From an uncultured Clostridia bacterium (lineage in GTDB: Bacteria > Bacillota > Clostridia > TANB77 > CAG-465): a DNA stretch of 40,232 nucleotides. The translations under genes were made by a program, and so were the position numbers. The notes below the pieces were generated by a model. The model worked only from the letters and a program-made list of their open reading frames with translations, had not been told where the DNA came from and made no database searches. Positions 1 through 40,232 of the stretch are shown here, piece after piece (positions within the stretch are counted from its first letter, which is position 1; each line of letters starts with the position of its first letter). The DNA is taken from positions 1 through 40,232 of the forward strand of contig CANRGL010000010.1 in assembly GCA_947630145.1 (NCBI GenBank), given 5' to 3'.

Positions 1-40
1 TTCCATATTTTTATTCAATTTAACACAATTGTAATATTTT

Positions 41-49
41 TGTGGATAA
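41..49 (-). other. Single DnaA-box-like 9-mer
   Basis: The plus strand reads TGTGGATAA, the reverse complement of the consensus DnaA box TTATCCACA. It is a single exact match in the AT-rich stretch upstream of the sufC-like gene. One box without a cluster, a dnaA or dnaN gene or an unwinding element does not define an origin. It may be chance or a DnaA regulatory site. Confidence 0.25.
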
Positions 50-89
50 CTTTTTTAAAAAATCTCGAAACTTAAATATATACTTTATG

Positions 90-118
90 TTGTAAAAGTA
101 ATAAAATTATGGTATAAT
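90..118 (+). promoter_or_regulatory. Sigma-A promoter of the SufC/SufB-like operon
   Basis: TTGTAA (90-95), a 17-bp spacer, then TATAAT (113-118) preceded by TG at -15/-14, an extended -10. It lies 27 bp upstream of the first start codon, with AAAGGA at about 132-137 as ribosome-binding site. Confidence 0.75.
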
Positions 119-145
119 ATTTATGTTTTTGAAAGGAATAAATAT

Positions 146-856
146 ATGTTAGAATTAAGAAATATATGTTTTGAAAGAGACAATAAAAAAATAATAGATA
201 ATATTAGCTTAGACATAGATGATAAAAAATTTATTGCAATAACAGGTCCTAATGGTGGAGGAAAATCCACTCTTGCAAAAATTATAATGGGAATAGAAAA
301 GCCTGATAGTGGAAAAATTTTGTTTAATGGCGAAGATATAACTAATTTAGAAATTGATAAAAGAGCAAAACTTGGTATTGGCTTTGCTTTTCAACAACCA
401 GTAAAGTTTAAAGGGCTAACAGTAAAAGATTTAATATGCTTATCTTTAGGTAATAATGTTAAGTTCTCAGATGCTTGTGAATATTTATCAGATGTTGGTT
501 TATGTTCAAGAGATTATATGTCAAGAGAAATAAATTCAAGTTTATCTGGTGGAGAATTAAAAAGAATTGAAATAGCAACGGTAGCTGCAAAAAAATCAAA
601 ATTTACAATATTTGATGAACCAGAGGCTGGAATTGATTTATGGAGTTTTAATAATCTAATAGGCGTCTTTGAAAAAATGCATAATGAGATAAATGGCTCT
701 ATTGTTATAATTACACATCAAGAAAGAATATTAAATATATCCGATGAGATAATACTAATAGAAAATGGCAAGATAAAAACAAAAGGGAAAAAAGAAGATG
801 TTCTACCTAACCTTTTAAAAAACACCAGAACTTGTGGATTAATAAAGGAGGTATAA
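146..856 (+). CDS. sufC: SufC/SmsC-like Fe-S cluster assembly ABC ATPase
   Basis: Cytosolic ABC-type ATPase that powers Fe-S cluster assembly on its SufB/D-type partner. At 236 residues it is a normal SufC length. It shows a Walker A (GPNGGGKST, about residues 35-43), the ABC signature LSGGE (about 133-137), a Walker B ending in DEPEAGID, which is typical of SufC, and the switch histidine in ITHQ. The start is the ATG after GAAAGGA. The next gene begins one base after the stop, so the two are translationally coupled. No sufS, sufU or sufD is nearby: a lone C plus B/D-type pair matches the minimal SMS (SUF-like minimal system) described for many anaerobic bacteria and archaea. The family call is secure; assignment to SMS rather than SUF rests on the two-gene context. 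Confidence 0.9.
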   Translation: MLELRNICFERDNKKIIDNISLDIDDKKFIAITGPNGGGKSTLAKIIMGIEKPDSGKILFNGEDITNLEIDKRAKLGIGFAFQQPVKFKGLTVKDLICLSLGNNVKFSDACEYLSDVGLCSRDYMSREINSSLSGGELKRIEIATVAAKKSKFTIFDEPEAGIDLWSFNNLIGVFEKMHNEINGSIVIITHQERILNISDEIILIENGKIKTKGKKEDVLPNLLKNTRTCGLIKEV

Positions 857-857
857 T

Positions 858-1787
858 ATGGAATACAAATTAAGTACTGTTGAAAGAGGTCTTTTAAAAA
901 ACATATCTGATATTGAAGATTTTCCTAAAGGTGCATTTAATATTAGAAAAAATGGTAAGGCTTTAAAAAGAAATGTTACTGATAATATAAATATAATACC
1001 TAAAGAAGGTAAACCAGGAATAGATATAATAGTAAAAGCAGATACTAAAGATGAAACAATATATATACCAGTTATAATTACAGAAGGTGGAATGACAGAT
1101 GTTGTTTATAACGATTTTTATATAGGTGAAAATGCAGATGTAATAATAGTTGCAGGTTGTGGAATTCATAATTCATCTTGTGAAACTTCAGAACATGATG
1201 GTATACATAGATTTTTCTTAGAAAAGAATTCAAAAGTTAAATATATAGAAAAACATTATGGAGAAGGCAAAGGAACAGGAGATAAAATATTAAATCCACA
1301 AACTATAGTTAAATTAAAAAGTGGTGCTACTATGGAGATGGAAACTGTACAAATAAAAGGAGTGGATTCATCTATAAGGCAAACTATAGGGCAACTTGAA
1401 GATAATACAAATTTTATAGTAATCGAAAAAATAATGACTCATGGAGTACAAAATGCCACTACTAAATTTGAAGTAAGTTTAGATGGGGAAAATGCAAGTA
1501 CAAAAGTTACATCAAGATCTGTGGCTAAAGATTCATCAAAGCAACATTTTATATCTAATATAAAGGGAAACACTAATTGTTTCGGACATGTTGAATGCGA
1601 TGCTATTATAATGGACAATGCTATAGTAAAAGCGACTCCTGAGATTGAAGCAAACCACATAGACGCAAGACTTATACATGAGGCAGCAATTGGTAAAATT
1701 GCAGGTGAACAATTAATGAAATTAATGAGTTTAGGACTTAGTAAAGAAGAAGCTGAAAAAGAAATAATAAATGGTTTCTTGAAATAA
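858..1787 (+). CDS. SufB/SufD-family Fe-S assembly scaffold (SmsB-like)
   Basis: A 309-residue SufBD-core protein and partner of the preceding ATPase, shorter than canonical SufB (about 465 residues) or SufD (about 420). The start has an AGGAGG (847-852) that overlaps the end of the upstream gene. The sequence has the parallel beta-helix composition of the SufBD core and a Cys/His-containing segment (GCGIHNSSCETSEHDGIHRF, about residues 100-119). Its C-terminal part (ANHIDARLIHEAAIGKI, about 265-281) is the conserved SufBD tail. Being short and alone fits SmsB, which would act as both scaffold subunits. No SufE, SufU or cysteine desulfurase is visible, so the sulfur source must be encoded elsewhere or may be sulfide. 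Confidence 0.85.
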   Translation: MEYKLSTVERGLLKNISDIEDFPKGAFNIRKNGKALKRNVTDNINIIPKEGKPGIDIIVKADTKDETIYIPVIITEGGMTDVVYNDFYIGENADVIIVAGCGIHNSSCETSEHDGIHRFFLEKNSKVKYIEKHYGEGKGTGDKILNPQTIVKLKSGATMEMETVQIKGVDSSIRQTIGQLEDNTNFIVIEKIMTHGVQNATTKFEVSLDGENASTKVTSRSVAKDSSKQHFISNIKGNTNCFGHVECDAIIMDNAIVKATPEIEANHIDARLIHEAAIGKIAGEQLMKLMSLGLSKEEAEKEIINGFLK

Positions 1788-1837
1788 TGTAGTATTAAAA
1801 GTTTAAAATAATTAATACAAAATGATAATAAAAATAT

Positions 1838-1870
1838 AATATGGGCTAAAAATAAGCTCATATTTTTTTA
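1838..1870 (+). terminator. Rho-independent terminator after the Fe-S operon
   Basis: Stem AATATGGGCT (1838-1847), a 7-nt loop, AGCTCATATT (1855-1864) with one G-U pair, then a run of T. It lies about 50 bp past the stop of the SufB-like gene. Confidence 0.75.
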
Positions 1871-1888
1871 ACTTTTACTATATAATTG

Positions 1889-1917
1889 TAGAAAAATCTT
1901 TTTGTATATGCTATAAT
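1889..1917 (+). promoter_or_regulatory. Promoter of the acidic protein / MBL hydrolase operon
   Basis: The -10 TATAAT (1912-1917) is preceded by TG, an extended -10. The -35 TAGAAA (1889-1894) is weak, with a 17-bp spacer. It starts 20 bp upstream of the next gene. Confidence 0.55.
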
Positions 1918-1937
1918 CAAAAAAGTGGTGATAGTAT

Positions 1938-3272
1938 ATGGAAAATAATATTGAATATTTAAAAGAAGAAGCTAAGTTATATGAACGTGAGATATTAGGA
2001 CTTTTACTTAAAGTAAGTCAAAGCTTTGCCGATGATTCTTGTAGTAAAGAACAAAGAGATGAAGTTTTTAAAAAAATTGATGCACTAAGAGATAAAGTAA
2101 AAGATATTACTAAAGTTTTAGCTGATTTGCAAGGTAAAGAAGAATATGTAATAAAAGAAGAAGATATTAAACCATATAGTTTAGATACACAAGTACTTGA
2201 TGATTTTTCTCAAGATATAGATTCTAAAAATGAGGAAACTAAGGAATTAAGTGAAATAGAAAATATAGATCAAAATATAGATTTACAAAATGATGACGCT
2301 GATAATTTTGATACTTTATTAGATAATTTAGAAAATAATGAAGATGATGAAGATGAAATTGATTTACTTGATATTACAGATGAAAAAAATATAGAAGATA
2401 TAGAAAAAAATGAATTAGATGAAGAAATAAATGAACAAATAAATGATGAAAAAGAATTTACTAATAGAAGAAGAGGTAAGGTTAGAAGAGCAAAAAGAAG
2501 AATAGATGAAACAAATAATAAAATAAGTTTAAATGAGTTTAATGCTGAAGATATAGAGAATATAAAAATTAATGGAGTAAGTTTTTCTGAAGAAGAAGAT
2601 AAAAAAGAAAATGATGTAGAGATATTAGATATTACAGCACAAGTACAGACTGTTAATGAACAGGATAATGTAAATAAAAATGAAGAATTAGAGATTAAAG
2701 ATGATTTAGATAAAATAGATGATATAGATGATATAGATGAAATTAATAGTTTAGAACAAAATGATAGATTAAATGAAGTAGAACAAACAAATGAAATAGA
2801 AAAGATAGAAAAAATAGAAGAAGTTTATGAACAAGAACCTCAAAAACCAGATAATACTAGTAATATAGATAGCAATAAATTAATTCAAGATATTGAACAA
2901 ATAGATAAATTAATAGAAGAAGCTCAAAATATTAATAATAATATAATTAAATTTCCTAAATCAAATTCAGTTGGTATAAATGATAGTTATATCAATGATT
3001 ATAAAATAAGACATGAAGAAAAAGAAAATGCAAGAGAAAATGCATACTTAAATAATGCAAATGTACAAAGACATAAAACAAAAAGTAGACATGAAATAAA
3101 GCAATTAGATGATGATGATGATATGGTAATTGAACCTGTTCCTGTTTTATTTGGTAATCATAATGTTCAAAACCAAATGATTATAAGGAAAAAAAGTAGT
3201 AGTTTCTCTGATAAAATAAAAGTATTAATATTTAAAATAAAAAATATGTTAGGTGGAAATGATGAAAAATAA
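1938..3272 (+). CDS. Unrecognised acidic low-complexity protein
   Basis: A 444-residue protein of no family I recognise. The first about 75 residues look like a helical or coiled-coil domain with regular Leu/Ile spacing. Residues about 80-340 are extremely rich in Asp, Glu and Asn, with repeated DID/EIE patterns, and are interrupted by one strongly basic patch (NRRRGKVRRAKRRIDE, about 176-191). The C-terminus is basic (about 415-440: several KK, KIK). There is no signal peptide or clear membrane helix. GTGG just before the ATG serves as a weak ribosome-binding site. Its end overlaps the start of the next gene by 11 bp, so it is cotranscribed with a ComEC-like hydrolase and a DUF3006 gene. The acidic repeats resemble disordered linkers; a scaffold role is only a guess. 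Confidence 0.7.
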   Translation: MENNIEYLKEEAKLYEREILGLLLKVSQSFADDSCSKEQRDEVFKKIDALRDKVKDITKVLADLQGKEEYVIKEEDIKPYSLDTQVLDDFSQDIDSKNEETKELSEIENIDQNIDLQNDDADNFDTLLDNLENNEDDEDEIDLLDITDEKNIEDIEKNELDEEINEQINDEKEFTNRRRGKVRRAKRRIDETNNKISLNEFNAEDIENIKINGVSFSEEEDKKENDVEILDITAQVQTVNEQDNVNKNEELEIKDDLDKIDDIDDIDEINSLEQNDRLNEVEQTNEIEKIEKIEEVYEQEPQKPDNTSNIDSNKLIQDIEQIDKLIEEAQNINNNIIKFPKSNSVGINDSYINDYKIRHEEKENARENAYLNNANVQRHKTKSRHEIKQLDDDDDMVIEPVPVLFGNHNVQNQMIIRKKSSSFSDKIKVLIFKIKNMLGGNDEK

Positions 3273-4206
3273 AGCAAAATACATAATTGTAACTTCTATA
3301 ATTATAATATTTACTTTGTTTTTAGGAAAGTACTTAGTAACTGATTTTAATATTACTGATACTACTAATAATTATAATGAAGATCTAAATAAAGAAGATA
3401 GTTTAGTAGATGTATCTAAAATTTCTAATGATGATTTAAAAATATATTTCATTGATGTCGGACAAGCAGATTGTACTCTTATAGAACAAAATGGTAAGTT
3501 TATGCTAATAGATGCAGGAAATAATGATGACGGAAATTTAGTAGTAAATTTTTTAAAACAAAAAGGTGTAAGTAAATTAGATTATGTTATAGGAACCCAT
3601 GCACATGAAGATCATATAGGTGGTCTAGATAATGTTATACAAAATTTTGATGAGGAAAAGATATTTTTCCCAAAGACTACAAGCACAACTAAAACTTTTG
3701 AAGATTTTGTAAAAGCGGTTAAGGCCAAAAATAAAAAATTATATGCACCAAACAGTGGAGAAAAATTTACATTTGCAAATTCTACATTTGAAATTCTTGC
3801 TCCAAATGCTGATAATTATGAAGATGCAAATAATTACTCAATTGTAATAAAGCTTACATATAAAAATAGATCATTTATTTTTATGGGAGATGCAGAAAAA
3901 ATATCAGAAGATGAAATTTTAAATAAAGGTTATGACGTACGTAGTGATTTGATAAAAATAGGTCATCATGGATCATCATCTTCTACATCTGATAAATTTT
4001 TGAAAGCTGTAAATCCTAAATATGCGGTTATATGTGTAGGTAAAGATAATTCATATAATCATCCGAAAAAATCTGTTATGGATAGATTAAAAAAATATAA
4101 TATTAAAGTATATAGAACTGATGAACAAGGGGACATTACTGCTATATGTGATGGCGAAAATATAGTATTAGATAAAACTCCAGCAAGTTATAATTATATG
4201 AAATAG
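3262..4206 (+). CDS. ComEC/Rec2-like metallo-beta-lactamase-fold hydrolase, membrane-anchored
   Basis: About 314 residues: an N-terminal membrane anchor or signal (about residues 5-27), a short linker, then a metallo-beta-lactamase domain of the ComEC C-terminal type. Visible motifs are FIDVGQADC, LIDAG, the metal-binding THAHEDHIGG (HxHxDH), FMGDAE and GHHGSSSSTS. There is no competence-channel domain, so this is the stand-alone secreted or anchored hydrolase, not full ComEC. I chose ATG 3262, because AGGTGG at 3251-3256 is correctly spaced for it; a GTG at 3253 would overlap that site. The gene overlaps the upstream gene by 11 bp and is followed after 12 bp by a DUF3006 gene, a pairing common in Firmicutes. 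The substrate is unknown; nucleic acid or a phosphodiester is likely by family. Confidence 0.85.
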   Translation: MKNKAKYIIVTSIIIIFTLFLGKYLVTDFNITDTTNNYNEDLNKEDSLVDVSKISNDDLKIYFIDVGQADCTLIEQNGKFMLIDAGNNDDGNLVVNFLKQKGVSKLDYVIGTHAHEDHIGGLDNVIQNFDEEKIFFPKTTSTTKTFEDFVKAVKAKNKKLYAPNSGEKFTFANSTFEILAPNADNYEDANNYSIVIKLTYKNRSFIFMGDAEKISEDEILNKGYDVRSDLIKIGHHGSSSSTSDKFLKAVNPKYAVICVGKDNSYNHPKKSVMDRLKKYNIKVYRTDEQGDITAICDGENIVLDKTPASYNYMK

Positions 4207-4218
4207 TAGAGGTAAGGA

Positions 4219-4431
4219 ATGAAATTAATTATTGATAGATTTGAAGAAGATTATGCTGTTTGTGAAGATGAACAAAAAAATATAGTAAATATAAATAAAA
4301 AAGATATACCACAAGATGCTAATGAGGGTGATATATTAATTTTAGTAAATGGAAAATACAAAGTAGATAAAAACAAAACACAAGATAGAAAGAAATATAT
4401 AGAAGATTTAACAAAAAATTTATGGGAATAA
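4219..4431 (+). CDS. DUF3006 domain protein
   Basis: A 70-residue protein matching the DUF3006 pattern: it begins with KLIIDRFEEDYAVCED, has a short beta-rich core and ends in a charged helix. DUF3006 proteins of about this size are often encoded directly after ComEC-like MBL hydrolases, as here (12-bp gap, AGAGGTAAGG ribosome-binding site). It is cytosolic with no membrane segment. Its molecular role is unknown; an accessory role for the hydrolase operon is inferred from position. Confidence 0.8.
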   Translation: MKLIIDRFEEDYAVCEDEQKNIVNINKKDIPQDANEGDILILVNGKYKVDKNKTQDRKKYIEDLTKNLWE

Positions 4432-4466
4432 GTACAAGTTTGACATGCAAACAATAGTTATAAAAG

Positions 4467-4481
4467 CATAAACATATTCTA
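4467..4481 (+). promoter_or_regulatory. Possible mother-cell (sigma-E/sigma-K) -10 elements before sigK
   Basis: CATATTCTA (4473-4481) fits the sigma-K -10 consensus CATANNNTA exactly. CATAAACA (4467-4474) loosely resembles a sigma-E -10. No convincing -35 is seen at the right distance. In other spore formers sigK is transcribed by sigma-E and then sigma-K, so the location makes sense, but short AT-rich motifs are frequent here. Confidence 0.3.
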
Positions 4482-4505
4482 AGAGAAATTTTAGGAGGTA
4501 TGTTT

Positions 4506-5144
4506 ATGCTTTTGAATTTTTTAAGTAATTTGCTATCACATGTTTTTTTCCTTTTTGGATATATTTCAAATAATAATCTTTTTCCAGAGCCTCTAAGTAA
4601 AACGGAAGAGGAGTATTATTTAAGAAGATATTTTAATGGAGATAAAAACGCAAGAGATAAACTTATAGAACATAATTTAAGATTAGTTGCTCATATTGCA
4701 AAAAGATATTCAAATTCAGAGCAAGAAATGGAAGATTTAATATCTATAGGTATTATAGGGCTAATAAAAGCAATAGATAGCTTTAGCAAAGAAAAGGGAT
4801 ATAAAATTAGCACATATGCTTCAAAATGTGTGGAAAATGAGATATTAATGCATATACGTGCAACTAAAAAAATAAAATCAGAAGTATCAATGAATACCAT
4901 TATTGGTACAGACAAGGATGGTAATGATATGGAACTTGTAGATACTTTAGATGCAGAAGGTAAAGATGCTATTGATACTATATATAACAAGATAATGAGT
5001 GAACAAGTTATAAAATATATTAATACTAAACTATCACAAAGGGATAAGTACATAATGAATTTAAGATATGGACTTAATGGCCATGAACAAAAAACACAAC
5101 AGCAAATAGCTGATGAACTTGGTATATCACGTTCATATGTATAG
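4506..5144 (+). CDS. sigK: Sporulation sigma factor K, 5' part (split by skin-like element)
   Basis: This is the N-terminal 211 residues of pro-sigma-K, the late mother-cell sigma factor. It starts with a hydrophobic pro-sequence (LLNFLSNLLSHVFFLFGYI), expected to be removed by SpoIVFB-type proteolysis. Region 2 follows, with EHNLRLVAHIAKRY and EDLISIGIIGLIKAI. Region 4 breaks off in its helix-turn-helix at ISRSYV, followed by TAG at 5142. ATG 4506 is chosen because AGGAGG (4493-4498) is 7 bp away; ATG 4500 would be only 1 bp away. The truncated product lacks the end of the -35 recognition helix and should be inactive. The missing 18 codons lie at 10281-10337, and joining at the TATGT repeat gives SYVSRIE in frame and a 230-residue protein. 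EHNLRLVAHI is typical of SigK rather than SigE. Confidence 0.95.
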   Translation: MLLNFLSNLLSHVFFLFGYISNNNLFPEPLSKTEEEYYLRRYFNGDKNARDKLIEHNLRLVAHIAKRYSNSEQEMEDLISIGIIGLIKAIDSFSKEKGYKISTYASKCVENEILMHIRATKKIKSEVSMNTIIGTDKDGNDMELVDTLDAEGKDAIDTIYNKIMSEQVIKYINTKLSQRDKYIMNLRYGLNGHEQKTQQQIADELGISRSYV

Positions 5145-5160
5145 CTACATTTTTATGACC
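5119..5160. other. attL of the skin-like element
   Basis: Left junction: the sigK half-site up to 5138, the shared core TATGT (5136-5140), then the element arm ATAGCTACATTTTTATGACC (5141-5160). The element arm read on the minus strand (GGTCATAAAAATGTAGCTAT) mirrors the arm at the right end. The crossover dinucleotide is predicted to be GT at 5139-5140. Confidence 0.85.
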
Positions 5161-5220
5161 GTAAAATTTTAAAGTAAAATAATAAATATATTAGTGATAG
5201 CAAATAGTATACTACTATCA

Positions 5221-6795
5221 CTAATTATTATTTAATGATTTAAACTTAAAATAGATATAAATTTTTTTATTGCAATCAATTTCGATTCTATCAATTAAGT
5301 CTATTAATAATGCTCTATTAATTATATTATTATTTGAATATTTTTTTATAATTTTATTCAAAATTTGTGATTCATCAATATTATTCGATTTCATAATATT
5401 TTTTAGCTTGTTTATTTTTTTTATTAAACTTTCTTTTTCCTCTTTTTTTCTATTATAAATCCTTTCAAAATCATCTTGAGATAATACTCCTCTTAACTTA
5501 TCTTCATAAATATTATCAATTTCAAGCTTTATTTTGTTTAAAAGTAAATTAGTATTTTTTAATTCTTTTGAATAAGTATTATTTTTCTTACTTTCTGATA
5601 GTTTTTGTTTAGCTATATATTCTATATTTGTTTTATCAAAATAAGAATTACATATATCTTTAATTTTACTTATAACAATATTCTCTACAAAGTCCATTCT
5701 AATAGAATGACTTGTGCATAATTTTAATCTAGCATAAGAAGTATAAGTTGAACATCTAAAATAATAGACAACACCTTCAGCAAGTCCCTTAGGAGAACAT
5801 CCCATTTTTTTCCCACATTCATGACAATAAACTAAACCTTTTAATAAATAATCATGTGTTTTTACCCTTGTTTGTTTTCTTGTTTCAAGCATTTGTTGTG
5901 CTTTTATGAATGTTTCTTTATCAATAATTGCCTTGTGTGTGTGTTCTACAACTTTCCAGTTTTCTTTTGGTATACGTACACACTTTTTGGATTTGTAGTT
6001 AATCTTCTTCATTCTTCCTTGTACCATATTGCCTATATATACTTCATTAGTTACAATATCTCTAATTCTACTATCAGCCCAATGTTTTGAAATTTTGCTA
6101 ATTTTATAGCCTTGAGATTTTGCGTACTGAGATGGAGTTGGAATTCCATCAAGTGTTAAATCGATAGCAACAGCCCTACAAGATTTACCTGATTTAATTT
6201 CTTTAAAAATTCTTTCTACAATAGGTTTTACATTTTCATCTATTTCTATTTTATTTGGAATATTGGATAATTTGTAACCGTAAGGAGCTTTTCCACCAAT
6301 AAATAAGCCTAAATCTTGTTTATTATTCTTAACGCTTTTAATTTTTTTAGAAATATCTTTAGCATAAAAATCATTGAAAACTGATTTAAACGGAGTAATA
6401 TCATTATTTGATGAATCAATACCTGTATCAACTCCATCAAGAATGGAAATATATCTAACACGATGTTCTGGAAAATATTTTTCTGTATATTCGCCAACTT
6501 TTATGTAATCACGTCCAAGCCTAGACAAATCTTTTGTGATTACCATATTAATTTTTTTGTTTTCAATATCTTGTATCATTTTTTTAAATTCTGGCCTATC
6601 AAATGTAGTACCACTAAATCCATCATCTATATATTCACCTACAATAGCTAGATTTTGTTCTTTTGCATATCTAGTTAAAATACTTCTTTGATTTGAGACA
6701 CTTTCGGATTCTCCAGGCTTTTCATCTTCTTTAGATAATCTAATATATAATGCAACTTTATAATCCATTGGGTTAATAATTTTTAAATAATCCAT
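5221..6795 (-). CDS. spoIVCA: Large serine recombinase, SpoIVCA-like sigK excisionase
   Basis: A 524-residue site-specific recombinase expected to excise the element from sigK in the mother cell. The resolvase catalytic domain (about residues 12-160) has nucleophile Ser21 in YIRLSKEDE and active-site Arg92/Arg95 in SRLGRD. The recombinase domain (about 170-290) has GKAPYGYK. The zinc ribbon has Cys324, Cys327, Cys348 and Cys360. A long coiled coil (about 385-480) precedes the C-terminus. All key residues are intact. AGGGGGG lies 6-8 bases upstream of the start, and a 14-bp perfect palindrome (6838-6851) lies in the leader. The gene converges on the 5' part of sigK, with 76 bp between stop codons. 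The symbol is by analogy: many Clostridia carry related recombinases in unrelated elements, but the position inside sigK makes this role very likely. Confidence 0.93.
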   Translation of the reverse strand: MDYLKIINPMDYKVALYIRLSKEDEKPGESESVSNQRSILTRYAKEQNLAIVGEYIDDGFSGTTFDRPEFKKMIQDIENKKINMVITKDLSRLGRDYIKVGEYTEKYFPEHRVRYISILDGVDTGIDSSNNDITPFKSVFNDFYAKDISKKIKSVKNNKQDLGLFIGGKAPYGYKLSNIPNKIEIDENVKPIVERIFKEIKSGKSCRAVAIDLTLDGIPTPSQYAKSQGYKISKISKHWADSRIRDIVTNEVYIGNMVQGRMKKINYKSKKCVRIPKENWKVVEHTHKAIIDKETFIKAQQMLETRKQTRVKTHDYLLKGLVYCHECGKKMGCSPKGLAEGVVYYFRCSTYTSYARLKLCTSHSIRMDFVENIVISKIKDICNSYFDKTNIEYIAKQKLSESKKNNTYSKELKNTNLLLNKIKLEIDNIYEDKLRGVLSQDDFERIYNRKKEEKESLIKKINKLKNIMKSNNIDESQILNKIIKKYSNNNIINRALLIDLIDRIEIDCNKKIYIYFKFKSLNNN

Positions 6796-6837
6796 TTGCT
6801 CCCCCCTTAAACTAACCCATAAATTAATATTACAAGA

Positions 6838-6851
6838 ATATTATATAATAT
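6838..6851. promoter_or_regulatory. 14-bp AT-only palindrome before the recombinase gene
   Basis: ATATTATATAATAT is a perfect palindrome just upstream of the recombinase leader, at the end of the 47-residue ORF. It could be an operator or a -10-like region. Its all-AT content in an AT-rich genome makes chance plausible. Confidence 0.25.
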
Positions 6852-6852
6852 G

Positions 6853-6996
6853 CTATTCATAAATCCAAACCTCTTTTTTTATATCTTCTGTAATTAAATA
6901 CGTAAATATATCATTTAAAATTTTTTCAATATTTTTACCGTTTTCATTGTAAATATAGATTACATTATTTTTCTTTTTAAAAGTTTCACTATCCAT
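6853..6996 (-). CDS. 47-residue element protein, candidate recombination directionality factor
   Basis: A small ORF of 47 codons with a strong ribosome-binding site (GGGGGGAAATCAAA before the ATG). It lies directly upstream of the recombinase in the same orientation, with 57 bp between them. The product is charged and probably helical (KKKNNVIYIYNENGKNIEK... ending KKEVWIYE) and has no membrane segment. I recognise no family. In the C. difficile sigK element, a small skin-encoded protein is the recombination directionality factor that lets the recombinase excise; this ORF is the only small gene seen in this element, so it is the obvious candidate. That role is inference from position and size only. 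Confidence 0.6.
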   Translation of the reverse strand: MDSETFKKKNNVIYIYNENGKNIEKILNDIFTYLITEDIKKEVWIYE

Positions 6997-7010
6997 TTTG
7001 ATTTCCCCCC

Positions 7011-7253
7011 TAATATATACTATTAAATTTTTATAAAAAAATAACTAAATAGTTATTTGGTAAATTATAGATTAGATTTTCTATGCATATACACGAAAAT
7101 TTTTTATAAAATGTCCTGAAAAATGTAATAAATTTATTAATTAAGATCAAGTACAAAGTACGCCACAATATGTGTACATACATATGGGAATCTTGCTATA
7201 CTTTAAATTATAAATTAATTCAAAATTAGACAAAAAAAACTAAATAAAAATTC
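7011..7253. promoter_or_regulatory. Divergent control region inside the element
   Basis: A non-coding stretch of about 240 bp between the leftward recombinase pair and the rightward restriction-modification operon. It holds a perfect 8-bp inverted repeat AAATAACT-AAAT-AGTTATTT (7039-7058), placed like an operator for the leftward genes, and GTAC-containing clusters at about 7151-7180. No coding potential is seen. A mother-cell promoter for the recombinase is expected here, but I found no convincing sigma-E match. Confidence 0.45.
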
Positions 7254-7282
7254 TTGAAAATAAAAGGTATATATGATATATT
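7254..7282 (+). promoter_or_regulatory. Promoter of the restriction-modification operon
   Basis: TTGAAA (7254-7259), a 17-bp spacer, TATATT (7277-7282). This is a good vegetative sigma-A match, 20 bp upstream of the first methylase start codon. It suggests the operon is expressed in growing cells, independently of sporulation. Confidence 0.65.
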
Positions 7283-7301
7283 TTATATAAGGAGGTTGAG
7301 T

Positions 7302-8162
7302 ATGAAAAAAAGTAAATTAGTTATGCCTGTTTTAAAATGGGTAGGTGGAAAAAGGCAACTACTGCCAGTAATAAATAAACATTTGCCTAAAATTAATAAT
7401 AATACAACCTACTATGAACCTTTCGTGGGTGGTGGCGCTGTACTTTTTAATATACAACCTAAAAAGGCAGTAATTAACGATGTTAATCGTGAGTTAATAG
7501 ATGTATATAAAGTAATAAAAGATAATGTAGATGAATTAATAGATGAATTAAATAATAAGGGAAAATATGACAATACATCTGAATGTTTTTATAAGATTCG
7601 AGAGTTGGATAGAGAGCCTAAAGTATATAATACTCTAAATGCAATTCAACGAGCTGCAAGAATATTATATTTAAATAAAACTTGTTACAATGGATTATAC
7701 AGAGTTAATAGTTCGGGCGAATTTAATTCTCCATTTGGAAGATATAAAAATCCAAATATAATTAATGAAATAGGATTAAGAGCAGTGAGTAAATATTTTA
7801 AGGAATCTGAAATTACTTTCTTATGTGGAGATTTTGAAAGTTCTGTAAAAGGAATAAAAAAAGGCTCTGTAGTTTATTTTGATCCACCATATGCTCCAAT
7901 ATCTAGAACATCAAATTTTACTGGCTATAATGAAAGTGGATTTGGAGATAATGAACAAGAGAGATTAAAAAGATTATGTGATAAATTAACAGATAAAGGA
8001 GTTCACATGTTACTTTCAAATTCTGATTGTGAATACATAAGAAAATTATATTCTGATAGAAATAAATATAAGATAATTCAAGTTAAGGCTAAGAGGAACA
8101 TTAATAGTGATGGTAATTCTAGGGGTGAAATAAGTGAGGTGTTAATAACTAATAATGTCTAG
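7302..8162 (+). CDS. Dam/DpnM-like adenine-N6 DNA methyltransferase (D12 class)
   Basis: A 286-residue alpha-class N6-adenine methylase, close to the length of DpnM (284) and Dam (278). It has the N-terminal LKWVGGKRQLL (about residues 11-21), the SAM-binding YEPFVGGGAVLF (about 38-49), the segment LNKTCYNGLYRVNSSGEFN (about 124-142), which is highly characteristic of Dam/DpnM, and catalytic DPPY (194-197). This pattern suggests GATC or a GATC-containing target, but specificity cannot be proven by eye. ATG 7302 is chosen for the AAGGAGG 7 bp upstream. The next gene overlaps its end by 8 bp. It should protect the host genome from the adjacent nuclease. All motifs are intact. Confidence 0.9.
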   Translation: MKKSKLVMPVLKWVGGKRQLLPVINKHLPKINNNTTYYEPFVGGGAVLFNIQPKKAVINDVNRELIDVYKVIKDNVDELIDELNNKGKYDNTSECFYKIRELDREPKVYNTLNAIQRAARILYLNKTCYNGLYRVNSSGEFNSPFGRYKNPNIINEIGLRAVSKYFKESEITFLCGDFESSVKGIKKGSVVYFDPPYAPISRTSNFTGYNESGFGDNEQERLKRLCDKLTDKGVHMLLSNSDCEYIRKLYSDRNKYKIIQVKAKRNINSDGNSRGEISEVLITNNV

Positions 8163-9438
8163 ATATAGTACAAATAAAGAGGCTTGGGAAAAAATTTTTG
8201 AAGATTTTAATATATTAGAGGAAATAGATAAAAATGGCTTTTTTAAAATCACTTCTAAGCAAATAAATGAATATAGAGAGGCTAGATTGATGACTAAATT
8301 TGATAATAGTGAGGCTATTCCTGAAATATTAGATAAGAATAAATTATCAATCTTACCGATTAGTAGTAACAGTTATATGATTTCTACTTTTTGTACGTAT
8401 AAAAAATTTGAGAAAACACCAAGAGAAATTATACAAATGAATTTCCCTTCGTATATTGAAAGTATTGATTATTCACAGATTACTAGTGAGGCTTTAGCAC
8501 TTAATTGTGCATATATATCAGAAATACTTAAGGACTTTCTTAAAGAAGATGGGTTGGTTCCAACTGTTTGTGGAAAAATGGGATCTGGAAATTTTAGCTT
8601 TAAAATTAAGGATATTTCAAGCAATAATTATATAAATGTTTCGGTTGAAAATTCCAGAATTGAAATTGATGGTGGATACGAGGGATTTGATAGTTTAGCA
8701 ATTGTTGAAGCTAAAAATGTGGTTGCAAAAGATTTTTTAGTAAGGCAATTGTATTATCCGTATAGATTATGGAAATCTAAAATAACAAAGAGGGTAAGAC
8801 CAATATTTATTATATATTCTAATGGAATATTTACAATATATGAATATAAATTTAATGATGACAATGAATATTCATCAATTGAATTGGTTAATAGTAAAAG
8901 GTATAGTATCGAAAATACTGAAATTAATCTTGAAACTATAAAAGAATTATTGGAAAGTATACAGGAATTTGAAAAAGAACCTAATATATCATTCCCACAG
9001 GCAAATAATTTTGAAAGAGTAATTAATATTTGCGAATTAGTTGAAGAGAAGGAAAAAGATAAAAAAGAAATAACAGAAAATTATGAATTTGTAGAAAGAC
9101 AAACAAACTATTATACAGATGCTGCTATTTATTTAGGTTTGCTTAAGAAAAACGGAACTAGAAATAAGTCATATGAACTTACAGAAAAAGGTAGAAAAAT
9201 AATGAGAATGAATTATCAAGATAGACAAATTGAGTTTGCAAAAGCTATTTTGTCACATAAAGTTTTTAATGAAACTATTAAACAATATTTCCTTAAGCTT
9301 GAAATGCCAACTGATAATGAAATAGTTGAATATATGAAAGGAAGCAATTTATATAATGTAGGAAGTGATTCTACATATTATCGAAGAGCTTCTACTATAA
9401 AAGCGTGGATAAATTGGATTATAGAATTAGCGAATTAA
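8155..9438 (+). CDS. Predicted type II restriction endonuclease, PD-(D/E)XK type
   Basis: A 427-residue protein between two DNA methylase genes, overlapping the first by 8 bp. A PD-(D/E)XK-like site is visible: EIDGGYEG with Asp172, then VEAKN with Glu185 and Lys187, followed by FLVRQLYYPYRLW (about 194-206), a pattern I associate with uncharacterised type II restriction enzymes. The C-terminal about 110 residues resemble a winged-helix DNA-binding domain (DAAIYLGLLKKNG...YELTEKGRKIM). It is much longer than DpnII/MboI enzymes and does not look like them, so this is not simply a DpnII operon. The nuclease call rests on the motif and context; the target sequence is unknown. The reading frame is intact. 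Confidence 0.78.
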   Translation: MSRYSTNKEAWEKIFEDFNILEEIDKNGFFKITSKQINEYREARLMTKFDNSEAIPEILDKNKLSILPISSNSYMISTFCTYKKFEKTPREIIQMNFPSYIESIDYSQITSEALALNCAYISEILKDFLKEDGLVPTVCGKMGSGNFSFKIKDISSNNYINVSVENSRIEIDGGYEGFDSLAIVEAKNVVAKDFLVRQLYYPYRLWKSKITKRVRPIFIIYSNGIFTIYEYKFNDDNEYSSIELVNSKRYSIENTEINLETIKELLESIQEFEKEPNISFPQANNFERVINICELVEEKEKDKKEITENYEFVERQTNYYTDAAIYLGLLKKNGTRNKSYELTEKGRKIMRMNYQDRQIEFAKAILSHKVFNETIKQYFLKLEMPTDNEIVEYMKGSNLYNVGSDSTYYRRASTIKAWINWIIELAN

Positions 9439-9444
9439 TTTATT

Positions 9445-9467
9445 AAGGGGAATCTTCTATTCCTCTT
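9445..9467 (+). terminator. Weak intercistronic hairpin
   Basis: AAGGGGAAT-CTTCT-ATTCCTCTT forms a stem with one G-U pair, 7 bp past the nuclease stop and 13 bp before the ribosome-binding site of the second methylase. It is followed by GATTTTATTTA rather than a clean T run. It could attenuate or separate the nuclease from the downstream methylase message. Confidence 0.35.
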
Positions 9468-9491
9468 GATTTTATTTACAGGAGGATATAC

Positions 9492-10217
9492 ATGAATTTA
9501 CAACCTAACAATTTTAAAATAGAAAAAACTTCAATATGGAGTTTTAAAGAAAGAGGAAAATGGGCGACTCATAAGGGAAACTATAGAGGCAATTGCCCAC
9601 CACAAGTGCCAAGAAATTTATTATTAAATTATACAAAAGAAAATGATATTATTTTAGATCCTTTTTGTGGTAGTGGAACAACGTTAATTGAATGTAAATT
9701 ATTAAAAAGGAAAGGAATAGGTATAGATGTTAATGAAAATGCTCTAAAAATAAGTAAGCAAAGATTAGATTTTAATTATAATGTAGAATATAGTCCTAAA
9801 TTAATAAAAGCAAATTCAATTAATTTAAAAAATATAATTTCAAATAATAAAATAGATTTTATATTTATTCATCCACCATATGCAGATATAATTAAGTATA
9901 GTAATGATATAAAAGAAGATATATCAAGATTAAATCTGAAAGAATTTTTAAATCAAATGAATTTATTTTCAAAAGAATGTTTTAGAGTCTTAAAAAAAGG
10001 TAAAATTTGTTCAATATTGATAGGAGATATAAGAAAAAAAGGTAATGTTGTACCATTAGGTTTTTATCTTATGAATATTTTTATTCAAACAGGATTTCAA
10101 TTAAAAGAAATAATAATAAAAGAACAACATAATTGTCAAATGACAGATTATTGGGAAAATAAAAATGTAAATTTTTATCTATTAGCACATGAATATATAT
10201 TTATCTTAAAAAAATAA
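9492..10217 (+). CDS. Second DNA methyltransferase of the R-M operon (N4-C/N6-A type)
   Basis: A 241-residue amino-methyltransferase. Its N-terminal region GNYRGNCPPQVPRNLL (about residues 29-44) is followed by the SAM motif LDPFCGSGTTLIE (55-67) and catalytic HPPYADIIKYS (127-137), where His replaces the usual Asp/Ser of (D/S)PPY. This HPPY form is common in one stand-alone methylase family. Motif I precedes motif IV. AGGAGG (9480-9485) lies 6 bp before the ATG. A second methylase in one operon may act on the other strand of an asymmetric site, or may protect single-stranded DNA during uptake, as DpnA does in the DpnII system. Which applies here is unknown. The stop is 58 bp from the attR core. 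Confidence 0.82.
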   Translation: MNLQPNNFKIEKTSIWSFKERGKWATHKGNYRGNCPPQVPRNLLLNYTKENDIILDPFCGSGTTLIECKLLKRKGIGIDVNENALKISKQRLDFNYNVEYSPKLIKANSINLKNIISNNKIDFIFIHPPYADIIKYSNDIKEDISRLNLKEFLNQMNLFSKECFRVLKKGKICSILIGDIRKKGNVVPLGFYLMNIFIQTGFQLKEIIIKEQHNCQMTDYWENKNVNFYLLAHEYIFILKK

Positions 10218-10257
10218 ATATATGTAATATCTAATTTATGAGTTATAATTTTATTTT

Positions 10258-10300
10258 CGTCATAAATTTGTATCTATGTTTCAAGAATTGAAACTAAAAT
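10258..10300. other. attR of the skin-like element
   Basis: Right junction: element arm CGTCATAAATTTGTATC (10258-10274), core TATGT (10275-10279), then sigK coding sequence. Joined to the left element arm after excision it forms a 42-bp near-palindrome centred on GT (10278-10279), the dyad structure expected for a large serine recombinase attP. Confidence 0.88.
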
Positions 10301-10337
10301 ACAAAATAAATTAAGAAAGTATATAAGGTGGAACTAA
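10278..10337 (+). CDS. sigK: sigK 3' fragment (last 18 residues)
   Basis: From GTT at 10278 the frame reads V-SRIETKIQNKLRKYIRWN-stop, the end of the sigma region 4.2 helix plus a short basic tail. SRIE continues ISRSYV at the end of the 5' part exactly as in intact sigma-K proteins (ISRSYVSRIEKR in B. subtilis). The fragment has no start codon or ribosome-binding site and is too short to work alone, so it is expressed only after excision. It is easy to miss in automatic annotation. Confidence 0.93.
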   Translation, partial: VSRIETKIQNKLRKYIRWN

Positions 10338-10573
10338 AAAGTTAGTTATAATGTTTATATAATTATATTTAATTTCAATAGTTTTTATTGTTTGTGTTTT
10401 GCCCTTTAATATCTTTTATATATCAAAAAAGTAACCAATATTGGTAGTTTTTATTTTTCCTTTTTTGGTTACTTTTTTTATCATTTTTATTACTAAAATT
10501 TCATATTTTCTTTATCACAATCCTGAGTAGTAACTAATGAAAATAAAAAATATAAAAAATTTGTTATGAAAAC
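10338..10573. other. Intergenic region between sigK 3' end and the prepilin-like gene
   Basis: AT-rich, with no ORF I can support. It contains a short hairpin at the sigK stop (AACTAA-AAAG-TTAGTT, 10332-10347) and the strong inverted repeat annotated separately. Nothing else is recognised. Confidence 0.5.
10425..10480. terminator. Bidirectional terminator after sigK
   Basis: A 13-bp perfect inverted repeat AAAAAAGTAACCA (10425-10437) and TGGTTACTTTTTT (10466-10478). A smaller dyad (ACCAATATTGGT) sits at the left arm. It lies 88 bp after the restored sigK stop and supports the claim that the sigK gene ends there. Confidence 0.7.
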
Positions 10574-10606
10574 TTGCGTTTTTTTTTTTTTAGTGTATGC
10601 TATAAG
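10574..10606 (+). promoter_or_regulatory. Promoter region with a T13 tract (possible phase-variable promoter)
   Basis: A -10 of TATAAG (10601-10606) is preceded by TG (extended). TTGCGT (10574-10579) would be the -35 but is 21 bp away, and the extra distance is made by 13 consecutive T (10579-10591). Loss of about 4 T would give a 17-bp spacer. Slippage in such tracts is a known means of switching surface genes. Confidence 0.45.
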
Positions 10607-10634
10607 GGATAAAAATAATATGGAGGAAGATAAG

Positions 10635-11843
10635 ATGAAAAATAACAAAAGAGGTATATCGCTAATAGTATTAATAGTAACGATAATCGTTATAATAATC
10701 CTTGCTGCAGTAGTAATACTAACATTAAGTAAAAATAATCCAGTAGAAAGTGCAAGAAAAGCAAGATTTATGGAAGATGTAAGAAGTTTCCAAGATGAAC
10801 TAGCACTAAGTGTATCAAAGGATTATGTGACAAAAAAAGAAAATAGAAATGAAAAGTTTAATGCGACAGATTTTGATGATATGAAAAACTACATACCAAG
10901 TTTTACCAAAGATTATAAAGATAAATTTACAATACAAGAAGATGAACTTGTGTATAATAAAGATAACGTAACAGAAAATGAGAAAAAATGTTTAGATGAA
11001 TTAGGAATAGGAACAAAGAAAGAAAATTTTGCTAAAAAAGTAGCAGAAGATCCAAAGACATATTATGGGAAATATGTAATAAATTATACAACAGATCATA
11101 GTGAAACTGAAAATGCAGTAGAAAAATGGCAAATATTTCATTCAGATGGAGAGAATATATATTTAATAGCAGATGATTATATAGATGGACAATATGCACC
11201 GAATGGAAAAAAAGGAAATAGTATACGTAAAAATAATACAAATTATCAATTATCATTTGATAACGTATATAATGATTATGAAGGATCACAAAATATAATA
11301 AAAGATTCAAAAGCAAAAAAATGGATAGAGTGGGTAGACAGTTATCCTAATAGTACAAATGAAAATATACGAGCAGTAGCATATATGCTAGATACAAGTG
11401 AAAATGTATGGGGAAAATACGCAGGAAGTAAGGCAAAATATGCAATAGGAGGTCCAACACTAGAAATGTTTGTAGAATCATATAATAAGTCACATGATGC
11501 AAACCTTGCATGTAAAGAAATGACTGATGTTGGATATAAAATAGGATATACCCACGGAAATTATAACAATTATTTAACTGGTTTACCAAATTATGGTATA
11601 GGTTTTAATGACACTTTATATGTGATAAAGGATATTAGTAAAGCTGAAGGTGTATGGCTAAGCTCTCCAGTTTGTACTAACGTTAAGTATTATAATTTGA
11701 TGAGAATTTATTATTCAAGCCGAGGAACGATTTATGTAAATTTTTTGTCTTCTAAAGAAAGTAAACTAGGTTTTCGCCCTGTAGTTTGTCTAAAATCTGA
11801 TATCTCATTAAAAGCTTCAGGAGAAGATTTTGTGATAGAATAA
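10635..11843 (+). CDS. Prepilin-like surface protein with variable-type C-terminal domain
   Basis: A 402-residue protein starting KNNKRGISLIVLIVTIIVIIILAA. This is the hydrophobic helix of type IV prepilin-like proteins after a short basic leader ending in Gly, but position 5 after the Gly is Val rather than the usual Glu. The start is ATG 10635, with GGAGGAAG just upstream. The soluble domain is Lys/Asn/Tyr-rich, and the end (WLSSPVC... to GFRPVVCLKSD) resembles the C-type-lectin/DUF6273-like fold seen in many Clostridial surface proteins and in some diversity-generating targets. No reverse transcriptase or template repeat is visible here. It stands alone between terminators. The family is inferred; its target and export route are unknown. 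Confidence 0.72.
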   Translation: MKNNKRGISLIVLIVTIIVIIILAAVVILTLSKNNPVESARKARFMEDVRSFQDELALSVSKDYVTKKENRNEKFNATDFDDMKNYIPSFTKDYKDKFTIQEDELVYNKDNVTENEKKCLDELGIGTKKENFAKKVAEDPKTYYGKYVINYTTDHSETENAVEKWQIFHSDGENIYLIADDYIDGQYAPNGKKGNSIRKNNTNYQLSFDNVYNDYEGSQNIIKDSKAKKWIEWVDSYPNSTNENIRAVAYMLDTSENVWGKYAGSKAKYAIGGPTLEMFVESYNKSHDANLACKEMTDVGYKIGYTHGNYNNYLTGLPNYGIGFNDTLYVIKDISKAEGVWLSSPVCTNVKYYNLMRIYYSSRGTIYVNFLSSKESKLGFRPVVCLKSDISLKASGEDFVIE

Positions 11844-11861
11844 AAATAAAATAAATTATAT

Positions 11862-11901
11862 AAAAAATGATTGAATTTTGTGTATAATTCAATCATTTTT
11901 T
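11862..11901. terminator. Bidirectional terminator between convergent genes
   Basis: A perfect 16-bp inverted repeat AAAAAATGATTGAATT (11862-11877) and AATTCAATCATTTTTT (11886-11901). It serves both the prepilin-like gene on the plus strand and the collagen-like gene on the minus strand. Confidence 0.9.
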
Positions 11902-11904
11902 CTT

Positions 11905-13020
11905 TTATGATCCTAGATATTGTATAACAACTGTAAGTAATGCATTAGCAAAATAGGAGTTGGTATCAATAAGGGTAATATTTGGTGTATTTAAATATAT
12001 ATTTCTATTTGTTAAATTTACAATTTCGTAATCATTATCAGTGTTAGCAATACTTAAAACACCTTGCGCTACTAATTTTACAGAAGATTTGTTGTAAACC
12101 CATTGAGTGTCACCAACATATATTCTATCAGTCCCAACAGCTTTAAGTCCAATTGAGACAAAGTCAGTATTTTCATCAAAAGATACATTGTTCTGGAAAG
12201 GTACATATGCATTTGCTGTGATCAGAACTTTATATGCACCTATTTTGTTAAATTTAAATGTTTTATCAGTGGTATTTAAAGTACATATTTTTTCATAATT
12301 CATTTCTTCTCTAGAAATAGGAAGTCTACCTTTAGGTTGAATTTCTAAGCCAGTAGAAGGATAGCCTGTGTTAAATGATATAAAATATACTGTACCAATT
12401 CTTTCAGGACCAGTAGGACCAGTAACACCTTGAGGCCCAGGATCACCTTGAGGCCCTTTTATTCTACCAACGTTTATCCAATCTTTATCTTTTTCTGACC
12501 AAACATATAAATCAGAATTAACTATATAACTATCACCTTTGTTACCTGTTGAATGTTCTTTTTTTAATTCATCTTCGGAAGGATATTCACCTAAAATACT
12601 TACTCCTGTACCATCAACGCCATCTTTACCTGGAGGACCTTGTATTCCTTGCTTTCCTTCTGGGCCTGGTATACCTTGGGGTCCCATAGGTCCCTCTACA
12701 CCTTGAGCTCCAGTTGCACCAGCAGGTATAACAAATTCTAATATATGGTTAAATTCATCTCCCATATCTGTTATTGAAGCAGGTGAACCTGGCTCACCAG
12801 TAGTTATATTACCAATAGATACAGAAGATATAGAACCTGCAGGTCCAGTAGGTCCAGTAGGCCCAGTAGCACCAGTAGGTCCAGTAGCGCCAGTAGCACC
12901 ATTAAAACCTTGTTGACCTTGTACACCTTGAGGGCCAGGAGGACCAGGCACACCGTTATAACATATTATTGGATTGCAACAATTATTAGGTATTTTTGTA
13001 TTACAGCAATTATTATTCAT
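11905..13020 (-). CDS. Collagen-like protein, BclA/exosporium type
   Basis: A 371-residue protein with a Cys-rich N-terminus (NNNCCN, NNCCNP) and Gly-X-Y collagen repeats in three blocks (about residues 24-60, 99-136 and 188-207). These include GPTGATGPTGPTGP runs. Between them are two modules well known from phage and exosporium proteins: a GEPGSPASITDMGDEFNH...FVIPAG segment (about 70-98) and a GTGVSILGEYPSEDELKKEH...DLYVW segment (about 137-174). The C-terminal about 150 residues look like a BclA/TNF-like trimerisation domain ending ALLTVVIQYLGS. AGGAGG lies just upstream. There is no signal peptide, as in spore-surface collagen-like proteins assembled in the mother cell. Exosporium location is inferred; no clear sigma-K promoter was found. 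Confidence 0.88.
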   Translation of the reverse strand: MNNNCCNTKIPNNCCNPIICYNGVPGPPGPQGVQGQQGFNGATGATGPTGATGPTGPTGPAGSISSVSIGNITTGEPGSPASITDMGDEFNHILEFVIPAGATGAQGVEGPMGPQGIPGPEGKQGIQGPPGKDGVDGTGVSILGEYPSEDELKKEHSTGNKGDSYIVNSDLYVWSEKDKDWINVGRIKGPQGDPGPQGVTGPTGPERIGTVYFISFNTGYPSTGLEIQPKGRLPISREEMNYEKICTLNTTDKTFKFNKIGAYKVLITANAYVPFQNNVSFDENTDFVSIGLKAVGTDRIYVGDTQWVYNKSSVKLVAQGVLSIANTDNDYEIVNLTNRNIYLNTPNITLIDTNSYFANALLTVVIQYLGS

Positions 13021-13040
13021 TTTAGCCTCCTTTAAAAAAT

Positions 13041-13059
13041 ATAGAGCAAGTAGCTCTAT
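13041..13059 (-). promoter_or_regulatory. Leader hairpin before the collagen-like gene
   Basis: On the minus strand ATAGAGC-TACTT-GCTCTAT is followed by a T run (ATTTTTT), then the AGGAGG. This terminator-like hairpin ends only about 20 bp before the start codon. It may be an attenuator, a stability element, or the end of an upstream transcript. Confidence 0.35.
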
Positions 13060-13156
13060 TAATAGTATATTTAGCTGTGATATATTGCGTGAATGATAAA
13101 TGTATACTATAATTTTGTAACATAACAGATATGTCGAATATTGCGATCGATTTTTC

Positions 13157-13185
13157 TTGACATTATATATTTTCCAAAGTATAAT
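13157..13185 (+). promoter_or_regulatory. Consensus sigma-A promoter of the sortase operon
   Basis: TTGACA (13157-13162), exactly 17 bp, TATAAT (13180-13185): a perfect consensus promoter, 64 bp before the sortase start. It predicts strong vegetative transcription unless repressed. Confidence 0.9.
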
Positions 13186-13249
13186 CTAATTGTATTTTCT
13201 AATTATTTTTTTCTAGTTATTTTTAATCATTTTTCCAAAGGAGGTCTTA

Positions 13250-13822
13250 TTGAAATCAAAATTTAATTCAAATAAAAATAAATTAATTTTAATAGTATTT
13301 ATTCTTTTATTAATTTTCTTGTCTCTTTATATGTTAAATATGAAATTTAAATCTTTTAATAAAATTCAAAATATTAATTCTAATATACAAAACGATAGTA
13401 AAGATCAAACGTTAAATAAAAAAGAAATAGCAGATTCATTAAATTTATCAGATTCGTCTCTTTCAATTCCCGTTATTAATATATTAAATATTCCCATAAA
13501 AGATGGAATAGATGATTATACCTTAAATGAATATATAGGACATTTCCCAAGTACTAGTAAAGTTTATGGAAATGTTGGACTTGCAGCACATAATAGAGGG
13601 TATAAAAACAACTATTTTAAAGATATTAACAAATTAAAAAATGGTGATGAAATAATATATAAAATTGATAATAATGTTAAAACATATAAAGTAAAAAATA
13701 AAGTAGAAATAGATAGTTATGACTGGAGTTATCTAAATAGTACAGATGATAACAGAATAACTCTTATTACTTGTGTAAAAGATAAACCAAATAAAAGATT
13801 AGTAGTACAAGCAGTAGAATAG
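13250..13822 (+). CDS. Class D-like sortase
   Basis: A 190-residue transpeptidase that would link LPxTG-type proteins to the cell wall. It has one N-terminal membrane anchor (about residues 11-30) and a catalytic domain (about 71-190) with His114 in GLAAHNRG, Cys175 in TLITCVKD and Arg183 in NKRLVV, the full catalytic triad. The start is TTG, with AAAGGAGGT at the proper distance and no better ATG. The next gene, 9 bp downstream, encodes a thioester-domain protein ending in LPKTGF, the probable substrate. Class D is suggested by the TLxTC motif and size, but class assignment by eye is uncertain. Confidence 0.88.
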   Translation: MKSKFNSNKNKLILIVFILLLIFLSLYMLNMKFKSFNKIQNINSNIQNDSKDQTLNKKEIADSLNLSDSSLSIPVINILNIPIKDGIDDYTLNEYIGHFPSTSKVYGNVGLAAHNRGYKNNYFKDINKLKNGDEIIYKIDNNVKTYKVKNKVEIDSYDWSYLNSTDDNRITLITCVKDKPNKRLVVQAVE

Positions 13823-13831
13823 GAGGAATAT

Positions 13832-15148
13832 ATGCAAAAAATATGTATAATAAATAAAAGTAGAAATAAAACAAATGAAAATAGTATATTAAAAAATAAA
13901 AAAACTAAAAAAATAAAAGTAGTACTAGTAGCTGCCATATTAATGATGATAGTAAACATTCCAATTAATGTGATTTTTGCAGAAGAAAATAATAATTTTT
14001 CTGATTATCATATATATTCATATGAGAGCTCAAATAGATATATAAAATATCAAGGTAGACCTCAAAGAATTTATGAATATTACTATATTAATAAAGAGCA
14101 AAAACAGTTACCTGCATATTGTATGAATCTAGGCTTAAATGGAGCTGAGACAGTAGAAGGTGGATATGATGTTAATGCAAGTGAATATGTCTCAGATAGT
14201 ATTGATAATAATATTATATTAAATGGATATCCATATAAAAGTGTAGAAGAACTTAAAGTTGCAAATGAAAGTGAAGCAAGATATGCTACACAATTTGCAT
14301 TATGGGTAAAAAGAAGTAATCTTGATATTAATCAAATCTCACCTATGGAAGATAGTTATTTAAGAGTAGTAAATGCTATAAAACAAATATATAACAATGG
14401 AATTAGTAATTTTTTAAATTATACAAATGGTGTACAAATAACTGAGGTAAAAAAAGATAGTATTTTAGATGATATTGATAGTAGCTTTTATTCAAAAATA
14501 TATGAACTCAACTATGGAGATAATATATTAGATATCAATATAAATGTAGAAGGAATAAATGATTATACAATAGTAGATGAAAATAATAATAAAATAGATA
14601 ATATAACTAAATATAAAAAAATAAAGATTTTATTTCCTAGAAAAAGTAACTTAGAAAATGCAGAATGTAAAATAAATATAAGTAGTAGCTTTAAAGAAAA
14701 TGCAGTACTCTTTGCTAAAACTAAAGTGGCAGGAATGCAAGATATGTCACTTTCATTAGAACCAATAAAAAAGACAGATCAAGACATTAAATTTAAATTA
14801 GAGACTTTGAAGACTAAACTTGAAATTTTGAAAAAAGATGCTGAAGATGGAAATATATTAATACCAAATGTAAAATTTAATATATATGATCTAGATAATA
14901 AATTATTAGGTACATTTATAACTGATAGTTATGGAAAAATAAACATAGATGTAGAAAGTAATTTAAAAATATTTAAAAATAGTAAAATTAAAATAGAAGA
15001 AGTGGAAGTTCCATATCCATATGTAATTGATAAAGATAATAATACTAAAATTATTGACTTAAAAGTTGGAGATAGTGTAAAAGTAGAATTCAAAAATAAT
15101 AAGATAAAAGAAATTCCAAAAGTAGAACTTCCAAAAACAGGATTTTAG
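13832..15148 (+). CDS. Secreted thioester-domain (TQXA) protein ending in LPKTGF
   Basis: A 438-residue surface protein. It has a basic N-terminus and signal peptide (about residues 28-50, cleavage near IFA-EE). Next comes a TQXA thioester domain with Cys97 (AYCMNL) and Gln154 (YATQFALW), the pair that forms the Cys-Gln thioester used for covalent attachment in Gram-positive adhesins. Near the C-terminus is a Cna_B/SpaA-like module (about 345-425), then LPKTGF. The stop follows at once: there is no hydrophobic helix or basic tail, so a normal sorting signal is incomplete. Either the tail was lost or the protein is released. It follows the sortase by 9 bp with AGGAGG. The sequence past the stop does not encode a hydrophobic continuation in another frame. 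Confidence 0.85.
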   Translation: MQKICIINKSRNKTNENSILKNKKTKKIKVVLVAAILMMIVNIPINVIFAEENNNFSDYHIYSYESSNRYIKYQGRPQRIYEYYYINKEQKQLPAYCMNLGLNGAETVEGGYDVNASEYVSDSIDNNIILNGYPYKSVEELKVANESEARYATQFALWVKRSNLDINQISPMEDSYLRVVNAIKQIYNNGISNFLNYTNGVQITEVKKDSILDDIDSSFYSKIYELNYGDNILDININVEGINDYTIVDENNNKIDNITKYKKIKILFPRKSNLENAECKINISSSFKENAVLFAKTKVAGMQDMSLSLEPIKKTDQDIKFKLETLKTKLEILKKDAEDGNILIPNVKFNIYDLDNKLLGTFITDSYGKINIDVESNLKIFKNSKIKIEEVEVPYPYVIDKDNNTKIIDLKVGDSVKVEFKNNKIKEIPKVELPKTGF

Positions 15149-15215
15149 TAGTTATATAATAATGTATAAATATTTTTGCTAAATTTTAAAAATAAAAATG
15201 AGAAAACAAAAAATT

Positions 15216-15242
15216 AATATAAAACGTGATTTTATATTTTTT
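15216..15242 (+). terminator. AT-rich terminator after the sortase operon
   Basis: AATATAAAA-CGTGA-TTTTATATT followed by TTTTAAT. The stem has no GC pair, so it is weak alone. It sits 68 bp past the stop of the thioester protein. Confidence 0.4.
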
Positions 15243-15251
15243 AATATATAA

Positions 15252-15288
15252 AACTAATACCCCATGTATTTTCATTGGGGTATTAGTT
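15252..15288. terminator. Strong bidirectional hairpin between operons
   Basis: A 13-bp perfect inverted repeat AACTAATACCCCA (15252-15264) and TGGGGTATTAGTT (15276-15288) between the convergent thioester-protein and ATPase genes. On the minus strand it is followed by TTTATATATT, fitting termination of the ATPase gene. Confidence 0.7.
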
Positions 15289-15318
15289 ATGAGTTTTGAG
15301 TTAGCCAATCTAGAACGT

Positions 15319-16476
15319 TTATTTTTTTATTCCGTCAAAATCTTCTATTGGATCCATGTCCATTGTAAGAATATATTTAGGATAATGATTATTTATATTT
15401 TGTAATGGCATTAGTTCTCTTTGAAGAGTGGTTTTTTCTCTAGTTGTATATGCTACTTGAAAATAAGTAAAACCTTCCTTGTTTTCAACAATAAAATCAA
15501 TTTCTTTATCTTTATTCTTACCTATATACACTTTATATCCTCTTCTTATAAGTTCAAGATATACTATATTTTCTAGTATATGACCAAGATCTATATTTCT
15601 CCTTCCTAATATAGCATATCTCATTGCTACATCAGTTGCATAATATTTTTCTTTAGATTGTAAATATTGCTTTCCTTTTATATCAAATCTTGAAACTTTA
15701 TTAAATATATAGCACTTAGTCAATGCATCTAAATAACTTTCAACAGTATGAACAGATATACGTCTTCCATTTGAAGTTAAAGTATCTGCTATTTTTTTTA
15801 TTGATAAACAATTTCCAATATTATCAAACATAAATTTAGATATTGTTCTAAGAAGTGATATATCTGATATTTTTTTCCTTTGTGCAACATCTTTTAATAT
15901 AATTGTGTTATATAAAGAATCTAAATACTCATCTATTTGAGAATCTTCTTCTAATTTTAAAGCATAAGGAAATGAACTTTTATTAATATAATCTAGAAAT
16001 AATCTTTCAGTTGGTTGCTTATTATAGTAACTTAAGTATTCTTTAAATGATAATGGGTACATTTTTATTTCTATATATCTACCTGTTAATAATGTTGCTA
16101 ATTCTCCTGATAATAGATATGCATTAGAACCAGTTATATACACATCTACATTTTTTATAATATATAATCCATCAACAGCTTTTTGAAATTCGTCAACATT
16201 TTGTATTTCATCTAAAAATACGTAGTATTGTTTTTCATCTTTTAATTTTTCTTTTATAAACTTATATAATTGTTTATAATTATCAAATTCATTATCCGGA
16301 TTTTCAAGATTTATTGATATAATATGACTATCATCTATTCCTATACTTTTTAGATAATCGATATACAATTCAAATAGAGTAGACTTGCCACATCTCCTTA
16401 TTCCAGTTATAACTTTTATTAAATCTTTGTCTTTCCATTTTTTTAATCTATCTAAATATTCTTTTCTTTCTATCAT
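15319..16476 (-). CDS. AAA ATPase with DUF4143 domain
   Basis: A 385-residue member of the AAA_14/DUF4143 family. Walker A is GIRRCGKST (residues 25-33) and Walker B VFLDEIQ (about 86-92). A sensor-like TGSNAYLLSGE follows, with the DUF4143 C-terminal part from about residue 195 (LYNTIILKDVAQR). It ends with a restriction-nuclease-like KEIDFIVENKEG segment that is typical of the family. Such genes are widespread, often horizontally spread and single, and have no defined function. It has its own promoter and terminator and does not look linked to the sortase genes. AGGTAAT lies near the start codon. Confidence 0.9.
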   Translation of the reverse strand: MIERKEYLDRLKKWKDKDLIKVITGIRRCGKSTLFELYIDYLKSIGIDDSHIISINLENPDNEFDNYKQLYKFIKEKLKDEKQYYVFLDEIQNVDEFQKAVDGLYIIKNVDVYITGSNAYLLSGELATLLTGRYIEIKMYPLSFKEYLSYYNKQPTERLFLDYINKSSFPYALKLEEDSQIDEYLDSLYNTIILKDVAQRKKISDISLLRTISKFMFDNIGNCLSIKKIADTLTSNGRRISVHTVESYLDALTKCYIFNKVSRFDIKGKQYLQSKEKYYATDVAMRYAILGRRNIDLGHILENIVYLELIRRGYKVYIGKNKDKEIDFIVENKEGFTYFQVAYTTREKTTLQRELMPLQNINNHYPKYILTMDMDPIEDFDGIKK

Positions 16477-16494
16477 AGGATTACCTCCAATATA

Positions 16495-16522
16495 ATTATA
16501 CCACTTTTATAAATAATTTGCA
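16495..16522 (-). promoter_or_regulatory. Promoter of the DUF4143 ATPase gene
   Basis: On the minus strand the -10 TATAAT (16500-16495) has an extended TG two bases upstream. The -35 TGCAAA (16522-16517) is weak, with a 16-bp spacer. It starts about 20 bp before the start codon, leaving a very short leader that contains GGAGGTAA. Confidence 0.55.
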
Positions 16523-16680
16523 TTTTATTAACAAAATATTTAATTAAAAATTAGTTTATAAATATTTTATGCAAATGAGTAAAATGTAATATGTAAAATA
16601 GAAATTAAAAATGAAAAAATCAAAAAATAAAAAATTTCTTTGAAATTTAGTGTTATAAATAATGTATAAATTATAATATG

Positions 16681-16709
16681 TTGACCTCATATAATATGTA
16701 TGATAAAAT
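16681..16709 (+). promoter_or_regulatory. Promoter of the YwbE-like gene
   Basis: TTGACC (16681-16686), 17 bp, TAAAAT (16704-16709), 77 bp upstream of the start codon. The rest of the 310-bp gap between the ATPase and this gene shows nothing else. Confidence 0.65.
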
Positions 16710-16786
16710 ATAAATATAACAAATATATTAAAAAATAAATAAGTTATTTTAATAGTGTAAGATTATATGATTTAGGAGTTGATAAT

Positions 16787-16990
16787 GTGGAAAACCAAAT
16801 AAGAGATAATATAAAACCTGGTATAAAAGTAAAGATAGTATTAAAAAAGGATCAACAAACAGGTATTTTAACTGAAGGAATAGTAAAAGATATATTAACA
16901 AATAGTAAAATTCATCCTAGAGGTATAAAAGTAAGGCTTGATGATGGTAGTGTTGGAAGAGTGCAAGAAATTATACATTGTAACAATTAA
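16787..16990 (+). CDS. ywbE: YwbE family protein (DUF2196)
   Basis: A 67-residue protein with the YwbE pattern: RDNIKPGIKVKIVLKKDQQTG near the N-terminus, then GIVKDILTNS, HPRGIKVRLDDGSVGRVQEI. The start is GTG with AGGAG 8 bp upstream; an ATG two bases earlier is in another frame. YwbE is a small, conserved KOW-like beta-barrel protein of unknown function found in many Firmicutes and other bacteria. It is monocistronic here, with its own promoter and terminator. Confidence 0.9.
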   Translation: MENQIRDNIKPGIKVKIVLKKDQQTGILTEGIVKDILTNSKIHPRGIKVRLDDGSVGRVQEIIHCNN

Positions 16991-17059
16991 AAAAATTTTA
17001 TAACTTAATATTAAATTTCATAAAAAGTATAAACGATATTTAATAGAGGAATAATAAAT

Positions 17060-17102
17060 AAGACATATAAAGAAAATCTTTATGTGTCTTATAATTTTTT
17101 TA
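17060..17102 (+). terminator. Terminator after the YwbE-like gene
   Basis: AAGACATATAAAGA (17060-17073), a 3-nt loop, TCTTTATGTGTCTT (17077-17090) with one G-U pair, then ATAATTTTTTT. Confidence 0.88.
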
Positions 17103-17262
17103 AAAGCCAAGAAAACGTTTAAAAATAAAGCTTTTTTTTGTTGTTTTACAATATGAATACATATATTTAATTAAAATGTAATATTATGAGCAAAATACGA
17201 CAAAATCGGTCATATTTATATATATTTTAGCTGAAAAGCCGCGATATTAATTACATAAAATG
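17103..17262. other. Upstream region of the large adhesin
   Basis: 160 bp of non-coding AT-rich DNA upstream of the promoter. It contains a small hairpin CGAC-AAAAT-CGGTC-like segment (about 17198-17211) and the GC-richer GAAAAGCCGCGATATT (about 17233-17248), which stands out from its surroundings. I cannot match it to a known riboswitch; as it is upstream of the promoter, a regulator-binding site is more likely. Confidence 0.3.
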
Positions 17263-17291
17263 TTGACCTTGAAATTTTTTTGTGTTAGAAT
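17263..17291 (+). promoter_or_regulatory. Promoter of the large adhesin
   Basis: TTGACC (17263-17268), 17 bp, TAGAAT (17286-17291), 37 bp before the start codon, followed by GGAGGAG as ribosome-binding site. Confidence 0.8.
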
Positions 17292-17328
17292 GTGCTAAAC
17301 AATATATAGTATATTTGGAGGAGTACAT

Positions 17329-20184
17329 ATGAAAAAGATATTTAGTAAAATTAAGAAAGGATATTCAGTTTTAAAAAACACCAAGGTAAAATTGCTAATT
17401 ATTGCTGTTCTTACAGTAGTTATGCTTATAGACCTAAATCCATTTTTCTTAAAAGCAGGAAGAGAAACGTTAGTATATACTTTTGAAAATGGAGTATATA
17501 CACCTTTTGCTTTTGATAATAATCGTAATGGATTAGCTTATTATGGAATATCAAAAATGGGTGGACATATAGCATACTGTATGGATTATAATGTTAGAAA
17601 TGCACCAAATGGAACAGGGCTTCAATACATACGTAATGTAAAAACTAGTAAAGTAGTAGCAGTACTTATGAACGGTTACCCTACAAAATCTGCAAAGCAA
17701 TTAGGTTTATCTGATGATCATGAAGCTTATCTTGCAACACAAATGGCAATTTGGGAAGCGTTAAATAATACTAATGATACTAAAGGTTCATATTTTAGTA
17801 TGGATAAAATACAACCAAACTTAAAATATAGTAAATCTATGGATTCATTACTTACTAATGCAAAAAGAGTTGCAAAACAGCTTTTACAAAAAGAATATGA
17901 TCCTGGAACATTTAAATTAGATTCATCTAAAGCTAAGGTAAATTACGAATATAATGATAGTAAAATAAAAATTGGACCATATAAAATAGCAACAACTGGA
18001 TATTCAGATGTATCTAATATTAATGTAGCAATATCTGGTCAACCAACAGGAACTTTATTAGTTGATAAAAATGATAAACAAAAATCAGTATTTGCTAAAA
18101 ATGAAGATATATACATATTAATAAATAAAAATGCTCCTGCTGGAAGTTTAAAAATATCAGCTAGTTCAAAAGCAAATAAATATGTAGGTATCGTATATGG
18201 TAGTGGAAGTTGGCAAAATTTTGTATTTTTAGATACAGAACAAGTTGATGTTTCAGCAAATGCTACTGCATCTTGGGAAGAAAGTAAAGGAAATATTAAT
18301 ATAGTAAAAAAAGACCAGGATAACAAACCTATACAAGGAGCTGAGTTTGCTTTAATAAATGCTGCAGGAACACAAGTTGCAACTGGAAAAACAGATGCAA
18401 ATGGTAATTTACAATTCAATAATTTAAATCTTGGAAATTATGCTGTAACTGAAATTTCAGTTCCAGACGGTTATATTATACAAAAGTCTAGCTATCCAGT
18501 AGTTGTAACAAGAAGTAAGACTCAAACTATTGAGGTACAAAATACTAAAGTTAAAGGTGTATTACAAATAACTAAATTAGAGAAAAATTCTAAAACTCCT
18601 ATTGCAAACGCTGTATTTGAAGTTTATGATGCTAATGGTAAAGTAGTAGAAAAACTTACTACTGATGCAAATGGTATTGCAACAAGTAAAGAACTTGAAA
18701 AAGGAACATATACATATAAAGAAGTATCAGTTCCTGACGGTTATATAATGGATACAGAAGTTAGAACTTTCTCAATTTCAGAAACATTAAAAGCTGTAAG
18801 ACAGACAGTTACTAATGAAAAAATTGTAGGTGAACTACAAATAGTAAAAATAGGCGATGATGGTGAAGTACCTGTTGCAGGTGCAGAATTTGAAGTTTAT
18901 GACAGTAATAAAAAAGTTGTAGCAAAAATTACTACAGATAAAGATGGTAAAGCCTCTGTTAAAGATTTAGCAAAAGGAACATATACATATAAAGAAGTAA
19001 AATCTCCTGAAGATTATGAGCTTGATCCAAAAGAATATACATTTAAAATTGAAACATTAAAACAAATTGTAGAAGGAAAAGTTACTGATAAAAAAATATA
19101 CGGTAAACTTAAAATCGAAAAAGTAGATGAAAATAACAAACCTATACAAGGTGCTAAGTTCCAAATCTTAGATGAAGAAAATAAAGTTATAGCTACGGTT
19201 GAAACTGATAAAGATGGCGTTGCTATATGCGAGAACTTACCAGTAGGAAAATATAAATATAAAGAGGTTGATACACCATATCTATATGTACTTGATGAAA
19301 AAGAATATAATTTTGAAATTACATCTGAAAATAGAGAGGTAGATGTAAAGGTTGTTAACCAAAGAGCAAAAGGAATAATTAAAATTGTAAAAATTGATAA
19401 AGATAGTAAAGCTGCAATACCTAATGCTAAATTTAATATTATTGATAAAGCAACTAACGAAATTGTTGATGCAATTTTAACTGATGAAAATGGTGTAGCA
19501 AGAACTAAAGCATTACCTACAGGAGAATATATGTATCAAGAAGTAGAAATTCCAGATGAATATATAATTGATACAAAAACTTATGATTTAAAAATTAAGA
19601 AAAATAACGAGATGATAGAGAAAAAAGTATCAAATGAACATAAAAAATTACCTGTAACAGGTGGATTCTTAAGTACAAATGGAATTATAATCGTTATTGT
19701 AGTATCTGTTAGTGTAATAGGTTATATAGTATTTAAAATAATACAAAGTAAGAAAAATGGCCCTCAAGATCCAATAACAGATTATGGTCCTATAAATTAT
19801 GATCCAAATGTAACTCCAAGTCTTAGTATGACAGATAATAATGAAAAAATAAATCAAGTTGAAAATACAGTAAATACTGAAGAAGAGAAAATTAATAATT
19901 TAGAAGATAGAAATGAAATATCAAATGATGTTCATGATAATGTTATAGAAAGTACGGAAAATAGTTTAAATGAAGAAGATAAAACTCATGTTGAAGAAAT
20001 AGAAAATACAAACGATAATGTAACTGATAAAGAAGACAAAGTAGATGAGGAAAATAAAGAGGATAAAGAGGATAAAGAGGAAGACAATTCTAATACAATG
20101 CCTAAACATCACGAAGATGATATGTTAGATTTAACACCAAAATATAATAGTGATGAAATAAAAAACGAAGATGATAATTTATAA
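17329..20184 (+). CDS. Thioester adhesin with five Cna_B/SpaA repeats, LPVTGG anchor and acidic tail
   Basis: A 951-residue cell-wall adhesin. It has a signal anchor (about residues 19-40) and a TQXA thioester domain with Cys84 (IAYCMDY) and Gln138 (ATQMAIWEA), predicted to form an internal thioester for covalent binding to a surface. A beta-rich region extends to about 320. Five Cna_B/SpaA-type repeats of about 88 residues follow (about 321-765), each ending in YxEVxxPxxY-like motifs that usually carry isopeptide bonds. The sortase motif LPVTGG is at 774-779, with a membrane helix (about 785-804) and KK. Unusually about 145 further residues follow, extremely rich in Asp, Glu and Asn, where most sortase substrates stop after a few basic residues. 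That tail would be cytoplasmic before sorting. The class D-like sortase about 3.5 kb upstream is a candidate partner. Confidence 0.9.
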   Translation: MKKIFSKIKKGYSVLKNTKVKLLIIAVLTVVMLIDLNPFFLKAGRETLVYTFENGVYTPFAFDNNRNGLAYYGISKMGGHIAYCMDYNVRNAPNGTGLQYIRNVKTSKVVAVLMNGYPTKSAKQLGLSDDHEAYLATQMAIWEALNNTNDTKGSYFSMDKIQPNLKYSKSMDSLLTNAKRVAKQLLQKEYDPGTFKLDSSKAKVNYEYNDSKIKIGPYKIATTGYSDVSNINVAISGQPTGTLLVDKNDKQKSVFAKNEDIYILINKNAPAGSLKISASSKANKYVGIVYGSGSWQNFVFLDTEQVDVSANATASWEESKGNINIVKKDQDNKPIQGAEFALINAAGTQVATGKTDANGNLQFNNLNLGNYAVTEISVPDGYIIQKSSYPVVVTRSKTQTIEVQNTKVKGVLQITKLEKNSKTPIANAVFEVYDANGKVVEKLTTDANGIATSKELEKGTYTYKEVSVPDGYIMDTEVRTFSISETLKAVRQTVTNEKIVGELQIVKIGDDGEVPVAGAEFEVYDSNKKVVAKITTDKDGKASVKDLAKGTYTYKEVKSPEDYELDPKEYTFKIETLKQIVEGKVTDKKIYGKLKIEKVDENNKPIQGAKFQILDEENKVIATVETDKDGVAICENLPVGKYKYKEVDTPYLYVLDEKEYNFEITSENREVDVKVVNQRAKGIIKIVKIDKDSKAAIPNAKFNIIDKATNEIVDAILTDENGVARTKALPTGEYMYQEVEIPDEYIIDTKTYDLKIKKNNEMIEKKVSNEHKKLPVTGGFLSTNGIIIVIVVSVSVIGYIVFKIIQSKKNGPQDPITDYGPINYDPNVTPSLSMTDNNEKINQVENTVNTEEEKINNLEDRNEISNDVHDNVIESTENSLNEEDKTHVEEIENTNDNVTDKEDKVDEENKEDKEDKEEDNSNTMPKHHEDDMLDLTPKYNSDEIKNEDDNL

Positions 20185-20233
20185 TTATAATAATAATAAA
20201 TGAAGTTTAAATAAACTAAAATTTAAAAAAATT

Positions 20234-20270
20234 ATATAAAAATAGGGTGGATTTAATTCTACTCTATTTT
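20234..20270 (+). terminator. Terminator after the large adhesin
   Basis: ATATAAAAATAGGGT (20234-20248), a 2-nt-plus loop region GGATTTAATTCT, ACTCTATTTTTATAT (20251-20265 region) with one G-U pair and a T-rich arm. It lies about 50 bp after the stop. Confidence 0.75.
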
Positions 20271-20329
20271 TATATATATTAACTTTATCGTTTTTGAATA
20301 TCAAATTTTTTTTTGCAAATAATAAAAAC

Positions 20330-20677
20330 ATGATATATTTAATTGGTTTTATTGTTGGTATATTAAATGGAATTTTTGCAGCAGGTGCAGGTCAAGTTTT
20401 AGTATTTTATTTAATATATTTTATGAAGGTTGAAACTCATAAAGTAAGAGCAATAAGTGTAGCAATACTTTCAATATCAAGCATTTTTGCAATATTTGGA
20501 TATAAAGATGTAATACAATTTGATTTAATTAAAATAATTTCTTTAGTATTAATTGCAGCTATAACTGGAGTTATTGGTACTAAAATTATGAAAAAGATAC
20601 CATCAGAGTATTTAAATCTAATATCAGGAATATTACTAGTAAGTCTTACTGTATATAAAATGTTAGTAAAAGGATAA
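20330..20677 (+). CDS. TauE/SafE (TSUP) half-transporter, N-terminal-like half
   Basis: About 115 residues with four predicted membrane helices: IYLIGFIVGILNGIFAAGAG, VRAISVAILSISSIFAIFGY, IIKIISLVLIAAITGVIGT and a last one near LISGILLVSLTVYKML. The first carries the TSUP pattern of a helix with small residues followed by a Gly/Ala-rich turn. Normal TSUP exporters are about 250 residues with 7-8 helices; this gene and the next are each about half. The start is uncertain: neither ATG 20330 nor TTG 20294 has a clear ribosome-binding site; I prefer 20330 as the helix begins there. It would export a small anion such as sulfite or an organosulfonate, or possibly sulfur compounds, with its partner. 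Confidence 0.75.
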   Translation: MIYLIGFIVGILNGIFAAGAGQVLVFYLIYFMKVETHKVRAISVAILSISSIFAIFGYKDVIQFDLIKIISLVLIAAITGVIGTKIMKKIPSEYLNLISGILLVSLTVYKMLVKG

Positions 20678-20682
20678 AAAAT

Positions 20683-21081
20683 ATGTGGATATATATATTA
20701 ATAATAGCAATAGTTTGTGGAATAATAGCAGGAATGGGAATAGGTGGTGGTAGTATTTTTATACTACTTACTACTATTTTTGGTCTTATATCGCATAAAG
20801 AAGCACAAGGATATAATTTAATAATGTTCATTGCTGTTGGAATAACAAGTACAATTTATAATATAAAAAATAAAAATATAGATAAGAAGATATTATTACA
20901 ATTATTATTACCAGTTTGTTTAGGAAGTATAACAGGTGTATTTTTGTTAAAAAAAATAAATGAAAATTTATTAAAAACTTTTTTTTATTTATTTATGATA
21001 ATTATAGGAATATATGAAATAATTTCAAGTTTAAAAAAAATATATAATGCAAAAAATAATATTAACGAAAGGAGTGAATAA
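20683..21081 (+). CDS. TauE/SafE (TSUP) half-transporter, second half
   Basis: A 132-residue protein beginning WIYILIIAIVCGIIAGMGIGGGSIFILL, the classic TSUP signature with GxGIGGG. About four membrane helices follow and a short charged C-terminus. It starts 5 bp after the preceding half-transporter, so the two are almost certainly cotranslated and form a heterodimer equal to one full-length exporter. A single frameshifted gene is less likely, because each half carries its own N-terminal TSUP motif. The next small gene starts 1 bp after its stop, with AAAGGAGTG in its 3' end. Confidence 0.8.
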   Translation: MWIYILIIAIVCGIIAGMGIGGGSIFILLTTIFGLISHKEAQGYNLIMFIAVGITSTIYNIKNKNIDKKILLQLLLPVCLGSITGVFLLKKINENLLKTFFYLFMIIIGIYEIISSLKKIYNAKNNINERSE

Positions 21082-21082
21082 A

Positions 21083-21223
21083 ATGAGTTTTGCAAAAGGT
21101 GCAATAATGGGGATAATAGCAGGTACAGTAATTGGTGTCATGAACAGTTCTAATATTATAGATATGTGTAAAAAAGGTAAAAAACAAATGTTAAAAATGA
21201 AAAGAAGATATATGCCAAATTAA
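21083..21223 (+). CDS. 46-residue membrane protein (YtxH-like)
   Basis: A short ORF of 46 codons with a good ribosome-binding site (AAAGGAGTG, about 21068-21076), 1 bp after the half-transporter gene. The product starts SFAKGAIMGIIAGTVIGVMN, a Gly-rich single membrane helix, then a basic tail (KKGKKQMLKMKRRYMPN). The pattern is like small YtxH-type proteins, but too short to be sure. It is probably an accessory to the exporter or an unrelated envelope protein. Confidence 0.7.
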   Translation: MSFAKGAIMGIIAGTVIGVMNSSNIIDMCKKGKKQMLKMKRRYMPN

Positions 21224-21256
21224 TAAAAAAACATATTATAATTGTAAGTTTTTGTA

Positions 21257-21300
21257 AAATAAGGGTGTAATGTTTCAAAAATATTACATCCTTATTTCAT
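21257..21300 (+). terminator. Terminator of the half-transporter operon
   Basis: AAATAAGGGTGTAAT (21257-21271) and ATTACATCCTTATTT (21283-21297) with one G-U pair, separating this operon from the pilus-like locus. Confidence 0.88.
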
Positions 21301-21345
21301 AAAAATTTCATTTTAAAAGTAAAAGATATTTTTTAAAAAATAGTA

Positions 21346-21389
21346 TTGATTTTTTGATTTTTTTAAATTATACTTATTACGATAAGTAT
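21346..21389 (+). promoter_or_regulatory. Promoter of the Tad-like locus with an overlapping inverted repeat
   Basis: TTGATT (21346-21351), 17 bp, TATACT (21369-21374). A perfect 8-bp inverted repeat ATACTTAT-TACG-ATAAGTAT (21370-21389) covers the -10 and the expected start of transcription, the usual place for a repressor operator. The start codon is about 52 bp further on. Confidence 0.6.
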
Positions 21390-21440
21390 ATTTTATTATA
21401 CAAAATTAGAATAAAAAATTAATTTGGAGGTTGAAAACAT

Positions 21441-22496
21441 ATGATAGGAATGAGTCAAATTAAGAAAAAAGTGATGCAAGGGTTGTTTATAGGTATTGCT
21501 ATTGGAGTTGTAGGTATTGGTCTTACAATATGGTGGACTATAAGCACAATAAAAAGTTATGAGAATGGAACTAACAAAAGTTATAACGAAAAATACACAC
21601 AAGATGTTGTTGTATGTAAAAGAGATGTAATTCAAGGTGAAGTATTAACTGAAGATATGGTTACAATTGCTAAAAATATAAATAAAAATACAATACCAAA
21701 TGGTGCTAAAAAATCAGCTAGTGAAGTTGTAGGAAGTGTTGCAAAATATAACATTGCAGCAAACGTTCCTGTGCTTGATTCTATGCTTACAACTGAAATT
21801 GAAGCAGCTGATGTAAGATCACAAGAATTAAATACAGTTCTTATGCCAACTGATTTAAATATTGGAGATTTTGTTGATATAAGGGTAATGTTCCCTAATG
21901 GAACTGACTATGTCGTTTTAGCACAAAAGAAGATAGAAAATATTGTAGGAACAACATTTTGGATAAATATGGCAGAAGATGAAAGACTACTACTTAACAG
22001 TGCTACTGTTGATTCATTTTTAAATCAAGGATCTAAACTTTATGCTACAAAATATACAGATGCTACATCACAAACTAATTTATCTGAAGAAGCAACTACA
22101 ACTGCAAAAGGATATGTATCTGAAGAAATAGATAAAGATTTAGATACTTTACAATCTGCTGACGCAGAAGAATTTACAGAAAAAATGTTTGATTTAATTG
22201 TAAAATACAAAAACTTTGCATCTGCAGCAACAAGAATAACTGAAAATTATCAACCAAATGCACAAGTTATGAACTTAATGAAGACAAATGATAATATTTT
22301 AGATCAAGCTAAAGAAAAATTAAGTGAAGAAGCAAGAAGAGTAATTGAAAATGGAATAACTAATTACAAATCAAGCAATGAAGAAAATTATAGTAATATA
22401 GTAAGTGGTGCTCAACAATCAATAACAACTCAACAAAATCAAAGGACAGCTCTTTTAAATGAAACTGCTGCTCAAACTACTCAACCTGCTGAGTAA
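21441..22496 (+). CDS. cpaB: CpaB/RcpC-like SAF-domain protein
   Basis: 351 residues. An N-terminal membrane helix (about 12-32) is followed by a SAF domain (about 53-110: VVVCKRDVIQGEVLTEDMVTI...VLDSMLTTE), as in the Tad pilus protein CpaB/RcpC. Then comes a second beta domain (TDLNIGDFVDIRVMFP...). The C-terminal about 130 residues are helical and Gln/Thr/Ala-rich and are not part of usual CpaB. GGAGG lies 10 bp upstream. It is the first gene of the operon. In proteobacteria CpaB works with the outer-membrane secretin; no secretin is expected or seen here, so in this monoderm it may bridge the membrane platform and the wall. Confidence 0.82.
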   Translation: MIGMSQIKKKVMQGLFIGIAIGVVGIGLTIWWTISTIKSYENGTNKSYNEKYTQDVVVCKRDVIQGEVLTEDMVTIAKNINKNTIPNGAKKSASEVVGSVAKYNIAANVPVLDSMLTTEIEAADVRSQELNTVLMPTDLNIGDFVDIRVMFPNGTDYVVLAQKKIENIVGTTFWINMAEDERLLLNSATVDSFLNQGSKLYATKYTDATSQTNLSEEATTTAKGYVSEEIDKDLDTLQSADAEEFTEKMFDLIVKYKNFASAATRITENYQPNAQVMNLMKTNDNILDQAKEKLSEEARRVIENGITNYKSSNEENYSNIVSGAQQSITTQQNQRTALLNETAAQTTQPAE

Positions 22497-22524
22497 AAGT
22501 AGGTTTAAAATAGGAGGAAAGTAA

Positions 22525-23241
22525 ATGCAAGTAATAGGATTAGTAGGATATGTAAATAAATATGATTTAGTTATGAATCTTGCAAAGACTATTAATATAA
22601 TGGATAAATCTGTATTAGTAATTGATGCAACTTTAGATAGAAAATTAAAATATATTGTTCCTGCTTTAGATAATATAGGTAGGTCATATATTACACAGTA
22701 TAATAGTATAGATTTTGCTGTTGGATTTGATAGTATGCATGATGTAGAAAATTATATGGCAGAACAAAGTATAAATATATCTTTATATGACTTTATACTA
22801 ATAGATATGGATAGTGCAAGATCATATGAATTCTTTAGAACAAGAGGTTTAGATAAAGTTTATTTCTTTATTGATACAAGTGTACTTTCTATTTCAAAAA
22901 ATAGAGATATAATAAAAGCTATGAGAGTATATAGCAATGATGAAAATTCTAATCTAGAAATGTCAAAAGTACTGTACAGATCCTATATATCAAGAGCTGC
23001 AAATGATTATTTTGAACAAAAAATAAGAGAGTATGACGTAAAATGGAAAGAACCGGAGTATGAAATACCTCTAGAGGAGCAAGATATACTTGCAGATACT
23101 GATTCACAGTTTAGTGGAACTATAGATGTAAAAAGACATACAAAGTTATATATTTCTACTATAGCAGATCTTACTGCTGAAATAATAGGAGATGTAAATT
23201 CAAAACAAGTAATGACGCAAATAAAAAGGAGGAAAAATTAA
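22525..23241 (+). CDS. CpaE/TadZ-like protein with degenerate P-loop (first)
   Basis: A 238-residue protein with the MinD/ParA-like pattern. Beta strand and loop (MQVIGLVGYVNKYDLVMNLA) stand where a Walker A would be, but without GK-T/S. VLVIDAT stands at the position of the second strand, and YDFILIDMDSAR at that of the Walker B region. The catalytic lysine of the P-loop is absent, so ATP hydrolysis is doubtful. CpaE/TadZ proteins localise Tad machinery and some are atypical ATPases. It starts after AGGAGG and overlaps the next gene by 1 bp. Sequence identity to the next protein is low by eye, but the fold pattern is similar. Confidence 0.7.
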   Translation: MQVIGLVGYVNKYDLVMNLAKTINIMDKSVLVIDATLDRKLKYIVPALDNIGRSYITQYNSIDFAVGFDSMHDVENYMAEQSINISLYDFILIDMDSARSYEFFRTRGLDKVYFFIDTSVLSISKNRDIIKAMRVYSNDENSNLEMSKVLYRSYISRAANDYFEQKIREYDVKWKEPEYEIPLEEQDILADTDSQFSGTIDVKRHTKLYISTIADLTAEIIGDVNSKQVMTQIKRRKN

Positions 23242-24056
23242 TGCCAAGAATAGTATTTTGGAGTCCTTATGATAGTATGACAGGAAGTACACATGCAGCG
23301 GTGGCTGTAAGTACTTTAATGGGTATGACACATAAAGTTACTAGTTTACTTATGCAAGCAAATGCTAATTCTAGAAAAATGGAATCATGTTTTACTCCTT
23401 ATGAAGAATTAAAACAAAGCAAGGTTTTTGAAAATTCTAGTATAGGAATAAATGCTTTAATTAGACTCATAACTAGTAATAAATTAACTTCTGATTCAAT
23501 ACAAAATTATGCAAAGCCTGTATTAAAAGAAAGACTAGATGTACTTTATGGTATGAATTCTGAGGATACAGATGGATATAACAATTTAATTAATAATTTA
23601 CCATACATGACAAGAAAAGCTGATGAAATATATGATTTAGTTTTTGTGGATATGCCAAAATCTTTAGAACCAAAATGTATTCAAGATACTTTGGCTGATG
23701 CCGAAATAGTTGTATGTGTAGTTAATCAAGATGCTGTAAAGCTAAGTGATTTCTTTGATATATTAGCTACAAATGAAGTTTTAAAAGACAAAACTAAAAT
23801 CATTGTAGTAGCAGATTATGAACAAGATTCAAAATTTAATTTATTTAATATAAAAATGAAATACAAGACTAAGGAGCAGATGTTTGTTATCCCACATAAC
23901 TATATGTTTGCTGATGCTTGTAATTCTGGAATGGTTCTAGATTTCATGTATAGAAATTTAAATGCCGATCCTAAAGATTATAATGGTAATTTTATATTCC
24001 AAACTTTAAATATTGTAAATGAAATAGTAAATATAGCTAAGATAAAAGATAATTAA
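23241..24056 (+). CDS. CpaE/TadZ-like protein with deviant P-loop (second)
   Basis: 271 residues, MinD-like: PRIVFWSPYDSMTGSTHAAVAVS has a Gly-Ser-Thr loop where GKGGxGKTT would be, again with no lysine. YDLVFVDMPKS is the Walker B-like strand. EIVVCVVNQDAV and KIIVVADYEQ are later strands of the fold. It starts at the last base of the upstream gene, so the two are coupled and may form a heterodimer. The loss of the lysine in both suggests a structural, polarity or platform role rather than an ATPase. The call rests on fold pattern and gene order (CpaB, CpaE, CpaF). Confidence 0.72.
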   Translation: MPRIVFWSPYDSMTGSTHAAVAVSTLMGMTHKVTSLLMQANANSRKMESCFTPYEELKQSKVFENSSIGINALIRLITSNKLTSDSIQNYAKPVLKERLDVLYGMNSEDTDGYNNLINNLPYMTRKADEIYDLVFVDMPKSLEPKCIQDTLADAEIVVCVVNQDAVKLSDFFDILATNEVLKDKTKIIVVADYEQDSKFNLFNIKMKYKTKEQMFVIPHNYMFADACNSGMVLDFMYRNLNADPKDYNGNFIFQTLNIVNEIVNIAKIKDN

Positions 24057-24072
24057 AAAAAGAGGTGAAAAT

Positions 24073-25971
24073 ATGTCAGTTGCATTTGTGTTTAATATTA
24101 TTCTCATATTTTTGTTAGTTGCATTTGTAATAGGCTTTATTGTATATAAAGTTAAAAAAACTGACACTGGGGACGATAGCAAACGTTCTGAATTAGAGAG
24201 AACTAAGGAAAGATACAGTATTCAAAGTATGCAGAATTTTATAAAAAAGCAATTTGATGAAATTACAAGAATGAATCTTTATGACTTGGCACTTTCTGAA
24301 GAAGAATTTGAAAGAAGAAAAAATGTTAAGTATGAACTTAAAAAAGCATTAAAAGGTGCAGGTTATGCAGATTCAAGTGATAAAAAATATGTAAAAACTT
24401 TGATGTTTGACTTGCTTAGAAATACATATAAAGTTAATAATTCAAATATCAGTAATGCAATACCATTTGATAATTTTGATGAGTTAACTCCTCAAGATGA
24501 ATTTGAAATATTACTTCATATGTATAAAAAGCAATATAAAGCAGAGGCTTTAACTCAAATTATTACAAAATATAATCTAGATGTACCTAAATATGAATTT
24601 GATCCAGAAGTACCTTCATATGTAATCACAGCAAATGAAATTCATCAGATATTTCAAAATGAAATCACACCTGATACTTTATCATTTGAAGATAAACTTG
24701 ATATTGTAGTTCAAAGAGTATATCAAGGATATAAAGGATACAGTGTTGTAGATGATATTCGTGATATGAATATTGATGGTGTATCTGGTGGTGTATCTGG
24801 TATTCCACCTTCATTCTTAGATCAAGTTGTTGGTATGGAAGACTATCTAGAGCAAATGAATGGTAGTAAGATACCAATGTCATATGATAGTGTATGGATA
24901 TTCTATAAAGGTAAATCTACATATTTATCATTCCTATCATTTGGTAGTGAATCAGAACTTAAAAGAGTATGTCAAAATATATATAAATATAACAATCCAG
25001 GACAATTATCTGAGTCTGTTGGTTACAAGATAAATGAAATGAAAGATGGATCTCGTGTCGTTGTTTTACGTCCTAATTTCTCAGAATCTTGGGCATTCTT
25101 CGTAAGAAAATTTGCTCCACCAACACTTATATCTGCAGAGCAATTGTTAATACATGATAATAAAGCAAACGTAATAGAATTATTAAAATATCTAGTTAGA
25201 GGCGCAAGGGTTACAGCAATAACTGGTGAACAGGGTTGTGGTAAAACAACACTTCTAATGGCTATAATGAAATATTTATATCCAACAATTACAATTCGTG
25301 TACAGGAAACAGCGTTTGAGTTACACTTAAGAAAAATTTATCCTTATCACAACATCTTATCTTTAAGAGAAACAGAAACAATATCTGGACAAGAAGGTCT
25401 AGACGTTCAAAAGAAAACAGATGGTGGTGTTAATATCCTAGGAGAGGTTGCAACTGATCCGGTTGCTGCTTGGATGATTCAAATGGCACAGGTTGCTTCT
25501 AAATTTACACTATTTACTCACCATGCTAAGACTTTTCCAAACCTTATTACAGCACTTAGAAACTCACTTTTAAAAATTGGTATGTTCCAATCTGAAGATG
25601 TTGCTGAAGTACAGGTTGTATCAGTAATTAACTTTGATATACACTTAAAAAGAGGTACAGATGGTACTAGATATATAGAAAGAATAACAGAATGTATTCC
25701 ACTAGAAAAGAAATTTACATATAATAATGATTACAGAAAGACAAAAGAAATGGACAAGAAGTTAGATAACTTTATGGATAATGCAGTAGAGTATTTTCAA
25801 CATATGACACAAACAAGTAACTATACATACAAAAATATAGTAGAATGGCAAGATGGAAAATATGTATTTGTAAATCCAATAAGTGAAGAAAATATTAAAT
25901 CTATGAGAGATAACATGTCACCAGAAGATGTTAAAAGTTTTGATAACTTCATAGATACAGCTTGGAGGTGA
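24073..25971 (+). CDS. cpaF: CpaF/TadA-like secretion ATPase with N-terminal membrane helix
   Basis: A 632-residue T2SS/T4P-superfamily ATPase. The C-terminal motor has Walker A GEQGCGKTT (385-393), an Asp/Arg-box-like RETETISGQEG, Walker B-like VNILGEVATDP and a His box TLFTHHAKT. The N-terminal domain is long and helical. Unusually the protein starts with a membrane helix (about 4-26: VAFVFNIILIFLLVAFVIGFIVYK), whereas CpaF/TadA is normally soluble. It powers pilin assembly with the following membrane platform protein, whose start is only 5 bp away. GAGGTGAAA is the ribosome-binding site. The ATPase call is firm; Tad type is supported by flanking genes. Confidence 0.9.
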   Translation: MSVAFVFNIILIFLLVAFVIGFIVYKVKKTDTGDDSKRSELERTKERYSIQSMQNFIKKQFDEITRMNLYDLALSEEEFERRKNVKYELKKALKGAGYADSSDKKYVKTLMFDLLRNTYKVNNSNISNAIPFDNFDELTPQDEFEILLHMYKKQYKAEALTQIITKYNLDVPKYEFDPEVPSYVITANEIHQIFQNEITPDTLSFEDKLDIVVQRVYQGYKGYSVVDDIRDMNIDGVSGGVSGIPPSFLDQVVGMEDYLEQMNGSKIPMSYDSVWIFYKGKSTYLSFLSFGSESELKRVCQNIYKYNNPGQLSESVGYKINEMKDGSRVVVLRPNFSESWAFFVRKFAPPTLISAEQLLIHDNKANVIELLKYLVRGARVTAITGEQGCGKTTLLMAIMKYLYPTITIRVQETAFELHLRKIYPYHNILSLRETETISGQEGLDVQKKTDGGVNILGEVATDPVAAWMIQMAQVASKFTLFTHHAKTFPNLITALRNSLLKIGMFQSEDVAEVQVVSVINFDIHLKRGTDGTRYIERITECIPLEKKFTYNNDYRKTKEMDKKLDNFMDNAVEYFQHMTQTSNYTYKNIVEWQDGKYVFVNPISEENIKSMRDNMSPEDVKSFDNFIDTAWR

Positions 25972-25975
25972 TAGA

Positions 25976-28036
25976 ATGAATGTTACAACAGTAGCGATAG
26001 GTTTACTAGCTTTTTCAGTAATTGGTGTTATACTATTACTTATATATTTAAGACTATTAAAACATAAATACAAAAAGAATTCTGCAATATTTGCAAAAGA
26101 AACCTTAGTTGTTAAGGATAAATCTAGTATAAAGGATATATTTGATAAATTATTCCAGATTGTGTATATGGTTTTTGTAAAAATGCCAGTTTTGAAATAT
26201 TACACTAAAAAAACTAGATTAAAACTTGAAATGACTAATGACTATACTGAATATGAACTTAGAAGAAGATCAGGTAAATATATGCTGCTTGCAGTAATAT
26301 TCATGTTCTTATCATTATTTATACTTTTAAATCTTGTAAATGATTTATACATGTCACTTATAGTTATAGTCGGTGTTTTAATAGTAACAGAAAAAATGAT
26401 TGATATTGGTATTACATCAGTATCAAATAAAATATTAAGACAAATGCCTGATACATTTACTACAATAAGGCACGCATTCCATGAACATGGTATGATAGAT
26501 GAGGCATTTAATACAGCAATTGATGAATTAGGAGATAAGGAAATAGGGCCTCAATTAAAGAAAATAAAAGAGGCAATAATTTCTGATAATCCTGAAGTTG
26601 AACTAGAAAAGTACTATGATACTGCACCAAATAGATTTCTTAAACTATTTGCAGGTGTTTCATACTTAACTTATGATCTTGGTGATAGAAAAGTTGATGG
26701 TACTTCAGTATATCTTAAAAACTTAAATAATATATTACAAGATATTTATCTTGAAATTCTAAAACAAGATAAGATAAATTACATGTTTAGAAGTCTTAAC
26801 ATTATAGCAGTTGTACCACTTGTATGTATAAAACCACTTCAAGCATGGGCTGAGTCAAATTTCCCAGCACTTTCAAATTTCTATAACAGTAGTTTTGGAT
26901 TTATAATGCAATCCTTAATTATAATATCAATCTTTGTATCTTATTTAATGTTAAGAATAGTTAAAGAAGATTCAGAAGAAATAAAATTTGATAGAGTTTC
27001 TGGTAAAAAATGGCAGGATAAAGCATATAAAATTACATGGGTAAAACTGATAGTTGATGCTTTTAAATCAAAACCACATACAAAGAAAAATAGAAGAGAA
27101 ACTGAACTTATTAAAAATACTAACTCTTATCTTACTATTGAATGGTTGTATGTAAATAAAATAACTGCAGCATTCGTTACATTTATACTTGCTTTAATAC
27201 TTATGTTTAATATAACTAGAATAGATATTAGAGCAACGTATAACAAAATAAGTGATGAATTCTTGTCGTTTGGTCAGTTAACAGAACAGCAAGAAGCAGC
27301 AGCACAAGCAATTAATGATAGAGATAAAACATATATAGATAAGTATAAAAATCAAAATGTAACTAAAGAGCAAATTGAAATGGAAATGACAGATCCAGTA
27401 ACAGGAAAAGCTGATGCTGAAGAAGTTGCAAGAGTATATGATAAAATACAAAGTGTAAAATCATCATATGTTAAATTCTGGCAAGTACTTACATCATTTA
27501 TCCTAGCATGGATAGCATACCATGTTCCATCACTAATTTTATTTATCAAAAATAAAATACGTGAAATGGAAAAAGAAAATGAAATTATGCAATTCCAATC
27601 AATTATACTTATGCTTATGTATATAGATAGAATTGATGTTCAAACAATTCTAGAATGGCTAGCAAGATTCTCTTATGCTTTCAAAGAACCTATATCTACA
27701 TGTTTAAATAACTATGAATCAGGTGCTTATGAGGCATTAGAAGATCTTAAAGAAGTAGTACCATACAAAGATTTCCAAAGAATTGTTGAACAATTACAAT
27801 CAGCAGTTGAAAGAATACCTATACGTGATGCTTTCGATGAACTTGAAACTGAACGTGCTTTCTTCCATGAAAGAAGAAAAGAAGGTAATGAAAGGCTTAT
27901 TAAGAAAAAAGTTACAATTGGTAAAGTACTTGGATTTACACCTATGGTACTTTTAATTGGTGGATATTTAGTTGCTCCACTTATGATAGTGTCAATAATG
28001 CAAATGATGAGTTACTTTACAAAAATGTCTTTCTAA
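25976..28036 (+). CDS. TadB-TadC-like fused membrane platform protein
   Basis: 686 residues, about twice a usual TadB or TadC. The N-terminal half has a membrane helix (about 5-27), a pair at about 100-140 and a pair near 275-325, with a cytoplasmic T2SSF-like helical part between (about 150-265: LRQMPDTFTTIRHAFHEHG). The C-terminal half repeats the layout: membrane helices near 395-415 and 505-530, a cytoplasmic domain (MQFQSIILMLMYIDRIDVQTIL...) and last helices near 655-680. It is best read as TadB and TadC fused into one chain. It is cotranscribed with the ATPase. The first pilin follows after 75 bp with a hairpin between. Confidence 0.82.
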   Translation: MNVTTVAIGLLAFSVIGVILLLIYLRLLKHKYKKNSAIFAKETLVVKDKSSIKDIFDKLFQIVYMVFVKMPVLKYYTKKTRLKLEMTNDYTEYELRRRSGKYMLLAVIFMFLSLFILLNLVNDLYMSLIVIVGVLIVTEKMIDIGITSVSNKILRQMPDTFTTIRHAFHEHGMIDEAFNTAIDELGDKEIGPQLKKIKEAIISDNPEVELEKYYDTAPNRFLKLFAGVSYLTYDLGDRKVDGTSVYLKNLNNILQDIYLEILKQDKINYMFRSLNIIAVVPLVCIKPLQAWAESNFPALSNFYNSSFGFIMQSLIIISIFVSYLMLRIVKEDSEEIKFDRVSGKKWQDKAYKITWVKLIVDAFKSKPHTKKNRRETELIKNTNSYLTIEWLYVNKITAAFVTFILALILMFNITRIDIRATYNKISDEFLSFGQLTEQQEAAAQAINDRDKTYIDKYKNQNVTKEQIEMEMTDPVTGKADAEEVARVYDKIQSVKSSYVKFWQVLTSFILAWIAYHVPSLILFIKNKIREMEKENEIMQFQSIILMLMYIDRIDVQTILEWLARFSYAFKEPISTCLNNYESGAYEALEDLKEVVPYKDFQRIVEQLQSAVERIPIRDAFDELETERAFFHERRKEGNERLIKKKVTIGKVLGFTPMVLLIGGYLVAPLMIVSIMQMMSYFTKMSF

Positions 28037-28056
28037 AAGACAAAAATACAAATTTG

Positions 28057-28079
28057 GTTAATACACGAAAGTGTTTAAC
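28057..28079 (+). promoter_or_regulatory. GAAA-tetraloop hairpin before the first pilin
   Basis: GTTAATACAC-GAAA-GTGTTTAAC with one bulged base and a GNRA loop closed by C-G, between the platform gene and pilin 1. With no T run it is unlikely to terminate. It may protect or process the message so that pilin RNA is more abundant. Confidence 0.45.
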
Positions 28080-28111
28080 ATATATATTAATTTTTAAAGG
28101 AGGAATTTTAA

Positions 28112-28528
28112 ATGGATAATGCACAAAAAGCAATTATGATTGGTGTTGGACTATTTATTACAATCATAATCATCGCAGCAGTAATGCTTATAACTGGTAT
28201 GGGACAAAATTTACTAAACAAAGGTCAAGCACAAGTTCAAGGTATATCTGAAAGTTTATTAAATGATCTTGTAGCACAATATGACGGAAAAAAATTATCT
28301 GGTTCTCAAGTAAGAACTGCAGCAGTGCAACTTATAAATAGACAAGAAGCTGATGTTAAAGTAAAAATTTGTGGAGCAAAAGGTAATTATGCAGAAACAA
28401 GTAATGATGCTGTCATGGATAATACAAGTGAGGTCAATACTCAATTAAGTGGGTATGATAGTTATAATTTTAATGGTAGTGTAAGCGAGAGTAATGGTGT
28501 TGTTACTGTTACATTTACAAAACAATAA
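28112..28528 (+). CDS. Tad-like major pilin, copy 1
   Basis: 138 residues. It has a short N-terminus (MDNAQKA), one long hydrophobic helix (about residues 8-31: IMIGVGLFITIIIIAAVMLITGMG), then a helical region (QNLLNKGQAQVQGISESLLNDLVAQYDGKKLSGSQVRTAA...) and a short variable beta-rich end. It resembles Flp/Tad pilins in size and position, but has no G/A-x4-E cleavage site before the helix, so processing by a CpaV-type peptidase is not evident. The start is preceded by AAAGGAGGAATTTTAA, conserved in all three copies. The first about 75 residues are nearly identical to copies 2 and 3; the ends differ. Confidence 0.82.
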   Translation: MDNAQKAIMIGVGLFITIIIIAAVMLITGMGQNLLNKGQAQVQGISESLLNDLVAQYDGKKLSGSQVRTAAVQLINRQEADVKVKICGAKGNYAETSNDAVMDNTSEVNTQLSGYDSYNFNGSVSESNGVVTVTFTKQ

Positions 28529-28545
28529 TAAAGGGGGAATTTTAA

Positions 28546-28965
28546 ATGGACAATGCTCAAAAGGCAATTATGATTGGTGTTGGACTATTTATAACAATCA
28601 TAATCATAGCAGCAGTAATGCTTATAACTGGTATGGGACAAAACCTACTAAATAAAGGTCAAGCACAAGTTCAAGGTATATCAGAAAGTTTGATGAATGA
28701 TCTTGTAGCACAATATGATGGTAAAGATATGGCAGGCTCACAAGTAAGAACTGCAGCAACACAACTTGTAAATAGGTCAGATGCAACAATTACTGTAAAA
28801 ATATTAACGAGTGCCACTGATACTTCTCCAAAAGTAGTTACTTCAGAAACTGCGAATAAGATGAATGTAATAAATGGAGCTTTATCTGGCAATGTTACTG
28901 CTAGGTATAAGGGAAAGGTTGAATCTGCAGATTCTGGAGTGACTGTAAGTTTCATAAAGCAATAA
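28546..28965 (+). CDS. Tad-like major pilin, copy 2
   Basis: 139 residues, 17 bp after copy 1. Residues 1-70 match copy 1 with only a few changes (LMNDLVAQYDGKDMAGSQVRTAATQLV). From about residue 80 the sequence differs (ATITVKILTSATDTSPKVVT...). The leader is AAGGGGGAATTTTAA instead of AAAGGAGGAATTTTAA, so initiation may be weaker. It is likely an alternative or minor pilin subunit with a different exposed surface. Gene conversion through the shared 5' region is possible. Confidence 0.82.
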   Translation: MDNAQKAIMIGVGLFITIIIIAAVMLITGMGQNLLNKGQAQVQGISESLMNDLVAQYDGKDMAGSQVRTAATQLVNRSDATITVKILTSATDTSPKVVTSETANKMNVINGALSGNVTARYKGKVESADSGVTVSFIKQ

Positions 28966-29044
28966 TAAGATATTAAAGTAAATTGTTATGTTTTAAAAAA
29001 TATTTATTTAATGTTTATTATTTTTATAAAAGGAGGAATTTTAA

Positions 29045-29551
29045 ATGGATAATGCTCAAAAGGCAATTATGATTGGTGTTGGACTATTTATTACAATCAT
29101 AATCATAGCAGCAGTAATGCTTATAACTGGTATGGGACAAAACTTACTAAACAAAGGTCAAGCTCAAGTTTCAGGTATATCAGAAAGTTTATTAAATGAT
29201 CTTACTGCGCAATATGATGGAAAACAGATGTCTGGTTCTCAAGTAAGAACAGCTGCAGTACAGCTTTTGAATAATTCTGGTAATCCTGTTAATGTGCATA
29301 TACGTGAGAAACAAATTGGTGGAGACTATATAGTTGTAGATTACGATAATTCTACTATAACTGGTAATTCAAATGGAACATCACTTAATAGTGAAAAAGA
29401 TAAAACAAATGCAATTAATAAATATTTATCAGGAAGGGACAGTGAAACATATATTGGCCAAGTGAAGTATGTAGAGGATAAAAAAGTTGTTTGTATTGCT
29501 TTTGTAAAAAAAGGAGTAACAGGTTACACTATACCTGATAATGGATTTTAA
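29045..29551 (+). CDS. Tad-like major pilin, copy 3
   Basis: 168 residues, 79 bp after copy 2 with an intact AAAGGAGGAATTTTAA leader. The N-terminal about 75 residues match the other copies (AQVSGISESLLNDLTAQYDGKQMSGSQVRTAAVQLL). The C-terminal part is longer and unique (NPVNVHIREKQIGGDYIVVDYDN...VTGYTIPDNGF). It is followed by a strong terminator, so the three pilins end one transcription unit. The variable ends are presumably surface-exposed. Confidence 0.82.
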   Translation: MDNAQKAIMIGVGLFITIIIIAAVMLITGMGQNLLNKGQAQVSGISESLLNDLTAQYDGKQMSGSQVRTAAVQLLNNSGNPVNVHIREKQIGGDYIVVDYDNSTITGNSNGTSLNSEKDKTNAINKYLSGRDSETYIGQVKYVEDKKVVCIAFVKKGVTGYTIPDNGF

Positions 29552-29564
29552 TAATTTTATATTA

Positions 29565-29612
29565 AAAAGGTATATAATTATATACAGTATATAGTTATAT
29601 ACCTTTTACTAC
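29565..29612 (+). terminator. Terminator after the pilin triplet
   Basis: AAAAGGTATATA (29565-29576) and TATATACCTTTT (29596-29607), with a further AT-rich inner stem, then ACTACTTATTTT. Confidence 0.75.
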
Positions 29613-29639
29613 TTATTTTACTGTTATTTTTATTTGTTT

Positions 29640-29700
29640 TATTTATTATTTATTATTTATTATTTAATATAATTTAATTTAATTTAAAATTATATAATAT
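29640..29700. repeat. Short tandem AT repeats before the second pilus-like operon
   Basis: A 7-bp unit (TTATTTA-like) is repeated about three to four times (29640-29666), followed by a 5-bp unit AATTT repeated about three times (29670-29686). They lie about 60-110 bp upstream of the next -10. Slippage could alter promoter activity; it may also be plain AT-rich spacer. Confidence 0.5.
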
Positions 29701-29744
29701 ATAGTTTAAAAAATAAGTGTAAGTTTATTTTTTAAAGTGTATAT

Positions 29745-29750
29745 TATAAT
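29745..29750 (+). promoter_or_regulatory. -10 element of the second pilus-like operon
   Basis: A perfect TATAAT, 24 bp before the next start codon, without a clear -35 (AGTTTA at the 17-bp position). It follows a terminator, so a new promoter is expected here. Confidence 0.45.
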
Positions 29751-29774
29751 TATGTGTATAGAGGTGAGAAAATC

Positions 29775-30272
29775 ATGGACGAAAGTGCTCCAATAAGAGC
29801 TATTGTAATAGGTGTTAGTACCCTTATAGCTATTGCTACAATTACAGCAGTTTTAATGTATTATAACACAGCAAAACAAATGGCTTCAAATGTGGGCAGA
29901 GGCCAAGATTTTGCTACTAATTATGAACAAAGCATAAAAGATATACTTTTAAAAACAAATTCTAGTGTTGCAGGTAATGCAACTATAACTGGCGCTGAGG
30001 TAAAAAATTTACTTAATTATTTTTATGGTGATGAAACAGTTGAAGTTGATTTTTCTACTAATAAACAATTTGATAATACAAATTATACAAATTATATTCC
30101 AGGATTTTCAGGTGGAGGTGTAGATTCGAACGTAACATCTAATAAAGGTGTCTATGAAACTGTAATGAAAGAAATTCTTGATAATCAGAAATTTACACTT
30201 ACAATAAACAATAATCAAACTTTGACAAATGGAAATACTGGTATGAAATTATCAATTAATGGATTAGGATAA
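29775..30272 (+). CDS. Pilin-like small membrane protein
   Basis: 165 residues from ATG 29775, chosen for GAGGTGAG 6-8 bp upstream. A short N-terminus MDESAPIRA precedes a hydrophobic helix (about residues 9-31: IVIGVSTLIAIATITAVLMYYN), then a helical part and a small Asn/Thr-rich domain. The layout is that of the pilins upstream, with a different sequence and again no prepilin cleavage motif. It is probably a minor subunit. The next gene, 21 bp downstream, encodes a larger anchored subunit with a dockerin. Confidence 0.72.
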   Translation: MDESAPIRAIVIGVSTLIAIATITAVLMYYNTAKQMASNVGRGQDFATNYEQSIKDILLKTNSSVAGNATITGAEVKNLLNYFYGDETVEVDFSTNKQFDNTNYTNYIPGFSGGGVDSNVTSNKGVYETVMKEILDNQKFTLTINNNQTLTNGNTGMKLSINGLG

Positions 30273-30293
30273 GTATCTAATAAAGGAGAAAAA

Positions 30294-31343
30294 ATGGAGG
30301 ATAATTTATTAAGAGTTTTTTCAGTATTAATATCTGTATTAGTTCTTTTTCTTATGCCGTTATATATAACGTTTGAGAAATTGGATGATATATCATATTC
30401 TTTAGCACTTAAGATAACAACTAATTTTGTTGATAATGTTAATGCTAAAGGGTATCTTACTGAAGAAATGTATAATGATTTTTTAAGAGAACTTTCTGTA
30501 ACAAGTAACTCTTATGATATAAAAATGGAACATATAGCTAAAAAATATAATCCTGTGTATGTCATATATGATGGAAGTGGTAAAGTTATAGATACTTTAG
30601 ATTATGCAATATATGCTAAGCAAGTAAATGATATAAATAAAACTAAAATTTCTGTAACGGGTAGTGGATATTATATAATACGTGACACAGCAGGTGGAGA
30701 GTTAAAAAGCGATGTAATTAAATTATCTTATGCTGCTACAGATATAAAATATACTGATAAGCAAATTAAAGATATTGTATTTGATAGTACTGATACAGTG
30801 CCATATTCTCAAATGAAAATATATGATTATAAAAATAATGTAAGTAAAACTCAAGCATATTCAAAAAGTGTAATAAGTTCAATACCATATATGTATGGTA
30901 ATTACAAAATATCAGATGATGGTACTACTCGTGTTTTGGATAATGATAATAGAATGTATACAATGAATAAAGGAGATCAATTTAGTGTAAGACTTAAAAA
31001 TGAAAATGTAACAATTGCTACTGTGTTATTTAATGCTTTTACATTAGGTATTGGTGGAACAGAAAATAACACTAGAATATATATAAACTATGGTGGTACT
31101 GTAGCAGAAGAAGAATATAAAGAAAATTCTAATATTCCATTTGTTCTTGGTGATGTTGATATGAATGGAGTAGTTGGGTCTAGTGATAGAATGAAGCTGA
31201 ATAGGGATATAATAAATAATTCTGTTGACTCTTATAGCGTTGCTGAATTTAATAGGGCAGATGTAGACAAAAACGGAGTTGTAAATGGTGATGATAGAGA
31301 TTTAATTTCTAAATATGTTAACGGAGATATAACTGATTTTTAA
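30294..31343 (+). CDS. Membrane-anchored pilus-locus subunit with C-terminal dockerin
   Basis: 349 residues. An N-terminal helix (about 7-27) is followed by the segment ISYSLALKITTNFVDNVNAKGYLTEEMYNDFLRELSVT shared with the protein at 32368, then a beta-rich domain. The C-terminus holds two type I dockerin repeats: DVDMNGVVGSSD (287-298), with ligands Asp287, Asp289, Asn291 and Asp298, then DVDKNGVVNGDD (323-334), each followed by a helix. Dockerins bind cohesins in cellulosomes and other surface complexes. The pair is textbook in spacing and calcium ligands. No cohesin gene is visible in this window. AAAGGAG lies 6 bp before the ATG. Confidence 0.85.
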   Translation: MEDNLLRVFSVLISVLVLFLMPLYITFEKLDDISYSLALKITTNFVDNVNAKGYLTEEMYNDFLRELSVTSNSYDIKMEHIAKKYNPVYVIYDGSGKVIDTLDYAIYAKQVNDINKTKISVTGSGYYIIRDTAGGELKSDVIKLSYAATDIKYTDKQIKDIVFDSTDTVPYSQMKIYDYKNNVSKTQAYSKSVISSIPYMYGNYKISDDGTTRVLDNDNRMYTMNKGDQFSVRLKNENVTIATVLFNAFTLGIGGTENNTRIYINYGGTVAEEEYKENSNIPFVLGDVDMNGVVGSSDRMKLNRDIINNSVDSYSVAEFNRADVDKNGVVNGDDRDLISKYVNGDITDF

Positions 31344-31361
31344 TAAGGAGGTGAAGCACTG

Positions 31362-31820
31362 TTGGAAATGATGTCAAATAAAGCACTTATGATAGCTGTT
31401 GGGTTAATTATTACTATGATAATAACTAGTGCTGTACTTTTTACAATAAACCAAATAACTGTTGTGTATAAACAAGTATATGAAACTGATACACATATAC
31501 AAGGTAATTTTGATGAGTTTGATGCATTCGACAGTGCTAAAAAAACCAATCTTGACTTTTTAAATGCAATAAAAAAATATAGAGATTCTGATAGTGTGTA
31601 TGTTGTAAACAACTATAATGATGATTATTTTAGTGTAACTGAGACTGATGCAGAAAATACTGCATGTGCTTTTAAATTAAATGATGATTGGGTTATTAAC
31701 GATATTGATATAGATGATGATATACTAAATAATCCTAAAGAAGTTTATACCAAGATACGTAGACTTAGTAATGGTAAAGTAATAATTATATTTATAGGCT
31801 ATCTAGGAGAATATTTTTAA
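31362..31820 (+). CDS. Pilin-like small membrane protein
   Basis: 152 residues. The start is TTG 31362, placed 8 bp after AAGGAGGTG; the ATGs at 31368 and 31371 would be further than usual. A hydrophobic helix (about residues 9-29: MIAVGLIITMIITSAVLFTINQI) follows MEMMSNKAL. The rest is acidic and beta-rich with no known domain. It belongs to the same operon as the dockerin subunit (18 bp gap). It is probably a minor pilin. Confidence 0.7.
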   Translation: MEMMSNKALMIAVGLIITMIITSAVLFTINQITVVYKQVYETDTHIQGNFDEFDAFDSAKKTNLDFLNAIKKYRDSDSVYVVNNYNDDYFSVTETDAENTACAFKLNDDWVINDIDIDDDILNNPKEVYTKIRRLSNGKVIIIFIGYLGEYF

Positions 31821-31854
31821 GAATTATACAAAATAGTAAGAAGGTGGTGAAATA

Positions 31855-32328
31855 ATGGAAGATTCAGCTAATACTTTGTTATATACAGGTACTTATGTTA
31901 TTATATTTATAATTGCAACTAGTATGTCAATAATGTTGTATTTTGCTATAAATAGATATGCAGACTCAGCATTTGAATATTCTCAAAATTTAGAGTCTTC
32001 TATTATAAACGTAAGTACTACTGGTACAGAACTTCAAGATACAGGAAAAACGTATTTAACACCAGAAGATGTTTTTTCATACTATGTAAATTATGTAAAA
32101 AAAGATCAATATAGTGATACTTCAGATACAAATCAAGATGTTGATTACATTGTTCGTATTACAAATCCTAAGAATACTTCTGGTAATATTGGTAGCGATA
32201 AATCTTATTCAGAGGTTATGGATTTATTAAAAAGTGCGGATAAATATTATCTTTTATATGAAGCTGAAAGCACAAATGATAATGGCAAAAAAGAAGTGGA
32301 CATTAGAATAGCACCTGTTACAGAATAA
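31855..32328 (+). CDS. Pilin-like small membrane protein
   Basis: 157 residues with GGTGGTGAAATA before the ATG. The hydrophobic helix is at about residues 9-32 (LYTGTYVIIFIIATSMSIMLYF). The soluble part is polar with YLTPEDVFSYYVNYV, similar in kind to the other small subunits. No known family. It lies between another pilin-like gene and a larger anchored subunit; this small-small-large order repeats the arrangement upstream. Confidence 0.7.
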   Translation: MEDSANTLLYTGTYVIIFIIATSMSIMLYFAINRYADSAFEYSQNLESSIINVSTTGTELQDTGKTYLTPEDVFSYYVNYVKKDQYSDTSDTNQDVDYIVRITNPKNTSGNIGSDKSYSEVMDLLKSADKYYLLYEAESTNDNGKKEVDIRIAPVTE

Positions 32329-32367
32329 AAATGTAAAAATGTAAAGAAAAGGAGGGAAAATTAAAAA

Positions 32368-33315
32368 ATGAAAGATAATTTAAGTATAGTTATAACTATT
32401 ATAGTTATAGTACTTCTTATGATAATTTTCCCTTTATATAATTTTTTTGAAAGACAAGATGATATGTCATATAACTTAGTTCTTAAAGCAACTACAAATT
32501 TTGTAGATGAGGTTATAAATAACGGATATATAGATCAGGACATGTATAATAGATTTGTAACTGAACTAGGTAATACTGGTAATGTATATGACATACAAAT
32601 TGAAGCACATAGAAGAGTTTTAACTAAAGATCCTGAAAATTTTTCTAATGATATATATACAGAACAAAGTTTTATTGATTATAACGATGATATTTTTGAA
32701 ACATTAAATACAGGTGATCAAACTTCAGTTGGTACTGATGTTATGAGCAAAACTTTAAAAAATAATATATATAAATTAAATGAAAAAGATAAAATATACG
32801 TAGATGTTAAAAATAGTAGTACAACAATGGCAGGATCATTATTTAATATAATAATTCCTGCATCAAATAAAACTAGAATAAAAGTAAAATATGGTGGAAT
32901 TATACGAAATAACGCATGGTCTAAAGTAGATGCCACATATGTTGGGCATAAACAAGCACCTGGAGCTCCTAGTGTTATATGGAATTCTTCAGGAACTCAA
33001 GTAGGAGATAACAAGAGTATTGGAATTAAAAAAGAGGATTTTATATATGATAGGTTAAAAGCAACATCAACTGCATTTAATGGTGCAAATATTACTCATT
33101 ATTTTTGGGAAATATATGAAGATGGCAATAAAGAATCTTCTTATCATTCATATGACGCAGGAGTATATGGAACATTGAATCTTGAAGAGGCTGGTATAAA
33201 TATATCTGAATATTTTATAGCAGGGAATTCGTATAAATTTCAAGTTTATGCTGTGGATAATGAGGGATATAAATCTGAAATTACAAATTTTCAAGTAGAT
33301 ATTGAGGAGGATTAA
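32368..33315 (+). CDS. Membrane-anchored subunit, paralogue of the dockerin protein, with Ig/FN3-like end
   Basis: 315 residues. It aligns by eye to the first about 80 residues of the protein at 30294: KDNLSIVITIIV..., MSYNLVLKATTNFVDEVINNGYIDQDMYNRFVTELGNTGNVYDI. The middle part is also similar (IPASNKTRIKVKYGGI versus NNTRIYINYGG). Instead of a dockerin it ends in an Ig/FN3-like domain (about 195-312: PGAPSVIWNSS...YKFQVYAVDNEGYKSEI). Paralogous anchors carrying different display domains suggest modular attachment. AGGAGGG precedes the start. Confidence 0.76.
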   Translation: MKDNLSIVITIIVIVLLMIIFPLYNFFERQDDMSYNLVLKATTNFVDEVINNGYIDQDMYNRFVTELGNTGNVYDIQIEAHRRVLTKDPENFSNDIYTEQSFIDYNDDIFETLNTGDQTSVGTDVMSKTLKNNIYKLNEKDKIYVDVKNSSTTMAGSLFNIIIPASNKTRIKVKYGGIIRNNAWSKVDATYVGHKQAPGAPSVIWNSSGTQVGDNKSIGIKKEDFIYDRLKATSTAFNGANITHYFWEIYEDGNKESSYHSYDAGVYGTLNLEEAGINISEYFIAGNSYKFQVYAVDNEGYKSEITNFQVDIEED

Positions 33316-33638
33316 AAAATATTTGAAATTCCTACAAGTTTTGTTTAAAATATGAATAATTTTGCTATTTTAAGTAATGGTGATTTAGATTTAATATAAT
33401 TATTTTTGAAAAATTCTAAAACACTTTATTTAGCGCAAAAATTAAAAATTGGTATTAATAATGACTGTGTATTAAGATAAATGTTAAAAATACTTGTGAT
33501 TTATTAATATGTATATAACAAGTAAAATTTCATTTACTGATGAAAAGAAAAATAACAAATTTAAATAGAAATAATAAAATAGTTTAATAGTTGAATAGTT
33601 GAAAAAAATCTATATATTATACGAAATGAGGTGAATAG
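33316..33638. other. 323-bp intergenic region in the pilus-like locus
   Basis: AT-rich, with no ORF or strong hairpin that I can support. Near its 3' end TTGAAT (33591-33596) with TATATT (33613-33618, 16-bp spacer) is a possible promoter for the downstream three genes. Confidence 0.45.
33591..33618 (+). promoter_or_regulatory. Candidate promoter for the last three genes
   Basis: TTGAAT, 16 bp, TATATT, 20 bp before the start codon at 33639. The match is moderate in very AT-rich sequence. Confidence 0.4.
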
Positions 33639-34865
33639 ATGAAACTTACTGACTTTGCTTTAATTTTTGTTGGAGTAACTTTGCCAATAATTATAACGGT
33701 ATATATTAATGTGTCTTTTACTATAAAAGCAGAAGAACAAGAAATGTATTATAAAAAGATAATATCCATTGCTCTAAATGATGCATCTGAGCAAATGAAA
33801 GAAGTTGAAAACTCTGATTCTGAAATTGATTATGGTTATTCTGGTTCAGAAAACAATAAAATTAGTGTAAATGCACAAATTGCGGTTGATACTTTTTTAG
33901 ATTCATTGTATAATAATTTTGGAGTTAAGGGAAATACTTATGCTGAAAGCTATTTACAATATTTTATTCCTGCGATAGCTATTATTGACTATAACGGTGT
34001 ACAAGTTTCATCTATAGAGAATGTGAAGGAAACATATGGATCATCTGGTATTCAAATAAAACACGCATTAAAACCAAAAAGATATTATACCTATAAATAT
34101 TATATTTGTAGTAATCCGGATGATTCAAGTAAATTGATGGTAACTGATGATTATAATACGGCACTAAATAATGGCCTAAAATCTTCTCATGTTATAGAAT
34201 TTACAATGGATGACTATATAACACATAGAGGAACTATTAAAGATGTATCAGGTGCGGAAAAAGATATTGATGTTTCTAGTTTTTATATCTCTGACCAAAA
34301 AAATAATGCTTCCCTTGTGTCTGATGTAACTTCATATAACAGTTTATCTTCTGCTGAGAAAAATTTATTAGATGAAGTAGTATCTAAGTTGCAAGAAAAA
34401 AGAAAAGAAGTAATTATAAAAACAATAGAAGATGAGATGAAATATGCTACAAATAATAACAATTATTATGCAAGTGATGCAGGAATTAAATATAACTTTG
34501 TGTTCCCTACATTAGAAGTAGATGAAATGGAAAGTCAAATAAAAAATGTTGGTATTATGGCTTTAGTACAAGGTATATCAATGGGAAATAGATACTTAAA
34601 TACAAGAGCATATAGTACAGCAAAATTATCTGAGATAACTAGATATTATTTGTCAATTCCAGATGATAGTGCATCAAAGTACAAAATAGCACTTTATCAT
34701 AAAGATACAAACTGCCCTGAATATTGCTCATCTATAAATACTAATATTACTCCAAGTTATGTTGCAACTAAACAACAAGCAGCATCAGTTACTGCTCTTT
34801 TAAAGAAAGATAATCAATATATTAAATTGGAAGGATTTTATCCTTGTCCAATATGTAATCCTTAG
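33639..34865 (+). CDS. Membrane-anchored secreted protein with C-terminal Cys motif
   Basis: 408 residues. An N-terminal hydrophobic helix (about residues 6-28: FALIFVGVTLPIIITVYINVSF) follows MKLTD, giving the same anchored layout as the other subunits. The large extracellular part is helical and mixed. It ends with two Cys pairs, DTNCPEYC and YPCPICNP, at the extreme C-terminus (about 362-408). This might bind a metal or form disulfides. No known family is recognised. TadE/TadG-like roles in other Tad loci are filled by single-helix anchored proteins, so an analogous role is possible. The ribosome-binding site is GAGGTGAAT. Confidence 0.7.
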   Translation: MKLTDFALIFVGVTLPIIITVYINVSFTIKAEEQEMYYKKIISIALNDASEQMKEVENSDSEIDYGYSGSENNKISVNAQIAVDTFLDSLYNNFGVKGNTYAESYLQYFIPAIAIIDYNGVQVSSIENVKETYGSSGIQIKHALKPKRYYTYKYYICSNPDDSSKLMVTDDYNTALNNGLKSSHVIEFTMDDYITHRGTIKDVSGAEKDIDVSSFYISDQKNNASLVSDVTSYNSLSSAEKNLLDEVVSKLQEKRKEVIIKTIEDEMKYATNNNNYYASDAGIKYNFVFPTLEVDEMESQIKNVGIMALVQGISMGNRYLNTRAYSTAKLSEITRYYLSIPDDSASKYKIALYHKDTNCPEYCSSINTNITPSYVATKQQAASVTALLKKDNQYIKLEGFYPCPICNP

Positions 34866-34890
34866 GAAAGAATAAGAGGTGAAATATCTA

Positions 34891-36261
34891 ATGGATGATA
34901 AAAATACAAATTTGGAAAATAATGGAAATGATGCTAAAGAAAATAAGTCAAAAATAGTTCCATCATACCAGAAAAAAAATGAGCCTGTAGATAAAAAAGA
35001 AAAAAAGAAACTTGATAAAAAGGCTATAAAATCTAGAATTACTATTATATCATTAATAATAGTAGTTATCCTTATTGGACTAGCTATTTTTGGAATTGTA
35101 TCATTTATTAATTATAACAAATACAAACCGTATAGAGTGTATGAACAAGCTATGAAAGATTATGGTTTTGATATAGTATATGATAATAAATCTGCAGAAA
35201 CAGGAGATAGTGTTACTAAATCTGAGGCTATTAAAATGGTTTTATCTTGTGTACTTAATACACAGTATATTGATGGTTATGTAACTAATTCTGATAAAGA
35301 ATATGATAACGCTTTATGGGTTGAGTATGCAATAGATAAAAATATAATAACTAGCGATGAAATTACAAAGGATAATGAAAGTGAAAAAGCTTCATATATA
35401 GATGTAATTAGATATTTTGCCAATGCTAAATCAAAAATATTAGAAAAAGAATTAGATTCTAAGGAAGATATAAAAGTAAAAGATTTAGATACTTACAAAC
35501 CAGATGAACAAATTGCAATAGAAGATATGGTTGCAAATGAAATAATAAAATTAAATACAAAAAAAATAAAAGGAAATTCTAAAGTATTTAAAGGTCAAAT
35601 AAATGAGATAATAAATAACTTTGTAATAAAATACAACACTATAACAGTGGGAGATGAGAAGGTAAATATAAATGAAGAAAAAATACCTTCAAATAAGGAT
35701 CAATATCCATATACTCTTGCAAGTGTAGACAAAAGTGTTTATGAAATAGAAGATTATAATAAAGATAATGATTCATATAAAAATGCTAAAGATTCATATA
35801 GCAAATTAAAATATATTTATCCTCAAATACAAGAATATGTAACTCGTTATTTTGACGTAATACTAAATATTGATTACAATACTATAAATAGTGATAATTT
35901 TTATGATTCTTTATATGGATTATTAATGTATGGAAGAGACCGTGAAGAAATAGACGCTTATATAAAGCATGTAAAAGATAATCAAATAAGTATAAAAGCA
36001 AATTCAATTAAAGTAAATCTACCTGCAGTATATTATGATGGTAGAACTTATAGATGTAGAACAACAATTGAATATGAAATAACAAGTTCTAATACAAATG
36101 TAGGAATATTCTTTGGAGATTTAGGAGCTGAATACGATAAAAATAACAAAAAACTTATATTAGATGTGCCTATGGGTAAGGCTATTGATAATAACAGTTT
36201 AACAATATTTAATGGATCAATAAACAACTGGATAGCAGGAAATGTTCAATTTGAAGCATAG
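34891..36261 (+). CDS. Membrane-anchored protein with SLH-like region
   Basis: 456 residues from ATG 34891, chosen because AAGAGGTGAAAT lies at proper distance. A highly charged cytoplasmic N-terminus (about residues 1-47) precedes a membrane helix (about 49-73). The extracellular part starts with a region resembling S-layer homology repeats (about 85-225: DSVTKSEAIKMVLSCVLN...WVEYAIDKNIITS, later DEQIAIEDMVANEIIKL). The pattern is weak but the order of a helix with KSEAIKM and an A-x-D-K-N-I-I motif fits. The rest is a beta-rich domain. It could tie the apparatus to the wall polymer. The following large gene starts 13 bp after its stop. Confidence 0.68.
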   Translation: MDDKNTNLENNGNDAKENKSKIVPSYQKKNEPVDKKEKKKLDKKAIKSRITIISLIIVVILIGLAIFGIVSFINYNKYKPYRVYEQAMKDYGFDIVYDNKSAETGDSVTKSEAIKMVLSCVLNTQYIDGYVTNSDKEYDNALWVEYAIDKNIITSDEITKDNESEKASYIDVIRYFANAKSKILEKELDSKEDIKVKDLDTYKPDEQIAIEDMVANEIIKLNTKKIKGNSKVFKGQINEIINNFVIKYNTITVGDEKVNINEEKIPSNKDQYPYTLASVDKSVYEIEDYNKDNDSYKNAKDSYSKLKYIYPQIQEYVTRYFDVILNIDYNTINSDNFYDSLYGLLMYGRDREEIDAYIKHVKDNQISIKANSIKVNLPAVYYDGRTYRCRTTIEYEITSSNTNVGIFFGDLGAEYDKNNKKLILDVPMGKAIDNNSLTIFNGSINNWIAGNVQFEA

Positions 36262-36274
36262 AAGGGAGGTATAT

Positions 36275-39200
36275 ATGAAAAAAAAGATAAATAAAATAAT
36301 TGGAATATTTTTAGTATTTATTGCTATGATTTTTGTTACAAATAATAATATATATGCTAAGGATTTGCAAATTCATGCTACTATTGGTATAAATGGTGAG
36401 TACCATGGAGTTGAATTTTATACATTTGCAGGAGCTTACTATGAATCAGTTGTTGAGTGGAAGAATTCACATAATGGAAATTTAGATAAGACTTTTAATG
36501 AATCCAATATGGTAAATGAGTCGAATTCATCATATTATGTAAAAGCAAGCGACGCTGAAAGTACTGGAGTAGGAAATATTATGTCATCATCATTTTTAAT
36601 TCATAATAAGGCTTTTTCAAATTATAGTAATATAAATAATCCTAGCTCTTATATATATGATTCTAATGATGCTATAAATTATATTGGGTATTCAACAAAT
36701 ATGATTGATAAAAATATTAGTACTAAATATGTAAAAATAATTTCTGCAAATAACGATGTCAACTTTTTAGAATTTAGAAGATTAATAATTTCTCATTTGA
36801 TATTTGAAAATAATGGTAATGAAATTTATGTTGGAAAAAATTTTTTATCTTCTGACACATTACAGATGATATTAAATAATGTTGATAAATATAAATATAA
36901 AGAAGATGATAGTAATTATATTTTTTATATTTCGGAACCATACTCCATTAGATCTTCTAGCGCTACAGGAGGTTATTTATATTGTGATAATAGACTACTG
37001 AATGATGAAAATAAAAAATCAAATATAGGTATTTTAACGGCGTATCAATTTTTAACTAAAACATGGTATCAGTATCCAGCTGGCTATGATTTTTATAGTT
37101 TTAATAATGATGGAAAATTTATAAAAACAGACGGTAATAGTCAAAATTATTATGAATTAAATAATAATGGAGCAAACTCTTTTTTAAATGCATACGATAA
37201 TCTATTATACATTCCTAAGAGTGTTTTAGGAGCAAGGCAAGTTTATGTAAGGCACTTAGTAAAAGATAAAGATGGAAATATTAAGTCTGTAACTGGAAAT
37301 GATTCAGAAGTAGAAGTAGATTCTAATGGTGGTAAAAAAGTAATTAATAATAATACTAATTCATCAAATTTAATAAGTAACAATAAAAATAACAGTAATC
37401 TATTTACTGAATATTACGAGATTCCTATAACTAGTAATCTAACCACTACTAGATTACGTAATATAATTGATGGTGGAAAAGCATATAAACAAGTTGGTGT
37501 TGAAAAGGTAAGTGCTTCAACTTTTAATCAAGCATGGAATAAAAGTGAAGATTTTGATAAAATTAAGAAAAAAAATAATACTACTCCTGAAATAACTACA
37601 AATGGAGCTATAAATAATACTAATGATGTAACATTAATAACATATATATACGAAGAGGAAGATACTACACCACCACCTCCTGATGGTGGAGTTGATACAA
37701 TATATAATCTTAATGAAATTGAAGATTGCCAAATGTCATATACTCCTACAGGACAAGATTTAACACCATATTTGAAAGCATATAAAATAGATATAAATGA
37801 TTTATCATATAATATAACAATTGAAAATGGAAAATTAAAATACCAATTGTCTAAATTTAGAGTTGATAAACTTATTTCAGGAAATATAGCTAATAATACT
37901 ACTGATCCTGCGAGTCTTGGTTATATTTTTGGAGGAGCTAATGATAAAGAATATTTATTGCAAGGAAACAATTCATCTGAAGTCTTTAGCCTTAATAGTG
38001 ACGTTTCAATTAATGAGATAGATAATTTTAAAAATAAATATAGTAATACAATGCCGACTTCAACTGATATAAGTAATTTTATGAATGATAAAAATAATAT
38101 AACTTCAAAAAGTGATTTTACAACTACTAAATTTAGAGTACCTGATAATAGATATAATGGCTTAAGGATACCTAAAATATCTGCAAATTATCAGAGCTAT
38201 GATGTATTAACTAATTATTCAGGAGGCATTAAAACAAAAGATACTAATAATATATCAAAAGTTTTAGTATATAATCCTATAACTGTAGGACAACCAAGTA
38301 TAAAAGTAACAGATCAAATAGTTGATCATACAACTGATGTAGTTACTCAAAATTCTATTCAAAACGGAGCTAGCTTTGAATTAACATTAAATGGTACAAC
38401 TAATAGTTTTTATCCTGAAATTAGTAATTCGCAATTTTTAGATCGTTATTATATAATTTTTAGTAATCCTATACAAAAAACTGCGGATACAGATAATGAT
38501 TGTGTAGCAATATATGATATTAATAAATTAAATGTTAATATAAAAAACAGTGTTGGAAATGTAATTCCTGCAAATAGCGTAATTGAATTGAGTAAAGATG
38601 CTAAAACGTTTAGAGCTAAGGCTGGTTCTTCTAGTTCAGAAGAAACAAATAGTGAAACTAAAATAACTGTTATAGGTATGTCTAATAATATGCCAAATAA
38701 TGAATTAAAAAATGATGTATTAAAATACTTAGTTTTAAATGAAGGAGATGATATTAGAGGAGTAATTACACAAAAAGGATATATAGGAGAAGGAAATAAT
38801 ACGCAAGTGTGGATAGATGGAATAAAGGAAAATATAGTAAAAAATTATTGTGGAGGAGATACTACCATTGATAAATATAATATACACAATAGTTATTATT
38901 ATGATAATAAATCAATGTATGGAGATGCATATTATTTTGCTAAAGCAACAACTACAGCTACTGATATTGGTAGAATATATGATTTTAAAGTAACAGATTG
39001 TTCAGATGTAGACTACAAGAATGTATTTAGAAAAAATACTTCTGATGGTGGAATAAATGATTTAACTGGTATACAATATTTCTCAGGTATAAAAGAATTT
39101 AAAGTATATGGTAGTGAAGTAAATACTTTAGAAGATAGAAGTAAAATTTCAATTAGTGGAACAGCTTCTAGAACAATAATTCCACTTGGACCATATAAGA

Positions 39201-39973
39201 ATACTAATACTTCATATATAAATGCTCCAAAACTTGGATATAGAATAAGCTTTGACTTAAAGACTAGTGGAGGCTATACACCTGGAAATGGTAGTATGGA
39301 AAGAAAAATATTAATAAAACCATCATATTACTATATATCAAAAGATGGATCAAAATTCTATGATAATGTAGATTTGTATTACAAAAATTCTTCTGGTAAA
39401 TATGTAAAATTTGATGGTAGCAATTATACTATATACTTTAAGCCAAATGATGGATATAGATTTGCTTTTAATGATGTTACTGAAAAAAAAGATAATATGT
39501 CTGTACAACTAGAATCTCTTGAAATTGGTAACAATGGAGGATTTGTTTTAAATGATAAAATGATGACATCATCATCTAACAAATATATACAAGCATGGTA
39601 TGGTGAGTTTAAATTACCAAACTCTACAATAGCTACAGGTGGAGGATCTGGTACTAGTGTATCAAAACCACTTACAGATGGATATATTGGAGTTAGATTT
39701 GATATAGAGAGTCAAGATATAGATATAAATTCTAAAACTACGAAAAAAGTATTAAGTTACAATGTGCCAAATAAAAATGCAAGTCCAATAAATACTACTC
39801 AGTGGGATTATGAAGGATTTTTAGGATTTAACAATCCAGGTAATGAAGCAAGTAATATTTCATTACAATTAGAAAAAGGTACTTGGACAATTGATAATGA
39901 TAAATATAACAAAATAAAAGGTACAGTAATTCTATATGATACAGATAATAGAGCTGCTAATGATTTTGAATAA
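36275..39973 (+). CDS. Large secreted surface protein of the pilus-like locus
   Basis: 1,232 residues from ATG 36275, which has GGGAGG 7 bp upstream. A clear signal peptide (about residues 1-28) ends IYA-KD. The body is Asn/Ser/Thr/Tyr-rich and beta-type. A Pro-rich hinge (TTPPPPDGG, about 465-473) divides an N-terminal part of about 460 residues from a C-terminal part of about 760. There is no LPxTG, SLH or membrane anchor at the end. Cysteines are few. No domain was recognised. As the last and largest gene, next to the anchored subunits, a tip adhesin or a surface-coating protein is plausible. It is followed by a terminator. Confidence 0.8.
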   Translation: MKKKINKIIGIFLVFIAMIFVTNNNIYAKDLQIHATIGINGEYHGVEFYTFAGAYYESVVEWKNSHNGNLDKTFNESNMVNESNSSYYVKASDAESTGVGNIMSSSFLIHNKAFSNYSNINNPSSYIYDSNDAINYIGYSTNMIDKNISTKYVKIISANNDVNFLEFRRLIISHLIFENNGNEIYVGKNFLSSDTLQMILNNVDKYKYKEDDSNYIFYISEPYSIRSSSATGGYLYCDNRLLNDENKKSNIGILTAYQFLTKTWYQYPAGYDFYSFNNDGKFIKTDGNSQNYYELNNNGANSFLNAYDNLLYIPKSVLGARQVYVRHLVKDKDGNIKSVTGNDSEVEVDSNGGKKVINNNTNSSNLISNNKNNSNLFTEYYEIPITSNLTTTRLRNIIDGGKAYKQVGVEKVSASTFNQAWNKSEDFDKIKKKNNTTPEITTNGAINNTNDVTLITYIYEEEDTTPPPPDGGVDTIYNLNEIEDCQMSYTPTGQDLTPYLKAYKIDINDLSYNITIENGKLKYQLSKFRVDKLISGNIANNTTDPASLGYIFGGANDKEYLLQGNNSSEVFSLNSDVSINEIDNFKNKYSNTMPTSTDISNFMNDKNNITSKSDFTTTKFRVPDNRYNGLRIPKISANYQSYDVLTNYSGGIKTKDTNNISKVLVYNPITVGQPSIKVTDQIVDHTTDVVTQNSIQNGASFELTLNGTTNSFYPEISNSQFLDRYYIIFSNPIQKTADTDNDCVAIYDINKLNVNIKNSVGNVIPANSVIELSKDAKTFRAKAGSSSSEETNSETKITVIGMSNNMPNNELKNDVLKYLVLNEGDDIRGVITQKGYIGEGNNTQVWIDGIKENIVKNYCGGDTTIDKYNIHNSYYYDNKSMYGDAYYFAKATTTATDIGRIYDFKVTDCSDVDYKNVFRKNTSDGGINDLTGIQYFSGIKEFKVYGSEVNTLEDRSKISISGTASRTIIPLGPYKNTNTSYINAPKLGYRISFDLKTSGGYTPGNGSMERKILIKPSYYYISKDGSKFYDNVDLYYKNSSGKYVKFDGSNYTIYFKPNDGYRFAFNDVTEKKDNMSVQLESLEIGNNGGFVLNDKMMTSSSNKYIQAWYGEFKLPNSTIATGGGSGTSVSKPLTDGYIGVRFDIESQDIDINSKTTKKVLSYNVPNKNASPINTTQWDYEGFLGFNNPGNEASNISLQLEKGTWTIDNDKYNKIKGTVILYDTDNRAANDFE

Positions 39974-40003
39974 TAATACTTAAAGAGGCTGTAAAAAAAG
40001 TCT

Positions 40004-40057
40004 AATAAAAAATTAGGTTTGTATCAAAAATATGATACAAATCTAATTTTTTGTCTT
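40004..40057 (+). terminator. Terminator at the end of the pilus-like locus
   Basis: A 19-bp inverted repeat AAAAAATTAGGTTTGTATC (40004-40022) and GATACAAATCTAATTTTTT (40031-40049) with one G-U pair, then GTCTTATTTTTT. Confidence 0.9.
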
Positions 40058-40232
40058 ATTTTTTATAATACAAGAAATTTTTACTAATATATTTATTTTT
40101 GAGGTACAACAAAAGCAGGTATGGTATCGACCATATCTGTATTATGTAAAATAACAACTTTATGCACATTTGCTAATTCTCTCTTTTTTGTTATGATATT
40201 TGCATAAATTAAAGCCACAACAAATTAATGTA

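Follow-up and report, generated by a model that had tools for sequence, protein, structure and literature searches.

The sigK gene of an uncultured Clostridia bacterium is interrupted, within the 40,232-nucleotide stretch of DNA analysed here (the window), by an element of about 5.1 kb carrying a predicted type II restriction-modification (R-M) system, and these genes are probably the phage-defence cargo of a sigK-targeting integrative element that the mother cell would excise and the forespore would retain. In the proposed course of events, a large serine recombinase would have inserted the 5.1 kb element into the end of sigK, and the R-M cargo would most likely protect growing cells against phages. 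During sporulation the recombinase, probably aided by the product of a small upstream ORF, would cut the element out of the mother-cell chromosome as a circle, which would restore sigK. The forespore would keep the element, and therefore the defence genes would pass on through spores. An R-M operon as cargo of a sigK-interrupting element had been claimed by the first-pass annotation, and the claim holds: the three genes lie in the place it gave, between the recombinase and attR, and are full length.

The split gene and its att cores can be read directly from the window (Table 1). The 5' part of sigK matches the SigK profile PRK05803 (E = 9.2e-84, profile positions 4-213 of 235), and its frame meets a stop at 5144, within element DNA. 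Removal of 5139 bases, from TATGT to TATGT, yields a single in-frame SigK of 244 aa with the C-terminus GISRSYVSRIETKIQNKLRKYIRWN. The insertion point corresponds to the codons for SRSYV/SRIE, near the 3' end of sigK, and the arms TTATGAC and GTCATAA lie on the element side of both cores. As in skin-type elements, both sigK parts are in frame after removal and a large serine recombinase adjoins a sigK part; the element should be excised in the mother cell during sporulation, as predicted from this arrangement. Between the att sites there are the recombinase, a small ORF and the R-M genes, and no prophage-like genes such as those of the original skin were found there. The split sigK is the only match above the SigK model cut-off in the source assembly, which is 88% complete, and Rfam and tRNA scans of the whole window gave no matches. 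Just downstream of sigK (11905-13020, minus strand) lies a gene for a collagen-like GXX-repeat protein, of a kind that occurs among spore surface proteins.

Table 1. Features of the split sigK gene and of the element inside it, in window positions.
Feature	Position	Strand	Basis
sigK 5' part (regions 2 to 4.2)	4500..5140	+	SigK profile match and join
attL core TATGT	5136..5140		same placement in related elements
attL arm TTATGAC	5153..5159		inverted repeat of attR arm
Large serine recombinase (Resolvase, Recombinase and Zn ribbon domains)	5221..6795	-	Pfam
47-aa ORF, candidate recombination directionality factor	6853..6996	-	position upstream of recombinase, conservation
M1, D12-class N6-adenine methylase, Dam/DpnM type	7302..8162	+	Pfam, PADLOC, structure match
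R, predicted type II restriction enzyme, DUF6996-DUF6997-DUF7226, EID...E.K motif	8155..9438	+	Pfam, PADLOC, alignment
M2, N6/N4 methylase, motif I (DPFCGSGTT) before motif IV (HPPY)	9492..10217	+	Pfam, PADLOC, alignment
attR arm GTCATAA	10259..10265		sequence comparison
attR core TATGT	10275..10279		join of sigK parts
sigK 3' end (YVSRIETKIQNKLRKYIRWN, stop)	10275..10337	+	join of sigK parts

The cargo genes are intact and co-directional, and they look like one operon because the 3' end of M1 overlaps the start of R and M2 begins 53 bases after R. M1 matches MethyltransfD12 of Pfam (E = 1.8e-75), and its nearest solved structure is that of DpnM (2dpm, E = 1.5e-77), with an alignment that spans DpnM, DPPY included. 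R has been assigned by PADLOC to REase_II (PDLC03513, E = 5.9e-120); its only Pfam matches are DUF6996, DUF6997 and DUF7226, and a comparison with solved structures gave no match. Its motif EID-x-x-x-E...E.K, in which EID and E.K are invariant across nine aligned homologues, fits a PD-(D/E)XK nuclease. M2 matches N6_N4_Mtase of Pfam (E = 6.5e-31) and MTase_II of PADLOC (E = 1.9e-79), and DPFCGSGTT and HPPY are retained in its one homologue. With a methylase and a separate endonuclease side by side and conserved catalytic motifs, M1-R-M2 is predicted to be a type II R-M system, whose enzymes would be active. The earlier description of two methylases flanking a PD-(D/E)XK nuclease is thus borne out in gene layout and motif and is to be amended in two respects: the start of M1 is most likely the ATG at 7302, behind AAGGAGG, rather than the TTG at 7254, and the PD-(D/E)XK fold of R is putative, an AlphaFold2 model of R alone, from its single sequence, having been unusable (mean pLDDT 41.5, pTM 0.25). 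Pseudogene status in most relatives had been named as a sign against the proposal; the nine aligned R homologues do not have it, and in three other relatives (L252, L254, L255) R is shortened or cut by a contig end. Site avoidance was analysed with Markov counts of every 4- to 6-mer over 400 kb of the source genome and 120-160 kb from each of three congeners, and no word avoided in the source genome alone was found to fit the methylases. The observed/expected ratio of GATC was 0.61 in the source genome versus 0.59, 0.60 and 0.48 in the congeners, and CCGG was low in the source genome only (26 seen versus 67 expected, which are few counts). GATC and CATG are under-represented alike, at 0.48-0.67 of expected, in the source genome (400 kb, L209-L228) and the three congeners.

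The recombinase belongs to a family dedicated to sigK. Of 385 genomes searched in the order, 11 contain a match to the recombinase at E<=1e-140, in every case next to a sigK half. Both halves lie on one contig in eight (the window, G063, G362, G113, G127, G101, G372 and G332); in G049 they are split between two contigs, and in G286 and G374 the 3' half only was found. Relatives in sigK elements are 52-68% identical to the window's recombinase. A scan of 84,980 species genomes confirmed at least 528 relatives, and the best 80 of these were used. A sigK half-motif is present in the locus, on the expected side, in 72 of these best 80 (both ends in 20, one end in 52, none in 8), and it lies less than 500 bp from the recombinase in 69 of them, versus 8 of 364 1-kb stretches taken at random from these loci. 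Joining by script of 18 elements restored a SigK frame of 227-287 aa in 13; in the other five (L098, L101, L105, L109 and L137) the frame was shorter, 44-178 aa, a sign that some of the host genes or assemblies are damaged. In IMG/VR, a sigK 3' motif adjoins the recombinase in two of 17 loci. Within the genus the insertion is sporadic, since 25 of 27 other genomes have an uninterrupted sigK with a full-length SigK match, the remaining two having no match. Truncated SigK matches in G071 and G048 were discounted, because the complete SRSYVSRIE is present there in one frame. The elements of L137 and L139 (both 6281-11642), two records whose flanks do not align, are 93% identical over 5690 bp of element and sigK ends, a sign of between-host transfer. 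The source genome has two more large serine recombinases, in tandem (G000:C2:41095-44211) and 36-40% identical to the window's. A separate peculiarity of sigK was seen in four genomes of one genus (L076, L077, L078 and L079, from G064, G056, G039 and G062), where the gene lies in two frames with a +1 offset at CTT_CGG. If the shift follows the CTT codon, the product reads NDAL-GQDKDGNEI, where the usual form is NDAIGTDKDGNEI, and CGG is nearly unused (0, 5, 0 and 0 among 1431-2130 codons counted per locus). This is a candidate for a programmed +1 frameshift. Another sigK, that of L081 (G033), has a +1 split at ACT_CGG.

An alternative is that the element is locked, its recombinase inactive, sigK dead and the organism non-sporulating. 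Decay does occur in the recombinase family, since stop codons break three of the 11 closest recombinases; those of L098 (G101), L100 (G372) and L101 (G332) carry stops, and sigK may be locked in its split state there. For the window this is very improbable, because its recombinase frame is uninterrupted and has kept all three domains, and joining the sigK parts gives a full-length, in-frame gene. The 47-aa ORF is a candidate recombination directionality factor: it has no Pfam family above cut-off, and in 70 of the best 80 of 528 loci a relative of it sits immediately upstream of the recombinase gene, with no relative at any other place in the loci. In Clostridium difficile, a 72-aa factor, CD1234, controlled by sigma-E and SpoIIID, is reported to direct skin excision (PMC5025042). 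By analogy, mother-cell control of excision is likely for the recombinase family. CATA occurs upstream of the small ORF in 59 of 62 regions of relatives (31.1 in shuffles, 46 on the reverse strand), and the SpoIIID-like ACARNY followed 14-26 bases later by CATA occurs in 22 of 62 (shuffles with a mean of 2.0 and a maximum of 5, reverse strand 6), an excess that is suggestive only, because the pattern was written after the sequences had been viewed and the loci are related. In the window, the corresponding promoter region lacks the ACARNY-CATA pair and is not one of the 22 matches. Two strict sigma-E patterns gave no clear excess, with 5 of 68 (shuffle mean 1.45, maximum 5) and 1 of 68.

The R-M operon itself recurs in a second sigK element. 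PF22518 is present in nine of 385 genomes of the order, and among these M2 is also present in G325 only, where M1, R and M2 are 79%, 71% and 78% identical to those of the window and the gene order is unchanged. Downstream of the operon, on the same contig, a serine recombinase gene broken into three frame pieces is followed by the 3' part of sigK from VRIANEILMH. The window recombinase has no match in this locus, and the N-terminal piece of the G325 recombinase shares 59% identity with a different resolvase-family recombinase encoded in the window's genome. The sigK 5' part of G325 is on a separate contig and ends at profile position 119, and because of this the insertion site differs from that of the window; in the assembly the element is in separate pieces, with an interrupted recombinase frame. 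The other seven R homologues of the order have no sigK within the stretches examined; M2 of G362 cannot be judged, because the contig ends within R, and the contigs of G266 and G318 end near R. Relatives of R are also found on 22 plasmid records, with an adenine methylase alongside in all three regions examined, and none was confirmed in phage records or IMG/VR. A short sigK element at this other sigK site, with PP-loop reductase-like cargo and a G325-type recombinase, was noticed in L294 (G149, 5466-9228).

Defence cargo is a recurrent content of related sigK elements. With PADLOC (E<=1e-20), 82 ORFs of 22 elements were scanned (the 20 two-ended loci plus G063 and G127, the window excluded), a set that leaves aside the 52 one-ended loci and ORFs shorter than 120 aa and includes two related pairs, L137/L139 and L105/L097; the matches listed are 25 of 68 matched families. 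Among the matches listed, a complete multi-gene defence system is present in three of the 22 elements besides the window, the others being without one. L102 (WRFS01000009.1), whose recombinase is 67% identical, has an HpaII nuclease paired with a C5 methylase, as well as both Thoeris genes (ThsA, E = 3.1e-62; ThsB, E = 5.9e-74). Another example is the Kiwa pair of L120 (KwaA, 5e-14; KwaB, 4.9e-78), and L109 has two Pycsar cyclases (PycC) and a PycTM effector. Single-gene candidates are three SoFic proteins (among the matches listed), the SIR2 protein of L153, the OLD-like ATPase of L120 and, in L127, a CARF protein accompanied by a shortened D12 methylase. The first-pass annotation had proposed a survey of related sigK elements for R-M cargo. 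Such cargo is present in L102 (the HpaII system), among the 22, and in G325 (the same operon), and among the 11 close genomes of the order R-M genes were found, within readable sequence, in the window only. Ordinary cargo is frequent as well: G063 has two-component and ABC genes, G127 has genes for sigma and anti-sigma factors, G332 has a P-type ATPase, and G372 has almost nothing beyond the recombinase. An amidohydrolase, related-looking, recurs as cargo in L072/L071 (G049), L094 (G362) and L101 (G332).

This variety, together with the presence of R homologues on plasmids, would suit a neutral hitch-hiker, that is, an element that acquires any mobile gene and holds defence genes only because they are common mobile genes. 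We consider this explanation unlikely, though the strongest of the competing ones. In the control, which took by hand 82 of the 170 ORFs that flank these elements, mostly the ones closest to them, no complete defence system was found at E<=1e-20, as against the three of 22 elements among the matches listed; 24 families were matched there by one ORF each (DpdF, PDC-S01, PsyrT, RtcR-type, Cas3-like, BrxH). The control is small and compares islands with the core chromosome, not with other islands. Also against hitch-hiking, two sigK elements share one operon despite having unrelated recombinases.

Type II R-M systems can act as addiction modules, and the first-pass annotation had weighed a selfish stabilisation of this kind against a defence gene kept inside sigK. 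If the element were lost during growth, the methylase would run out and the nuclease would kill the cell; excision in the mother cell would cost nothing, since that cell dies anyway. The intact operon, nuclease included, and its recurrence in G325 are consistent with such a role, which nevertheless appears, on indirect evidence, rather improbable: sister elements with non-R-M or no defence cargo are also found, the element is sporadic among congeners, and other R homologues are located outside sigK. Thoeris, Kiwa and Pycsar are not known to act as post-segregational killers in the way that R-M systems can, and the defence-cargo idea is favoured because sister elements carry these systems. As related sigK elements carry other anti-phage systems, the element looks like a swappable defence cassette.

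The frequent splitting of sporulation genes by mobile elements calls for an explanation, and the sigK elements known so far have mostly been described as active or decayed prophages; those of C. tetani and Alicyclobacillus are described as prophages. A sigK-dedicated family with Thoeris, Kiwa, Pycsar and type II R-M genes points to a different explanation, namely that a split sigK offers insertion without growth cost and spread by spores, which the element would repay as phage defence. Tentatively, and with somewhat less than even confidence, sigK could be a dedicated landing site for widespread small non-phage elements of gut Clostridia with interchangeable anti-phage cassettes, in which immune genes would be kept in growing cells and spores and shed by terminal mother cells, with the same R-M operon brought into sigK independently by different recombinase families. 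The recombinase family offers many culturable hosts in which the defence idea can be tested, and culturable carriers of sister elements include Pseudoflavonifractor capillosus An827 (L153) and Blautia wexlerae MSK.20.46 (L145). In the open-licence literature no report was found of this recombinase family, nor any that places Thoeris, Kiwa or Pycsar inside a sigK element, and what looks new is the pattern of a sigK-tied recombinase family with varied defence cargo. R-M cargo as such is not new; the first-pass statement that no described case exists has to be withdrawn, since two precedents are published, one a sigK insertion of 22 kb whose cargo is a type I R-M system and which is excised during sporulation (PMC10745906), the other the R-M genes of the gerE element gin (PMC5595907).

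The sigK insertion, island IV of Bacillus cereus biovar anthracis and of EFR-4/EFR-1, is among the closest known counterparts: it is likewise a non-phage sigK insertion with R-M cargo, and its serine recombinase also adjoins the sigK 5' fragment in opposite orientation (PMC10745906). Its excision in sporulation is reported, whereas that of the window element is predicted from sequence; it is 22 kb with a type I system, not 5.1 kb with a type II system, and it is inserted 195 from the start codon in another host class, not near the sigK 3' end. Another example is gin, which interrupts gerE in B. cereus ATCC10987 and is also a non-prophage element of a sporulation gene with R-M genes and a recombinase (PMC5595907). 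Its small helper protein GirX (42 aa) has a possible counterpart in the candidate 47-aa ORF, although gin differs in target, size (28.6 kb) and number of recombinases (three). The skin elements of B. subtilis and C. difficile share the interrupted sigK and the large serine recombinase and, in C. difficile, a small directionality factor (CD1234) for which the 47-aa ORF is again the candidate equivalent; they are prophage-like, larger and at another sigK site (PMC5025042), unlike the window element, which has no phage gene. Finally, the cargo resembles the DpnII system in having two methylases and one nuclease, M1 being closest to DpnM among solved structures; the gene order M1-R-M2 is different, and R consists of DUF6996/6997/7226 with no DpnII-type family in Pfam.
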